This document shows, one piece after another, positions 1-59,418 of a stretch of DNA of 59,418 nt; position 1 is the stretch's first letter, and each line of letters begins with the position of its first letter. A program made the translations under genes and the position numbers. Under the pieces are notes generated by a model. It had not been told where the DNA came from. It worked only from the letters and a program-made list of their open reading frames with translations, and searched no databases. Source of the DNA: Rhodobiaceae bacterium (GTDB lineage Bacteria; Pseudomonadota; Alphaproteobacteria; Rhizobiales; JANQQB01); contig JANQQB010000277.1 in NCBI GenBank assembly GCA_028285165.1, positions 1-59,418 of the forward strand, written 5' to 3'.

Positions 1-2
1 GT

Positions 3-704
3 ATGGCCGCCGAACACCGGCAAGGCCTGGAAACCGCCTCACACGACATCAGACAACCCCTGGCTTCGCTGCGCCTCAGCCTCGATGCGGCCATGTCCCG
101 ATCCGGCGAGGACAAGGCGACACGCGACCGCCTCTCCGAGACATTCGATTACCTGGATCGTCTGGCCGCCGGTTACGCAGCCGAACCGGACAATGAGAGC
201 GCGGACGGATCAAAGGTCGGGCTCGAGCCTGCCGACCTGACGGCTGACGAACCGCCGGCCGATGCCGAGCCCTATGCCATCGCCCTGGTTGTCGATGCGG
301 TTTCGGCCATGTTCGCCAACGAAGCCCGTGCGAAAGGCCTGGAGTTTCAAGTTCATGGGGCTGACGGCGAGACAAAGGTGCCGGTAATGGCGATAATGCG
401 CATCTTGAGCAATCTGGTTTCCAACGCCGTCAAACACACAGAAGCGGGCCGCGTATCGATTGATGCGCGCGCGGTCGCCAACAATATCCTGATTTCAGTC
501 TGCGACACCGGATCCGGCATGAGTCCGGCGGAATTCGACATTCTGCGGCAGCGCCGACAAAAGGGCGACGGATCCGAGGGACATGGCCTGGGATTGGCGA
601 TCGTCGATGATCTGTGTCGCGACAACGGCGTCCTGCTTGAAGTACGGGAGCCGGAAGGCGGCGGAACCTGCGTTGAGCTTCGCATGCCCGGCACCGGGCG
701 GTGA
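3..704 (+). CDS. Sensor histidine kinase, 3' part (5' end outside window)
   Basis: This is the C-terminal kinase core of a two-component sensor. The H-box SHDIRQPL is near residue 14, so phosphorylation is expected on that histidine. The ATP-binding half carries the N-box LVSNAVKHT, the G1 box DTGSGM and the G2 box GHGLGLAI. Family members have sensor or PAS domains before the H-box; none is visible, so the first in-frame ATG at base 3 is probably internal and the gene starts to the left. An acidic, low-complexity stretch separates the dimerisation helices from the ATPase domain. No response regulator follows; the next gene is ureD after about 70 bases. The signal it senses cannot be told from this fragment. 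Confidence 0.85.
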   Translation: MAAEHRQGLETASHDIRQPLASLRLSLDAAMSRSGEDKATRDRLSETFDYLDRLAAGYAAEPDNESADGSKVGLEPADLTADEPPADAEPYAIALVVDAVSAMFANEARAKGLEFQVHGADGETKVPVMAIMRILSNLVSNAVKHTEAGRVSIDARAVANNILISVCDTGSGMSPAEFDILRQRRQKGDGSEGHGLGLAIVDDLCRDNGVLLEVREPEGGGTCVELRMPGTGR

Positions 705-776
705 AGAAAACCGCCTCTTGGCCAAGGTCGGTCGTCGGGATAGGCTGGTCGTTCAACCCTCCCGGATCCCGCCATT

Positions 777-1664
777 TTGCAAACGCTCTGCACGGACTTC
801 GACACACAGCTGGAAACAGGCACCGGCAATACTCCCCGCCTCCAGCGCACATCGGGCACCGGACGGCTGTCGGTTCGGCGTCGCGAGGGTCGCTCGGTCG
901 TTGGCGATCTGTACCAGGAAGGCGCCGCAAAGATCCGGATGCCCAAAGTGCATTCAGGGCCGATCCTGGAAGCCGTTCTGATGAACACGGCCGGCGGTCT
1001 GACCGGGGGTGATGTCTTTGACTGGCAGATCACCGTCGACGAGGCGGCCTGCGCCGTTGCCACAACGCCGGCCTGCGAGCGGATATACCGCACAACGGGA
1101 GGCGCGGCCCGCATCGAGACCAGGCTCACCGTCGGTCCGCACGCGGCGCTGGCCTATCTGCCCCAGGAGACCATCGTCTACGACCGCGCGGCCCTTTCCC
1201 GACGGATCGAAGCCGACCTGGCGCCGAATGCCTCGCTCTTGTTGCTCGAAAGCCTGATCTTCGGTCGCGCGGCCATGGGAGAAATCGTGCATACGGCCGA
1301 TATCCTGGATTCCTGGCGCATCCGGAGCGACGGACGGCTGCTGCATGCCGAACAGCTCCAGTTCCAGGGCGACATCCCGGCCCTGTTCGCCAAAGCGAGC
1401 GTCACCGGCGGCGCACCGGCCATGGCCACCTGTCTGTTCGTTCACGACCGGGCCGCTGACATCGTTGACGGCGTTCGAGACCGGATCGGAGCGCATGGCG
1501 GCGCCAGCGCATGGCGGGTCCTCGATCGCGATAAATTGCTGATCCGCGTCGTCGCGCACGACGGCCTGACATTGCGCAGTGCGCTCATTCCAGCCTTGTT
1601 GCAGTGCAACAAAAACCTGCTAGGATCGGACCAATACACACTGCCCAAAGTATGGTCTTTGTAA
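777..1664 (+). CDS. ureD: Urease accessory protein UreD
   Basis: UreD is the scaffold that binds apo-urease and, with UreF and UreG, loads nickel into the active site. The protein (295 aa) has the family's N-terminal pattern of an LQRTSG strand, then GAAKIRMPK and the [11 protein letters not shown] motif near residue 85; length is normal. No ATG precedes the conserved part, so a TTG at 777 is taken as start; it has only a weak ribosome-binding site. It opens the urease operon, 10 bases before ureA, the usual alphaproteobacterial order. Confidence 0.93.
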
Positions 1665-1674
1665 AGGGAACGCG

Positions 1675-1977
1675 ATGTACCTGACTCCCCGCGAGAAAGA
1701 CAAGCTTCTGGTCGCAATGGCGGCGGAAGTCGCACGCAAACGCCTGACACGCGGCGTCAAACTGAACCATCCTGAAGCCATTGCACTGATCTCCGATTTT
1801 GTCGTCGAAGGTGCCCGCGACGGGCGCAGTGTGGCGGATCTGATGGACGCCGGTGCACAGGTCCTGACCCGCAGCCAGGTCATGGAGGGCGTCGCCGACA
1901 TGATCCACGACATACAGGTCGAGGCGACCTTCCCCGACGGCGTGAAACTCGTCACCGTGCACGAACCGATCCGCTGA
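1675..1977 (+). CDS. ureA: Urease gamma subunit UreA
   Basis: This is the smallest structural subunit of the nickel urease that hydrolyses urea to ammonia and carbamate. The 100-aa protein starts [12 protein letters not shown] and carries the family hallmarks [12 protein letters not shown] and [21 protein letters not shown], with the expected length. It sits between ureD and ureB in a single transcriptional direction. About 130 bases separate it from ureB, more than elsewhere in the operon. Confidence 0.97.
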
Positions 1978-2106
1978 CCCATCTCATCGAACCGGTGTTT
2001 GAAAACTGCACTGGTACCCGCCCCCTTCGTCCCTCCAAACCCTTCACAAGCCGTAAGACAAGACCAAAGGCAGCACCGGCATCCGCCAACAGAAAGGCCG
2101 ATCCAG

Positions 2107-2412
2107 ATGATTCCGGGAGAAATCCGAACCGCGGAAGGCGATATAGAATTCAACGCAGGCGCCGCGGCGGTGACGCTGACCGTCGCCAATACGGGGGACC
2201 GCCCGATCCAGGTCGGCAGCCACTACCATTTCTTCGAGACCAATGAAGCCCTGTCTTTCGACCGGGACAAAGCGCGCGGCATGCGCCTGGATATCGCTCC
2301 TGGCACGGCGGTTCGCTTTGAGCCCGGCCAGACCCGTTCCGTTGAGCTTGTGCCCATTGCCGGAAAGCGGGTGATTTACGGGTTCCAGCAAAAAATCATG
2401 GGAGCGCTCTGA
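2107..2412 (+). CDS. ureB: Urease beta subunit UreB
   Basis: This is the second structural urease subunit. The conserved N-terminus [16 protein letters not shown] fixes the start at 2107 although the frame stays open back to 1999; the upstream extension is proline- and glutamine-rich and not family-like. Motifs [11 protein letters not shown] and a C-terminal GKRVIYGFQ are present, and the 101-aa length is typical. Its stop overlaps the ureC start by one base (TGATG), indicating translational coupling. Confidence 0.95.
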
Positions 2413-4124
2413 TGCCCGCCCGCATCAGCCGTGCCGCATATGCGGACATGTTCGGCCCGACCGTCGGCGACAAGGTCCGGCTTGCGGACACCGAATTGTT
2501 CATCGAAGTCGAACGCGACCTGACGACCTACGGCGAAGAGGTCAAGTTCGGCGGCGGCAAGGTCATTCGGGACGGCATGGGCCAGAGCCAGACGACCCGG
2601 GCCGAAGGGGCGGTCGATACGGTGATCACCAATGCGCTGATCGTCGATCATACAGGGATCTACAAAGCCGATGTCGGTCTGAAATCGGGCGAGATCCACT
2701 CCATCGGCAAAGCCGGAAATCCGGATACCCAGGCCGGCGTCGACATCGTGATCGGTCCGGGAACGGAGGCCATTGCCGGCGAAGGCAAGATCCTGACCGC
2801 GGGCGGTTTCGATGCGCATATCCACTTCATCTGTCCGCAGCAGATCGAAGAAGCGCTGATGTCGGGCGTCACAACGATGCTCGGCGGCGGAACCGGCCCG
2901 GCACATGGAACACTTGCGACGACGTGCACGCCCGGTCCGTGGCATATCGGGCGCATGATGCAGGCGGCGGATGCCTTCCCGGTCAATCTGGCGTTTTCGG
3001 CAAAGGGCAACGCTTCGCGGCCGGAGGCTTTGTATGAAATGGTGCTGGGTGGCGCCTGCGCCCTCAAGCTGCATGAGGATTGGGGTACGACGCCCGCCGC
3101 CATCGATACCTGTCTGTCCGTCGCCGACGAACACGACATTCAGGTCATGATTCACACCGATACGCTCAACGAAAGCGGTTTTGTCGAAAACACCGTGGAA
3201 GCCTTCAAGGAACGCACCATTCATGCGTTCCACACCGAAGGCGCCGGTGGCGGCCATGCGCCGGACATCATCAAGGTCTGCGGGCTCGGCAACGTCATCC
3301 CCTCTTCGACCAATCCGACACGGCCCTACACGGTCAACACGATCGCGGAACATCTCGACATGCTGATGGTCTGCCATCACTTGGACGGCAACATTCCGGA
3401 AGACGTTGCGTTCGCGGAAAGCCGTATCCGTAAGGAAACCATCGCGGCCGAGGACATCCTGCATGACATGGGCGCGTTTTCGATCATCGCGTCCGACAGC
3501 CAGGCGATGGGCCGCGTGGGCGAAGTGCTTATCCGGACCTGGCAAAGCGCCGACAAGATGAAGCGCCAGCGCGGGACACTGGCTGAAGAGACCGGCGATA
3601 ACGACAATCTGCGCGTTCGGCGCTACATCGCCAAATATACGATCAATCCGGCCATCGCGCACGGCATGTCCAAGCAGATCGGCTCTGTCGAACCCGGCAA
3701 ACGGGCCGACCTCGTGCTCTGGAACCCGGCGTTCTTCGGCGTCAAGCCGGACCTTGTCATGGTCGGCGGCACGATCGCTGCAGCCCCGATGGGCGACCCG
3801 AACGCGTCTATCCCGACGCCACAGCCGGTGCACTATCGGCCGATGTTCGGCGCCTTCGGTCGCGCCCTTGAAGCGTCTTCGGTCATCTTCGTCTCAAAGG
3901 CCGCGCTCGATACCGATCTGCATGAAACCCTGCAGATCGCCAAACCATTCGTCGCGGTGGAGAACACCCGATCGGGGATCGGCAAGGCGTCTATGGTCCA
4001 CAACGCTGCGACGCCGGAAATCGAAGTCGACCCGGAAACCTATGAAGTGCGCGCGAACGGTGAATTGCTGACCTGCGAACCGGCCGATAAACTGCCGATG
4101 GCGCAACGCTATTTCCTGTTCTGA
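2412..4124 (+). CDS. ureC: Urease alpha subunit UreC (catalytic)
   Basis: This is the catalytic subunit holding the di-nickel centre. All ligands can be located: His136 and His138 (AHIH), the lysine to be carbamylated at 219 (ALKLHED), His248 (MIHTD), His274 (FHTEG) and Asp362 (ASDSQ). The mobile flap Cys321-His322 (MVCHHLDG) is intact. The 570-aa length is normal. These residues match the Klebsiella enzyme with an offset of two, so an active urease is expected once UreDEFG have assembled the metal site. Confidence 0.98.
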
Positions 4125-4131
4125 GGTTGTC

Positions 4132-4428
4132 ATGATCGTTCTTGTCGCAACGCTGCGCATCAAACCCGGATCGCTGAATGCGGTCCTCGAAGCCGCCCGT
4201 CCCTGTATCGACGCGACCCGTCGCGAAACGGGCTGCATTTCCTACGATCTGCACCAGAGCCTGACGGATCCGGAATGCCTCGTCTTCGTTGAACGCTGGG
4301 AAAGCCGCGAAGCCCTCGCCTCCCACTTCGAAGCGCCGCACCTGATCGCCTGGCGCGAAGCCGGCGGACCGCATTTCGTCGATCGCAAGATCGAGATCAT
4401 CCATCCGGATTCCGTCGAAGTGCTCTGA
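4132..4428 (+). CDS. ABM-domain (antibiotic biosynthesis monooxygenase-like) small protein
   Basis: This 98-aa protein has the dimeric alpha/beta-barrel ABM fold pattern: a first strand MIVLVATLRIKPG, then ETGCISYDLHQS, FVERWESREALASHF and a final FVDRKIEI strand. Members of the family are cofactor-free monooxygenases, quinol oxygenases, haem-degrading enzymes or stress proteins, so the name does not fix the substrate. It lies inside the urease operon, 7 bases after ureC and 1 base before ureE. Co-transcription with urease is therefore almost certain, but a role in urease maturation is only a guess. Confidence 0.85.
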   Translation: MIVLVATLRIKPGSLNAVLEAARPCIDATRRETGCISYDLHQSLTDPECLVFVERWESREALASHFEAPHLIAWREAGGPHFVDRKIEIIHPDSVEVL

Positions 4429-4429
4429 G

Positions 4430-4879
4430 ATGATTGCAAACGTGGTCGCCGTAAGGCCGAAGGGACACTGGAAGGCGGACGATACGATCACGCTGGACGA
4501 AGCGGCCCGTTTCCGGCGACGCATGGTCATGCATTCGGACAACGGAACCGGCTTCCTGCTCGACCTGCCTGAGGCGCGCCTGCTTCGGCATGGAGAAGGT
4601 CTGGAACTGGACGACGGCCGTGTCATGCGCGTGCTGGCCGCGCCGGAACCGCTCTACGAGGTGCGCGGCGACGATCGCCTGCATCTGTTGCGTCTCGCCT
4701 GGCACATGGGCAATCGTCACCTGCCCGCTCAAATCGAAGAGGACCGGATCCTCATTCGGCGCGACCACGTCATACGATCGATGCTGGAGGGATTGGGCGG
4801 CCGTATCGTCGACACCGAAGCACCTTTCGATCCGGAAGGCGGCGCCTATGGCGACGCGCATGGCACCCATGGACATTGA
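4430..4879 (+). CDS. ureE: Urease accessory nickel chaperone UreE
   Basis: UreE delivers Ni2+ to the UreDFG-urease complex. The 149-aa protein has the N-terminal peptide-binding domain and a metal-binding domain with LAWHMGNRHLP, whose His is the conserved interface nickel ligand. The C-terminus ends in a short histidine-containing tail (AHGTHGH), much shorter than the long His-rich tail of Klebsiella UreE, so its storage capacity is probably small. It overlaps the start of ureF. Confidence 0.95.
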   Translation: MIANVVAVRPKGHWKADDTITLDEAARFRRRMVMHSDNGTGFLLDLPEARLLRHGEGLELDDGRVMRVLAAPEPLYEVRGDDRLHLLRLAWHMGNRHLPAQIEEDRILIRRDHVIRSMLEGLGGRIVDTEAPFDPEGGAYGDAHGTHGH

Positions 4880-5558
4880 TAGCGGTCAGACAGGGCGTAG
4901 CGTGCTTCCGGACCAGGTCCGCATGCTCACCTGGTTTTCGGCCGCCTTCCCGACCGGAGCCTTTGCCTACAGCCACGGTCTTGAACGCGCCGTGCATGAT
5001 GGCCTCGTCAGCGACCGGCAGACACTGGAGAACTGGCTTGCCGATCTGATGGCTTACGGGACCGGGTGGAATGACGCGATCGTCTGCGCCCATGCCTGGA
5101 AAGCCGCGGCAGGCGGCGAGGATTGTGGTCCGATCTGCGATCTGGCTATCGCCTTGCACGGATCGTCGGAACGCGCTCTGGAGAGCCTCGCGCAAGGCAA
5201 CGCCTTCGTTACGGCCGTACGGGCTTGGCCCACGCCGACGGTCCTGCCGCTTCCGGCAGATTGCCCGCTTCCGGTCGCCGTCGGAGCCGTCACGGGCTTC
5301 CACGGCATTCCCTGCCCGGTCGCGGTTGCGGCATTCCTGCAGAGTTTCGTCAATGGGCTCGTGCAGGGTTGCCTGCGCTTGCTGCCGATCGGTCAGCAAG
5401 CCGGTCTGGAAACCGTCGCGTCGCTTGAGCCGCACCTGATCGCCGTCGCCGAAGCCGCGTCCAAGGCAAACCTTGATGATCTCGGATCTGCCACGCTGAT
5501 GTCGGAAATCGTTGCCATGAAACACGAAACCCAATCGAGCAGGATATTCCGGTCATGA
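4860..5558 (+). CDS. ureF: Urease accessory protein UreF
   Basis: UreF is the helical protein that couples UreD to UreG and gates GTP hydrolysis during nickel insertion. The motif [21 protein letters not shown] near the N-terminus and a later ALAQ-rich helical region identify it. Two ATGs (4860 and 4869) lie in frame just before the conserved part; either start overlaps the ureE 3' end. The frame is open further upstream to 4590, but that part is the ureE gene in another frame. The end overlaps ureG by four bases. Confidence 0.93.
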
Positions 5559-6175
5559 CCCTGTCGCCCAACGGCCCCTTGCGGGTCGGCATAGGAGGCC
5601 CGGTCGGATCGGGCAAGACGACGCTCACCGAAAAACTCTGCAAGGCGATGCGCGATACCTATTCGCTCGGCGTGATCACCAACGATATCTACACACGCGA
5701 GGATGCCGACGCCCTCGTGCGATTGCAGGCGCTTTCCTCCGACCGCGTCGTTGGCGTGGAGACCGGCGGATGTCCGCATACCGCCATACGAGAGGATGCT
5801 TCGATCAATCTTGCGGCCATCGACTCGCTCAACGAACGTCATCCCGATCTCGATATCGTATTTGTCGAATCCGGCGGCGACAATCTGGCGGCAACGTTTT
5901 CGCCGCAACTGGCCGACATCACCCTCTACGTGATCTCTGTCTGCCAGGGCGAAGAGATCCCGCGCAAGGGCGGCCCCGCCATTGTGCGCTCCGATCTCTT
6001 GATCATCAACAAATCGGACCTCGCACCGCATGTCGGTGCCGATCTGGAAGTCATGCGGCGCGACGCGGAGACCATGCGAGCGGGCAAACCGTTCCTGTTC
6101 AGCGACATGCGCCGCGGAAACGGGGTCGACGATGTGGTGACTTTTCTCGCCGAGGCAGGCGGCTTGCGGCACTGA
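5555..6175 (+). CDS. ureG: Urease accessory GTPase UreG
   Basis: UreG is a SIMIBI-class GTPase that carries nickel and powers its insertion into urease. The P-loop [10 protein letters not shown] covers residues 14-23, the nickel-binding Cys73-Pro-His75 lies in ETGGCPHTA, and the guanine-specificity motif NKSD is at 152-155. Length (206 aa) is typical. It overlaps ureF by four bases (ATGA) and is the last gene of the operon; a convergent gene follows after 16 bases. Confidence 0.97.
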
Positions 6176-6191
6176 CTGCAAACCAATCAGC

Positions 6192-7289
6192 TTACGCCGC
6201 CAGATCCACAGATTTCAGGTCCTCGATGATCTTCAGGCCCAACGGTTCGAAGGCGCGAACGAAATCCATGTCGAGACAGCCGGACATGGAATACAGCATC
6301 TGCATGGCACCGCGCGGTGACATGGGATCTTTGTAGGATCGCTTGTCCACCAGGGCGGAAAACACGTCGACAATAGTCAGCATGCGAACCGGATCACAGA
6401 TCGCTTCGCCGGCAAGGCCGCGAGGATAGCCGGTGCCGTTCAGATATTCGTGGTGTTCGTGGACAAGTTTCAGGGTTAACGGGTCCCAATTGCCGTCGCT
6501 CTTCAGGATTTCATAGCCAAGTGACGCATGGGTTCGGACGATACCCTGTTCTTCCGGTGTGAGCGGGGTCTCCTTGTCGAGCAGTTCGAGCGGGATCCGG
6601 GCCTTGCCGACATCGTGCATCAGGGCGCCAAGCACCATGCGGGTCTTGTCGCGATCGCCGAACCCCAGATGGGTTGCAAACGCCATCGTCAAACCGGCGA
6701 CATGCATGCTGTGACGGTAGGAATAGGAATGGTGGCCGTTGATGGCCGATAAAAACTCCAGTGCACCGCCGTGCTGTATCGCATTGCAAATGTGCTGGGC
6801 GCTCCTGTCAAAGACCGCCCTTGGCAACGGTAATCCGGATTGCACAGCGCTCGTAATGACATGCAGGCATTCAAGGCCGCTCTGCGAGGCTTCAAGACAA
6901 TGGTTCGGGCCGTTCCGCATCAGGGCACGAAAATGATCAGATGCGTTGCAGACAGCGTCCAGCAGCTTTCGTGTGTCGGCGGGACGGTCGACGGTGGCGC
7001 GAGCCTTCAGTGTCGCGGCCTGGACCACATCCTGGCGCGATCCCCGGTCCACCAGGAACACTTTTGGAATCTCGACGCATCCCGCTTTCTCGCAATATGA
7101 ACGATATTGTTCGAGAAGATCCCGCTTCTTGAGATCGATGCCGACAACGGCACCGGGATAGCCTGATAGATCAGGTACATTATCGGCTGTAATCGGATAT
7201 TCTGTAAGCAGAAAAAACTTCCGCAACGTCTGCCGAACGTGCTGGAGGTCTTCCTCGAAGTCGGAAAGGAGCAGCAGTCTGGTATCCAT
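6192..7289 (-). CDS. HD-GYP domain protein with degenerate receiver-like N-terminus
   Basis: This is a predicted cyclic-di-GMP phosphodiesterase (365 aa). Residues 1-120 look like a response-regulator fold (LLLLSDFEED, then VVGID), but the usual Lys-Pro near its end reads DRP, so normal phosphorylation control is doubtful. The HD-GYP domain has YRHSMHVAGL (His193, His196), the HD pair His225-Asp226 in LMHDVGK, RTHASLG, and HHEYLNGTGYP at 279-289 where Asn replaces the common Asp after the HHE. It lies convergent to ureG, with its promoter probably in the AT-rich region to its right. Confidence 0.88.
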   Translation of the reverse strand: MDTRLLLLSDFEEDLQHVRQTLRKFFLLTEYPITADNVPDLSGYPGAVVGIDLKKRDLLEQYRSYCEKAGCVEIPKVFLVDRGSRQDVVQAATLKARATVDRPADTRKLLDAVCNASDHFRALMRNGPNHCLEASQSGLECLHVITSAVQSGLPLPRAVFDRSAQHICNAIQHGGALEFLSAINGHHSYSYRHSMHVAGLTMAFATHLGFGDRDKTRMVLGALMHDVGKARIPLELLDKETPLTPEEQGIVRTHASLGYEILKSDGNWDPLTLKLVHEHHEYLNGTGYPRGLAGEAICDPVRMLTIVDVFSALVDKRSYKDPMSPRGAMQMLYSMSGCLDMDFVRAFEPLGLKIIEDLKSVDLAA

Positions 7290-7627
7290 AGCCCTGCCAT
7301 CGCGGCGGCATTCCGCTCGTCATCGGCCCGCCAAAAGTTTGCCTCGCTCTTTCGCGCAACCTGTCAATAACCACAACAGTCTGACAACTTTGGCGCATAC
7401 ATATTAAGAAGGGCTGAATTTTTATCGGCTCTTTTTTAGAGGTATTTCTCGTTATGTTAGCAATTTATGATTGAAAAACGAACAAAAGGCTCCAATCTCT
7501 ACTTCAATGTTCTGATGGGTGCCGATCGAACCATTCAGCATCATAACGCGACCCCGCGCTGATCTGTCGGCTGGCAATCTGCCGTACCATGCAACGATTC
7601 TAACCTCTGGAAATTTTAGGTTCCGGC
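7290..7627. other. AT-rich divergent intergenic region
   Basis: No convincing gene lies between the divergent HD-GYP and hydrolase genes. The stretch 7380-7500 is clearly AT-rich compared with its surroundings, as expected for promoters of both genes. A weak hairpin (GGGCTGA paired with TCGGCTC, with G-U pairs) followed by six T lies near 7411-7436, but no plus-strand gene precedes it. Confidence 0.5.
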
Positions 7628-8578
7628 ATGCGCCGCATTCTGAGATACCTTTTTATCGCCCTTGCCGGTCTGGTTGTTGTTCCGGCACTCGTCGTCGGCG
7701 CTCTCCTGGCCGGTGGGTGGTCGCAATTGTCGATCTTCAACGCCGTTATTCCTTACGACAGCGGCGGCGATCGTATCGCAGAGGGCGTCGCCTACGGTCC
7801 CCACGCGCGGCATCGGCTCGACATTTATCGGCCGGACGACACAGACACTGCGCCGATCCTGTTTTTCATCTACGGCGGTTCCTGGAACAGCGGGTCGAGA
7901 GCGGACTATGCATTTGTTGGCCGCGCGTTTGCCGCACAGGGTTTCCTCACCGTCATCGCGGATTACCGTCTGGTGCCGGAAGTCCGCTATCCGGATTTTG
8001 TTCGCGACGGCGCCAGGGCGATTGCCTGGATCAGAACGGCGGCAACACGGTATGGCGGAGATCCGACGCGGCTCTTCCTGCTGGGACATTCCGCCGGGGC
8101 TTACAACGCGATGATGCTGATCCTTGATCGCGGCTTTTTGAACGAGGTTGGACTGTCGACGGACAGTGTCACCGCGGCGGCCGGACTGTCCGGCCCGTAC
8201 GACTTTCTGCCATTGGCCCGCGACAGCACGCGCGCCGCCTTCGCTCAGGCGGCTGACCTGGAGAAAACCCAACCGGTCCATCTTGTGAGCCCCGACGCGC
8301 CGCCGATCCTGCTGGCGACCGGCGCCGATGACAACCTCGTAGGCCGCAAGAATATCGTCAACCTGGCCGCGCGCCTGCAGGATGCGGGCATACGCCATCG
8401 TTCGATCGTGTATCCGGGCGTCGATCATGCCGGAACCCTGCTGGCGATAAGCCGCCCATTCCGAAGCCGGGCTCCCGTCATCCAGGACGTTGTTGCCTTC
8501 TTTCAGGAAAGACTGGCCACAAGGGAACGCGCGCTCCGGCCAGTCGGTCTCACCTCAGTGCCAGAGTACCGGCCATGA
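7628..8578 (+). CDS. Alpha/beta hydrolase, esterase/lipase-like, membrane-anchored or exported
   Basis: This 316-aa protein has an N-terminal hydrophobic segment (about residues 7-30) that is a signal anchor. The hydrolase core shows an oxyanion-type FIYGGSW (in place of HGGG), the nucleophile elbow GHSAG, an acid region ATGADDNLV and a C-terminal VDHAGT histidine. This pattern fits the carboxylesterase/BD-FAE (HSL-like) group that deacylates small or plant-derived esters. The substrate is unknown. The 3' end overlaps the convergent PhzF gene by 29 bases. Confidence 0.85.
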   Translation: MRRILRYLFIALAGLVVVPALVVGALLAGGWSQLSIFNAVIPYDSGGDRIAEGVAYGPHARHRLDIYRPDDTDTAPILFFIYGGSWNSGSRADYAFVGRAFAAQGFLTVIADYRLVPEVRYPDFVRDGARAIAWIRTAATRYGGDPTRLFLLGHSAGAYNAMMLILDRGFLNEVGLSTDSVTAAAGLSGPYDFLPLARDSTRAAFAQAADLEKTQPVHLVSPDAPPILLATGADDNLVGRKNIVNLAARLQDAGIRHRSIVYPGVDHAGTLLAISRPFRSRAPVIQDVVAFFQERLATRERALRPVGLTSVPEYRP

Positions 8579-9461
8579 CCGGAACGCACCGACCGGCCAC
8601 GGTTGTCGCCTCCACCGTGCCGTCGCGCTTGGTCGCCGTTGTCAAGAGGCGGCTCGGACGTCCCATCTCGAAACCCTGCAGAACCTCAAGCGACAAGTCG
8701 ACCGAGGTCCTGGGATCCAAATGCGCCAGCAGGCCGGCCAATGCGACATTGGCGCTGCCGGTCGCGGGATCCTCATTTATCCCGTCGAGCGGTGCAAACA
8801 ACCGAGCCCGAATGTCGTTTGCCCCATCCGGTGTGCGCACATAGAGCAGAATTCCTGTGCATCCGGGATCGGTCAATTCCTCCGCACAACCGGCGATATC
8901 CGGGATGGCACGAGCCAGGGCATCCACGGAGCGCACTTCAACGATTACGAACGGCGCGCCGCACGATCCCACAATCGGGGCATGGTTCGAGAGATCGAGG
9001 TCGTCCGGCGACAAACCGCAAGCGCGCGCAATGCCTTCCGCGGAATGGGTACGACCGGCGGCAAAGCGGCGCGGTGCGGTCAATCGCGCGCCGAGCACCA
9101 GCGCACCGTCCCTTTCAAGGTCAAGCGGAACAGGCCCGGCCTTTTGTTCGATGACGATACGGTCCGGATCGACCGGTTTGCCGTAAACGCTTCCCGCCCG
9201 GGCCAGCGCATAGGCCGTGCCGATATTGGGATGCCCCGCAAACGGCATCTCGCCCTTCGGCATGAAGATCCGCATCCTGGCCGTGTTGGCTTCATCGGCG
9301 GGCGGCAGCACGAAGGTCGTCTCTGACAGGTTGAATTCCGCCGCAATGGCCTGCATCTGCGGGTCCGTCAATCCGTCCGCATTCAGCACAACGGCCAGCG
9401 GATTGCCGCCGAACTGGGTTTCCGTGAAGACGTCGACGGTCACAAAGTCGTAGGTAGGCAT
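8550..9461 (-). CDS. PhzF family isomerase/epimerase
   Basis: PhzF-fold proteins are two-lobed isomerases related to diaminopimelate epimerase. The protein begins MPTYDFVTVDVFTETQFGGN and has FNLSETTFV with the family's catalytic-type glutamate nearby, the MPFAGHPNIGTAYAL motif, and EDPATGSANVALAGLL in the second lobe. Start 9461 is supported by a GGAGGG ribosome-binding site; the frame is open to 9638 but that extension crosses the promoter. Length is 303 aa. The physiological substrate is not predictable; no phenazine genes are near. It is divergent from an ArsR regulator that probably controls it. Confidence 0.92.
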   Translation of the reverse strand: MPTYDFVTVDVFTETQFGGNPLAVVLNADGLTDPQMQAIAAEFNLSETTFVLPPADEANTARMRIFMPKGEMPFAGHPNIGTAYALARAGSVYGKPVDPDRIVIEQKAGPVPLDLERDGALVLGARLTAPRRFAAGRTHSAEGIARACGLSPDDLDLSNHAPIVGSCGAPFVIVEVRSVDALARAIPDIAGCAEELTDPGCTGILLYVRTPDGANDIRARLFAPLDGINEDPATGSANVALAGLLAHLDPRTSVDLSLEVLQGFEMGRPSRLLTTATKRDGTVEATTVAGRCVPVMAGTLALR

Positions 9462-9505
9462 GGGTTTCCCTCCTGCCGGACGCATCTTGCCGTGCCTGAA
9501 ATATA

Positions 9506-9525
9506 AATTAGCGAATTTGCGAATT
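9506..9525. promoter_or_regulatory. Palindromic operator between phzF-like gene and arsR-like gene
   Basis: The 20 bases read AATTAGCGAATTTGCGAATT. The site fits AATTnGCnAATTnGCnAATT, an imperfect palindrome with 16 of 20 symmetrical positions, in an AT-rich spacer of a GC-rich genome. Position and length suit a dimeric ArsR-type repressor controlling both divergent genes. Binding is inferred. Confidence 0.55.
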
Positions 9526-9616
9526 GTAAACAGACAAACGCATCTGTTACGGTACAGAAAATGCACGACCGCTCGCCGGACATCCGGCATGACGTGCATA
9601 GGGTGCCATCGACGCA

Positions 9617-9922
9617 ATGCTTGACATGATCGATCCACTGAAGGCGCTGGCCAACGACAAACGCCTTCTGATCCTGGAATGGCTGAAGGAACCCAAACGG
9701 CATTTTCCGCCCCAGGTGGACGGCGATCTGGAACGCGACGGCGTGTGCAGCATCTACATCGCCGACAAACTCGGGCTAAGCGCTCCCACGGTCAGCGCCC
9801 ATATGAAGGAATTGTCCCGTGCCGGGCTGGTGCGCGCAACGCGCATCAAGCAATGGACCTTCTTCCGCCGCGACGAAGACCGGATCGCCGCGCTCAAACA
9901 GGACTTCGCAAACCGTCTGTGA
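9617..9922 (+). CDS. ArsR/SmtB family winged-helix regulator
   Basis: This 101-aa protein has the ArsR layout: LKALANDKRLLILEWL, then a recognition helix region LGLSAPTVSAHMKELSRAGLV and a wing RIKQWTFFRRDED. A single cysteine (in DGVCSIY) lies before the DNA-binding helix; the CxC metal site of ArsR proper is absent, so metal sensing is not indicated. The insertion PPQVDGDLERDGVCS is typical of a subgroup that controls metabolic or efflux genes. It is divergent from the PhzF gene with the palindrome between. Confidence 0.88.
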   Translation: MLDMIDPLKALANDKRLLILEWLKEPKRHFPPQVDGDLERDGVCSIYIADKLGLSAPTVSAHMKELSRAGLVRATRIKQWTFFRRDEDRIAALKQDFANRL

Positions 9923-9941
9923 GGAAATGCGGACGCCGGTG

Positions 9942-10979
9942 CTACGACCAGTCGAGCACCACCTTGCCCGAATTGCCGGACCGCATGGCGTCGAAGCCGT
10001 CCTGAAAAGAGTCCACCGGAAGCCGGTGCGTGATCAGGCCCGATACGTCAAGCCCGCCTTCCACCAGGGCGATCATCTTGTACCAGGTCTCGTACATCTC
10101 CCGGCCGTAGATGCCCTTTAGGTTCAGCATCTTGAAGATCACCTTGTTCCAGTCGATCTCAAAACCGGTCGGCGCGATGCCGAGAATGGCGATGCGTCCG
10201 CCGTTGTTCATCTTATCGATCATGTCGCGGAATGCGGGTGCAGCGCCGGACATTTCGAGTCCGACATCGAACCCTTCCGTCATGCCGATGGCCTGCATGA
10301 CGTCCGCAAGATCCTCGCGCGACGCATCCACGACATGATCGACGCCCATGGATCGCGCCAGATCGAGGCGGGTCGGGTTGATGTCCGTGATGACGACCTT
10401 GCGGGCGCCAACACGCTGGGCAACCAGTGCGCCCATGATTCCGATCGGGCCGGCACCGGTCACCAGGACGTCCTCGCCGATCAGGTCGAAACTGAGCGCG
10501 GTGTGCACGGCATTGCCGAACGGATCGAACACCGCGGCAATCTCGTCCGGGATGCTTTCGGGGATCGGTACGACATTTGCCTCCGGCAGGACGAGATAAT
10601 CGGCAAACGCGCCGGGCCGGTTGACCCCGACGCCTTCAGTGTTGCGGCACAGATGTGCCCGGCCTGCGCGGCAATTGCGGCAGGTTCCGCAAACGATGTG
10701 CCCCTCACCCGATACGCGTTGCCCCACATGGTATTTCGTCGCCGCCTGACCGGTATCGGCGATTGTGCCGACAAATTCATGCCCGACAACCATGGGGACC
10801 GGAATCGTTGCCGCCGCCCAGGCATCCCAATTGTAGATATGCACGTCAGTGCCGCAGATCGCGGTCTTGATGACCTTGATCAGCACGTCGTTCGGGCCGG
10901 GTTCCGGAACCGGAACCCGTTCCATCCAGATGCCCTCCTCCGGCTTTGCCTTAACAAGTGCCTTCATCATGTTGGACAT
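9942..10979 (-). CDS. tdh: L-threonine 3-dehydrogenase
   Basis: Tdh oxidises L-threonine to 2-amino-3-ketobutyrate with NAD+. This 345-aa zinc alcohol dehydrogenase-family protein has catalytic zinc residues Cys42 (AICGTD) and His67-Glu68 (GHEF), structural zinc cysteines at 97, 100, 103 and 111, and the nucleotide-binding GAGPIGIMG. The C-terminal motif [14 protein letters not shown] is diagnostic of Tdh. It follows kbl in the same direction with nine bases between, forming the threonine-to-glycine operon. Confidence 0.97.
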
Positions 10980-10988
10980 CGGGCTTTC

Positions 10989-12179
<1,191 letters not shown>

Positions 12180-12188
12180 GGGAACTCC

Positions 12189-12204
12189 CGGGTCGAAGGA
12201 CCCG
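12189..12204 (-). promoter_or_regulatory. Leader hairpin upstream of kbl
   Basis: Arms CGGGTC and GACCCG pair perfectly around a four-base loop, nine bases before the kbl ATG and immediately 5' to its GGGAG ribosome-binding site. It could form in the mRNA and influence translation, or serve as a small operator. This rests on symmetry only. Confidence 0.3.
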
Positions 12205-12384
12205 ACAATCGTCTCCGAACGCGATCCTGCGCCGGTCGGTCGGGTGGTGCCACTGGCTGGAACAGACTGCTATCCAAATACGAGCGTTCCTGTCCGTCTT
12301 TCCCGGAAAGCCCGGATCACACTCGGACGCAACGAGAAACCGAACACAACGCTTAAAAGCCGCGCCTTGGCAAGGACGATTTTC

Positions 12385-12528
12385 ATGAAGTTCACGATTT
12401 CGACCGGCATCGATCTCAACGCCATGTTTGAGATCCGCGAGATGGTCGCCAGGGAGCTGCCGGAAGATGTGCCGTCTGGCGCCCTGCTGCGCGCCGGCGC
12501 ACCGATTGGGTTCGATTGGTGTGCCTGA
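12385..12528 (+). pseudogene. C-terminal remnant of a hydroxymethylglutaryl-CoA lyase-like gene
   Basis: The conceptual peptide contains STGIDLNAMFEIREMV, ARELPEDVPSG and LLRAGAPIGF before a stop. This resembles the last 45 residues of DRE-TIM HMG-CoA lyase-like proteins, where a TGIDLD helix is followed by LPGEPL..G....AGLP.GF. No catalytic barrel precedes it: the upstream frame is unlike the family and the kbl gene lies close by. It looks like the tail of a deleted gene left between kbl and dctP. The match is from memory of the family and is not verified. Confidence 0.4.
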
Positions 12529-12567
12529 CGGTTTACAAGACACGTAAAAAGCGGGAGGAAGATCGAC

Positions 12568-13569
12568 ATGACCATTTTGAAGACAACACTTGCCGCGGCG
12601 CTGGCCTTAACCGCGTTCGGCGGCATCGCCCAGGCCACTTCTGATCCCACAGCGATCCGCTGCAGCCACCAATTGCCCCCCAAACACCACATCGCCCAGG
12701 TGATCGATCGCTGGGCCGCCGAAGTCGAAGCGCAGTCGAACGGATCGCTCGACGTCCAGATCTTCGGCGCAAACAGCCTTGTCGGAGCGAAGGAAAACAT
12801 TGTGTCCACCGCAAAGGGCGACATTGAATGTGCCTTTTCCGTGAGCTTCCAGTGGGGCCGGACCCTGCCGATCATGACGGTTACCGTCGCACCCTTCGCT
12901 TTCGGCGATCTCGACATGTGGCGGAAATGGCCGGAATCGGAAGCAGCCGCTTTTCTGTCGGACAAGCTGCGCGAGAAAGGCGTTCAGAACCTCGTCTGGC
13001 TGTTCACCACAAATACATCGGTTTTCACGTCGAACGGTAAGAATCTCGTCAAGCCCGAGGACTTCAAGGGCGTCAAGATCCGCGGCCTCGTGCCCGCCTT
13101 CAACGCCTCGCTCGAAGCGCTTGGCGCGGCACCGGTTTCCATGTCCGGTTCGAAAGTTTACGAGGCCCTGTCGACCGGGGTGATCGATGCCGGACTGACC
13201 GATATCGCTGCGGCCGTGAGCCGGAAATATTTCGAAGTCCAGGACCACTTCACCGTGGTGCCGGTGATCTCGGTCTACTTCCACGGCTATATGAACCCGT
13301 CATTTTACGACGGCCTGACCGATGACCAAAGGGCCGCTCTCGACAGCGCCGGCAAGAAGGCCGCGATGTGGGCGATCGAGGCATCGGAAAAGGCGGCGTC
13401 CGAAGCACCGGACCAATTGCGGGAAAAGGGCGCGACCGTGCACGTCGCCACCGCCGCGGAACAGGCTGCCCTTGCCGCGGTCATGCGTCCGGCGTTTGAC
13501 AAAGCCTTTGCCAGCGACGATCCCGACAGCCTGAAAATGGTCGACCTGATCCGCGCGCTGGAGAACTGA
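12568..13569 (+). CDS. dctP: TRAP transporter solute-binding protein DctP
   Basis: This is the periplasmic binding protein of a tripartite ATP-independent transporter. An N-terminal signal peptide ends near AQA (residue about 23). The mature part has CSHQLPPKHH, the LVGAKENI helix and the conserved carboxylate-binding arginine in FKGVKIRGLVP. Length is 333 aa. Ligands of this family are usually organic acids. It is the first gene of dctPQM, divergent from kbl, with a ribosome-binding site GCGGGAGGAAG. Confidence 0.93.
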   Translation: MTILKTTLAAALALTAFGGIAQATSDPTAIRCSHQLPPKHHIAQVIDRWAAEVEAQSNGSLDVQIFGANSLVGAKENIVSTAKGDIECAFSVSFQWGRTLPIMTVTVAPFAFGDLDMWRKWPESEAAAFLSDKLREKGVQNLVWLFTTNTSVFTSNGKNLVKPEDFKGVKIRGLVPAFNASLEALGAAPVSMSGSKVYEALSTGVIDAGLTDIAAAVSRKYFEVQDHFTVVPVISVYFHGYMNPSFYDGLTDDQRAALDSAGKKAAMWAIEASEKAASEAPDQLREKGATVHVATAAEQAALAAVMRPAFDKAFASDDPDSLKMVDLIRALEN

Positions 13570-13575
13570 TCTGCG

Positions 13576-14106
13576 ATGGTGCACCCGGCAAGCGACGGCG
13601 ATGCGGACACCGGTTCCTTCGCCTCCCGCTGGCTTGCCCGTCCGGTGATCTGGTTGGGCGGGGCCGCGAGCGCTCTTATGATCCTCGCGGTCTTTGCCAT
13701 CACGATCTACGCCATCGTCATGCGCTATCTGCTGAACGACCCGCTTTTGTGGGCCGACGAGGTCACCGGCTGGGCGCTCGTCGCAATCGTGATGTTCGGC
13801 GCGGCGGAGGCCTATCGGCGCGGTGATCACATCGCCATCGATCTCCTGACCACTCGGGCGACGGGTATCTGGCGACACATCATCGCCTATGTCTCCGACC
13901 TCGGCGTTCTGGGCTTTTCGGTGGTCGTCGGGATCAGTGCCTGGGATGCCATCAGTTTCGCGCGCGTTTTCGGTTCCTACACCTCCGGACACGTCGTCCT
14001 GGAAACCTGGATCCTGAAAACGCCGATCCTGATCGGCGTCGGCCTCCTGGGCATGCTCGCCGTCATTCGCCTCGGCGAACGGCTTGCCGGACGGCGAAAC
14101 CCATGA
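13576..14106 (+). CDS. dctQ: TRAP transporter small permease DctQ
   Basis: This 176-aa membrane protein has four predicted helices and the DctQ motif NDPLLWADEVTGWALV between the first and second helices. It bridges the binding protein and the large permease in the inner membrane. It starts six bases after dctP and overlaps dctM by four bases (ATGA), so the three genes form one translation-coupled unit. Confidence 0.92.
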   Translation: MVHPASDGDADTGSFASRWLARPVIWLGGAASALMILAVFAITIYAIVMRYLLNDPLLWADEVTGWALVAIVMFGAAEAYRRGDHIAIDLLTTRATGIWRHIIAYVSDLGVLGFSVVVGISAWDAISFARVFGSYTSGHVVLETWILKTPILIGVGLLGMLAVIRLGERLAGRRNP

Positions 14107-15380
14107 CGATTGTACTTGTCTTTGCCGGACTGATTGCGCTGCTCTTGACCGGCATGCCTGTCTTCGCCGCGCTCGGACTTGCGGCAACGGCAATCCTTTT
14201 GATCTTCGAGGGCGGGATCGGATCGGTTGCGGACACGATCTACGCGCATCTCGACAAACCGATCCTGATCACCATTCCGCTGTTCGTCTTCATGGCGAAC
14301 GTCATGATCCAGGCAAAGGCCATCGACGATCTCTACGACATGGCGCACACGATTATCGGCCATGTCCGGGGCGGGCTCGGGGTCGCAACGGTGCTGTCCT
14401 GCACGATCTTTGCCGCGATCTCGGGTTCGTCGGTCGCAACGGCGCTCTCCATCGGGTCGAGCGCGATCCCGCAGATGAAACGGTTCGGCTACCCGGAGCG
14501 CAATGCGCTCGGCGTGATCGCGGCGGGCGGAACGCTCGGCATCCTGATCCCGCCGTCCGGACCGATGATCCTCTACGCCATTGTCTCGGAAGTCTCCATC
14601 GGCGCCCTGTTTCTGGCCGGCATCATTCCGGGTCTCCTGATGGCGCTGATCTTCTCCGGCTATTGCATGGTGTCGGCCGGCGACACAACTGCACCGGCCT
14701 GGGCCGGCTGGGACCGGGCCGCCGCGGCCCTGCGCCGATCGTTCTTTGCCGTCATGGCGCCGCCGGTCGTGATGGGCGGGATCTATTTCGGCGTTTTTAC
14801 AGCGTCGGAAGCGGCCGCCGTCGGCGCGCTCTACGCCTTGCTCGTCGCGACGCTGGTCTATCGGAATTTCGGCCTCGCCGATCTGTGGGAATGCGCCTAT
14901 CGGTCCATGCGGACCTCAATGATGCTGTTCCTGATCATCGCCGGCGCCGCCATGTTCGGTCACGCGATCACGATCATTCGCCTGCCGCACGGCATCACCG
15001 AGGCGGTGTCGGTCCTGGGGCTCGGTCCGCTCGGCTTCATCCTGATCGTCATGGCCCTGATCTTCATCATGGGCATGTTCTTTGAATCGATCGCCATCAT
15101 TCTGATCACCACACCTATCCTGCTGCCCACCATGCTGGCGCTCGATATCGATCTGGTCTGGTACGGAATTCTGTTGATGGTGAACCTGGAACTGGCGATG
15201 ATCACGCCGCCGGTCGGCATGAACCTTTTTGTCATCAAAGGCATCAGCGATGCGCCATTGGCCGAGGTGGTGAAGGGAGCCGCGCCATACGTCGCCTTGA
15301 TGCTCGGCGGCCTGGCACTGCTGCTTGCAGCGCCCGAACTGGCGACATGGCTGCCTTATTCGGCCGGGTTCGGTCGATAA
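14103..15380 (+). CDS. dctM: TRAP transporter large permease DctM
   Basis: This is the ion-coupled transport subunit, 425 aa with about twelve hydrophobic segments. Typical motifs are GMPVFAALG near the N-terminus, the first hairpin region with ISGSSVATALSIGSSAIPQM and PPSGPMILYA, and the second with TPPVGMNLFVIKGI. A sodium gradient normally drives such transporters. The ligand is unknown; the neighbouring kbl-tdh and MaoC-PTA genes suggest an organic acid that ends as acetyl-CoA, which is inference. Confidence 0.94.
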   Translation: MTIVLVFAGLIALLLTGMPVFAALGLAATAILLIFEGGIGSVADTIYAHLDKPILITIPLFVFMANVMIQAKAIDDLYDMAHTIIGHVRGGLGVATVLSCTIFAAISGSSVATALSIGSSAIPQMKRFGYPERNALGVIAAGGTLGILIPPSGPMILYAIVSEVSIGALFLAGIIPGLLMALIFSGYCMVSAGDTTAPAWAGWDRAAAALRRSFFAVMAPPVVMGGIYFGVFTASEAAAVGALYALLVATLVYRNFGLADLWECAYRSMRTSMMLFLIIAGAAMFGHAITIIRLPHGITEAVSVLGLGPLGFILIVMALIFIMGMFFESIAIILITTPILLPTMLALDIDLVWYGILLMVNLELAMITPPVGMNLFVIKGISDAPLAEVVKGAAPYVALMLGGLALLLAAPELATWLPYSAGFGR

Positions 15381-15659
15381 GGTTGCGCGCCGCGTGCCTT
15401 TCCCGTGCGCTTCGCGCGCGAACGCCCTGGTGCCGCCACACGGTCATCTGTCGCATCGGGACCGTCTCGCGGCTACAACGGACGACGCGGTCAATACGGA
15501 TCTGGAGACCACCGATCCGCATTGCCCGGGACGCGGCGATGCAGCGCAGGCCGGATTGTCATTCAATTCACGCGTGGCTGTGATACGCGCTACCTGATTC
15601 CTCGATAGATTCCGGGCGCTTCCACCCGGCATTCCAACGGTCCGTGCAAGGAGACGCCA

Positions 15660-17048
15660 ATGGCGGAAAACAAGACCTATGACGAATTGTTCGTCGGCCA
15701 GAGCGCGTCCGTCGACCGCAAGGTCACCGACAACGACCTTTGGGTGTTTGCCCGATCGAGCGGCAATTTCAATCCGGTCCACCGTCCGGATTTCGATTAC
15801 AATCACGACGGCCATCCCGACACCGTTGCGCCGAGCATGTGGCTGGGAGCCCTTGTTTCCGCGGTGTTCGGCAACGTGCTGCCGGGGCCCGGAACGCTCT
15901 ACCGCGAACAATCCCTGATGTTTCACGGTCGGGTCCATGTGGCAGACACCGTAACGGTGACGGTTACGGTGAAGGAAAAGCAGGACGATGGTCATGTCGT
16001 CTTTGATACGACCATCACCTGCAACAGCGCGCTGATCTGCAGCGGCGAGGCGGTCGTCCTGGCCCCGACCGAAAAAGTCACGTTCGATGGCGGCGATTTT
16101 CCCGAACTCATCGTCGGGACGCATGTCCACGTGGACGCTTTGATCGAAAAATGCGAAGGCCTTCCGCCGATGGCAACGGCCATCGTTGCGCCCGAGGACA
16201 AAAACTCGCTCGGCGGGGCGCTTCTGGCCCACGAGCATGGACTGATCAAGCCGCTCCTGGTCGGCGATCCGGCAAAGATCCGGGACGTCGCCGCCGAGCT
16301 CGGCAAATCCCTCGACGACATCGAAATCATCGAAGCGCTGACACACGGAACCGCGGCGGCAAAGAGCGTGGCCCTTGTCCACGAAGGGCGGGCTGTGGCG
16401 GTTATGAAAGGTTATCTGCACACGGACGAACTGCTCCGCCATGTCGTCAAACGGGACGGCGGTCTGCGGGCCGGTCGCCGGTTGTCCCATGTCTTCATCA
16501 TGGATGTGCCGGGCCGTGAGGAGCCGCTCTTGGTCTCCGATGCGGCGATCAACATCGCGCCCGACCTTTCGACCAAGGTGGACATCACCCAGAACGCCAT
16601 CGACGTGGCGCTTTCGATCGGCATCGAAGAACCGCGCGCCGCCGTGCTCTCCGCAGTCGAGACCGTGAACGAAAAGATCCCGTCCACCCTGGAAGCCGCC
16701 GCCCTGTCTAAAATGGCCGACCGTGGCCAGATCAAGGGCGGCTGCGTCGACGGACCGCTCGCGATGGACAATGCCCTGTCACCGGCGGCCGCCCGAACCA
16801 AAAAACTGACCGGGTCAGTCGCCGGGCGCGCCAATATCCTGATCGTCCCGAACCTGGAAGCCGGCAATATGGTGGCCAAGGAGCTGGCCTATGCTGCGCA
16901 CGCCGAATCTGCGGGGCTTGTCGTGGGGGCGAGCGTGCCGGTGATCCTGACAAGCCGGGCCGACGGGGACCGGGCTCGCCTTGCGTCGTGCGCGGTCGCT
17001 GCGCTTTACGATACCTGGGCCCATCCGGAGCGGGACGCCTCTGCATGA
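15660..17048 (+). CDS. Bifunctional MaoC hydratase / phosphate acetyl-butyryltransferase fusion
   Basis: This 462-aa protein joins an N-terminal MaoC-like hot-dog domain (about 1-145) to a C-terminal phosphotransacetylase domain (about 155-455) with VAPEDKNSLGGALLA, MKGYLHTDELLRHV, HVFIMDVPGREEPLLVSD and GPLAMDNALS. Such fusions are common in Proteobacteria and usually sit beside acetate kinase, which is absent here. The hydratase catalytic pair is normally Asp and His in SGDxNPxH; here residue 36 is Asn (SGNFNPVH, His41 kept), so dehydration/hydration may be impaired. It follows dctM after a 279-base gap with GGAGA ribosome-binding site. Confidence 0.9.
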   Translation: MAENKTYDELFVGQSASVDRKVTDNDLWVFARSSGNFNPVHRPDFDYNHDGHPDTVAPSMWLGALVSAVFGNVLPGPGTLYREQSLMFHGRVHVADTVTVTVTVKEKQDDGHVVFDTTITCNSALICSGEAVVLAPTEKVTFDGGDFPELIVGTHVHVDALIEKCEGLPPMATAIVAPEDKNSLGGALLAHEHGLIKPLLVGDPAKIRDVAAELGKSLDDIEIIEALTHGTAAAKSVALVHEGRAVAVMKGYLHTDELLRHVVKRDGGLRAGRRLSHVFIMDVPGREEPLLVSDAAINIAPDLSTKVDITQNAIDVALSIGIEEPRAAVLSAVETVNEKIPSTLEAAALSKMADRGQIKGGCVDGPLAMDNALSPAAARTKKLTGSVAGRANILIVPNLEAGNMVAKELAYAAHAESAGLVVGASVPVILTSRADGDRARLASCAVAALYDTWAHPERDASA

Positions 17049-17108
17049 CGGCGTCTCCTTACCTGTGCCGCGATCCGGGCCCGGACATTTGCCCGGACCC
17101 GGAACATG

Positions 17109-17489
17109 TCACGGCCGCACCGGCGACGCAGCCGGTTCGACTGTCGGTTTGTGCAATCCGACGACGACCAGGACAGCCGCCCCGTTTAGCCAGTAGTAAG
17201 CAGCATCCAGTCCGCTGAAGCCGAACATGAGCGGTGCGGCGACGAATGCGAGGCCGACCATGAGGTCGACCGCGAGATGCAGCGAATACGGCAGGACGCG
17301 CACCAGGCCGAACTTGTGATCGGTGAGCAGCGTGAGAACCAATGCCGCAATGCCGGTGACAAGGGCCAGCCAAAAGGCCAAGGGATGCGATTGCCCCAGT
17401 CCGAGGACAAAGGGCGCGGCCATCAGGCTGAGAGCAACCGGATAGTCGAGATAAGCGTGCATCGTTTTGGTGACAAATCGGGGATCCAT
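17109..17489 (-). CDS. Small four-helix membrane protein, SPW-repeat-like
   Basis: This 126-aa protein has four hydrophobic segments arranged as two similar halves: YLDYPVALSLMAAPFVLGLG with LAFWLALVTGIAALVLTLLTD, then LHLAVDLMVGLAFVAAPLMFGF with a last segment and the tail KPTVEPAASPVRP. The half-repeat resembles the SPW family of unknown function. Start 17489 (MDPRFVTK) is chosen because an AAAGGAAT site precedes it; the frame runs open to 17717. It is divergent from an AraC regulator. Confidence 0.7.
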   Translation of the reverse strand: MDPRFVTKTMHAYLDYPVALSLMAAPFVLGLGQSHPLAFWLALVTGIAALVLTLLTDHKFGLVRVLPYSLHLAVDLMVGLAFVAAPLMFGFSGLDAAYYWLNGAAVLVVVGLHKPTVEPAASPVRP

Positions 17490-17688
17490 GGCGGAATTCC
17501 TTTGGTGTTGGAGGTTTGGGCCCGTGCCGGCTCCGGCCAGCAACCAGCGCATCTCCAATGTGCGTTCGCATGTCCGGCCGATCCATGCGGATCCGTCCGC
17601 GAGAATTGATCGATCGTCCGGCAATGTTGCGAGACAGCAGTAGTCGTGCCACGAACTGACTACGGTAAATATTGGGGAGACCCCTGTC

Positions 17689-18624
17689 ATGCCCGATGCG
17701 CTTAGCCAAATCCTCACGGTCCTGCGCCTGCGGGGATCGGTTTATTTCCACACCCATTTCAGTCCGCCATGGGGTGTCGCGGTCCCGCAGTTCGGAAATG
17801 TCGCGCGCTTCCACATGGCCATGCGCGGCCATTGCTGGCTTCGCGTTGCCGGTGTCGCGACGCCCTATCGCCTCGAAACCGGCGACCTTGCCGTGATCCC
17901 GCATGGTGCCGCGCATGTCTTGAGCGATACGCCGGATGGCGGCGCTTTGCCCGTCGACGACGTCATTGCCCGGACCGGTTATGCGGGAGAAGGCGCGTTG
18001 TCGCTCGGTGACGGCGACACCGACCAGGCCTGCAAACTGTTTTGCGGGCATTTCGAATTTCACGAGGGCGCAGCCCATCCGGTGCTGAATGCCCTACCCG
18101 CTTGCATCCATGTGCCGAATACCGAGACCCTCAACACGGCCTGGCTGGATTCGGTCATCCGGTTTGTTTCTGCGGAAATCATGGCCGGCCAGGCCGGTTC
18201 GGATGCCATTGTGCATCGGTTGTCTGAAATCGTCTTCATCCAGGTTATCCGGGCGTTCGTTGCAGAAGCGGGAGATGGAGCCGGAGCCCTTGCCGGCGTT
18301 CTCGATACAAAGATCGGAAAGAGCCTTGCGGCCCTGCATGCATCGCCGGCACGCGCATGGACCGTCGAGGCCTTGGCCGCGGAGGCCGGCATGTCGCGCA
18401 CCGTCTTTGCGGAACGGTTTAGCGTCCTGATGGGCGAGACGCCGTTGCGCTATCTCACGGACTGGCGCATGCGGATCGCGCGGCAGGACCTGGTGGAAAG
18501 CAACCGGGCCCTGATCGAAATCGGCGAAAGCATCGGGTACCAGTCCGAGGCGGCCTTCAACAGGGCGTTCAAACGCCACTACAATATGACACCCGGCGAG
18601 TTGCGCCGGTCACACCAGGCCTGA
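17689..18624 (+). CDS. AraC family regulator with N-terminal cupin domain
   Basis: Residues 1-185 form a cupin-type ligand domain (YFHTHFSPPWGVAVP, then ETGDLAVIPHGAAHVLSD). The C-terminal AraC domain (about 205-311) has two helix-turn-helix motifs, WTVEALAAEAGMSRTVFAERF and LIEIGESIGYQSEAAFNRAFKRHY, and ends PGELRRSH. This cupin-AraC group often controls adjacent redox enzymes or transporters; here the candidates are the divergent membrane protein and the convergent SMR pump. The start has a strong GGGGAG site. Confidence 0.9.
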   Translation: MPDALSQILTVLRLRGSVYFHTHFSPPWGVAVPQFGNVARFHMAMRGHCWLRVAGVATPYRLETGDLAVIPHGAAHVLSDTPDGGALPVDDVIARTGYAGEGALSLGDGDTDQACKLFCGHFEFHEGAAHPVLNALPACIHVPNTETLNTAWLDSVIRFVSAEIMAGQAGSDAIVHRLSEIVFIQVIRAFVAEAGDGAGALAGVLDTKIGKSLAALHASPARAWTVEALAAEAGMSRTVFAERFSVLMGETPLRYLTDWRMRIARQDLVESNRALIEIGESIGYQSEAAFNRAFKRHYNMTPGELRRSHQA

Positions 18625-18644
18625 GACCGGTGTCGGTGGTCAGG

Positions 18645-18983
18645 TCAATGCGCCACTGATTTGGACAACACATTGATGACGATGACCCCGCCGACAATCA
18701 TGCCGATCCCGACATAGGCCCAGATATCGAGCGCCTGTTTGAACACCAACAACCCGATGATCGAGATGAGCACGACACCGAGCCCGGACCAGATGGCATA
18801 GGCAACGCCGATCGGGATGGTTTTCAAGGTCAGAGCCAGAAAATAGAAGGTGAAGGCGTAGCCCACAGTCGTGACAACGCTCGGCCACAGGTTGGTAAAG
18901 CCGTTCGATGCCTTCAACGCCGATGTGGCGATGACCTCGCCGACAATCGCTATTGTCAGGTAGATCCAGGGCATGCCACTCAC
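18645..18983 (-). CDS. Small multidrug resistance (SMR) family efflux protein
   Basis: This 112-aa protein has four transmembrane helices and the SMR signature: [16 protein letters not shown] with the essential membrane glutamate (Glu15), then [17 protein letters not shown] and a last helix [18 protein letters not shown]. It is expected to exchange protons for cationic compounds; within SMR, guanidinium exporters and quaternary-cation pumps cannot be separated safely here. It is convergent with the AraC gene. Confidence 0.93.
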
Positions 18984-19114
18984 TCCACGACTGCATCCGG
19001 TTCACCGGCAAGCAGTGGCAGAAATCAGTCAGGCCGGCAACGCCGCAATGTCTGCGCAACCGGTCTGCATTCCGGTTGCCAGGGTTTGACCCGTTTGAAA
19101 AGAGGACCTGAGCG

Positions 19115-20248
19115 ATGTCGAATTCGCCCTACTTTCCACCCCGCGACGGGGCCTGGGAAACCGTCGACATGGAAAGTGTCGACATGGATCCGACCGCAAT
19201 CCAAGCGGCCATGGCCTTCGCGCTTGCGCATGAATCGTCGATGGACCGGGATATCGGACGGGCATTGGCGACCGGCCATTTCTCCGAACCGATGCCGGAC
19301 GGCGAGATCATCGGCCCGACGCGACCGCGCGGCGATCCGTCCGGACTGATCCTGAAGCACGGCCGCGTCGTTGCGGAATGGGGTCCGACCGATTCACCCG
19401 ATATGACCTTCTCGGTCACCAAGAGCTACCTGTCGATCTGCGCGGGCCTTGCCGTGGACGACGGACTCATTCCAGATATCGACGCGCCGTGTCGCGCGCT
19501 GGTGGAAGATCTGTTCGAGCATCCTCAGAACCGGGCAATCACCTGGCGGCATCTCCTGCAGCAGACCAGCGAATGGGAAGGCACGCTGTGGGGCAAGGCG
19601 GACCGGATCGACCGCAACCGGCAATTGGACCTTCCGCCGAACACGCCGTCCCTGAAAGGCACGCACCGGGATCTCCGGGAACCGGGCACGTTCTGGGAAT
19701 ACAACGACGTCCGGGTGAATGTCTTGAGCACCGCCCTGATGCGGCTTTTCCGCCGCCCGCTGCCGGATGTCTTGCGGGAACGCATCATGGACCCGATCGG
19801 CGCCTCCGATACCTGGTCCTGGAACGGGTACCGAAACTCCACCCTCGTTGTTGACGGAAACCCTCTCCAGGCGGTCTCGGGCGGTGCGCATTGGGGCGGC
19901 GGCCTGTTCATCTCGGCACGAGATCATGCGCGCGTCGGACTTCTGATGCTGAACGAAGGCGATTGGAATGGGCGCCGGTTGCTGGATCGCGACTGGATGC
20001 GAGCCAGCACCAGCCCCTGCCCGCTCAATCCGGATTACGGCTTCCTGTGGTGGCTGAACGGACGCGGCGCTCAGAGCCCGAGCGCCTCGCCCGAGAGCTA
20101 TTTTGCACTCGGGGTCGGCCGAAATGCCATCTGGATCGATCCGAAAAACGATCTCGTCGTCGTCCTGCGCTGGATCGAACGCGATGCACTTGACGGCTTC
20201 GTCGAAACGCTCGCCGTTAGTCGCGCGCCGGTTGCCACCGACGCGTAA
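19115..20248 (+). CDS. Serine hydrolase of the beta-lactamase/penicillin-binding fold
   Basis: This 377-aa protein has the SxxK active site in TFSVTKSYLSICAG (about residue 92), the second-motif tyrosine in FWEYNDVRVN and a C-terminal strand YFALGVGRNAIWIDPKNDLVVVLRW that replaces KTG. This pattern matches class C-like esterases and 6-aminohexanoate-dimer-hydrolase relatives rather than a true beta-lactamase. No signal peptide is visible, which suggests a cytoplasmic enzyme. It stands alone between the SMR gene and the DUF1989 gene. Confidence 0.88.
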   Translation: MSNSPYFPPRDGAWETVDMESVDMDPTAIQAAMAFALAHESSMDRDIGRALATGHFSEPMPDGEIIGPTRPRGDPSGLILKHGRVVAEWGPTDSPDMTFSVTKSYLSICAGLAVDDGLIPDIDAPCRALVEDLFEHPQNRAITWRHLLQQTSEWEGTLWGKADRIDRNRQLDLPPNTPSLKGTHRDLREPGTFWEYNDVRVNVLSTALMRLFRRPLPDVLRERIMDPIGASDTWSWNGYRNSTLVVDGNPLQAVSGGAHWGGGLFISARDHARVGLLMLNEGDWNGRRLLDRDWMRASTSPCPLNPDYGFLWWLNGRGAQSPSASPESYFALGVGRNAIWIDPKNDLVVVLRWIERDALDGFVETLAVSRAPVATDA

Positions 20249-20346
20249 TCGCGCCGGGACTGTCTGGACAAAGGCCTTCGATTCCGCCGACACTACGCCA
20301 TTCCGGGAGCGGCATTCCGCCGATCCGGCTGGTAAGGCAGCAAAAG

Positions 20347-20979
20347 ATGTCGGTTTCCGAGACGCCCTTGTCCGGCACGATCGTCAGCGATCATGTGGTT
20401 CCGGCCCGCGCGCCCTGGAGCGCTGTCGTGCGATGCGGCGACATGCTGCGCCTGATCGATCTGGAAGGCCAGCAGGCCATTGATTTCCTGTGTTTCAACG
20501 CCGCCGATCCGAGCGAACGCTATCACGCCCCGAACACGATCAAGGTGCCGTGCAACATCTACTTGTCAAAGGGGAGCATTCTGCGATCCGTTGAAGCCAA
20601 CCCGATGATGACCATCGTCGAGGACACCTGCGGCCGGCACGACACGATCTTCGGGTGCTGTTCGTTCGCCGTCGATCGCGTTCGATACGGCACCGCAAAC
20701 GACGAATGTTGCCAGCGCAATTTCGAGCGTGAACTCGACCGACACGGCCTCGGTCCGGAGCATGTCGTTCCGAACGTCAATTTTTTCATGTCGGTACCGG
20801 TCAGCGAGGACGGCACGGCGCAAATTACGGACAGCCGGTCGAAGCCCGGAGACTATGTCACGTTGCGGGCGGACATGGACGTCTTGTGCGTGCTTTCGAA
20901 TTGTCCGCAGGAACTCAACCCGGCGAGCGGGTCGAACGGCCCGACGCCAATCCGGGCAACGGTCTTTCGACCGGATTGA
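20347..20979 (+). CDS. DUF1989 protein (urea carboxylase-associated / carboxyguanidine deiminase subunit-like)
   Basis: This 210-aa protein matches the shorter subunit type of the urea carboxylase-associated family: RCGDMLRLIDLEGQQAIDFL, CFNAADPSERYHAPNT, ANPMMTIVEDTCGRHDT, and CQRNFERELDRHGL. Proteins of this family, with a partner subunit, were shown to be carboxyguanidine deiminases in guanidine assimilation. Normally two DUF1989 genes lie together with a biotin-dependent carboxylase and allophanate hydrolase; here a single gene stands alone. Conserved Cys and His residues (CGRHD, HxPNT) are in place, so a metal-dependent deiminase or related activity is possible but unproven. Confidence 0.85.
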   Translation: MSVSETPLSGTIVSDHVVPARAPWSAVVRCGDMLRLIDLEGQQAIDFLCFNAADPSERYHAPNTIKVPCNIYLSKGSILRSVEANPMMTIVEDTCGRHDTIFGCCSFAVDRVRYGTANDECCQRNFERELDRHGLGPEHVVPNVNFFMSVPVSEDGTAQITDSRSKPGDYVTLRADMDVLCVLSNCPQELNPASGSNGPTPIRATVFRPD

Positions 20980-21155
20980 CGGATCCGTGCTTGGGGCGTG
21001 TGAGAACTGCCCGTTGGTTCAGAAGTCCTTTTGTTAGGCAAAGTTTCAGGACATCGTCCTCACTTCTGGCATTAGGCGTATTGCATCCCTATTTCAATAG
21101 CAGCATCGACACATATGTTTGACGAATACTGTTGAATCTCTGGGGAGGCGTCATC

Positions 21156-21545
21156 ATGCAACAAAAGAAGCAGAGCCGCGTAAGACGACGCCTTGACCGG
21201 ATGAAACAGGCCCGGAGCCAGACCGTCAGTGCGCCGCGCCGGATCGCGGCCGTCGCCATTTTCGGCGCCGTTGCACTTGTCGTTGTGTATGGTGCGGCCG
21301 TCGTTTTCGGCTGGATGGCCCTTCAATGGCAGCTTGCAGGCTACGCCGTCGCACTTGGTGTTCTTACGGGTACGACCGTCGGTGCCACGGCAACGGCTGC
21401 AGGCATTCCCTCCGAAATCCTGGCCGCCATATGGATCGGCTTGGAAATCACCGCTCACGCCATCGTACTGGTGCTCGAAAGTGTCCTGTCCTTTTTTGGC
21501 GCCATTCTGGCGTTTATCGCCGGTATCTTCTCGATCTTTTCGTAG
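21156..21545 (+). CDS. Small basic membrane protein of unknown function
   Basis: Not recognised. The 129-aa protein starts with a Lys/Arg-rich segment (about residues 1-30, QQKKQSRVRRRLDRMKQARS) followed by three hydrophobic stretches: IAAVAIFGAVALVVVYGAAV, a middle one around GYAVALGVLTGTTVGATA, and a C-terminal one LVLESVLSFFGAILAFIAGI ending at the terminus. The positive-inside rule places the N-terminus in the cytoplasm. Start 21156 is preceded by GGGGAGG. It stands alone in a less GC-rich region. Confidence 0.6.
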   Translation: MQQKKQSRVRRRLDRMKQARSQTVSAPRRIAAVAIFGAVALVVVYGAAVVFGWMALQWQLAGYAVALGVLTGTTVGATATAAGIPSEILAAIWIGLEITAHAIVLVLESVLSFFGAILAFIAGIFSIFS

Positions 21546-21687
21546 AGTTCGTCAGTCCCCCTTCCCGGCGGCCGGACTTGGCTCGATCTGCCATCGGTCA
21601 TCCGTCCGAGACCGTGCTTGTATTTCGGCCCCTGCCGAAGGATGATCCCGGTTTTGTAATCGACATGTCCGGGAAGAAGGCTGGCGT

Positions 21688-22617
21688 ATGAAAATCGCGA
21701 TCGTGGGAACCGGCGCCATGGGGTCGGTCTATGCCGCCCTGTTCGCTGAGAAAGGACACGCCGTCTGGGCGATCGATGTCTGGGAAGACCACCTCGCAGC
21801 CATCCGGGATCAGGGCCTGCGTGTCGAAGGGGCCAGCGGCGACAGGATCGTGACCGGAATCCGGACGGCCCGAACGCCGGAAGAAGCCGAGCCCTGCGAT
21901 CTTTATGTCGTGGCGACGAAGGCCTCGGGCGTCGAAGCCGCCGCGCGGTCGATTGCCTCTGTAAAGCCGGAAACCGGTCTGGTTCTGACGATCCAGAACG
22001 GCCTTGGGGCCGGCGAGCGCATCGCCGCCCACATGCCGACCGACAAGGTCCTGCTCGGCGTTGCCGAAGGGTTCGGAGCGTCCATGAAAGGACCTGGCCA
22101 TGCCCATCACAACGCCATGAAACTGATCCGTATCGGCGAAATGAACGGTGGCCTCTCCGATCGGGCCAGGGGCCTGGAAACACTTTGGCGCGAAGCAGGG
22201 TTTTCCGTCAGGGCGTTCGAGGACATCGACCAACTGATCTGGGAAAAATTTATCTGCAACGTCACGTTCAGCGCACCGTGCACCGTTTTCGACCGAACCG
22301 TCGGTGAAATCATGGCCGATCCGGCGTCGTGGAACATTGCTCTGACCTGCGGTCTGGAAGCCCATACGGCCGGCGCGGCAAAAGGCGTCGCGTTTTCGTT
22401 CGACGACGCGGAAGCCTACATCACCGCATTCGGTCGCGGCATGCCGCATGCACGGCCATCCATGTTGCTCGATCACCATGCAAGGCGCCCGTCGGAAATC
22501 GATGCGATAAACGGCATGGTCCCGGTCGTCGCCCGTTCCGTCGGAACGACCGCTCCCTACAATGAAGTCGTCTCGGGGATCGTGCGATCGCGCGAGGCCG
22601 AATTCGCGCCGATCTGA
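21688..22617 (+). CDS. Ketopantoate reductase (ApbA/PanE) family protein
   Basis: This 309-aa NAD(P)-binding protein has the Rossmann motif IVGTGAMGSVYAALFAEKGH at the N-terminus, VVATKASGVEAAA, TIQNGLGAGE, the catalytic lysine in LIWEKFICNV and the C-terminal DHHARRPSEIDAINGMV with the conserved glutamate. The family reduces 2-oxoacids; pantoate formation is one activity among several. No other pantothenate gene lies near, so the substrate is uncertain. Confidence 0.9.
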   Translation: MKIAIVGTGAMGSVYAALFAEKGHAVWAIDVWEDHLAAIRDQGLRVEGASGDRIVTGIRTARTPEEAEPCDLYVVATKASGVEAAARSIASVKPETGLVLTIQNGLGAGERIAAHMPTDKVLLGVAEGFGASMKGPGHAHHNAMKLIRIGEMNGGLSDRARGLETLWREAGFSVRAFEDIDQLIWEKFICNVTFSAPCTVFDRTVGEIMADPASWNIALTCGLEAHTAGAAKGVAFSFDDAEAYITAFGRGMPHARPSMLLDHHARRPSEIDAINGMVPVVARSVGTTAPYNEVVSGIVRSREAEFAPI

Positions 22618-22639
22618 CGCGGAAACGCTCAAAGGCCCT

Positions 22640-23101
22640 TCAGGCCGGCTTCAGGTGATAGGTCAGAGCGCGCGCTACGCAATGCCGGAGTGCATCCACC
22701 GGCAGCGGATCGCCAATCCGGAACAGAAGCGCCCGATTTCCCTCAAAGGCGAAAACGGCCGGATACCGCTCCCGGAATTCCGCGACCAGCGTCGTCTGAC
22801 AATGGAAAAACATCGCGAAATCATGGTCTCCCGTCTTCAGCCGATCGATGCGTATCGTGCTGCCAGTTCTCGGCCGTTTCGGCAGATAGGATGGTTGGTG
22901 CCACTTAAGGCATTCCACTATCGGTCCGACCCGATCCGTGCTGTCTGCCGTGGCAAGTATCAGGGATCGCAGATCCAGTAGCCGGGCTCTGTGCGGGTCA
23001 GGATAGGATTGAAAGACGGCTTCCACCGCGGAATCGGCAAAAGACGGTTGCGGTTCGACGTGAGAAGGATCCTTCAGAAGGGTTGGTGCGGAGCGGGTCA
23101 T
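22640..23101 (-). CDS. DUF1801 domain protein
   Basis: This 153-aa protein shows the DUF1801 (YdhG-like) pattern: a helix AVEAVFQSYPDPHRARLLDLRSLIL, then VECLKWHQPSYL, a strand block DHDFAMFFHCQTTLV and a C-terminal ALRHCVARALTYHL. The function of the family is unknown; the fold resembles frataxin-like domains. Start 23101 (MTRSAPTLL) is chosen from the extent of the domain; the frame is open to 23647 but there it overlaps the divergent alkC-like gene. Confidence 0.8.
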   Translation of the reverse strand: MTRSAPTLLKDPSHVEPQPSFADSAVEAVFQSYPDPHRARLLDLRSLILATADSTDRVGPIVECLKWHQPSYLPKRPRTGSTIRIDRLKTGDHDFAMFFHCQTTLVAEFRERYPAVFAFEGNRALLFRIGDPLPVDALRHCVARALTYHLKPA

Positions 23102-23201
23102 GGACGTTCGATCTGTTTGTCGCGGCAGGACTGCGGGAGACTCAGCGTTCAGCCTACATGATCTCTTTCGCTGACGTGGCAGGAAAACAGGCGGACAGGC
23201 A

Positions 23202-24350
23202 ATGCCCGAACCGTTCAAGACATTCTTCAACCCGGACATGATCGCGCTGATGGGCACCCATCTTGCGCAGGCCTCGGACGGCTTTGATCGAGAGCGCTTT
23301 GTCCGCCTCGCGACGGACAACCTGGACGCCCTGGAACTCAAGGAACGATCGCGCCAGATCCGCGACGCGCTGCAATCCTGCCTGCCTGCCGATTTTCGCG
23401 CAGCCTGTGCCGTCCTTGTCGCCGCCCTGCACCCGGAAGACGACGTCGACCTGTCGCAGACCTGCATGGACAAACACGGGATCCGCGGCTGGGCGGTGAT
23501 GCCGATGACGGAATTCGTTGCCGGAAACGGCCTCGATGATTTCGACCATTCCATGGACATCCTGAAAGAGATGACAAAGCGCTTCAGTTCCGAATTCGCC
23601 GTCAGGGCGTTCATCGCCCGCGATCCGGAACGGGCGATGTCGATCATGACGGAGTGGACGGAAGACGAGAATTACCATGTGCGCCGGCTTGCGTCGGAGG
23701 GCAGCCGGCCCCGCCTGCCCTGGGGTGGTAACCTCAAGGGGTTCATGGCCGATCCGGAACCGGTGATCCGTCTGCTGGAACGGCTGAAGGACGATCCGTC
23801 GGATTATGTGCGCCGGTCGGTGGCAAACAGTCTCAATGACATCGCCAAGGACCATCCGGACCGGGTCGCCGAAATCGCGGGGATCTGGCTTGCCGGCGCG
23901 GACGGCAATCGCCGGCGCCTGGTTCGGCATGCCTGCCGCGGCCTGGTCAAACAGGGCCACAAACCGACGCTGGACGCGCTTGGGTTCGGCAAACCCGATG
24001 TCGAGCTGATCCGGCTCGACATCAAAACCCCGGCGGTCGAGTTCGGCGGCATGCTGGAATTCGAAATCGAACTTGTGTCACGCAGCGCACAGGATCAGAA
24101 CCTGATCCTCGACTACGTGATCCATCACCGCAAGGCGAACGGGGATACTGCGCCCAAGGTCTTCAAGGGCAAGACGTGCGACCTGGGAGCCGGCGAAACC
24201 GCGCGCGTCCAGCGGCGGCACGCAATCCGTCCGATTACTACCCGTGTCTATTATGCGGGAACCCACGGCCTGGAAATCCTGGCGAACGGCGAGAGCCTGG
24301 CGCGAAGTGCATTCGAACTCGTCATGCCCGACGGTCAGGACAAGGGTTGA
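23202..24350 (+). CDS. AlkC-type DNA alkylation repair glycosylase with C-terminal Ig-like domain
   Basis: This 382-aa protein has HEAT-like helical repeats of the AlkC/AlkD family in residues about 15-260, with the hallmark NYHVRRLASEG and RPRLPWG segments followed by EPVIRLLERLKDDPSDYVRRSVANSLNDI. Residues about 270-375 form a beta-rich domain (FEIELVSRSA, YVIHHRKANG, RVYYAGTHGLEILANG) that matches the Ig-like extension described for AlkC. AlkC excises N3-methyladenine and related cationic lesions without base flipping. It stands alone; no alkA or ada is near. Confidence 0.88.
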   Translation: MPEPFKTFFNPDMIALMGTHLAQASDGFDRERFVRLATDNLDALELKERSRQIRDALQSCLPADFRAACAVLVAALHPEDDVDLSQTCMDKHGIRGWAVMPMTEFVAGNGLDDFDHSMDILKEMTKRFSSEFAVRAFIARDPERAMSIMTEWTEDENYHVRRLASEGSRPRLPWGGNLKGFMADPEPVIRLLERLKDDPSDYVRRSVANSLNDIAKDHPDRVAEIAGIWLAGADGNRRRLVRHACRGLVKQGHKPTLDALGFGKPDVELIRLDIKTPAVEFGGMLEFEIELVSRSAQDQNLILDYVIHHRKANGDTAPKVFKGKTCDLGAGETARVQRRHAIRPITTRVYYAGTHGLEILANGESLARSAFELVMPDGQDKG

Positions 24351-24362
24351 CGATTCCACCCG

Positions 24363-25778
24363 CTATGCGGACAGGCGATCGTCGAAGTGGACCGGTTCAA
24401 GCTCGGGGTGGCGATCCACCATGCCCAGCACCTCCTCGCAGGCCCGCGCCACCTGAAACACCTGCCGATCGCGAAACAAGGGGCCGGTCAGCATCATGCC
24501 CACGGGCACGCCGGCCCGCGTCATGCCGCAGGGCACGGAAATCGACGGATGACCGGAAAGATCGAACAATCCGGTGTTCCTGAAGGACAGCGTGGCATAA
24601 TCGGCCGGGCGGCTGTCGATCGGTGCGGCGGCGATGGTCGACGTGGGCGCAAGCAACACGTCGCATTGCTCGAACAACGCCTCAACCTCGGCCCGAAACT
24701 GAACACGCGTATGCTGTGCCTTGGCGTAGTCCGTCACACTGCGCTCGCCGGACCGGATCAACTTGTCTCGCGTGTCGGCGCCGAAGATTTCGGGGCGTGA
24801 CCGCAAGTCCTCCTCATACAGCGCAAGTGCTTCCAAAAACATCGTGCGGCTTGCGCTGAAAGCCCCCTCGATGTCGGGCAAGTCGACATCGACAACCTTG
24901 GCGCCGTTTTCGCGCAACACATCCACGGCCGCATCGACGAGATCCACAACCTCGTCATATCCCTCGAAGAAGTATCGCCGGACAATGCCGAAGCGGATCA
25001 TCGGCAATTCCCGACGGGTCGGCTCGAATCCCTCGGAAATGTCGGCGTCGACCGAATAGGGATCGGTCGGGTCATATCCTGCGATCGCTTCCAGCACCGT
25101 TGCCGTATCGCGGACCGTGCGTGCCATCGGCCCGACATGATCCATGCTCCGGGCAAGCGGCAGGACCCCGGTCTTGCTGACCAGGCCGAAAGTCGGTTTG
25201 TGGCCGACGATGCCGCAGCAATGGGCCGGTTGGCGGATGGAACAGCCGGTATCCGTTCCAAGCGCTGCAAAGGCCATGCCGGCGGCCACGGCGGCGGCCG
25301 AACCGCCACTCGATCCGCCCGGGTCGCGCGCCAGGGACCAGGGATTACGGATCGTGCCGAAAAACGGATTGATGCTGGTCGTTCCGTAGGCGAGTTCGTG
25401 CAGGCCGGTCTTGCCGAGCAGCACCGCCCCGGCTTCCCGAAGCCGCGTTACCGCGGTCGCGTCGTGCCCCGGAACCCAGTTCTCGAACATTCTGGACCCA
25501 CCGGTCGTCCGGATGCCGCTCGTGGCGAAGAGGTCTTTGACCGCCACCGGAATACCATGCAGCGGACCGCGATCGTGGCCGTCGCGCAATTCCGTATCGG
25601 CCTGTCGCGCCTGGTCCAGCGCCAGGTCGTCGGTAACCGTGATGTAGGCATTCACCGTTTCGTTCAGTTCCGCAATCCGGTCGAGCATGGCGATCGTCAG
25701 CGCCTCCGCACTGAGCTCACCGGCGCGTATCTGCTCGCCGATCCGGTCGATCGTTTCGAAATGGACGGGTACAGTCAC
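24363..25778 (-). CDS. Amidase signature family hydrolase (GatA-like)
   Basis: This 471-aa amidase has the catalytic Lys81 (VAVKDLF), the cis-serine region GGSSGGSAAAVAAG at 154-167 and the nucleophile Ser180 in GTDTGCSIRQPA. The oxyanion-hole glycine before the serine, usually GGS, is Cys179. The start is a GTG at 25778 preceded by AAGGGTGG; an in-frame ATG at 25910 gives an extension that is not family-like. No GatB or GatC is adjacent, so it is more likely a catabolic or detoxifying amidase than a tRNA amidotransferase subunit. Its substrate is unknown. Confidence 0.9.
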   Translation of the reverse strand: MTVPVHFETIDRIGEQIRAGELSAEALTIAMLDRIAELNETVNAYITVTDDLALDQARQADTELRDGHDRGPLHGIPVAVKDLFATSGIRTTGGSRMFENWVPGHDATAVTRLREAGAVLLGKTGLHELAYGTTSINPFFGTIRNPWSLARDPGGSSGGSAAAVAAGMAFAALGTDTGCSIRQPAHCCGIVGHKPTFGLVSKTGVLPLARSMDHVGPMARTVRDTATVLEAIAGYDPTDPYSVDADISEGFEPTRRELPMIRFGIVRRYFFEGYDEVVDLVDAAVDVLRENGAKVVDVDLPDIEGAFSASRTMFLEALALYEEDLRSRPEIFGADTRDKLIRSGERSVTDYAKAQHTRVQFRAEVEALFEQCDVLLAPTSTIAAAPIDSRPADYATLSFRNTGLFDLSGHPSISVPCGMTRAGVPVGMMLTGPLFRDRQVFQVARACEEVLGMVDRHPELEPVHFDDRLSA

Positions 25779-25999
25779 GGGTCCACCCTTTGCACATGTC
25801 GGCCATGGCCCGCCGCCGACGAAAAACCGCCTTTCGCCCCCGGCCTTGAAAGCCGTCAAATGCGGCTTTCTTCGGGCCGAAGAAGCCACGCCGGCTGTCG
25901 GGTACGGCAAGGCTTTGATCGGATTTTGTGTCGTGGCGACGGAAATTCCACCGCATTCAAGGGTTTATGACGGTTTTTTTGTGCAATTGCAAAGGTCGC

Positions 26000-26908
26000 T
26001 CAGTTGATAGCCGGCAAATCGGCAGCGACCGCTCCCGGCATCGCCGGCCCATGCGTTTCCACCGAATCCAACGCGATGTCGCCATATACGAGGGCCCGAG
26101 CAAGGGCTTCCTCACGGGTCGCGGCCCCCAGCTTCCGGCGGGCGTTCTTGAAGTGGAATTCGACGGTGATCGGGGCAATGCCAATCGAACGGGCGATCTG
26201 CGCCGTGCGGCTGCCCTTGGCCAGGAGTGTCAGACACATGCGTTCTCGCGCCGATAACCGACCGGACGGCACGGCTTCGGCCGTTTCCTGTCGGCTTGCG
26301 AAGGCATCGAGCCTTTCGTGCGCATAAAATCCCATCAGGCGCACCGGCAACGCGACTTCGTCATACAGTCGGTCGAAACGTCGTCTCGGCAGATGTGTTC
26401 CGAACGTCCAACCACCGCAGCGCCGGTTGCTGCCCAATCGAACCGGGCTCGTGAAGCCGCTTGCCAGTCCGGCCTCGCTCATGTCCAGGAGGCGCTGCCG
26501 CGCGGGCTCGGACAGATTTGGATAAAGGTCGAGATATTCGACGCCGGTCAGCCTCGGTTCAAAGCTCTCGCAATGCCTGAGCAGCGGATCAGCGGCAATC
26601 TGGGTCTCCGAGAGATAGTGATCGGTCCACCAGGCCGGCAGCGTCGACCGGGTCACGCCTGCGTCGTGCGGCGCCTCCGGCCTCACACACACGTAAATCA
26701 GACTATCGATCCCGAACGCGCGAAAATGGGACACACAAATCGACCAGAGGTCTTCGTTGTCGCCCGCCTCCTGCAAGGCTTCGACAAAGCGATCAACCCG
26801 GGTGTCGTGTTCTGCAGGCCGCATTGCGCACGCTTCATTGCGCGCATACCGGACCCGGTTACTTTCCACAACGCCGTCTCGTGTCTCACCGATACTATGC
26901 CCGACCAT
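26000..26908 (-). CDS. LuxR-type quorum-sensing regulator (solo)
   Basis: This 302-aa protein has an N-terminal autoinducer-binding domain and a C-terminal LuxR helix-turn-helix (RLSARERMCLTLLAKG, then IARSIGIAPITVEFHFKNARRKLGA). The four signature residues of acyl-homoserine-lactone pockets occur with the right spacing: Trp94, Tyr98, Asp107 and Pro108 in WWTDHYLSETQIAADPLL. The start at 26908 is supported by AGAAGGG upstream. No luxI-type synthase is in the window, so it is a LuxR solo that could respond to external or distantly encoded signals. It is divergent from the HTH-hydrolase fusion. Confidence 0.88.
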   Translation of the reverse strand: MVGHSIGETRDGVVESNRVRYARNEACAMRPAEHDTRVDRFVEALQEAGDNEDLWSICVSHFRAFGIDSLIYVCVRPEAPHDAGVTRSTLPAWWTDHYLSETQIAADPLLRHCESFEPRLTGVEYLDLYPNLSEPARQRLLDMSEAGLASGFTSPVRLGSNRRCGGWTFGTHLPRRRFDRLYDEVALPVRLMGFYAHERLDAFASRQETAEAVPSGRLSARERMCLTLLAKGSRTAQIARSIGIAPITVEFHFKNARRKLGAATREEALARALVYGDIALDSVETHGPAMPGAVAADLPAIN

Positions 26909-26974
26909 GAAGCCCTTCTGCCTTCCGCAGTTTTACCGCTTCGACATTTAGGGATGGACAGGATTTGCGGCATG

Positions 26975-26986
26975 CCCAATCTTGGG
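26975..26986. promoter_or_regulatory. Short inverted repeat between two divergent LuxR-type genes
   Basis: CCCAATCTTGGG has perfect five-base arms around two bases. It lies 67 bases from one start and 124 from the other, within the shared promoter region. It is shorter than a classical lux box, so assignment as an operator is tentative. Confidence 0.25.
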
Positions 26987-27109
26987 TAACTTGGCCAGGG
27001 CCGGTCGCTTTCTATTTTTTTTGCAGGAACAGAAACGATTGGCGCTGTCCCACCGCCGAAGCCGCTGTGTCTTGCGACGAGCGCTCGGCCAAGCCAATTG
27101 TCAGGACGC

Positions 27110-28768
27110 ATGCAGCGCGATCACACCGATAGTGAACCCGTTCCCGGTTCCACCGCGATCGACATGATCGATGCCGTCTACGGTGCCGTCCTGGATCACG
27201 ACCGGTTTGATGAACTGATCCGGCTGACCGTCGGCTATCTGCCGGACAACATCCAGCAATCCCGGTTCGCCGAATTGCGCGCCCTTCTGGAAAATCATCT
27301 GGCGCGCGCGGAGACGATGCTGCATCGGCTGCCGCAGGACACGAACGGCGCCCCGGAAGACGTCCCGCACTTCGATCTGTCCCGAGCCGGACTGATCGTC
27401 GATGCCAACGATGCTGCGCGATCGCTTTTTGGAACAGAACCGGGCCTGTCGGTGTACGAGTTCGACATCCCGACCGACATGGTCTCCGCGCTGCGGGACT
27501 TTCTGTCCGGCCAAAGCACTCTGCCTCCCGTGCTGCGGCTGACCCGGTTGGATACGACGACGCCCTATGTCGTCAGCGTAGAGCCATTGCCGGGCGGGAT
27601 CGGAGCGCGCTGCCGCGGCGTCGACGCGCTCTGGTCGGACGAAGCCGGCGAAGCTTTGCGGACGCTGTTCAAGCTGAGCCGGTCCGAGGCCGAGGTATTG
27701 GGTCTCCTGTTGTCCGGCCTGTCGCCGATTGAGGTAGCAGAGCGACGGGGCCGGTCGATCGAAACAGTGCGTCAGCAGATCAAGGCGATGTTGTCGAAAA
27801 CCCATTCCGGCGGGATCCAGGATCTTATCCACCTCGCCCGGGCCGTCACCTTGTCAACCCGTCGCTCGAATCGGCGCGGCGGCAATGCCGCATCCGGCGA
27901 CCGGCGCGGCCTGCACCGCCTGCCGGACGGTCGGGTTCTCGACTATACGCGTCAGGGCAATCCAAACGCTAAGGATGCCGTGTTCTTTCTGCACGGCTGC
28001 CTGTGCGGCAACCGGTTTCCGGCGCCCGCCGTGGAGGCGTTGAACACGCGATCCTTGCAGGTCATCGCTCCGGCACGCCCCAATCACGGCCAGTCTTCCG
28101 GCAAGGAAGCCTTCGTTACGGGACCTGACCTCTACGCGCGTGACCTGTTGCATCTGGCCGATCATCTGGGCATTGAGCGGTTTCACATCGTCGCGTTCGA
28201 CATCGGCACGATCTATGCGCTCATGTGCGCCCGACATGTCGATCATCGCGCCACCGGTCTGACCTGCATTTCAGCCCAACCGCCGATCGGCGGCCTTGCC
28301 GACATCGCCTCGATGCCGGCGCAGCAACGGGTTTTTGCCCTGATGCCGAAACTTTCGGTTCCGTTGCTGAGATTCATGGCCAAGGCCGGTGACAAGCGGT
28401 TGAAACGGATCGGGGAACGCGGCTTTCCGGACGCCGTCTTTCGCGATGCGCCCGCCGACCTCAGGGCCTGCGAAGACCCGGATCTGTTGCGGCTCTTCTG
28501 GCACGGCCATCTGTTTCATGTCGAAAACGGATCGGAAGGGTTTATCGACGATTGCCGCGTCGTTGCCTCCAACTGGTATTCGACTTTCGTGCGTCCGGCC
28601 ACGCCGATCCGTTTCCTGCATGGGGAGGAAAACGCCACGATTCCGCCGGAACGGATCTTCGGCTTCGCCGAGAAGCTCGGCGCTCGCATGACATTGGTGC
28701 CTGGCGCCGGCCATACCTTGCCGTTTACCCATTGGGATGCAGTCTTCGACGCGGTCGTCGGCGACTGA
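27110..28768 (+). CDS. LuxR-type HTH fused to alpha/beta hydrolase-like domain
   Basis: This 552-aa protein has three parts. Residues 1-175 look PAS-like (SRAGLIVDANDAARSLFG). Residues 180-250 are a LuxR-type helix-turn-helix (KLSRSEAEVLGLLLSGLSPI, then RSIETVRQQIKAML). Residues 265-552 are an alpha/beta hydrolase with oxyanion motif FFLHGC at 293-297 and a C-terminal GAGHTLPF with His535. The nucleophile elbow reads VAFDIGT, with Asp364 where serine is expected. It may be a sensor that binds rather than hydrolyses its ligand, or an Asp-nucleophile enzyme. An ATG at 27110 is preferred over a TTG at 27098. Confidence 0.85.
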   Translation: MQRDHTDSEPVPGSTAIDMIDAVYGAVLDHDRFDELIRLTVGYLPDNIQQSRFAELRALLENHLARAETMLHRLPQDTNGAPEDVPHFDLSRAGLIVDANDAARSLFGTEPGLSVYEFDIPTDMVSALRDFLSGQSTLPPVLRLTRLDTTTPYVVSVEPLPGGIGARCRGVDALWSDEAGEALRTLFKLSRSEAEVLGLLLSGLSPIEVAERRGRSIETVRQQIKAMLSKTHSGGIQDLIHLARAVTLSTRRSNRRGGNAASGDRRGLHRLPDGRVLDYTRQGNPNAKDAVFFLHGCLCGNRFPAPAVEALNTRSLQVIAPARPNHGQSSGKEAFVTGPDLYARDLLHLADHLGIERFHIVAFDIGTIYALMCARHVDHRATGLTCISAQPPIGGLADIASMPAQQRVFALMPKLSVPLLRFMAKAGDKRLKRIGERGFPDAVFRDAPADLRACEDPDLLRLFWHGHLFHVENGSEGFIDDCRVVASNWYSTFVRPATPIRFLHGEENATIPPERIFGFAEKLGARMTLVPGAGHTLPFTHWDAVFDAVVGD

Positions 28769-28879
28769 AAACCGGACAATCAAAGCCTCGGGCTATGATT
28801 TTCCATAGCTGGCCGGACCGAACCTGGCCGGCCATCGTGCAATGCAGTCGTTTCACCTTCACCGGTAAACCTGGTCACC

Positions 28880-29818
28880 ATGCACGAAACCTTCTGGGAC
28901 CCCTTTGACGGCACGCAGTCCCCGGCCCTGTCCGCGCCGGACAAAAGCGCACCCAATTGGGTCCTTCCCGACTATCTCAAAAGGCTTGAACTGCCGCTCC
29001 TGCTTCTGGCGTTCCCGGCTTTCGCCATTGCCGCATTCAGCGACACCTATCGGTTCTACGGCGTCGCGGCCTTCACCATCGGGATCGGTGGCGGGCTTGC
29101 GATCAATCATTTCAGTGACGCTGAGGGAACGTTGCGCCGGCGCCTTCAGGCCGCTGCCGAGGCACTCGGCTTCGCCTTTCGCGGCAATATGCCGGACGGA
29201 CGTCTTGGAACCATCAGACGGCGGGTCCCGGAATTGTTCACGCTGCGCATCGGCGGATCGATTCCCCTGGTCATTTCCTCCGAAATGTGGGGCAAGAGCC
29301 CGTCCGGCGTGCCGTTGTGGCTCGGCGCCGCGGCATTGCAGTCGGCGGCGTTGTTCGGCGGACCGAAACAGGACCGCAGCGTCGGACCGGACACCATGTT
29401 TGGCAACACCGTGATGATGATCGCCGGGTACCGTCTCGAGCGCGATACCGGAATTCGTGTTCTGATCATGCCGGAATTCGTGACGGCGATCGGCCCCCTC
29501 GACCGGGACATCAAGACCGAGAGCGTCGAGTTCAACGCCAAATTCAACATCCGCATGAGCATGGCCGACGGCCAGTCGGCCGTTCCGGATGAAGCAACGG
29601 CGGATCTGTTGCGTGTCTTGACGCCTGCCTTCCAAGCGACCTTGATCGACCTTGCCGACCGCTTTGCGGCCCGGGTTGTTGTCGACGGGGATACCGTGTT
29701 CTTCGCCGGGTACCAGAACCTCCGAGCGCTCGACGCGGAGCAATTGACCGGTCTGGTCAAATCGGCCGTCGATCGTTTTGCCGAGGCCGCCGTCTCCTTC
29801 AAACGCTACGCCGAATAG
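28880..29818 (+). CDS. DUF3137 domain membrane protein
   Basis: This 312-aa protein has two hydrophobic segments near residues 37-70, then the DUF3137 core (TFGN-like DTMFGNTVMMIAGYRL, RVLIMPEFVT, FVTAIG, FNIRMSMAD and a C-terminal DTVFFAGYQNLRALDAEQL). The domain is of unknown function and is commonly encoded next to lemA, as here. The pair is probably a membrane-associated module; biochemical activity is not known. Confidence 0.82.
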   Translation: MHETFWDPFDGTQSPALSAPDKSAPNWVLPDYLKRLELPLLLLAFPAFAIAAFSDTYRFYGVAAFTIGIGGGLAINHFSDAEGTLRRRLQAAAEALGFAFRGNMPDGRLGTIRRRVPELFTLRIGGSIPLVISSEMWGKSPSGVPLWLGAAALQSAALFGGPKQDRSVGPDTMFGNTVMMIAGYRLERDTGIRVLIMPEFVTAIGPLDRDIKTESVEFNAKFNIRMSMADGQSAVPDEATADLLRVLTPAFQATLIDLADRFAARVVVDGDTVFFAGYQNLRALDAEQLTGLVKSAVDRFAEAAVSFKRYAE

Positions 29819-29826
29819 GGATTGCC

Positions 29827-30423
29827 ATGTCCGTCGCTCTCACGCTCATCGTGCTCGCTCTCCTTACCATCGGTGTCTACGTGCTGTGTTACAACGGGCT
29901 CGTCGCAGCCCGCCAGAAGGTGGACCAGGGCTGGTCCGGCATCACCGTTCAACTGAAACGTCGGCACGCTCTCGTGCCCAATCTGGTGCAATCGGTCCGC
30001 TCGGCCATGGACCATGAATCGGGCCTTCTCGACCGAATCCTGGAAGCCCGCAGCACGGCGCTTGCCGCGCTTGCCGGCAACGATCATGCCGATGTCGCGA
30101 AAGCGGAGGCAGCCCTGTCCGACGCGCTCGGCCGGTTCGTCGGCTACACGGAAGACAATCCGGAAATCACAGCGACCGAAAACGTCGCCCTGCTCCAGAA
30201 ACAGCTGGAAGAAACCGAAGATCAGATCGCCGCAGCGCGCCGGCTCTATAACGGCAACGTCGAAGCCTACAATACCAAGGTGCTGTCCATCCCGTGGACC
30301 TTCATTGCCCGGATGAACAATTATGCGACTGAACCGATGTTCGAGGTGGATCCTGTAGAGATGAAACGCATCGTGGCGGATCCGTCGGTCGGGGATCTTG
30401 GGCTTGGACCCTCAAAGACCTGA
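29827..30423 (+). CDS. lemA: LemA family protein
   Basis: This 198-aa protein has a single N-terminal transmembrane helix (about 5-24) and the LemA core: YNGLVAARQKVDQGWSGITVQLKRRHALVPNLV, then EDNPEITATENVALLQKQLEETEDQIAAARRLYN and VEAYNTKVLSIPWTFIA. The external part is expected to be a four-helix bundle. It starts nine bases after the DUF3137 gene. The role of LemA in bacteria is unclear. Confidence 0.95.
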   Translation: MSVALTLIVLALLTIGVYVLCYNGLVAARQKVDQGWSGITVQLKRRHALVPNLVQSVRSAMDHESGLLDRILEARSTALAALAGNDHADVAKAEAALSDALGRFVGYTEDNPEITATENVALLQKQLEETEDQIAAARRLYNGNVEAYNTKVLSIPWTFIARMNNYATEPMFEVDPVEMKRIVADPSVGDLGLGPSKT

Positions 30424-30452
30424 CACTCCTCGATTTCACGGTGACGGCGCCT

Positions 30453-31688
30453 TCACTCCGTGGCCTGAAACAGACGCCCCCGCTCCGTAATCGCAACGAT
30501 GACCAGGCCTGCCAGCCCGAGCACCGCGAATCCGGCAATCAGCGGCCGGGTCGTGCCGTCGAACAATTGCCCGATCAGGAGACCCGAAGCGAGCGCCAGG
30601 AAGGTGGTCAGCGATCCCACCACCGCCGCGCCGATGCCGGCAATGTGGCCGAGCGGTTCCATCGCCAGCGCGTTGAAATTGCCGAACAGGATACCGAAGC
30701 AGAAAAACGCAATCATGCCCCATGCCATGAACGCGACGAGCCCGGTCGGGCCGAACCAGCCGAAGGTCACGGGCATGAAGGCGCACGATGCGATGGTGAC
30801 GACAATCAAAGCGGAATGCGACAGACGACGCATGCCGAACCGCATCACAAGGGCTGAATTGGTCAGGGAGGCCGATCCGATCGCCAGCGCCAGCACTGCA
30901 AAATAAAGCGGAAACCTTTCCACCTCGCCGAACGCATCGGCAAAGATCTGCTGCGCCGAGCTCAGATATCCGACAAAGGCGCCGAAGACGGTCCCGGCCG
31001 CCAATGTATAGCCGAAGGCCATACGATCACCGCAGGTCTGGCGAATGCCTGACCAGATCTGCTCGGCGGAAAACGGCAACCGACGGTCCGGCGTGAGTGT
31101 CTCCGGCTGGCGAAAAGCAAACCAGATGAAGCCGACAATCGCGGTCGCCAGAAGGAAGGCGAACATCATCCGCCAGCCGGTCGCCAGCATGATCGCCTGG
31201 CCGAGCGCCGGCGCGACGGCCGGCACGAGAATGAACACGACCATGGCAAAAGACAGGACCCGGGCCATCGCCCGGCCCGCATATTGGTCGCGGATGATGG
31301 CCACCATGACGATCCGTGGCGCAGCGGCGCCAAGGCCTTGCAGAAACCGTCCGACCAGCATCGATTCCAGCGACCAGCTCACAATGCTCAGGACGCAGCC
31401 GGCTAAGAAGATCACCAGGCCGCCATAGACGACCATCTTGCGTCCGTAGGCGTCCGACAGCGGGCCGGAAAACAATTGGCCGACGCTCAGTCCGGCCATG
31501 AAGACGGTGACGATCAGCTGCGCACCATTCGGGTCCGTCACTCCGAGGGCGGCTCCGATCTGGGGCAGGCCCGGCAGCATGATGTCGGTCGACAGGGCGA
31601 CAAGCGAAATCAGCAGCGCGACGAGCGCCACAAATTCGAAACGGACAGGCGCGGCCTTAACCGCGGGACCCGGAATCGGCATGACCAT
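30453..31688 (-). CDS. MFS transporter, Bcr/CflA drug-resistance subfamily
   Basis: This 411-aa protein has twelve predicted transmembrane helices and DHA1 motifs: DIMLPGLPQIGAALG after helix 1, GQLFSGPLSDAYGRKMVVYGG (motif A) after helix 2, and RFLQGLGAAAPRIVMVAIIRD. The group exports drugs or metabolites by proton antiport. Substrate is unknown. It is convergent with lemA and followed in the leftward direction by nothing co-oriented. Confidence 0.9.
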   Translation of the reverse strand: MVMPIPGPAVKAAPVRFEFVALVALLISLVALSTDIMLPGLPQIGAALGVTDPNGAQLIVTVFMAGLSVGQLFSGPLSDAYGRKMVVYGGLVIFLAGCVLSIVSWSLESMLVGRFLQGLGAAAPRIVMVAIIRDQYAGRAMARVLSFAMVVFILVPAVAPALGQAIMLATGWRMMFAFLLATAIVGFIWFAFRQPETLTPDRRLPFSAEQIWSGIRQTCGDRMAFGYTLAAGTVFGAFVGYLSSAQQIFADAFGEVERFPLYFAVLALAIGSASLTNSALVMRFGMRRLSHSALIVVTIASCAFMPVTFGWFGPTGLVAFMAWGMIAFFCFGILFGNFNALAMEPLGHIAGIGAAVVGSLTTFLALASGLLIGQLFDGTTRPLIAGFAVLGLAGLVIVAITERGRLFQATE

Positions 31689-31759
31689 AATCTTTGGAAA
31701 ACGGACGGGATCCAGTTGATGGACGACAATTCGGGTCCGATGGCAAGCTCTATCTGTTT

Positions 31760-32443
31760 TCAGCTTTCGTTGCTGTCCCGTGGCGCGCCGGCCGCACCTT
31801 CTGTCACCGGCGGCACGCCGGCCCGGGCGAGCGCCTCCTTCAGGGCCGTGTTTTCAGCCGTCAGGCGCGCGATGTGGTCGCGGATCGGGCCCAGATGCGT
31901 ATCGAGTTCGTCGAGCGTCAGGCGGATGGGGATGTGCTGGGGGCAGTTCCAGTCGAAGGCCTCGATCCGGATGAGGGCAATGCGTTCGACGCGCGCCTTG
32001 TAGCCCGGCAGGCGGACGAGTTCGGCGATGTCCGGCGCCGCCTCTGCATCAAGAAACGCAACCCGGCCCAAGATTTTTATCCGCGCGCGGTTCGGATAGT
32101 CCATGAGAATGAGCGAAACGCGATCGTTTTCCGTCAGGTTGCCGACACTCACATATTGCCGGTTTCCCCGGAAATCCGCGTAGGCGAGCGTCGTCTCGTC
32201 GATGACCTTCAAAAACCCTTTCGGCCCGCCGCGAAACTGGACGTAGGGCCACCCGGTTTCTGAAACGCTGGCTTGGTAAAAACCGTCCCGCTCTTCAATG
32301 AAGGCTGTCTCGGCCGGTCCGAGCGTCTTGCCGCCGCTCTCACCGTCTTCCAGAAAGTGGGCATAGGCCCTGGCGGAGCCCAGTTTTTCCTGCTGGGCAC
32401 GAACCGCCGGCGTAAAGGCGATTTCAGCGAATGCGCGTGCCAT
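31760..32443 (-). CDS. Pyridoxamine 5'-phosphate oxidase-fold (PPOX/FMN-binding) protein
   Basis: This 227-aa protein has the split-barrel flavin-binding core: AFIEERDGFYQASVSETGWPYVQFRGGPKGFLKVID, then LAYADFRGNRQYVSVGNL and DYPNRARIKILGRV. A C-terminal coiled-coil-like segment (LGPIRDHIARLTAENTALKEAL) follows. It belongs to the group of larger PPOX proteins rather than PdxH, so FMN- or haem-linked redox chemistry is likely. Start 32443 is supported by AAAGGAAA; the frame extends to 32605 without family similarity. Confidence 0.85.
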   Translation of the reverse strand: MARAFAEIAFTPAVRAQQEKLGSARAYAHFLEDGESGGKTLGPAETAFIEERDGFYQASVSETGWPYVQFRGGPKGFLKVIDETTLAYADFRGNRQYVSVGNLTENDRVSLILMDYPNRARIKILGRVAFLDAEAAPDIAELVRLPGYKARVERIALIRIEAFDWNCPQHIPIRLTLDELDTHLGPIRDHIARLTAENTALKEALARAGVPPVTEGAAGAPRDSNES

Positions 32444-32783
32444 TGTGTTTCCTTTCCAACGGAGGGACGCGGTGTTGATCCTAGGATAGGCGCGCGACGC
32501 CGTGGTGATAATCCGGGCTGGGTGAAATTTATTATTGTTCGAAACAGCCATAATCGACCGCCTCAAGGCCTTGGAACCGGATCCGTTCCTCGCCCGGCAA
32601 ACCAACGCACGGTCCGGAATCCGGACATCCCCCTGCCGACGCTGCGCAATTGCGCCGAATCCCTCGCCGTCGATTGCATTGCAACCGATTGCACATAAAC
32701 TACAGTATCCTTACACTGTCGGGCTCATGTCCTGCTTGTGACGGCCTCGTGGAGTGACCAACAGATCGGAGGAAGCAAACACG
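32444..32783. other. Intergenic region between PPOX and lacI-type genes
   Basis: No credible gene. It contains the 14-bp LacI-type operator described separately and, at 32612-32626, a GC-rich inverted repeat (GTCCGG, aat, CCGGAC) that is probably chance. A GGAGGAAG ribosome-binding site for the regulator lies at its right end. Small frames here lack coding character. Confidence 0.5.
32680..32693. promoter_or_regulatory. LacI/GalR-type operator, copy 1 (upstream of regulator)
   Basis: The 14 bases TGCAACCGATTGCA have the central CpG and near-perfect dyad symmetry typical of LacI-family sites (six of seven paired positions). The identical 14-mer occurs at 35929-35942 upstream of the dehydrogenase/isomerase operon. 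Here it is about 90 bases before the regulator start, fitting autoregulation. An extra GATTGCA half-site lies directly upstream. Confidence 0.72.
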
Positions 32784-33779
32784 ATGGCCGTTACGCTGAA
32801 AGAGGTGGCGATCCTCGCTGGCGTGTCGCGATCGGCCGTCTCGCGCACCTTTACCGAGGGCGCGTCGGTCTCAGACAAGACACGTGCCAAAGTCGAAAAG
32901 GCAGCCCGTGATCTCGGCTACGAGCCGAACGTGCTCGCCCGCAGCCTGACCACGAGACGCACAAAACTCATCGGCCTTGTCTCGGACAATTTCCGCAACC
33001 CGCTCTTCCTGCAGATCTTCGATCTGTTCACCCGGGGCCTGCAGGACCTGGGATTGCGACCGCTCCTGCTCAATCTCTCGGATGCGCAGGATCCGCAAAG
33101 CTCCGTGCGCATGTTGCAGCAATATTCCGTCGACGGGGTTGTCATCGCCTCGTCGACCCTGCCCCCGGCCTTTGCCCGGGCGTTTCGAGAAGCGGGCGTG
33201 CCGGTCGTGCATTCGTTCGGCCGCCCGTCGAGAGCACCGGACATTCATGTTGTCGGGATCGACAACCGGTTTTGCGGTTGGTTGGCCGCCGAAACGCTCA
33301 TCGCCCGCGGCTATCGCACAATCGGTTTCATGGGTGGTCCCGAGACGGCCACGTCGACGCAGGACCGTCTCGCCGGCTTCTCAGAAGCGACCCAAAACCA
33401 TCCGGAGATCGCGGTCCGGACCAAGTTTTGCGCCGCCTATTCCTTTGAGGCCGGACGCATGGAAATGGCCCGCCTGTTGGGCGGAGAACCGGCAGAGGCA
33501 TATTTCTGCGGCGATGACGTGCTGTCGATCGGTGCCATCAGCGCTGTGCAATCGGCCGGCCTGTCGGTCCCGGACGACATCGGCATTATCGGCCTCAACG
33601 ACATGGAAATGGCCGGTTGGCAGAACATCAACCTGACGACGATCCGTCAGCCGGTGCGCGAAATCATCCTGTCTTCGATCGAACTGATCGCCGCCATGTT
33701 GGACAATCCGGCACGAACGCCGGAAACCCGGCTTTTTGCATGCCATATCGTCGAACGCGGAACGCTCAGGCCCCTTTGA
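32784..33779 (+). CDS. LacI family transcriptional regulator
   Basis: This 331-aa repressor has the N-terminal helix-turn-helix VTLKEVAILAGVSRSAVSRTFTEG and hinge helix region PNVLARSLTTRRT, followed by a periplasmic-binding-protein-like ligand domain (LIGLVSDNFRNPLF; CGDDVLSIGAISAV; DIGIIGLNDMEMAGW). Start 32784 has a GGAGGAAG site; an in-frame upstream ATG is less suitable. Its 3' end overlaps the convergent dehydrogenase gene by 14 bases. It most likely controls that dehydrogenase/isomerase operon in response to a sugar or polyol. Confidence 0.93.
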   Translation: MAVTLKEVAILAGVSRSAVSRTFTEGASVSDKTRAKVEKAARDLGYEPNVLARSLTTRRTKLIGLVSDNFRNPLFLQIFDLFTRGLQDLGLRPLLLNLSDAQDPQSSVRMLQQYSVDGVVIASSTLPPAFARAFREAGVPVVHSFGRPSRAPDIHVVGIDNRFCGWLAAETLIARGYRTIGFMGGPETATSTQDRLAGFSEATQNHPEIAVRTKFCAAYSFEAGRMEMARLLGGEPAEAYFCGDDVLSIGAISAVQSAGLSVPDDIGIIGLNDMEMAGWQNINLTTIRQPVREIILSSIELIAAMLDNPARTPETRLFACHIVERGTLRPL

Positions 33780-34929
33780 ACATCGGCGGTCGGGCGTCTT
33801 TCCAGGCCCCGTTGTCGCGTGCCGAAGCGACGGCGGCGTGTACCGCGGCGACAGAGCGCACGCCATCCTCGGCCGTCGGAAACAGACAGGCGGCCGGATC
33901 CACCGTCCGACCGGCCTTGCGGGCGGCAATCGCTTCGGCCAGATCGACATAGATGTTGGCAAAGGCGACCGGCATGCCCTCGGCGTGGCCGATGGCCACC
34001 CGTCCGGCGCGCTCCGCGTCCGCCGACAGTCCGGCCTCGCCGCGCTCTATGATTTGCGTACGGCCGCCAAGCGGCGTCCAGAACAACTGGTTCGGCTGTT
34101 CCTGGGCCCAGCGCAGCCCGCCCTTTTCCCCGAACACCTGCACCGTCAGACCATGCTGGCGGCCGATTGCAACCGAGGAGGTCCAAAGCCGTCCGACGGT
34201 TCCGCCATCCAGTCGGAAATTGACCATGGCATCGTCCTCAAGCACGCGGCTTTCGATGCAGGAGGCAAAATCAGCAGACAAGTCGTGAACTTCGCGCCCG
34301 GTTACAAAACTGACCAAGTGCAGGGCATGAATGCCGCAATCGGCCATTTGCGCCGAGGCGCCGGCCTCGGCCGGATCATAGCGCCAGCGCACCCGTGGAT
34401 TGTCGGCATCGGCCGCATCGGCATGGTGACCGTGGGAAAACTCGGCGACCACCACGCGAATCCGGCCCAGATCGCCACGTGTCACCATGGCCCGCATCTG
34501 GCGGACCAGCGCGTAGCCGCTGTAGCCGTAATTGACCGCACAGATCGCCCCCGTGTCGCGGCTCACTCGCACAAGGTGCTCGCCATCGTCGACGTTCATG
34601 GTCATCGGTTTTTCGCAGAGGACATGAATGCCGGCTTCCAGAAACGCCCTTGTGATCTCGTAATGGGTGGCGTTCGGCGTCGCGACCGTGACGAGATCGA
34701 CCCGGTCGTCGCGTTCGCGCTCGCCTGCCAGCATCTCACGCCAATCGCCATAGGCGCGCACCTCATCGATACCGAGTTCGCGGGCGAAACGTCGACCGGC
34801 ATCCGGCCGGTGATCGAGGGCGCCCGCAACCAGATCGAAATGACCGTCGAGCCGGGCACCGAGCCGATGCGCCGGTCCGATCTGACTGGCCTCGCCGCCA
34901 CCGATCAGGCCCCAGTTCAATCGCGTCAT
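33766..34929 (-). CDS. Gfo/Idh/MocA family oxidoreductase
   Basis: This 387-aa NAD(P)-dependent dehydrogenase has the Rossmann start WGLIGGGEASQIGPAHR, the strand LVTVATPNATHYEIT and the diagnostic HVLCEKPMTMN with catalytic-type lysine, followed by a substrate-binding sheet with the conserved CGIHALHLV. The family includes inositol, glucose-fructose and other sugar dehydrogenases. Start 34929 is preceded by AGGAGC. It follows the isomerase by 11 bases and is regulated, by inference, by the neighbouring LacI protein. Confidence 0.92.
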   Translation of the reverse strand: MTRLNWGLIGGGEASQIGPAHRLGARLDGHFDLVAGALDHRPDAGRRFARELGIDEVRAYGDWREMLAGERERDDRVDLVTVATPNATHYEITRAFLEAGIHVLCEKPMTMNVDDGEHLVRVSRDTGAICAVNYGYSGYALVRQMRAMVTRGDLGRIRVVVAEFSHGHHADAADADNPRVRWRYDPAEAGASAQMADCGIHALHLVSFVTGREVHDLSADFASCIESRVLEDDAMVNFRLDGGTVGRLWTSSVAIGRQHGLTVQVFGEKGGLRWAQEQPNQLFWTPLGGRTQIIERGEAGLSADAERAGRVAIGHAEGMPVAFANIYVDLAEAIAARKAGRTVDPAACLFPTAEDGVRSVAAVHAAVASARDNGAWKDARPPMFKGA

Positions 34930-34940
34930 TGCGCTCGCTC

Positions 34941-35834
34941 CTAATTGAAGCCGATCGAAGCGAGATAGTCCCGGTTGAAGCGAGCATCGCCGAGCGCATC
35001 GCCGCCAAGCGTCGGGTCGCAATCCTGTTCGACCGTGCACCAGCCGTCGAAGCCGGCATCGAGCAGCACCTGGCGAACCGCATGAAAATCCACATCGCCC
35101 TCGCCGAGCCGGCAGAAGATGCCCTGGCCGCAGGCATCGTAAAATCCGGTCCGGTTGGCAATCACGTCCGCCTTCACCTTCGGATCGATATCCTTGAAAT
35201 GCATGTAGGAAATGCGCGGCATATGACGCTTCATGAACGCGACGGGATCGAAACCGGCATAGGAATGATGGCCGGTGTCGAAGCAGATTTTCAGGATCGC
35301 TTCGTCGACCTCGTCGAGCAGGCGTTCCAGTTCGGGTTCAAAATCCATGAAGCCCGCCGCGTGCGCGTGAATTCCCACTGTCAGGCCGTATTCCTCGGTG
35401 CCCATCTTCGCGACCGTTCTGATCCGGTCAACGAAGGCGGTCCATTCGGCGTCGTCCATCATCTCGGCCTCATCGGCTCGTCCGGCGGTCGGCGCGCGAC
35501 GCGGCGAGATGGAATCGATGAGAACCAGATCGCGGGCGCCATGCGCCGACAGCGCCTTGCAGGTCCGCACGGCGCCATCCAGTACGTCCTCCCATTCCGC
35601 CGGATCGTGGAACGCACGAAAGACCACGCCGCCGATCAGGTCCAGATCGTGACGCGCCAACGCGTCCCGCAACCGTTCGGGATCTTCCGGCATGAATCCG
35701 ACCGGCCCCAGTTCGATACCGCGATATCCGGCGGCGGCACACTCGCTCAACACGGATTCCCAAGGCGGATTGCGATCATCGTCTGCAAATTCAACGCCCC
35801 AGGAACAGGGCGCATTGCCGACTTTCATGCTCAT
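34941..35834 (-). CDS. Sugar phosphate isomerase/epimerase, IolE-like TIM barrel
   Basis: This 297-aa protein of the xylose-isomerase-like TIM-barrel family begins MSMKVGNAPCSWGVEFADD, which resembles IolE (inosose dehydratase) and related hydroxypyruvate isomerase-like enzymes. Metal-ligand type segments are GIHAHAAGFMD, FDTGHHSYAG and CTVEQDCDP. It precedes the Gfo/Idh gene in the same operon, so a dehydrogenation followed by dehydration or isomerisation of a cyclitol or sugar is likely. The start has GGAGGG eight bases upstream; a second ATG six bases on is also possible. Confidence 0.88.
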   Translation of the reverse strand: MSMKVGNAPCSWGVEFADDDRNPPWESVLSECAAAGYRGIELGPVGFMPEDPERLRDALARHDLDLIGGVVFRAFHDPAEWEDVLDGAVRTCKALSAHGARDLVLIDSISPRRAPTAGRADEAEMMDDAEWTAFVDRIRTVAKMGTEEYGLTVGIHAHAAGFMDFEPELERLLDEVDEAILKICFDTGHHSYAGFDPVAFMKRHMPRISYMHFKDIDPKVKADVIANRTGFYDACGQGIFCRLGEGDVDFHAVRQVLLDAGFDGWCTVEQDCDPTLGGDALGDARFNRDYLASIGFN

Positions 35835-35928
35835 GACGCGTCCCTCCTTGAATATTCGGCCAGCCGCCCGGCACAGGTTTGCGTCCTTATGCACTATAGG
35901 CCGCACTCCTCGCAGCAAAAAACGCTTC

Positions 35929-35942
35929 TGCAACCGATTGCA
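35929..35942. promoter_or_regulatory. LacI/GalR-type operator, copy 2 (upstream of isomerase-dehydrogenase operon)
   Basis: This is the same 14-mer TGCAACCGATTGCA as at 32680-32693. It lies about 95 bases upstream of the leftward isomerase gene and about 145 bases upstream of the rightward enoyl-CoA hydratase gene. Two identical sites flanking one regulator gene and its neighbouring operon in under 3.3 kb make a real operator likely. Confidence 0.72.
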
Positions 35943-36087
35943 AGATGCGTATCGTTGCCCTTTGATGCCGTCAATGGGATGGGCCCGCAGCGATCCCGCA
36001 ACCGCACGGCCCCCTGTTTTCTGGGCGCAGAACGCGGCCTATGGTGACCCGGTTCGCTTCCCCTCACGCCCCTGCCGGAGCCCTGCA

Positions 36088-36876
36088 ATGTCCTATGAGA
36101 CCCTGACCTTTGACCACACCGACGGTACGGCGACCATCACGCTCAACCGCCCCGACGATGCCAATGCGCTGACCGGCCTCATGGCGCGGGAACTGTTCGA
36201 TGTCGCCATGCGCTGCGATACCGACGACGCGATCCGTGCCGCGATCCTTACCGGAACCGGCAAGATGTTCTGCGCCGGCGGCGATTTGAAGGATTTCAAT
36301 ACCCGGGGCCCGGACCTTCCCGCCTACCTGACGGAAACCGCCACGGTGTTGCACAATGCCATCATCCGGTTCCAGATGATGGACGCACCGCTGGTCGTCG
36401 CCGTCAACGGCACCGCCGCGGGCGCCGGTCTCAGCCTGGCGCTTGCCGGCGATTTTGTGCTTGCGAGCAACACGGCCCGTTTCGTCCTGGCCTATACTGC
36501 GTCCGGCCTGACGCCGGACGGGAGTTCGACGTATTTTCTGGCCAAACATGTCGGCCTGTTGCGGGCGAAGGAACTCGCACTCACCAACCGTGTGCTCGGC
36601 GCCGACGAGGCCGTGCAATGGGGTCTGGCAACCAAGATGGTTGCACCGGATGCGCTCGCCGAGGAAGCCCAGGCGCTTGCCGCCGGTTTTGCGGCCGGCC
36701 CGAGCCGCGCCTTCGGGGCGACCAAACGGCTGCTGCTGACAGGCTTTTCCGCCAGCATCGAGGCTCAGCTCGAGGCCGAAACCCGGGCGATCGTCGCCAT
36801 GTCACGCACCCATGACGGGCGCCATGGCATCGACGCGTTCGCCAACAAACAGAAGCCGGTTTTTACCGGCTCCTGA
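36088..36876 (+). CDS. Enoyl-CoA hydratase/isomerase family protein
   Basis: This 262-aa crotonase-fold protein starts MSYETLTFDHTDGTATITLNR and has the first oxyanion-hole strand MFCAGGDLKDF, the second DAPLVVAVNGTAAGAGLSLALAGDFVLA, and the C-terminal helix region with GRHGIDAFANKQKPVFTG. The two catalytic glutamates of classical hydratase are not both evident (the second falls in GLTPDGSSTYFLA with Asp), which is more like isomerase members. Substrate unknown. The frame is open to 35692 upstream but that part is promoter and antisense of the isomerase. Confidence 0.9.
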   Translation: MSYETLTFDHTDGTATITLNRPDDANALTGLMARELFDVAMRCDTDDAIRAAILTGTGKMFCAGGDLKDFNTRGPDLPAYLTETATVLHNAIIRFQMMDAPLVVAVNGTAAGAGLSLALAGDFVLASNTARFVLAYTASGLTPDGSSTYFLAKHVGLLRAKELALTNRVLGADEAVQWGLATKMVAPDALAEEAQALAAGFAAGPSRAFGATKRLLLTGFSASIEAQLEAETRAIVAMSRTHDGRHGIDAFANKQKPVFTGS

Positions 36877-36899
36877 GGAAAGCGCATCTCAGCCCGGTC

Positions 36900-37328
36900 T
36901 CAGGCCGCCTCGGCGATCGAGCTGGGTTCTGGACCGGTCGCATAGGCGAAGCCTTCGTCAGCCCATCCTGTCAGGCCGCCGATCATCAGTTTGACGGGCA
37001 GCCCGAGACGCGCCAGCTTCAGGGCCGCCCGGTCCGCGCCGTTGCAATGCGGACCGGCGCAATAGACGACAAACAGCGGAACCGGCGCCCACTCGGCCAT
37101 GCGTTCACCTGTGATTTCGGCATGGGGCAGATGCACAGCGCCCGGCACGTGGCGGGCTTCGTAGGCCTCGCGGGTTCCGACAACATGCAGAAGCACAAAT
37201 CCCGGATCGCTGGACTGCAGTGCCGCCGCGACATCGGCACAATCGGTTTCGAAAGTAAGGCGCGCGGCGAAATGCGTTGCGGCGGTTTCACTGGGCGCGG
37301 CGGAAACTTCCAAAACGGGATTGGACAT
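36900..37328 (-). CDS. Rhodanese-like domain protein
   Basis: This single-domain sulfurtransferase-type protein (142 aa) has FVLLHVVGTREAYEARHVPGAVHLPH and the active-site loop VVYCAGPHCNGADRAA with the catalytic cysteine first in the loop. It ends with GGLTGWADEGF. It is divergent from a DJ-1/AraC regulator of the FtrA type; this pairing recurs in alphaproteobacteria, so the regulator probably controls it. Confidence 0.92.
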   Translation of the reverse strand: MSNPVLEVSAAPSETAATHFAARLTFETDCADVAAALQSSDPGFVLLHVVGTREAYEARHVPGAVHLPHAEITGERMAEWAPVPLFVVYCAGPHCNGADRAALKLARLGLPVKLMIGGLTGWADEGFAYATGPEPSSIAEAA

Positions 37329-37385
37329 GGTCGGATCTCCTTTTGTGAGGCGCGCACCATAAGGCCGGTTCCAGGCCAGGAGTGA

Positions 37386-37401
37386 TTGGCGGGATTGCCA
37401 A
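37386..37401. promoter_or_regulatory. Inverted repeat between rhodanese and FtrA-like regulator
   Basis: TTGGC and GCCAA form perfect five-base arms around GGGATT, midway between the two divergent start codons. It is a plausible regulator-binding site, supported only by symmetry and position. Confidence 0.35.
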
Positions 37402-37445
37402 CATGCGTTAGGATCTCGCCAAAGATCCGAACAGACACGATCCCG

Positions 37446-38426
37446 ATGCCAATCACGCCCTCTCCCGCTGCACCGCTTGTCTGCACGCTGGCCTACGACC
37501 GCCTGTGCACGTTTGAATACGCGCTCTGCGTCGAGGTCTTTTCGCTGAACCGGCCGGAAATCACCGGGCCTTTCTATCGGTTCGAGACGATCTGCATCGA
37601 ACCGGGCCCGTTCGCTGCTGCCGGCGGGCTGTCAGTCGACGGAAACCATGACCTGACCCGGCTGCGGGCCGCGGATCTCGTTCTTGTTCCGGGTTGGCGG
37701 GATCCCGGCGAGCGACCGCCCTCCACGCTTCTCGACGCGCTGCGTGACGCCCATGAGGCCGGCGGCCGCATCGCCTCCATCTGCTCCGGCGTGTTTGTGC
37801 TCGCCGCTGCAGGATTGTTGTCCGGCCGGCGCGCGACCACCCATTGGCGCTATGTCGAGCGCCTGCGCGCCGCCTATCCCGACATCGAGGTTCTGCCGGA
37901 CATTTTGTATGTCGATGACGGTGACGTCCTGACATCCGCCGGTTCGGCGGCCGGCCTCGATTTGTGCCTTCACATTGTGCGCAAGGATCACGGTGCCGCG
38001 CTCGCCAACCAATTGGCACGCACGCTTGTAATCCCTGCCCATCGCGACGGCGGGCAGACGCAATACATCCCCGCCCCGGTCGCGCCACGGGAACGGGGCT
38101 CGCTCGCTCCCGTGCTGGAGTGTCTTCAGACCCGTCTCGACGAGCATTGGACCCTCGCCGACATGGCCGCCCTTGCCGCGATGAGCCAGCGCACCCTCTT
38201 GCGACGGTTCCGGGAAAGCTGTGGCGAAAGCCCGATTGCCTGGCTCACCCGGGCGCGGATCGCGAGGGCTCGCGACATGCTGGAAACGACCGATGCCGAC
38301 CTTGCCGGCATTGCCCATGCGGTCGGATTCGGCGCCGTGGAGACCTTCCGCCTGCATTTCAGGCGCCTTGTCGGAACCAGCCCCTCGCGCTACCGGACAC
38401 AGTTCCGATCAGGGCGCGCAATCTGA
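37446..38426 (+). CDS. GlxA/FtrA-type regulator (DJ-1/PfpI domain plus AraC domain)
   Basis: This 326-aa regulator has an N-terminal DJ-1/PfpI-like domain (YDRLCTFEYALCVEVF; DLVLVPGWRD; IASICSGVFVLAAAGLLSGRRATTHW, with a cysteine at the nucleophile-elbow position) and a C-terminal AraC domain with WTLADMAALAAMSQRTLLRRF and DLAGIAHAVGFGAVETFRLHF. FtrA-like proteins usually accompany rhodanese genes, as here. Start 37446 fits the domain; the ORF is open back to 37386. Confidence 0.92.
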   Translation: MPITPSPAAPLVCTLAYDRLCTFEYALCVEVFSLNRPEITGPFYRFETICIEPGPFAAAGGLSVDGNHDLTRLRAADLVLVPGWRDPGERPPSTLLDALRDAHEAGGRIASICSGVFVLAAAGLLSGRRATTHWRYVERLRAAYPDIEVLPDILYVDDGDVLTSAGSAAGLDLCLHIVRKDHGAALANQLARTLVIPAHRDGGQTQYIPAPVAPRERGSLAPVLECLQTRLDEHWTLADMAALAAMSQRTLLRRFRESCGESPIAWLTRARIARARDMLETTDADLAGIAHAVGFGAVETFRLHFRRLVGTSPSRYRTQFRSGRAI

Positions 38427-38488
38427 CGCCGGTGCCCTATACTCGACAGCATGAGACTCGGCCGAACCGGAACAGGAGCTTCCCCGCC

Positions 38489-39469
38489 ATGACGCCTTCC
38501 CCGATCGCCGTCACGATGGGCGACCCGAACGGCATTGGCCCTGAAATCGTCGCCCGGGCCTTCGCCACGGGCACGTTGGCTGATTGTGTGGTGATCGGCG
38601 ATGCCACGCGCCTGGAAGAGGCCGTTCGCCTCACCGGCACCGGCTTGTCGGTCGAGCGGTTGAACGGCCTGGAAACGATCCGTACCGGATCGACGCTTCC
38701 CGTGCTTCAGGTCGGTCCGGAAACCGGCGGAACCGATTTCGGCATCGTGACGGCGTCCGCCGGCCGGGCGTCTTTCGACTATGTGGAAGCAGGGATCGCG
38801 GCCGCGCTGGACAGGTCCGCCAGCGCGCTGGTTACCGCACCGATCAACAAAGAGGCCTGGTCCGCCGCCGGCATTGCCTATCCGGGACACACCGAAGTGC
38901 TCGCGGATCGCGCCGGCGGCGTGCCGGTCGCCATGATGCTTGCCAATCCGGAATTGCGGGTCGTTCTGGTGACGATCCATGTCCCGCTGCGGGAGGCCTG
39001 CGACCTGATCACACCGGAGCGGGAAATCGAGGCGATCCGGCACGCACATCGCGCCGGATTGGCATTGGGCCTTGCCGAGCCGCGCATCGCCGTTGCTGGC
39101 CTCAATCCCCATGCCGGCGAAGGCGGGTTGTTCGGCCGCGAGGATATCGACATCATCGCGCCGGCCGTCGAAAACGCGCGGGCCGAGGGCATCGACGCGA
39201 CCGGTCCCTGGCCCGGCGACACGGTTTTTGCACGGGCTCGCAAGGGCGAGTTCGACCTTGTCGTCGCCCAGACCCATGACCAGGGCCTGATCCCGGTCAA
39301 ATATCTCGGCGTCGACGACAGCGTGAACGTCACGATCGGGCTGCCCTTCGTGCGGACCAGCCCGGACCACGGCACGGCCTTCGACATTGCCGGCACGGGC
39401 GCGGCGAGCCCGGCCAGCCTCCTGACGGCGATCGACTATGCGCGTCGCCTCGTTGCTGCCGGAGACTAA
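38489..39469 (+). CDS. PdxA-family dehydrogenase, PdxA2-like (4-phospho-threonate/erythronate type)
   Basis: This 326-aa protein starts VTMGDPNGIGPEIVARAF and has the family's metal-binding histidines in PGHTE, TIHVPL and TSPDHGTAFD, plus GLNPHAGEGG and THDQGLIPVKY. PdxA proper oxidises 4-phosphohydroxy-threonine in vitamin B6 synthesis. PdxA2 paralogs oxidise 4-phospho-D-threonate or -erythronate, giving dihydroxyacetone phosphate and CO2, and are encoded outside B6 loci. The context here (fused methylglyoxal-synthase-like partner, no pdxJ or ksgA) favours the PdxA2 role. No DUF1537 kinase is in the window. Three bases separate it from the next gene. Confidence 0.88.
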   Translation: MTPSPIAVTMGDPNGIGPEIVARAFATGTLADCVVIGDATRLEEAVRLTGTGLSVERLNGLETIRTGSTLPVLQVGPETGGTDFGIVTASAGRASFDYVEAGIAAALDRSASALVTAPINKEAWSAAGIAYPGHTEVLADRAGGVPVAMMLANPELRVVLVTIHVPLREACDLITPEREIEAIRHAHRAGLALGLAEPRIAVAGLNPHAGEGGLFGREDIDIIAPAVENARAEGIDATGPWPGDTVFARARKGEFDLVVAQTHDQGLIPVKYLGVDDSVNVTIGLPFVRTSPDHGTAFDIAGTGAASPASLLTAIDYARRLVAAGD

Positions 39470-39472
39470 GCA

Positions 39473-40531
39473 ATGGGCTTCAACTTCATCTTCATGCTGA
39501 CGGCCAACGACAGCACCGTACCGGACGCGCGGACACGCCTTGAAGAAGTGCTGGCCGGCGGGGCCCGGCATATCGGCTTCAAGGATGTCGGCCTGCCGCA
39601 ATCCGAATTGAGAATCCTCGCCGACGAGATCCGCGCCGCCGGAGGGCGCTCCTATCTGGAGGTCGTCAGTCTTGATTCCGACAGCGAACTGGCGTCCGCC
39701 CGGGCCGCCGTCGATCTCGACGTGGACTGCCTGTTGGGCGGGACCCGCGCGGCCGACGTGGTTCCGATCATCCGCGACCACCCGGTGCGGTACTACCCCT
39801 TTCCCGGCCGCATCGTCGGCCATCCCAGTGTGCTCGACGGCACGATCTGCGAAATTGCCGACAGCGCCCGTATGCTGGCCGAGCTCGAAGGCGTGCACGG
39901 GCTCGATCTCCTCGCTTATCGGTTCCAGGGCGATGTGCCAGCACTCATGGAGGCGGTCTGCAAGGCATCCTCGAAACCGGTAATCATCGCCGGCAGCATC
40001 GACCGGGAAGATCGGGTCGTCGCCACTGCCAAGGCCGGCGCGGCCGGGTTCACCGTCGGGACCGCCGCCCTCAGCGGCGAGTTTCCGGCAGAAGGCGACG
40101 GTCTGACGGCGCAGGTGCGCTCGATCCTTGCCATGACCGGCCGCGCATCCAGGCATTCGACTCTGCCGCGCACGCTCGCGCTCGTCGCGCACAATCCGCG
40201 CAAGGCGCATCTGCAGGCTTGGGTGGCACGCCATGCCCGCGCGCTTTCCGGCCATCGTCTCATCTGCACCGGCGGCACTGGCGCCATTCTGACCCGCAAC
40301 CATCCGGAATTGTCGATCCGGCGCCTGCAGCGCGGCTCGCGCGGTGGCGATCAGCAATTGGGCGCGATGATCGCCACCGGCGAACTCGATGCAGTGATCT
40401 TCTTTGCCGATCCGGAATCACAACAGTCCAACGACGTCGATCTGAAGGCCCTGATGCGACTGGCCATCCTGCACGACACGCCGATTGCCTGCAGTCCGGC
40501 GGCAGCGGATCTGATCGTGGGGCCGGATTAG
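39473..40531 (+). CDS. TIM-barrel protein fused to methylglyoxal-synthase-like domain
   Basis: This 352-aa protein has two parts. Residues 1-225 look like a (beta/alpha)8 barrel with a phosphate-binding end: FIFMLTANDSTV, HIGFKDVGLP, VDCLLGG and IIAGSIDREDRV with GAAGFTVGTAAL. Residues 235-352 are like MgsA: LALVAHNPRKAHL, ICTGGTGAIL, GSRGGDQQLGAMI, AVIFFADP and DVDLKALMRLA. Compared with E. coli MgsA, His19 (His240), Asp71 (Asp293), Asp91 (Asp313) and Asp101 (Asp323) are kept, whereas Asp20 is Asn241 and His98 is Asn320. It is coupled to the PdxA2 gene. Activity as a methylglyoxal synthase is possible but not certain; the barrel's function is unknown. Confidence 0.82.
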   Translation: MGFNFIFMLTANDSTVPDARTRLEEVLAGGARHIGFKDVGLPQSELRILADEIRAAGGRSYLEVVSLDSDSELASARAAVDLDVDCLLGGTRAADVVPIIRDHPVRYYPFPGRIVGHPSVLDGTICEIADSARMLAELEGVHGLDLLAYRFQGDVPALMEAVCKASSKPVIIAGSIDREDRVVATAKAGAAGFTVGTAALSGEFPAEGDGLTAQVRSILAMTGRASRHSTLPRTLALVAHNPRKAHLQAWVARHARALSGHRLICTGGTGAILTRNHPELSIRRLQRGSRGGDQQLGAMIATGELDAVIFFADPESQQSNDVDLKALMRLAILHDTPIACSPAAADLIVGPD

Positions 40532-40545
40532 ATCGGGATCCCCTT

Positions 40546-40577
40546 CTGCATGACCGGCAAGTCCGGCGTTCATGCAG
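40546..40577. promoter_or_regulatory. Inverted repeat downstream of the TIM/MgsA-like gene
   Basis: CTGCATGA and TCATGCAG are perfect eight-base arms around a 16-base loop that itself holds two CCGG tetramers able to pair. It lies 15 bases after the stop codon and about 90 before the SDR gene. No T-run follows, so it may be an operator or an RNA-stabilising hairpin rather than a classical terminator. Confidence 0.4.
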
Positions 40578-40664
40578 ACACCCCCATTCGGACACTGCTG
40601 ACCATTTCCGACCCGCTGATGGTGCTTGCTGGGTACTCGTATGCCCCGGTCAGGAGATCCGAAA

Positions 40665-41351
40665 ATGCCAACCTATCTGATTATCGGCGCCAGCCGTGGG
40701 ATCGGCGCAGCGACCGCGACCCATCTTGAGAAGCGCGGTGCAGAAATTCTGTCCGTGTCGCGCAGTCCGTCGGCGGCGGGAACCTGGATCGAGGCCGATA
40801 TCGGCACCGTGGACGGTGTCAATCAGGTTGTCCAGACTGTGGGAGACCGCACGCTCGATGGACTGCTGTTCCTGGGTGGCATTTGGGAGAAAGGCGCGTT
40901 CACCGCCGAGTACAATTTCCTGGAAAGCCCCGTGTCGGAAACACTGGCGGTTATCGCGGTCAACCTGACGGCGCCGATCCTGCTTGCGCAGGCGCTCGCA
41001 CAAAATCTCGCTCGATCAGACAACGCGCGAATCGTGTTGATGGGATCGACATCCGGCCTGCCAAATGCCGCGTCACCGGAGGTCGCCAACACGGCCGCGA
41101 AATTCGGGCTTCAAGGCGCGGCGGAAGCCCTCAACCTGTCCCTTCGACACCTCGGCATCGCGACCACGGTGATCAACCCCGACAATGTGGCGACGCCCGA
41201 GGTTGAAGAGGACATCGCGATCGGTCGATTCGGCAATCAGGTACCGATCCCGTTGAGCGATGTGACCAATACGATCGACTATGTGCTCGAGATCGGTGCA
41301 TCCAGCGTGCCGTCGTCGATCAGCCTCGGCCAGAAACGGCCGGCGACCTAA
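40665..41351 (+). CDS. Short-chain dehydrogenase/reductase-like protein lacking the catalytic tyrosine
   Basis: This 228-aa protein has the SDR cofactor motif YLIIGASRGIGAATATHL at residues 4-21 and conserved Asn100 (VNLTAP). The catalytic serine is in LMGSTSG (Ser128) and the lysine is Lys146, but the tyrosine of YxxxK is Asn142 (ANTAAK). Normal hydride-transfer activity is therefore doubtful. Start 40665 has an AGGAGA site. It follows the PdxA2/TIM-MgsA pair by about 130 bases, and could belong to the same operon or be independent. Confidence 0.85.
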   Translation: MPTYLIIGASRGIGAATATHLEKRGAEILSVSRSPSAAGTWIEADIGTVDGVNQVVQTVGDRTLDGLLFLGGIWEKGAFTAEYNFLESPVSETLAVIAVNLTAPILLAQALAQNLARSDNARIVLMGSTSGLPNAASPEVANTAAKFGLQGAAEALNLSLRHLGIATTVINPDNVATPEVEEDIAIGRFGNQVPIPLSDVTNTIDYVLEIGASSVPSSISLGQKRPAT

Positions 41352-41370
41352 GCATTTCGCCTTTCTCGGC

Positions 41371-41826
41371 TCAGTCTCTTGACAAAGCGGCTTCCAGCAC
41401 GCGGTGGCTGCGCTTGGTCGCGAGATAGAGGCTGGTTTCGCTTGTCGCCACGCCGCTGATCAGTCGAATGCGTCGCAAGACCGCGTCGAGATCCGGCAGG
41501 GTGTGCGTGCCCAGTTCGATGATCAGATCCCAGCGGCCGTTTGTCGTATGAATGGTCTGCACCTCCGGCAGCGCATCGAGGTGCGCGATGACGGTCTCCG
41601 TTCCCTTGCCCTCGATCTCGATCAGCATGACCCCGCGCACAGGCAGGTCATAGGCATCGCCTTTCAGAACGGCCGTAAACCCGAGGATCTCGCCGGTTTC
41701 GATCAGCTTGTCCAGCCGGGTGCGCACCGTCGTGCGGGTCACGTCCAGTGTCTGGGCCAGTTCCGAGATCGACGCACGGGCATTGCGCCGAAGCAAGGCA
41801 ATCAGTTTTTGATCGATATCATCCAT
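41371..41826 (-). CDS. Lrp/AsnC family transcriptional regulator
   Basis: This 151-aa protein has the N-terminal helix-turn-helix DIDQKLIALLRRNARASISELAQTLDVTRTTVRTRLDKL and the ligand-binding RAM domain with VRGVMLIEIEGKGTE and NGRWDLIIELGTHTLPDLDAVLRRI. It is divergent from an arginase gene across a long nested palindrome. The usual role in this context is arginine- or ornithine-responsive control of the catabolic genes. Confidence 0.93.
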   Translation of the reverse strand: MDDIDQKLIALLRRNARASISELAQTLDVTRTTVRTRLDKLIETGEILGFTAVLKGDAYDLPVRGVMLIEIEGKGTETVIAHLDALPEVQTIHTTNGRWDLIIELGTHTLPDLDAVLRRIRLISGVATSETSLYLATKRSHRVLEAALSRD

Positions 41827-41841
41827 AGTGATTATTCTAGC

Positions 41842-41877
41842 TGCGCAAATTGATAAATCAATCGATTGATTTGCGCA
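41842..41877. promoter_or_regulatory. Nested palindromes, likely Lrp-family operator
   Basis: An 18-base perfect palindrome AAATCAATCGATTGATTT lies at 41855-41872, and the outer arms TGCGCAAAT and ATTTGCGCA add a second symmetry at 41842-41877. It is AT-rich, 16 bases upstream of the Lrp-type start and about 70 upstream of the arginase start. Size and position suit an Lrp/AsnC dimer or octamer that controls both genes. Confidence 0.68.
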
Positions 41878-41948
41878 TTATTCCGTCTTGAAGGTGCCAT
41901 GCCAGGACGGCCAGATTCAGGAAAACCTCGCAAGGTCAGGAGTCGTGC

Positions 41949-42875
41949 ATGCAATCGATAACGCTGATCGGCGCGCCCGTGGATGAAGGTGGCGCCGCGC
42001 GCGGATGCCTGATGGGTCCCGATGCGCTGCGCACGGCCGGCCTGCCGGACATCCTGCGCTCGCTGGATCACACCGTGATCGACCGAGGCAACGTCGTGCC
42101 CGACCGCAAGACCGAACGCAGCCACCCGAACAATGCGATCCACGACCTGGTGGATTGTGCGGCCTGGGTCGATACCCTCCAGGACATCGCCTTCGATGCC
42201 GCCAAAAACGACTCGGTGCCGATTTTCCTGGGTGGCGATCATCTGATGTCGGCCGGTACCGTGCCGGGCGTCGCCCGCCGGGCGGCGGCCGAAGGCCGTC
42301 CGCAATTCGTGCTCTGGCTCGACGCGCACACGGATTTCCATGATCTGGACAGCACGCAGAGCGGCAATTTGCACGGCACGCCGGTGGCCTATTTCAGCGG
42401 CCAGCCCGGCTTCGACGGCTATTATCCGCCGCTGAAGACCGCGGTGGATCCGGAGAACATCTGCATGCTCGGCATTCGCTCGGTCGACCAACCCGAGCGC
42501 GACCGTCTGGTGCGCGGCCTGATCGACGTCACCGACATGCGCCAGGTGGACGAGTTCGGCATCGCCCGCCCGTTGCGCGCCTTCCTTGAAAAGGTGCGGG
42601 CCGCAAACGGGCGCCTGCATGTCAGTTTCGACGTCGACTTTCTCGAACCCAACATCGCGCCGGCCGTCGGCACGACGGTGCCGGGCGGTGCGACCTTCCG
42701 AGAGGCGCATCTGGTGATGGAAATGCTGCATGACAGCGGCCTCGTCACATCGCTCGATATCGCTGAACTCAATCCGTTTCTCGACGAACGCGGCCGAACG
42801 GCCCGCCTGATGGTGGACCTTGTCGCCAGCCTGTTCGGCAAACGCGTGATGGACCGCCCCACAAGGAGGTATTGA
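41949..42875 (+). CDS. rocF: Arginase (ureohydrolase family)
   Basis: This 308-aa enzyme of the ureohydrolase family hydrolyses L-arginine to ornithine and urea. The dinuclear manganese ligands are present: a histidine in FLGGDHLMSAG, the DAHTDFHD cluster and the DVDFLEP pair in HVSFDVDFLEPNIAPAVGT. Overall form (LIGAPVDEGGAARGC start) is arginase rather than agmatinase. It is followed two bases later by ornithine cyclodeaminase, which consumes the ornithine. The urea may feed the urease operon at the left end of the window. Confidence 0.92.
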   Translation: MQSITLIGAPVDEGGAARGCLMGPDALRTAGLPDILRSLDHTVIDRGNVVPDRKTERSHPNNAIHDLVDCAAWVDTLQDIAFDAAKNDSVPIFLGGDHLMSAGTVPGVARRAAAEGRPQFVLWLDAHTDFHDLDSTQSGNLHGTPVAYFSGQPGFDGYYPPLKTAVDPENICMLGIRSVDQPERDRLVRGLIDVTDMRQVDEFGIARPLRAFLEKVRAANGRLHVSFDVDFLEPNIAPAVGTTVPGGATFREAHLVMEMLHDSGLVTSLDIAELNPFLDERGRTARLMVDLVASLFGKRVMDRPTRRY

Positions 42876-42877
42876 CC

Positions 42878-43936
42878 ATGACAGTGCAAAAGGACCTGAA
42901 CATCGTACCCTTCGTCAGCGTCGACAACATGATGAAACTGGTGCTGTCGATCGGCGTCGAACCGTTCCTGCGGGAATTGGCCGACTACATCGAAGAGGAT
43001 TTCCGGCGCTGGGAATTGTTCGACAAGACGCCGCGCGTCGCCTCGCATTCCAAGGAAGGCGTGATCGAACTGATGCCGACCAGCGATGGCGAAGTCTACG
43101 GCTTCAAATATGTCAACGGCCATCCGAAAAACATGCGCGAAGGCCTGCAAACGGTCACCGCCTTCGGCGTGCTGTCCGATGTCTATACCGGTTATCCGGT
43201 CTTGTTGACCGAGATGACCATCCTGACAGCGCTGCGCACGGCGGCAACTTCGGCGCTCGCCGCAAAGTATCTCGCACCGAAGGGCGCCGATTGCATGGCC
43301 ATTATCGGCAATGGCGCCCAATCGGAATTCCAGGCGCTCGCTTTCAAGGCGCTGCTCGGCATCCGCAAGGTCCGGCTTTTTGATATCGACCCCACAGCAA
43401 CACAAAAATGCATGACGAACCTGGCCGGTCAGGACCTCGACATCGTTGCCTGCAAGACCGCGGAAGACGCCGTCGAAGGCGCCCAGATCGTGACGACGGT
43501 CACCGCCGACAAGCAATATGCCACCATTCTGACGGATAACATGGTCGGGTCAGGCATCCACATCAATGCGATCGGCGGCGACTGCCCCGGCAAGACCGAG
43601 TTGCACAAGGACATTCTTCTGCGCTCCGACATTTTCGTGGAGTACCCGCCGCAGACACGCATCGAGGGCGAGATCCAGCAATTGGATCCGGATCATGCGG
43701 TGACGGAATTGTGGCAGGTCATCAACGGAGACGCGGCCGGTCGCACGGGCCCCTCGCAGACGACACTGTTCGATTCGGTCGGTTTCGCGATCGAGGATTT
43801 CTCCGCGCTGCGCTTCGTGAAGGACAAGCTCAGGGGATCGCGCTTCTATGATCGCCTGGACATGCTGGCCGATCCGGACGAGCCGCGCGATCTGTTCGGC
43901 ATGCTGCTGCGCGCGGAAGCTGCGCTTCAGGACTGA
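42878..43936 (+). CDS. ocd: Ornithine cyclodeaminase
   Basis: This 352-aa mu-crystallin-family enzyme converts L-ornithine to L-proline and ammonia with bound NAD+. It has FVSVDNMMKLVLSIG at the start, FKYVNGHPKNMREGLQTVTAFGVL, LTEMTILTALRTAATSALAAKYLA and the Rossmann-type CMAIIGNGAQSEFQALAF. HINAIGGDCPGKTEL includes the aspartate catalytic region. The start ATG has a perfect AAGGAGGT ribosome-binding site. The arginase-ocd pair forms the arginine-to-proline catabolic route known from Agrobacterium-type bacteria. Confidence 0.95.
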   Translation: MTVQKDLNIVPFVSVDNMMKLVLSIGVEPFLRELADYIEEDFRRWELFDKTPRVASHSKEGVIELMPTSDGEVYGFKYVNGHPKNMREGLQTVTAFGVLSDVYTGYPVLLTEMTILTALRTAATSALAAKYLAPKGADCMAIIGNGAQSEFQALAFKALLGIRKVRLFDIDPTATQKCMTNLAGQDLDIVACKTAEDAVEGAQIVTTVTADKQYATILTDNMVGSGIHINAIGGDCPGKTELHKDILLRSDIFVEYPPQTRIEGEIQQLDPDHAVTELWQVINGDAAGRTGPSQTTLFDSVGFAIEDFSALRFVKDKLRGSRFYDRLDMLADPDEPRDLFGMLLRAEAALQD

Positions 43937-43954
43937 TATCGCGATCCTGGCGGC

Positions 43955-46153
43955 CTATTTCGACAGGAATTCCTCGGCGCCGGCCCAGTCCGCCGGCGGC
44001 GGGTTCTGACAATAGTCCCGCGCCCGCTCCAGATAGAACCGCGCGACGCCGTCATCAGAGAACCGGGTCAGGTATTCGGCAATCCAGTCGGCACTTTCCG
44101 TCCAGCGCCTTTCCAGGAACGCATCGAAAATCCGGTTCCATTCGTCGATACGCCCCCGCTCGGCGGGGCTGACCGGGTTGAGATCCGCGACATCGGGCTG
44201 ACTGGCGTCCAGGCCGATCAGTTCGTGCACCATGATGGGCGTAGAGACGCCTTTCGGGTTGACCAGGCCGATCGTGCGCCACACAAAGGCCGTGCCCGTG
44301 CGCCGACGTACGGCATCGGAGGCCAGAATCGTCGTGCCGAACGCCTTGTTGAGGCCCTCTAGCCGGGCCGCGACGTTTACCGGGGCGCCCATCGCCGTGT
44401 AGTTCATGCGATCGCTGGATCCGACATTGCCGACAATCGCATTGCCGACATGCAGGCCGAAACGGGTAACGAAGGGATCCCGCCCCTCGATGTCCCATTT
44501 TATATTGAGGGTCTGCAATCCGTTCTGGGCCCGGAGCGCCGCCTTGCAGGCGTTCGAGGCCATTTCCAGATCGTCGCGCGGCGCGTTCCAGAACGCCATT
44601 ACGGCATCGCCGATATATTTGTCGATGGTTCCGTTATGGGCGAGGATCGATGTGGAGAGGCACTCGAAATAGTCGGACAATTGGCGCATCATCGCCATGG
44701 AATCGGACTTCTCCGAAATCGTCGTGAAATCCTTGATGTCGGTGAACATCAACGCGATGTCGCGCCTGACACCGCCAAGTTCGCCGCCGGTTCCCGATTC
44801 CACCAGATTGGCCACCAGCGACCGCGGCACATAGCGGGAAAACACCGCTATCGCCGACTTCATCGTCTGCATCGCCATGCTGAGCTGATGCACTTCGGAA
44901 AACGGCGAACGGACAGCGGCACCGGAGGAAAACTCCAGCATGCCGATCGCCTCGGCGTCCGCCGTCAGCTTTTCGATGGGGCGGGCCAGCCAGCGCCCGA
45001 CGAACACCGCCACGATCAGGACAAAAAGCGCAAGACCGAGCATGACAAGGAGTGCCCGGTTGCGTGCCTCGTTGAGCGGTTGGGCAATCTCGTCCCAGGG
45101 AACGGCTATCAGGAGCCGATCGGCTTCATTGCCGCCGAGTTCAAGCGGAATGACGCTGCCGAAATATCGCTGCCCGTCGACCTTGAAATCCGTCGGGTCG
45201 CGGCCAAGATCCGGAAGGCCGGCCAGACCGGCGAGAACGGGATCGACCGCGGGTTCCAGGGTCCTCAGGGTTAGCGAAATCGCGCCGCCGGACTTGGCGC
45301 GGACATCGACCGGGTCGATCTGGGTGTGCCCGAGCACACGGTTATCGGGACTGACAATGGCAAGGCGCGCCGTTCGGGTGAGCTTCAGGGAGGTCAGGAA
45401 CTCCTTCAACGATTGCAGGTCGAGATCGACCCCGGCCGTGCCCGGATCGCTCGATGAAAGCCGGCGTGACAGCGTGATGCCCGGTTGATGCGACGCCGCG
45501 TAGACATAGGGCGGCGACCGGAAATAGGTGTTTGCGGCGGTCAGTCCCCCCACCCCGTACCAGGGCCGCTCGCTCGGCCGGAACGTGGTGGGTTCCGACC
45601 ATCGCCTACCGACGGCGCGGCCGCGTGCGTCGACCGAGCGGACCGTGCGGATGCGGGATCCGGCAGCGTTGTCACTCACCTCGACGATGGCAAAGGCCGC
45701 TTCCGGCGCCGCGCGATACAGCTTGCGGACTTCCGGACCGCGCCCGGCCAGCGGCACGACCTGTATGAAGTCGTCGTCCTCGAAGCCGAGATAAGCCGAT
45801 GTGATCGCCGGATTTCGCGTGAGGATGGGCGGCAGTATCACCTGCAGGGAGGCCGAAGTGTTTTCCCGATCCCCGATCAGTGCGGAGACCGAGACCATGT
45901 TGTCGAGCGTCAGGCGCATGGCACTCGTCAACACACGAACCCGGGCTTCGACCTGGCGAACAGTTTCTGAGATGTTGCGTGCGGTGCGCGTTTCGGCCCT
46001 TTGCGTGTCCTGCATATAGTAAAAGACCACGATCAGGATGCTCGACAACAGAACCATTGTCATGGCGAACGTCGATATCCCGATACTGAACCGGATTGTG
46101 TTCGGTGAAGTCTTCACGCGGAACCGCGCTCCTGTCGTCTTTACATCACGCAC
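43955..46153 (-). CDS. Membrane-bound class III adenylate cyclase with Cache-type sensor and HAMP
   Basis: This 732-aa protein has a first transmembrane helix (about 27-47), a periplasmic Cache-type sensor region to about residue 370 (with RPWYGVGGLTAANTYFRSPPY), a second helix (LLVMLGLALFVLIVAVFVGRW), a HAMP linker and a cyclase catalytic domain. The latter has both metal aspartates in LMFTDIKDFTTI, the adenine lysine in DKYIGDAVMAFW, the class IIIb Thr in NYTAMG and the Asn/Arg transition-state residues in VNVAARLE. So it should make cAMP in response to an extracytoplasmic ligand. It is convergent with ocd. Confidence 0.92.
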   Translation of the reverse strand: MRDVKTTGARFRVKTSPNTIRFSIGISTFAMTMVLLSSILIVVFYYMQDTQRAETRTARNISETVRQVEARVRVLTSAMRLTLDNMVSVSALIGDRENTSASLQVILPPILTRNPAITSAYLGFEDDDFIQVVPLAGRGPEVRKLYRAAPEAAFAIVEVSDNAAGSRIRTVRSVDARGRAVGRRWSEPTTFRPSERPWYGVGGLTAANTYFRSPPYVYAASHQPGITLSRRLSSSDPGTAGVDLDLQSLKEFLTSLKLTRTARLAIVSPDNRVLGHTQIDPVDVRAKSGGAISLTLRTLEPAVDPVLAGLAGLPDLGRDPTDFKVDGQRYFGSVIPLELGGNEADRLLIAVPWDEIAQPLNEARNRALLVMLGLALFVLIVAVFVGRWLARPIEKLTADAEAIGMLEFSSGAAVRSPFSEVHQLSMAMQTMKSAIAVFSRYVPRSLVANLVESGTGGELGGVRRDIALMFTDIKDFTTISEKSDSMAMMRQLSDYFECLSTSILAHNGTIDKYIGDAVMAFWNAPRDDLEMASNACKAALRAQNGLQTLNIKWDIEGRDPFVTRFGLHVGNAIVGNVGSSDRMNYTAMGAPVNVAARLEGLNKAFGTTILASDAVRRRTGTAFVWRTIGLVNPKGVSTPIMVHELIGLDASQPDVADLNPVSPAERGRIDEWNRIFDAFLERRWTESADWIAEYLTRFSDDGVARFYLERARDYCQNPPPADWAGAEEFLSK

Positions 46154-47013
46154 TTAGGAGAATGTTTCCGGCGCGGTCAATGCTTGCTGCGACCATGAGG
46201 ATTCGCCGTCGCGACTGCATTTCGCGCTCAGTGTTGCCGGATGCACGGAATTTGATCCGGCAGCCTGAACATTGCCAACGGATATGCGTCCGGCAGACGG
46301 ACTCGACCGGATCGGTGTCAGATAACAATCGAGCAATTTTGGGATCCGGCAGACCGATTCGGCAGTTTCGGTATGAACCGGAGCATCGACGACACGGCTC
46401 GTCAGGCGATCAAACGCACCGGCGATGTTGGAAATCAGCGCACCTGGTTGCGGATGCTACAAATTTTGCCGCCGAAATTACCGCTGAATCACAGCTCAGC
46501 GCGTCCGCATAACCGGAATCACCTTACCGGTGAGCGGTCGTCCGTCCAATTGGCTTCATCGGCTTGCCTTGCAACAAAAAGGTGACCGAAAGTTTCCCGG
46601 TATCGACCGCGATGACGTGCCGTATCAGTCGGCATGGCCGGGTCACGACAAACGTCGCCGTTCCGCAAGTGCGTCGTCCGGTCTTTTTCCGACAAGGGTC
46701 TCTAACCTGAACGTCTCCTCATGGACGATACACACAAACAACACGACGCAAGATTCTCCGGTTCGGCATTGCCTTATACCGGAATGGAATTGCATTACGT
46801 GTTGCCTCCTACATACAACTTGCATACCACTCATTGACACAACTTTATATAGCTGTCTGCGGTACTTATTTTGCTTACCCTAAGAAAAGCACCAACTAAA
46901 TACCTGCTTTTATTGAAGAGTATTGGCACAATCATCAGCAGTTTAAGTCGAAGTTAACCACCCTATTGCAACCTAAGGCAGACCTAAAGTGGCCAAGAGA
47001 GGGTAAGGGGCAC
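46154..47013. other. Long intergenic region, AT-rich toward the chemoreceptor
   Basis: No gene with coding character was found in these 860 bases; small frames on both strands look random. The part from about 46730 to 46970 is visibly poorer in GC than the flanks, with TTGACA at about 46833 and TATATA-like runs, so it probably holds the chemoreceptor promoter. No perfect long inverted repeat, tRNA or transposon end was seen. Confidence 0.5.
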
Positions 47014-49026
47014 ATGGACAAGGTAATGAGCCGGTTTCGAATCGGTACGAAGATTTATACGGGATTCGGAGTGGTGATTGCCCTCCTTATCGGTCTTTCT
47101 GTCATGGCGTATATGAGCTTGTACAGTGCTGAAAAGACATTCGGCGAGTACCGTGGTCTGGCGCGTGACACCAATCTGGTTGGCCGCCTTCAGGCCAATG
47201 TGCTGATGACCCGTCTTGGTGTGAAGGACTTCATTATACGGTCCGATCAATCGGCGATCGAGCTCGTTCAGGAGCGGCTGGCAAAGGCCAAGACCTTCCA
47301 GGCCGAATCGGTAAAGGAAATCCAGGCTCCGACCCGCGCTGCAGGGATCCGAACCATCGGAACAGCGCTTGACGGCTACGAAACGGGCTTCGACGACGTC
47401 ATTGCCCTGCAGGCAAAGCGCAACGAGTCGGTGGAGATTCTGAATGCGAATGGTCCCGACATCCGCAAGAAGATCACCAGCGTCGCACAAAGCGCCTTCC
47501 GGGACGGTGATCCGACGGCGACCTATTGGGCCGGCCGCGTCCAGGAAGATTTCATGTTGGCACGGCTCTATGCCCAGAAATTCCTGATCGTCAACGACCA
47601 GGAATCGGCGGACCGGACGCTTGTCGAGATCGATGAATCACTCGGCAGCATGGAGACCTTGCTCGGCGAGCTTCAGAATCCCCAACGCCTGCGTTCGGCC
47701 CGAGCCGCTAAAGAGCAGATCGGCAGCTATCGCGCCGCGTTCGAGGATGTTGTCCGCCACATCACGAATCGCAACGAAATCATCCATGGCACGCTCGATG
47801 TTCTCGGGCCGCAGATCGCCAAGACGGTTGAAGAGGTGAAGCTGAGCGTCAAAGGCGAACAGGACACGCTCGGCCCGCAGGCGGTGGCACGTCTTCAACA
47901 GGCTGAGTTGACCCAATCGATCCTGGCTGTCATCGCTGCGGTTATGGCGATTGCAGCGGCCTTGGTGATCGCGCGATCGATCACCATACCCGTGCGGTCG
48001 ATGACCGGCGCCATGCAGAAGCTGGCAGACGGGCAGCTCGAGACAAAAGTGCCGGCAACCGACTACAAGGATGAAGTCGGCGACATGGCCAAGACGGTCC
48101 AGGTGTTCAAGGACAATGCCCTGGAGCGTGAGCGCCTTGAAGCCAAGGCGGCGGAAGACAATGCCGCTACAGCCGAACGGCAAAAGACCGTCGACGACCT
48201 GATCACCTCGTTCCGCACAGAAGTCGAAGAGCTTCTGGCCTCTGTCACTGCGAACATGGAGCAGATGCAGGGCACTACGCACAATCTTTCGGCCATCGCC
48301 GAACGGACTTCGGAACGGGCGACCAGTGCGGCCTCGTCGTCGGAGGAAGCCTCCAGCAACGTGCAGACGGTCGCATCGGCGTCGGAACAATTGGGCGCCT
48401 CCATCCAGGAGATCGCCGGACAGGTCAACCGCGCCATGGAAATCGTCGGAAAGGCCACGGGCGCAGCCCAGGCCACCAACGACCAGGTCGCAAGCCTCGC
48501 CGAAGCGGCCCGCAAGATCGGCGATGTCGTCAACCTGATTTCCGACATTGCAGAACAGACCAACCTGCTGGCACTGAACGCCACCATCGAGGCTGCTCGG
48601 GCCGGGGAAGCCGGCCGCGGCTTTGCCGTCGTCGCCTCGGAGGTCAAACAATTGGCTGAACAAACCGCCAAGGCGACCGACGAAATCGGCTCGCAGATCT
48701 CCGGTATCCAGTCGTCGACTGGTGAGGCGGCAACCGCCATTGAGGGCATTGCCGCGACAATGGAAGAGGTGAACACCTACACCGCCAACATCGCCTCGGC
48801 GGTCGAGGAGCAGGACGCGGCGACCAAGGAAATCAGCCGCAATGCCCAGCAGGCAGCGGAAGGTACGACCGATGTCTCGTCCAATGTCGCCGACGTATCG
48901 TCGGCCGTTGTCGAGACACGGCAATCGGCGGAAGAGATGCAAAACGCCTCGGCCACGGCCTCGGAAAAGTCTGCTGCGCTGAAACAGGCCGTCGATCAGT
49001 TCCTGTCGCGGGTTGCGGCCGCCTGA
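47014..49026 (+). CDS. Methyl-accepting chemotaxis protein
   Basis: This 670-aa chemoreceptor has transmembrane helices near 13-35 and 305-327, a long helical periplasmic domain between them, a HAMP domain ([20 protein letters not shown], with [17 protein letters not shown]) and the cytoplasmic signalling domain. The highly conserved hairpin tip is [20 protein letters not shown], followed by [20 protein letters not shown]. Periplasmic ligand is unknown. Start 47014 is preceded by GGTAAGGGG. No che genes are near, so it is an orphan receptor, and it is followed by a strong terminator. Confidence 0.95.
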
Positions 49027-49050
49027 CAAAAACGGCAAACGGGTAAGGAG

Positions 49051-49084
49051 GAGGCCTCCGCCATCGGCGGAGGCCTCTTTCTTT
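49051..49084 (+). terminator. Rho-independent terminator of the chemoreceptor gene
   Basis: A 12-base perfect stem (GAGGCCTCCGCC with GGCGGAGGCCTC) around the loop ATC is followed by TTTCTTT. It lies 24 bases after the stop codon and is the clearest intrinsic terminator in the window. Confidence 0.9.
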
Positions 49085-49209
49085 GAGCTGATCGCTTACC
49101 GGTGAACCCGACCACAGAGCACTGTGCCTTTTCCCGATATGGATTGAACCTGTTTGTCCGATCCGCTACGGCCGCCTTGATCACCCAACGAATCTGAGGT
49201 GCGGTACAA

Positions 49210-50067
49210 ATGCTCTTCCGATACGCGGCATTCCTTGCCGTTGGTATGCATCTTCTCTGTACGGTCCCGCCTGCGGCAGCGGTCGCTGATCCGGTGCCGA
49301 TCGACCGAGCACTGTTCGCAACCGAAATCGGGGACCGTGACGTGTCCTTTCTTGCGCGCGACCTTGAAACCGGCGCTGAGCATGTGCTTGCGGGAAGTGT
49401 CCTCACAAAACGTCACACACCGTGGTCTACCTTCAAGATCGTCAATTTCCTGATTGCGCTGGAGAGCGGAGCCGTTCCCTCGCCGGACACAGTCTTTGGC
49501 TGGGATTCAGCACGGCGCCCGGCCGCGAATTACTGGCCGGCTGCCTGGCGACAGGACCAATCGCTTACCACCGCCTTCCGGCATTCAGCCGTCTGGTTTT
49601 TCAGGGATGTCGCCCTCAAGGTCGAAGATCAGCACTATCGGGCTGTCCTGCGGGACTGGGGGTACGGCAATGCGGCCGTACCGGACGGGTCGGACCGATT
49701 CTGGCTGGACGGCTCGTTGCAGATATCCGTTCGTGAACAGGTCGCGATGCTCGCCGCGCTTGCGGAGAACCGATTGGGCGTGTCGGGAACTGCCCTTGAC
49801 GCCCTGGATGACGCCAGCCGAGCCGGAACGGCCGGCGCCGTCTCGCTGCACGGCAAGACCGGAGCCGGTCCGGTGCAAGCCGGACGGTTCAATGGGCCCT
49901 TCGAGGGCTGGTATGTCGGCTACGTGCGCCGGGCCGACGCCCGGCCCGTTATGTTTGCGCTGCACGCCCAAGCGCCATCATTCCGCGCGCTGAAGGATTT
50001 TCGGAAAGGCTTTGCGATCCGGTTGCTGAAACATCTGGGCCTGGTTCCCGACACCATGCCGGATTGA
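49210..50067 (+). CDS. Class D beta-lactamase (OXA-like)
   Basis: This 285-aa serine beta-lactamase has a signal peptide (about residues 1-26). The active site STFK is at 73-76, with Lys76 expected to be carbamylated. The other class D motifs are all present: SAV at 126-128, YGN at 152-154, WLDGSLQIS with Trp165, and KTG at 216-218, then GWYVGYV. Chromosomal OXA-type enzymes are common in environmental alphaproteobacteria. No transposon or integron signature surrounds it, so it looks like a resident gene. Hydrolysis spectrum cannot be predicted. Confidence 0.93.
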   Translation: MLFRYAAFLAVGMHLLCTVPPAAAVADPVPIDRALFATEIGDRDVSFLARDLETGAEHVLAGSVLTKRHTPWSTFKIVNFLIALESGAVPSPDTVFGWDSARRPAANYWPAAWRQDQSLTTAFRHSAVWFFRDVALKVEDQHYRAVLRDWGYGNAAVPDGSDRFWLDGSLQISVREQVAMLAALAENRLGVSGTALDALDDASRAGTAGAVSLHGKTGAGPVQAGRFNGPFEGWYVGYVRRADARPVMFALHAQAPSFRALKDFRKGFAIRLLKHLGLVPDTMPD

Positions 50068-50087
50068 GGCGGTCGATTCACCCTGGC

Positions 50088-50846
50088 TCAGATGACAAGT
50101 GCGCCCGCTCGGTCCGCCGCCTTTGTCAGCACCGGCAGGAACCCGTCGATCATGCGGCCGATCGAAATGCGATCGGCCGGCGCACCGATATTGAGCGCCG
50201 CAACCACCTTTCCGTCCAGCCGGCGCACCGGAACGGCGATCGATCGAAAGCCGATCTCCGCCTCCTGATCGACGATGCAATATCCTTGTGACCGGGCCGT
50301 CAGAATCGCCGCCTTGATCAGATCGACATCGGTCCGCGTGCGTTCGGTCACGGCCTCCGGCGAAATGGTCGCCAAGAGACCGTCCAGTTGAGGATCGCCC
50401 AGTCCAGCCATCAGGACACGGCCGACCGATGTGCAATGGGCCGGCAGACTGTAGCCGATTTCAAGCCCGACCGTGAGAATACCCTCCGGACGTGCACGCG
50501 CAATGAATACAACCTCCAAATCCCGCCGGACAGCGGCGGAACACGCCTCGCCGGTATGAAGTGTCACCTCTTCGCAAACGCCCTGGAGAACCCGTGTAAC
50601 GCCGTTCGCCGCGAGATAGGCCCGCGCGAGCTTCAGAACGTCCGGCGTTAAGGAAAACTGGCGATCACGCTGGGCAACAAATCCAAGTTCGGTCAAAGTG
50701 AACAGGATGCGGCGTACGCTCGCCCGAGGGAGATCGACCCGCCGCGCTACATCGGCGAGCGACAGAGGGCGTTCTCCGTCCCCGAAGGCCTGCAGGACCG
50801 ACAGCCCGCGGGCGAGAGATTCCACATATTCAGGCTTTGCAGCCAT
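50088..50846 (-). CDS. IclR family regulator (PcaR/PobR-like)
   Basis: This 252-aa regulator has an N-terminal winged helix (ESLARGLSVLQAFGDGERPLSLADVARRVDLPRASVRRILFTL) and the IclR ligand domain (EACSAAVRRDLEVVFIARA; SVGRVLMAG; SQGYCIVDQEAEIGFRSIAVPV). The EYVESLARGLSVL start is typical of aromatic-catabolism PcaR/PcaU/PobR proteins. It is divergent from the Rieske oxygenase, and two matching inverted repeats lie between. It probably controls the oxygenase-ligase operon. Confidence 0.92.
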   Translation of the reverse strand: MAAKPEYVESLARGLSVLQAFGDGERPLSLADVARRVDLPRASVRRILFTLTELGFVAQRDRQFSLTPDVLKLARAYLAANGVTRVLQGVCEEVTLHTGEACSAAVRRDLEVVFIARARPEGILTVGLEIGYSLPAHCTSVGRVLMAGLGDPQLDGLLATISPEAVTERTRTDVDLIKAAILTARSQGYCIVDQEAEIGFRSIAVPVRRLDGKVVAALNIGAPADRISIGRMIDGFLPVLTKAADRAGALVI

Positions 50847-50896
50847 GGCTTCGGACCTGTTTCACTGCTCAGACAGCAATCACACTACTGAACTTT

Positions 50897-50913
50897 TGTT
50901 CGCATAACGAACA
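50897..50913. promoter_or_regulatory. IclR-type operator 1
   Basis: TGTTCGCATAACGAACA has perfect six-base arms (TGTTCG, CGAACA) around CATAA. It lies about 50 bases upstream of the iclR start. It resembles the GTTCG-ATAA-type boxes described for PcaR/PobR and closely resembles the site at 51095-51111. Confidence 0.68.
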
Positions 50914-50973
50914 CATAGACCGTCCTTGCGGTACGAGCAAGGGTACTGGCGATACTCTAGGCTCACAAAGAAG

Positions 50974-50991
50974 TATCAGTATAATCTGATA
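50974..50991. promoter_or_regulatory. Inverted repeat in iclR-Rieske intergenic region
   Basis: TATCAG, tataat and CTGATA form a perfect six-base inverted repeat. It lies midway between the two IclR-type boxes in the AT-rich core of the divergent promoter. The inner TATAAT could be a promoter -10 element, but no matching -35 was found. Confidence 0.35.
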
Positions 50992-51094
50992 TACAATTGA
51001 ATTTCTTATTTTTCATGATATTTCTTGATGTCTGCTCTTTGCCTGCGGGCGCGCTGTCTTGCCCAACAAGTCCTCAATTCGTAAAATGAACACT

Positions 51095-51111
51095 TGTTCG
51101 CTATTCGAACT
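51095..51111. promoter_or_regulatory. IclR-type operator 2
   Basis: TGTTCGCTATTCGAACT repeats the motif of the first box (TGTTCG, five bases, CGAAC). It ends 15 bases before the Rieske start codon, so a bound protein would overlap the transcription or translation start and repress, or loop with box 1. Confidence 0.68.
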
Positions 51112-51126
51112 TCGGGTGTTTTTGCC

Positions 51127-52446
51127 ATGTTGAATCAGGAACAGAACGACGCGTTGACGCGGATCGGTGCGGATCGGCCAGCCGGCAAGGTCTTGCGGCG
51201 GTATTGGATGCCGGCGGCGCTTTCCGACGAACTGATAGGGTCTCGTCCCGTGGTTCCGGTGACATTGCTTGGCGAACGCCTCGTGCTGTTTCGCGACCAA
51301 TCCGGCGAATTGGGTCTGATCGGACGGCATTGCCCGCACCGCGGCGCCGATCTGTGTTTCGGGCGCCTGGAGGACAACGGCCTTCGCTGTCCCTTCCACG
51401 GCTGGCATTTCGACGTATCGGGTCAGTGCGTCGAACAGCCTGCGGAACCCGAAGGCTCGCTGATGCACACCCAGATCCGCACGGACGCCTATCCGGTGAT
51501 CGAACGCAGCGGCGTGGTCTGGGCCTATCTCGGGCCGGGCGACCCGCCGCCCCTGCCTGAATTCGATTGCTTTCGCGCCCCGGACAGCCATGTCTTTGCC
51601 TTCAAAGGGCTCTGGGAGTGCAATTGGCTACAGGCGCTCGAAGTCGGCATCGATCCGGCGCACGCCTCCTTCCTGCATCGCTTTCTTCAGGACGAAGATC
51701 CCAAGGAAGCCTATGGCAAGCAGTTCCGCGACACATCGGACGGCTCCGACATGCCGATGACCCGCGTGCTCAGGGAGTTTCCCCGACCGGAAATCCGCGT
51801 GGAGGAAACCGACTATGGCCTTCGGCTGATTGCGCTCCGCGACCTGAAAAACGGCCATATGCATGTCCGGGTGACAAACCAGATCTTCCCCTGTGCCATC
51901 CACATTCCGCTGTCGAACACGATGACGATCACGCAATGGCACGTGCCGGTCGATGACGAGACCTGCTACTGGTATTCGGTCTTCACAAGTTATGCCGACC
52001 CGGTCGACAAGGTCACCATGCGAGAACAAAGGCTCAAGGAACACCGCCTGCCCGACTATGCGCCGCTGAAGAACAAGCGCAACAATTACGGATATGATCC
52101 TGAGGAACAGGAGCGCGAGACCTATACGGGCATGGGACTCGACATCAACGTTCACGATCAGTGGGCGGTTGAATCCATGGGACGCATTCAGGACCGGACG
52201 AAAGAACATCTCGGACGTTCGGATATCGGCATTACCCGCTACCGCCGCATGCTGCGCCAGGCGCTGTCGCACGTACAGGCAAACGGGAGCGACGGCGAAA
52301 CGGCCCTTGTCGGGTTCACCGCCGCTGAAGCACAGCGCGGTCCGATATCGGTCGATCTGGTTGCGCCGGCCGACGATTGGGAAGCCGCCTGGCGTGCGCG
52401 CGACGCCGAACGGCGTATGCAGGCGCCCTGGCCGGCCGGGCTCTGA
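51127..52446 (+). CDS. Rieske 2Fe-2S oxygenase, alpha subunit, phthalate 4,5-dioxygenase-like
   Basis: This 439-aa protein begins LNQEQNDALTRIGADRPAG and RRYWMPAALSDEL, typical of the phthalate-dioxygenase branch. The Rieske centre is CPHRG (Cys69, His71) and CPFHGWHFD (Cys88, His91). The mononuclear iron site lies in ALEVGIDPAHASFLHR. Such enzymes hydroxylate or demethylate aromatics and amines and need a reductase, which is not encoded nearby. Start 51127 fits; two bases after the stop a glutamine-synthetase-like gene follows. Confidence 0.92.
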   Translation: MLNQEQNDALTRIGADRPAGKVLRRYWMPAALSDELIGSRPVVPVTLLGERLVLFRDQSGELGLIGRHCPHRGADLCFGRLEDNGLRCPFHGWHFDVSGQCVEQPAEPEGSLMHTQIRTDAYPVIERSGVVWAYLGPGDPPPLPEFDCFRAPDSHVFAFKGLWECNWLQALEVGIDPAHASFLHRFLQDEDPKEAYGKQFRDTSDGSDMPMTRVLREFPRPEIRVEETDYGLRLIALRDLKNGHMHVRVTNQIFPCAIHIPLSNTMTITQWHVPVDDETCYWYSVFTSYADPVDKVTMREQRLKEHRLPDYAPLKNKRNNYGYDPEEQERETYTGMGLDINVHDQWAVESMGRIQDRTKEHLGRSDIGITRYRRMLRQALSHVQANGSDGETALVGFTAAEAQRGPISVDLVAPADDWEAAWRARDAERRMQAPWPAGL

Positions 52447-52447
52447 C

Positions 52448-53914
52448 ATGGACCGCTCGCCGACTCCATTGTCTCAGGAGGCCTTCGTGCACCGGCACGG
52501 ATTATGGGATGATGACCAGGCGCGTCGCGGTTCGGAGATCGCCCAACAGATCCGGGCCGACGCGCTCGACGTCGTGCGGTTTTCGTTTGCCGACCAACAC
52601 GGCATTCTGCGCGGCAAGACCCTGATGGCGGACGATGCGATCGGCGCTCTTGAATCCGGCGTCTCGATCACCTCCACGCTGCTCCTCAAGGACACCTCGC
52701 ACAAGACGGTCTTTCCGGTGTTTTCGGCTGGCGGCGGGCTTGGCAGCACGGATCTGCAAGGGGCAGCCGACGTCATCATGGTGCCCGATCCGCACACGTT
52801 CACGCTGCTGCCGTTTGCCGGTCGCACCGGTTGGGTCCTGTGCGATCTCGCCTTCCCCGACGGCCGGCCGGTCCCGCTGTCAACCCGCGATGTGTTGAGG
52901 AAAGCGCTCAGCCGGGCCGCCGATCAGGGGTTCGGTTTCGTTACCGGACTTGAAGTCGAACTGCACTTGTTTCGCCTGGTTGACGAAAGACTTGCCATCG
53001 ACGATGGCGGGCAACCGGGTCCGGCGCCGGAAGTCCACCTGCTTTCTCAAGGATATCAATACCTTACCGAACACCGTTACGATCAGTTGGATCCCGTGTT
53101 GGACATCCTGCGACAAGAGCTCGTGCAGCTTGGCCTGCCGCTTCGGTCCATGGAGGTCGAATTCGGTCCCAGCCAGGTCGAGTTCACATTCCGTCAGGGC
53201 GACGGCCTGGCAACAGCGGACCGGATGGTGCTGTTCCGCTCGGCGGTCAAGCAGATCTGCCGACGGCACGGCATCCTGGCGAGCTTCATGTGCCGTCCGA
53301 ACTTTCCCAATGCGATGGCATCGGGCTGGCACCTGCACCAATCGCTCGCCACAGCCGGATCCGGCGACAACGCGTTCATGGCGTCCGGCGGTCCGGACCC
53401 GCTGTCATCGACCGGCATGGCCTATCTCGGCGGGCTCGTCCGGCACGCGCGTGCGGCAAGCCTGTTCGCCGCGCCGACGCTGAACGGGTACAAGCGGTTC
53501 CGGGCCAATTCGCTGGCTCCGGACCGCGCAAGCTGGAGCCGGGACAATCGCGGCGTCATGGCTCGAGTGCTCGGCTGTCCGGGCGATCCGACCAGCCATA
53601 TCGAAAACCGGATCGGCGAACCGGCCGCCAATCCCTATCTCTATCTGGCGTCGCAATTGTTTGCCGGCCTCGACGGCATCGCCAATGCCCGCGACCCGGG
53701 CGCGCCGACCGATACGCCCTACGAAAGCGAGGCCGTGCCGCTTCCGCGAAGCCTGCGCGAGGCCGTTGCCGCACTGGATGAAGACCGGTTTTTTGAAGAA
53801 ACGATGGGCGCTGATTTCATCGCCTATTACCGAACGATCAAACAGGCGGAAATCGCCCGCTTCGAAGAAGCGGTGACCGATTGGGAGCAGCGGGAATATC
53901 TCGATCTCTTGTGA
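52448..53914 (+). CDS. Glutamine synthetase-like ligase (gamma-glutamyl-amine synthetase type)
   Basis: This 488-aa protein has the GS fold: FADQHGILRGKTLMADD near the N-terminus, GLEVELHLF and SMEVEFGPSQVEF with metal glutamates, GWHLHQSL (the HxH of the active site), LNGYKRFRANSLAP and HIENRIGEPAANPYLYLA. Sequence features of true GlnA (central latch, adenylylation loop) are not evident. Relatives ligate glutamate to polyamines, alkylamines or aniline. Being translationally close to a Rieske oxygenase recalls aniline and amine-degradation loci, where gamma-glutamylation precedes ring or carbon oxidation. The true start is 52448; the long upstream frame lies inside the Rieske gene. Confidence 0.9.
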   Translation: MDRSPTPLSQEAFVHRHGLWDDDQARRGSEIAQQIRADALDVVRFSFADQHGILRGKTLMADDAIGALESGVSITSTLLLKDTSHKTVFPVFSAGGGLGSTDLQGAADVIMVPDPHTFTLLPFAGRTGWVLCDLAFPDGRPVPLSTRDVLRKALSRAADQGFGFVTGLEVELHLFRLVDERLAIDDGGQPGPAPEVHLLSQGYQYLTEHRYDQLDPVLDILRQELVQLGLPLRSMEVEFGPSQVEFTFRQGDGLATADRMVLFRSAVKQICRRHGILASFMCRPNFPNAMASGWHLHQSLATAGSGDNAFMASGGPDPLSSTGMAYLGGLVRHARAASLFAAPTLNGYKRFRANSLAPDRASWSRDNRGVMARVLGCPGDPTSHIENRIGEPAANPYLYLASQLFAGLDGIANARDPGAPTDTPYESEAVPLPRSLREAVAALDEDRFFEETMGADFIAYYRTIKQAEIARFEEAVTDWEQREYLDLL

Positions 53915-53932
53915 TCGCCGCGCCAACGGACC

Positions 53933-54469
53933 TCAGAGTATCCGGCGAAGTGTCTGCTTTTTATCGATAAACTGGTGTTTCAGTGCGGCCCCAGCATGCA
54001 GGGCCACGATCGCGATCAGCGCGTAGGAAAACCACGCATGCACGTCGATCGATACATCCCGCAGCCATTCCGAACTGCGGTAGAGCGCGGGGATCTCGAA
54101 CAGCCCGAACATGGAGACACCCTCGCCCTTGACGGTCGTCTGCAGGTATCCGGTCACCGGGATGACGAACATCGACACCAGCAGAATTGTGTGCACGACG
54201 CGAGCGCCGAGCTTTTCAAGCGGTTTCAGATCCGCCTGTAACGGCGGTGGTCGGGACACGGCGTGCCAGATGAGCTTCAGGGCCGCGACCGCGAACACGA
54301 CGATGCCAAGGGCCTTATGGAGGTTCGGCGCCGCGTAGTAATATCGCGAATAGAAGCTCAGATCGACCATCCACCAGCCGAGCCAAATGAGAAAAATGAT
54401 GCAAAGGGCGATCGCCCAATGCACCATTTTGCTTACGAGGCCGTAGGATTCCGTGGAATTCGCCAGCAC
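53933..54469 (-). CDS. Cytochrome b561
   Basis: This 178-aa membrane protein has four hydrophobic helices and haem-ligand-type histidines in KMVHWAIALCII, APNLHKALGIV, IDVHAWFSYALIA and VALHAGAALKHQF. It belongs to the CybB branch of inner-membrane quinol-linked b-type cytochromes. It is encoded directly after a yceI gene (8 bases), the common pairing. Together they may move electrons to, or protect, periplasmic isoprenoid-linked redox compounds. Confidence 0.92.
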   Translation of the reverse strand: MLANSTESYGLVSKMVHWAIALCIIFLIWLGWWMVDLSFYSRYYYAAPNLHKALGIVVFAVAALKLIWHAVSRPPPLQADLKPLEKLGARVVHTILLVSMFVIPVTGYLQTTVKGEGVSMFGLFEIPALYRSSEWLRDVSIDVHAWFSYALIAIVALHAGAALKHQFIDKKQTLRRIL

Positions 54470-54477
54470 GGTTTCGA

Positions 54478-55068
54478 CTACTTGTCCTTGATGGCTTCGA
54501 TGAAGAGGCTGACTTCAACGATCTCGGCAAGCGGGCCAAGATTATAGTCCATGCCCCAGTCCGCGCGCTTCAGATCGAAGCTGCCTTCAAAGCCGGCCCG
54601 ATACCCGCCCCACGGATCCGCACCTTCGCCGATCTTCTTGATTTCAAAGGTAATCGGCTTGGTCACGCCGAGCAGCGTGAGATTGCCGCTGAGCGTACCG
54701 CCCTCTTCGTTGCCCTCGTAGCCCGTGCTCTCGAACTTCGCGGTCGGGAATTCGTCGACATTGAAGAAGTCGGCACTTCTCAGGTGCTTGTCGCGATCGG
54801 CCCAATTGGTGTCGATGCTCGTGGTATCGATGGTGATGTTGATGCTCTGAGCCTCCGGTCCCTTGCTCGGATCGTAGTTCATCGTTCCTTCGAACTTGTT
54901 GAACTGGCCAGGCAGCCACGACATGCCGAGATGTTTGGTGCGGAACTGGATGAACGAATGCGACAGGTCGACCGTGTACGACTCGGCCGCCGCGAACGTA
55001 GCGGTCGCGCACAACATGCCGGCCGAGACAAATGAGAAGAGCGCCTTTTTGAGAGACTTAGATGCCAT
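54478..55068 (-). CDS. YceI family periplasmic lipid-binding protein
   Basis: This 196-aa protein has a signal peptide (residues about 1-27, ending AAA) and the YceI beta-barrel pattern: YTVDLSHSFIQFRTKHLGMSW, FNKFEGTMNYD, IDTTSIDTNWADRDKHLRSADFFNVDEFP and GVTKPITFEI. Family members bind polyisoprenoid lipids. Start 55068 (MASKSLKK) has GAAGGAA upstream. It is first in the yceI-cytb561 operon and is divergent from a LysR gene. Confidence 0.94.
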   Translation of the reverse strand: MASKSLKKALFSFVSAGMLCATATFAAAESYTVDLSHSFIQFRTKHLGMSWLPGQFNKFEGTMNYDPSKGPEAQSINITIDTTSIDTNWADRDKHLRSADFFNVDEFPTAKFESTGYEGNEEGGTLSGNLTLLGVTKPITFEIKKIGEGADPWGGYRAGFEGSFDLKRADWGMDYNLGPLAEIVEVSLFIEAIKDK

Positions 55069-55158
55069 GGTTGTTCCTTCCATCCTGCTGATCGTCGATC
55101 ACCTGTGTCCGTTTAGGTAGATCGTGCACTCGTGTTGTTCAAATTGCCATTTCGCAGT

Positions 55159-55184
55159 AATGTCGTGCAATTATGCACGACATT
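55159..55184. promoter_or_regulatory. Perfect inverted repeat spanning the lysR start codon
   Basis: Arms AATGTCGTGCA and TGCACGACATT (11 bases each, perfect) flank ATTA. The lysR start codon at 55173 lies inside the repeat and no Shine-Dalgarno sequence precedes it. As DNA it would be an ideal LysR dimer site (T-N11-A type); as RNA it would bury the start codon. The divergent yceI start is about 90 bases away. Confidence 0.7.
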
Positions 55185-56087
55185 GACTGGAATGCTCTCA
55201 AGTACATCCTGAAAGTCGCCGAAACCCGGTCGACAGCCAGTGCGGCCAAGGCATTGGGCGTCAACCCAACAACCGTCATGCGCAAGATCACCGCGTTCGA
55301 GCAGCGTTCCGGGCTCCGTCTGTTCCGGCGCAAGCAGACCGGATACGAGACGACGCTCGAATGCGACACGCTCGTCGACCAGATAAGGCGCATGGAGGAT
55401 CGGGCAAGCATTATCCAGGGCGAAATCCTCGGGCTCGAGAACGTGGTGCGCGGCACGCTTACCGTGTCGACGACGGATTCCGTCATGACCGCCGTGCTGG
55501 GACCTTGCTTTGCCGCTTTCACCGAGCGAAACCCGACAATCGCGCTGACCGTTTCGGTCTCTACAGACCGGGTCAACCTGAACCGCAAGGATGCCGACAT
55601 CGCCCTGCGTGGTGGCGTCACTGCCCCACAGAACACTGCCAAGGCTTTGTCGGGACTATCGTTTTGCGTCTATCTCGACCGCGGAATACAGGCTGACTGG
55701 CAAGGATCGGCGTTGCGCGATCTGCCATGGATCGCGCCAGGCGGCGGACTGAAGCGATCGACGGTTCATGACTGGATGAAAGCCCATGTGCCGCCGTCCC
55801 GTGTCAGGATCACGGCCGACACATTCCAGACCGCGCGCACGCTCGCCGAAAGCGGCATCGGAGCAGCGGTCTTGCCGTGCTGCCTCGGCGATACCGCACC
55901 GCGCCTGTCACGTTTCGGTGATCCCATCCAGGAAATTCAATCGACCTTATGGATTATGGTCGCAGCCGACCTGGAGGAAGCCCCGAGGGCCCGGCTTTTC
56001 GTCGATCACATGGAAAACGCGATCGGCGAGTACAGGGACCTAATGGAAGGCAAATGTCCGGCCGACAGGCCGTCCGACGCTTCCTGA
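55173..56087 (+). CDS. LysR family transcriptional regulator
   Basis: This 304-aa protein has the N-terminal helix-turn-helix DWNALKYILKVAETRSTASAAKALGVNPTTVMRKITAFE, followed by the effector domain (LTVSTTDSVMTAVLGPCF; DADIALRGG; TLAESGIGAAVLPCCLGD). It is divergent from yceI-cytochrome b561 and is the probable regulator of that operon. The start lies within a perfect inverted repeat. The end is convergent with a Gln/Arg-rich hypothetical gene. Confidence 0.92.
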   Translation: MHDIDWNALKYILKVAETRSTASAAKALGVNPTTVMRKITAFEQRSGLRLFRRKQTGYETTLECDTLVDQIRRMEDRASIIQGEILGLENVVRGTLTVSTTDSVMTAVLGPCFAAFTERNPTIALTVSVSTDRVNLNRKDADIALRGGVTAPQNTAKALSGLSFCVYLDRGIQADWQGSALRDLPWIAPGGGLKRSTVHDWMKAHVPPSRVRITADTFQTARTLAESGIGAAVLPCCLGDTAPRLSRFGDPIQEIQSTLWIMVAADLEEAPRARLFVDHMENAIGEYRDLMEGKCPADRPSDAS

Positions 56088-56114
56088 CAGGCCTCAGACG
56101 CCTTGCAACGGCCT

Positions 56115-56537
56115 TTACGGAGACAGGCGGCGCTGCTGGTTGACGCGCCGCTGGTGGTCGAGATGCAATTGCTGTCCGCGCTGGCGGTGGCGAACGTTGT
56201 TCTGGTGACGCCGGATCGAATTGCGCTGGCCAAGGCGGGAATTGTTGAGGCTGTTTGCCCGGATCTGGCGGTTACGCTGGCGCTGAATGTCGCGCTGCCG
56301 CAGCCGATTGTTGAACTGTCGATCCTGCTGGTATTGCCGCTGCAGCGATCGTTCCTGGCGCAGGGTCGTACCGCGCCTTTGGATGTCCCGGGCACGCTCC
56401 TGCTGCAGATCGCTGGCCACGGTTCCGCGGCTTGACGAACGCGGGCTGGTCTGGGCGATTGCGGTCGAGGCCGCAAACCACCCTGCCAATACAATCGCGA
56501 TCAATCCTGCAACAACCGATCCGGGCGCACGTGGCAT
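56115..56537 (-). CDS. Secreted Gln/Arg-rich basic protein of unknown function
   Basis: Not recognised. The 140-aa protein has a clean signal peptide (hydrophobic 9-27, AIAQ cleavage-like). The mature part is dominated by Gln, Arg and Asn, with repeated QR, RQ and NR pairs, e.g. QRDIQRQRNRQIRANS, and no Cys. It should be highly charged and disordered, able to bind acidic polymers or membranes. It stands alone, convergent with lysR. Low complexity rather than homology supports it, but the codon pattern and signal peptide look real. Confidence 0.6.
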   Translation of the reverse strand: MPRAPGSVVAGLIAIVLAGWFAASTAIAQTSPRSSSRGTVASDLQQERARDIQRRGTTLRQERSLQRQYQQDRQFNNRLRQRDIQRQRNRQIRANSLNNSRLGQRNSIRRHQNNVRHRQRGQQLHLDHQRRVNQQRRLSP

Positions 56538-56784
56538 GACACGATCCTTTCATCGTCTCATGTGGGGTGTCGCGGATGCTTGTCCAACGCTGTCGGGCAA
56601 AGCGCCGCAAGTACCCGCGGCGGATGCCACCATCGGAAAGACGATCAACCGGCGAAGGATCGGCCCGGTGTTCGCACAGCCCTTGTGTCTGAATCCTGTC
56701 GCCCGTTTGACATGGATCTGGTTTCGCGTGCGGTTGAGCCAATAGACTCGCATCGCACAGATCATACCGCAGGAGCTGAAACCC

Positions 56785-57105
56785 ATGCCCCACGCCGCCA
56801 TCAAAGCCGCTTTGCTCGGTGGCCTGATTGTCTACAATGCCGGATCCGCCGGCGCCAGTCCGGCAGACGGCCAGGCGTTTGCCGAAGCCAATTGCGCGCG
56901 TTGCCACGCAATCGGGCGCGAGGGCGACAGTCCGCTTGCCGAAGCGCCGCCGTTTCGCGACCTGCACACGCTCTATCCGATCGAATCCCTCGCAGAGGCC
57001 TTTGCCGAAGGCATCGTCACCGGCCATCCGGACATGCCGGAATTCGAACTGGACGCCCAACAGATCGACGATGTCCTCTCCTATCTGAAGAGCCTGTCCC
57101 CATAG
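56785..57105 (+). CDS. Small periplasmic c-type cytochrome
   Basis: This 106-aa protein has a signal peptide (about 1-24) and a single haem-attachment motif CARCH, preceded by QAFAEANCARC as in class I cytochromes. The sixth-ligand methionine lies in GHPDMPEF, and the C-terminal helix is DDVLSYLKSL. It is a likely single-haem electron carrier. No oxidase or dehydrogenase is adjacent, so its partner is unknown. Confidence 0.9.
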   Translation: MPHAAIKAALLGGLIVYNAGSAGASPADGQAFAEANCARCHAIGREGDSPLAEAPPFRDLHTLYPIESLAEAFAEGIVTGHPDMPEFELDAQQIDDVLSYLKSLSP

Positions 57106-57401
57106 CTGCGACCGCCTCTGCGTATGAGGCCGCAGAAGGCACCGCAGTCAAGCGCAGCATCCATGCCCCACAAAAGACCAACCGGCATTGCCCGAACGCC
57201 GAACTCTGACACATAAGGCGCCACCAGGGTCCACAGATCTGACATGCCGGGAGCAAGCAAGGCGCCTGCTATCAGCCCGACGAGGCGGACGGTCGGTGTC
57301 GGCCCGTTGCGAAACGGGGGCTGGCACTTTGACCTATACGCAATACAGTGACTGGGACCGGCGTCGCGCCACATGCAATGACGCCGCTGCCGGAGATGAT
57401 T

Positions 57402-57872
57402 ATGCGGACCCTGATTGTCGGACTGACCTTGCTGATTTCGATGGCCGCCGCAGAGGCCGCCTGCGTAACCGGCGTACGCGCCAATGATGTCTTGAACATG
57501 CGGGAATTTCCCACCAACCAGGCGGCGATTGTCGGGGTGCTGGCACCGGCGGCGTGCGGCATCGACGTGTCCGGCCAATGCTCCGGAAACTGGTGCGTGG
57601 TCGCATTCAACGGCCTGTCCGGTTGGGTCAATATGCGATACATCGCCCGGGCCGCCGCGCCGGCACCCGGACCGGGCGGCCTGTGCGTGGTCGGCGTCGC
57701 CGGCAACGATCGCCTTAATGTGCGGGCGGGGCCAGGGTCGGGTCATGCGATCCTGGACTCTCTCTCCCCAAGGGCTTGCGGTGTCCGCCGGACCGGGCCG
57801 TGTTCCGGACGATGGTGCGAGATCGATACCGGCCGGTCGATCGGCTGGGTGAACATGCGCTATCTGCGCTAG
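57402..57872 (+). CDS. Secreted protein with two bacterial SH3 domains
   Basis: This 156-aa protein has a signal peptide (1-20) and two copies of an SH3-type module. The first is CVTGVRANDVLNMREFPTNQ to GLSGWVNMRYI, the second CVVGVAGNDRLNVRAGPGSG to SIGWVNMRYL. Each has conserved paired cysteines (such as AACGIDVSGQC) that probably form disulfides in the periplasm. Such proteins bind cell-wall peptides or act as wall-associated adaptors. Start 57402 has CGGAG six bases upstream; an ATG at 57396 is possible. Confidence 0.8.
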   Translation: MRTLIVGLTLLISMAAAEAACVTGVRANDVLNMREFPTNQAAIVGVLAPAACGIDVSGQCSGNWCVVAFNGLSGWVNMRYIARAAAPAPGPGGLCVVGVAGNDRLNVRAGPGSGHAILDSLSPRACGVRRTGPCSGRWCEIDTGRSIGWVNMRYLR

Positions 57873-57910
57873 CGAAGAGGTTGGAAGGGTAGTCGGCCGG
57901 GCACCGGGCA

Positions 57911-58450
57911 TCACCGTCCCTCCCCGGCCTTGTATCCCCAATGGCGGCACAGCAGATCGAGGTGGTCTCGCAACAGCCGTCCGTAATAGTCCAGCTCACG
58001 CTTTTTGGCCGGACGACCCAGAAACCGTTCGGCAGTCTGGCGCACCGACAACCGGTCGCCGCATACCAGGACGCAAACCGGGTATCCGATCTTGCCGAGT
58101 TCGCCGGCAAGCCGACCCAGTTCCCGCGCGGCATCGAGCCGGGCTTGCGGGACCGCGTCGGGCACCCGGCTCTCATCGACCCGGTCGCGCGTGATGTCGG
58201 GACTGCGAACCCCGGACAGGCCGGCACGCTCATAAATGGCGCGAAACCGTTCGGCCGCTTGCTTCTGCGCTTCGTCGATCTGGTCGCGGGCAAACATCTG
58301 GGCGATCGAGGATTCGCGGATGTTGACCTCGACCCGGATCGTACGCGGTCGGCGCGGCGACCCGCGTCGCGGCGGCGCCGCTTCCGGATCCTCGACCTCC
58401 GCGACCACCGGCTCTATGCCCTGCCTTCCAGCCTTCTGTTTCGCAGCCAT
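57911..58450 (-). CDS. DUF6456-like domain protein
   Basis: This 179-aa protein has a charged N-terminus (AAPPRRGSPRRPRTIR) and a helical domain ARDQIDEAQKQAAERFRAIYERAGLSG... followed by AARELGRLAGELGKIGYPVCVLVCGDRLSVRQTAERFLG and a C-terminal LDYYGRLLRDHLDLLCRHWG. The pattern matches the DUF6456 helical domain common in alphaproteobacteria, often in phage-like or regulatory contexts; function is unknown. Start 58450 has AGGAAC upstream. It is divergent from an S24 repressor-like gene, as in prophage control regions. Confidence 0.72.
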   Translation of the reverse strand: MAAKQKAGRQGIEPVVAEVEDPEAAPPRRGSPRRPRTIRVEVNIRESSIAQMFARDQIDEAQKQAAERFRAIYERAGLSGVRSPDITRDRVDESRVPDAVPQARLDAARELGRLAGELGKIGYPVCVLVCGDRLSVRQTAERFLGRPAKKRELDYYGRLLRDHLDLLCRHWGYKAGEGR

Positions 58451-58556
58451 GTATTTGTTCCTGTTTTGTTCCATTAACGCATGCAAAAGGGATAAAGCCA
58501 GCGCGTTCCATATGACGTCGCCGCCGCTCGTATGCAGTCACCGGTGTAAATTTTCT

Positions 58557-58575
58557 TGATGCACTCAATGTATCA
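58557..58575. promoter_or_regulatory. Operator-like repeat 1 upstream of S24 repressor gene
   Basis: TGATGCA, CTCAA and TGTATCA form an imperfect inverted repeat (six of seven pairs). It lies between the divergent DUF6456-like and S24-type genes. The half-site TGATGCA recurs in the repeat at 58614-58631. Confidence 0.5.
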
Positions 58576-58613
58576 TGCTAGTGGAAACGCGCAAGATACA
58601 TTCCACGAAAAAG

Positions 58614-58631
58614 TTGCATTTTATGATGCAA
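58614..58631. promoter_or_regulatory. Operator-like repeat 2 overlapping the S24 repressor start codon
   Basis: TTGCAT, TTTATG and ATGCAA form a perfect six-base inverted repeat that contains the likely start codons at 58623 and 58626. A dimeric repressor bound here would block its own transcription start, the classic lambda-CI-type autoregulation. Confidence 0.55.
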
Positions 58632-59324
58632 AAAGATCCTCAACACACCAGAAATGCGTTCAAGGACGCCCGTCTTGCCGCCGGCCTGACGCAGGAGGAC
58701 CTCGCGGACCGCGCGGGTGTCTCCCGCATCACGGTCAACCGGATCGAACGACGCGGTGTCCTGACCCACAAACAGGCCGAACTCTTTGCCCCCCTGCTCA
58801 ATGTCGATCCCCGGATGTTGATCCTGGGCGCCGTACCCTCGGACCGGTACGAAAGCATGCCCGGTGCGGTAACGGCGGTTCCGGTCATCGGCGAAGTCGC
58901 TGCCGGGATCTGGCTGGAGGTCGATGTTTTCGATGAACCGCGCTTCGATCCGGTCCCGGCCGTCCTGGACGATCGCTACCCGGCGGACAGCCAGTTCGCG
59001 CTTATCGTTCGCGGCCCATCGATCAACAAAACCGCGGAAGACGGCGCGATTTTGCTGTGTGTCTCGCTTGATTCCGGTCTGTCCATCAATGACGGGGATC
59101 TGGTCATTGTGGAGCGAACCCGTGCCCAGGGTGCGATGGTGGAAACCACCGCAAAATTCGTTCGACGCCTCAAGGACGGCTACGAGTTATGGCCGCATTC
59201 GACAGACCCGCGCTACCAGGAGCCGATCTTCATTTCGGAAGACGGCACCGACGGCGACGTGAGCATCGGGATCAAGGCCCGCGTCCTGTCGATCAACAGC
59301 GCTCCCCGGAGTCCCTGGTCCTAG
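58623..59324 (+). CDS. XRE helix-turn-helix / S24 peptidase-type repressor with Lys-to-Arg change
   Basis: This 233-aa protein has an N-terminal helix-turn-helix (FKDARLAAGLTQEDLADRAGVSRITVNRIE) and a C-terminal S24/LexA-like domain. An Ala94-Gly95 cleavage-type site (EVAAGIW) and the serine Ser133 (RGPSINKT) are present. The position of the catalytic lysine (VKRL in LexA) reads FVRRL, Arg181, so RecA-stimulated self-cleavage may not work. This is the layout of phage CI-type repressors. The gene is probably part of a prophage remnant or domesticated regulator. The ATG choice (58623 versus 58575 or 58626) is not certain. Confidence 0.85.
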   Translation: MMQKDPQHTRNAFKDARLAAGLTQEDLADRAGVSRITVNRIERRGVLTHKQAELFAPLLNVDPRMLILGAVPSDRYESMPGAVTAVPVIGEVAAGIWLEVDVFDEPRFDPVPAVLDDRYPADSQFALIVRGPSINKTAEDGAILLCVSLDSGLSINDGDLVIVERTRAQGAMVETTAKFVRRLKDGYELWPHSTDPRYQEPIFISEDGTDGDVSIGIKARVLSINSAPRSPWS

Positions 59325-59338
59325 AGTATCCGTTTTGA

Positions 59339-59418
59339 TCAAGTAGGAGATTTGGCCCATTTACGGTCGTCTCTGAGGAGCGCGTTTGCGAGGACGATAA
59401 GTTTTCGCATGATGGCTG
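59339..59418 (-). mobile_element. IS110-family transposase, C-terminal fragment (window edge)
   Basis: Translated leftward from the right edge, the sequence encodes AIMRKLIVLANALLRDDRKW followed by AKSPT and a stop. This is the characteristic C-terminus of IS110/IS1111-family (DEDD) transposases. The gene runs on beyond the window. It lies 14 bases after the S24 repressor stop codon, so an insertion or junction is right next to the repressor gene. No terminal inverted repeat can be judged from 80 bases. Confidence 0.8.

Follow-up and report, generated by a model that had tools for sequence, protein, structure and literature searches.

The window, a stretch of 59,418 nucleotides from a Rhodobiaceae bacterium, encodes a fusion protein that we interpret as a one-component regulator of a neighbouring envelope cassette, with an α/β-hydrolase domain sensing a small ligand for a LuxR-type helix-turn-helix (HTH); we give this reading a probability of roughly 0.6. 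Comparison of the protein with its relatives suggests that a former enzyme now acts as a chemical sensor within a transcription factor. The gene and its domains are laid out as follows.

27110–28768, + strand: PAS-like / LuxR-HTH / α/β-hydrolase fusion regulator, 552 aa
27110–27325, + strand: N-terminal helices, residues 1–72 (full-length model, with low confidence there)
27359–27625, + strand: probable PAS-like sensory domain, residues 84–172 (modelled strand/helix order; Pfam PAS in relatives)
27638–27865, + strand: LuxR/GerE helix-turn-helix, residues 177–252 (Pfam GerE and full-length model)
27899–28765, + strand: α/β-hydrolase domain, residues 264–552 (Pfam, AlphaFold domain model and Foldseek)

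The open reading frame is unbroken and ATG-initiated, with a possible alternative start at a TTG codon (27098). Pfam matches Abhydrolase_6 to residues 291–548 (9.7e-12) and GerE to residues 189–243 (5.3e-4, which is under the curated cut-off). GerE is matched at E ≤ 0.1 in 25 of 33 family members, with a best value of 1.3e-13, and Glu193 and Lys230 are invariant across the family. The protein carries the GerE helix-turn-helix of LuxR/GerE-type regulators, and its predicted role is to bind DNA and control transcription. The Autoind_bind domain of AHL-binding LuxR proteins has no Pfam match in the fusion. Residues 84–172 probably form a PAS-like domain, for which sequence support is weak: Pfam returns weak PAS matches in six of the 33 family members (best 5.6e-5), and those with a reported position all lie N-terminal to the GerE position. 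The region has the strand/helix order β-β-α-α-β-β-β in the full-length AlphaFold model, which was built from eight sequences and has a pLDDT of 64, with the arrangement of the domains poorly modelled. The intact reading frame, the Pfam matches and the domain model bear out the HTH–hydrolase fusion described in the initial annotation, to which we add the N-terminal helices and the probable PAS-like domain preceding the HTH.

Modelled alone, the hydrolase domain has a pLDDT of 83.7 and a pTM of 0.86 (AlphaFold), and its best structural match by Foldseek is 9wlv (TM 0.86), a Ser-type hydrolase judged by its GWSGGG elbow. Pfam, the model and Foldseek place the domain in the α/β-hydrolase superfamily, with the nucleophile elbow at the turn from strand 5 into the next helix. 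The three positions of the canonical triad are listed below.

28199–28201, + strand: Asp364 (GAC), in the nucleophile elbow VAFDIGT (alignment and domain model)
28631–28633, + strand: Asn508, at the canonical catalytic-acid position (alignment; Asp in stand-alone relatives)
28712–28714, + strand: His535 (CAT), at the retained catalytic-histidine position (alignment and codon comparison)

In the domain model, a strand (358–363) leads into Asp364 and then into a helix, forming the elbow, while His535 is part of the final active-site loop, after the strand at 526–530. Alignments by phmmer set Asp364 opposite an Asp in 5nfq, within its epoxide-hydrolase elbow GHDWGG, and opposite the elbow Ser in 9wlv. 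The alignment and the domain model therefore agree with the earlier proposal that Asp replaces Ser in VAFDIGT, and neither places another residue at the nucleophile position. That proposal gave a partial account of the triad: Asp364 and His535 are as claimed, and the third acid is replaced by Asn508, leaving the window protein with Asp–His–Asn in place of a complete catalytic triad.

Relatives were collected from plasmids, whole genomes and genome contigs; in the genome-contig scan, a single-protein query retrieved none, whereas an alignment of three sequences did. Fourteen distinct intact proteins of the Asp type were obtained: the window protein, one from an uncultured Rhodobacteraceae MAG (L061, 48–50% identity), five from Roseibium/Labrenzia genomes, those of Roseobacter SK209-2-6 and Ruegeria TM1040, one from G220, three Tistrella-type proteins and one from L109. 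Asp364 and His535 are kept in all 14, at domain identities down to 22%, and are among the 28 invariant positions of 289 in the domain. The codons for both residues switch synonymously among these genes (GAC/GAT for Asp, CAT/CAC for His), and dN/dS among the Roseibium/Labrenzia copies is 0.06–0.09. An isolated mutation or a sequencing artefact at Asp364 is ruled out by the conservation in 14 of 14 together with the synonymous codon changes; the comparison of homologues that the initial annotation had proposed thus finds a constant Asp within the type, and close homologues without Ser. The lineage of the window protein has fixed an Asp–His pair. His at position 535 is present in 14 and absent in none of the Asp-type proteins, against 12 and 42 of the other fusions (Fisher 8e-8, uncorrected for shared descent); an independent-pairs test of Ser/Asp with His had only five pairs and was underpowered.

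In a quick tree the Asp type falls into two parts, with the Tistrella group separate. A single Asp-type clade is compatible with the data (p-AU 0.38), and two separate origins are conceivable. Gln222 of the recognition helix, found in 14/14 Asp-type proteins versus 0/54 other fusions, is common to both groups, a pattern that speaks for shared descent or a shared DNA target. A fifteenth Asp-type copy, in Roseobacter sp. MED193 (L068), is a broken gene with an unreadable elbow, comprising two overlapping fragments (5890–6567 and 6417–6842); the adjoining VWA gene is open.

The catalytic positions behave differently in the wider family. Across the 54 other HTH–hydrolase fusions, the nucleophile position holds S, G, A, Q, M, V, L, R, F, Y or H and is absent in one, and the position of His535 is most often Q; ranked by conservation, positions 364 and 535 stand 110th and 122nd of 284. 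The Ser, His and Asp residues are intact in every stand-alone relative (17/17). The scaffold residues Gly283, Arg323, Asp450 and Gly534 show little or no variation among the degenerate fusions. Drifted catalytic positions combined with a steady scaffold are most simply read as release from catalysis with the fold still useful, as in a receptor, and the HTH–hydrolase fusions appear to be mostly pseudo-hydrolase regulators. The triad has not been lost in all of them, since two paralogous fusions in the genome of the window, L002 (G000:C231:7009-7524) and L003 (G000:C460:5079-5678), keep Ser and His (GNSLG/GGH and GNSIG/GGH, respectively). Fusion regulators also occur as tandem pairs (L072 7916–11385, L083 7922–11647 and L029), with residues at the nucleophile position differing within a pair. 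No description of these HTH–hydrolase fusions was found in the open-licence papers searched, and our survey points to a little-studied family present in Alphaproteobacteria and other classes of the same phylum.

Since almost any residue is tolerated at 364 and 535 in many fusions, the hydrolase domain could also be a plain structural or dimerisation module that takes no ligand, with Asp364 contributing packing or a salt bridge. We consider this unlikely, as Asp and His are invariant in one lineage down to 22% identity and scaffold and loop residues are conserved across the degenerate members. That the hydrolase domain is the sensor, or part of the sensor, is the best explanation. The initial annotation had offered two roles for this domain, a ligand sensor or an Asp enzyme like haloalkane dehalogenases and epoxide hydrolases; the drift of Ser and His in the 54 fusions on a fixed scaffold favours the first, while membership of those enzyme families fails on motifs.

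Haloalkane dehalogenases and epoxide hydrolases have an HGxP oxyanion motif and a Trp or Arg following the nucleophile. The window protein has the same fold and, by alignment and model, an Asp at the nucleophile position and a His at the base position, whose function is only predicted. It differs in being fused to an HTH, in reading HGCLCG at the oxyanion motif (HGCL, HGAL or HGAI in Asp-type relatives), in having DIG at the elbow with no Trp or Arg after Asp (D[IVAT]G in the relatives), and in lacking a third acid behind either strand 6 or strand 7 (Asn508, and no acid in CISAQPP; this feature is variable in the relatives). We do not file the protein with either family because HGCL stands in place of HGxP and Asp is followed by neither Trp nor Arg; on the usual motif definitions and with the third acid missing, membership is ruled out.

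Catalysis would equally need an invariant Asp–His pair, and an active Asp-nucleophile hydrolase is for this reason possible, if doubtful: Asp364 would form a covalent enzyme ester with His535 as base, and the regulator would sense and destroy its own ligand. The fold is compatible with such an enzyme, Asp and His are always kept jointly in the Asp-type lineage while both drift elsewhere, and the acid position retains Asp in Ruegeria, L045, L061 and L065. However, Asn takes this place in the window protein and the five Roseibium/Labrenzia proteins, those of Tistrella and L109 carry Ser there, strand 6 is followed by no acid, the dehalogenase-type motifs are missing, and the sequence profile is closer to Ser esterases than to dehalogenases, with Ser arylesterases as the nearest solved proteins. 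In a variant based on covalent capture, which we think quite improbable, Asp364 would form an ester with the ligand, His535 without an acid partner would release it slowly, and the regulator would remain switched throughout the life of the adduct. A metal-ion site formed by Asp364 and His535, perhaps joined by His541, in place of a site for an organic ligand is very improbable. All three residues are invariant in the 14 Asp-type proteins, but His541 also occurs in 37% of the other fusions and 47% of the stand-alone relatives and is therefore not specific to the type, which weakens the case for a metal site.

The fusion gene is followed by two genes of a conserved cassette.

28880–29818, + strand: unnamed membrane-protein-like gene, 312 aa
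29827–30423, + strand: LemA-family gene (Pfam LemA 3.9e-40)

These begin 111 bp downstream of the fusion and stand in the same order as in Roseibium. Downstream of the fusion, each of the five Roseibium/Labrenzia loci carries in turn a VWA gene (DGSGSMWGQI), a 28880–29818 relative and a LemA gene. The product of 28880–29818 has no Pfam or NCBIfam match; its homologues beside the fusion are 52–54% identical (three aligned), and a survey of 372 alphaproteobacterial genomes turned up the family nowhere beyond the window and these five loci. A VWA gene lies near the fusion at 12 of 14 Asp-type loci versus 3 of 45 others, a comparison without phylogenetic correction in which flank lengths differ and the L109 contig stops approximately 250 bp past the fusion gene. 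It lies downstream in Roseibium and Tistrella; in Ruegeria, Roseobacter, G220 and L061 it lies upstream in divergent orientation, with zero to three VWA genes of the cassette family per genome (18 genomes). In the window, the fusion has no VWA neighbour; the sole MWGQI-type VWA gene found in the same genome is on another contig (G000:C174:7201-7938, L148), where it adjoins an amidase-like gene.

For the sensor that we favour, a small ligand would enter the former active site of the hydrolase domain, where the Asp–His pair would hold it or process it slowly. Occupancy by the ligand would then alter how the HTH is positioned or how it dimerises, and the HTH would in turn switch the nearby envelope cassette (the VWA, unnamed membrane-protein and LemA genes in Roseibium, and the last two in the window). 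A search for operators found no inverted repeats in 26880–27115 and just two short ones in 28760–28885.

The α/β-hydrolase scaffold is re-used as a receptor in the hormone receptors DAD2/D14, KAI2 and GID1. D14 and KAI2 keep Ser–His–Asp and act via protein partners, whereas the putative receptor domain of the window protein has a DNA-binding domain in the same chain. The closest described precedent for sensing by a hydrolase and a PAS domain is, by analogy, RsbQ–RsbP of Bacillus subtilis, a two-protein module in which the hydrolase RsbQ works with the PAS domain of RsbP and for which phosphatase, kinase or cyclase outputs are described (PMC3183031). RsbQ is a separate protein and requires its catalytic triad (PMC3183031). 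RsbQ–RsbP couples an α/β-hydrolase to a PAS domain that controls an output domain, and the window fusion may do likewise through its probable PAS-like domain. The window fusion differs in being a single chain, in place of a separate hydrolase gene next to a PAS gene, with a LuxR HTH as output and an altered Asp–His–Asn triad in place of an intact one. Another counterpart is WP_011536845.1 from Ruegeria sp. TM1040, which has the same architecture and Asp–His pair at 41.5% identity to the window protein, but has Asp at the acid position and a VWA gene upstream. Such proteins are annotated as ‘alpha/beta fold hydrolase’ or ‘LuxR C-terminal-related transcriptional regulator’ and are uncharacterised; we found no functional description of them in the open-licence papers searched.

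The family appears to record the recruitment of a hydrolase as the likely sensor of a DNA-binding protein, with the catalytic site drifting afterwards. Within it, the Asp–His lineage offers a natural case in which to ask whether an altered catalytic pair can be retained by a receptor for binding, and the linked genes could serve directly as a read-out in named marine genera, Roseibium and Ruegeria among them.

Two further observations concern the flanking genes. The divergent neighbour of the fusion in the window (26000–26908, − strand) encodes a LuxR protein with an Autoind_bind domain, and no obvious counterpart is present among the flanking open reading frames listed for L061, L062, L064 and L065. 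Near the VWA genes, three proteins without a Pfam match (L061 4207–6891, L065 5045–5866 and L062 10595–12319) may also belong to the envelope cassette.
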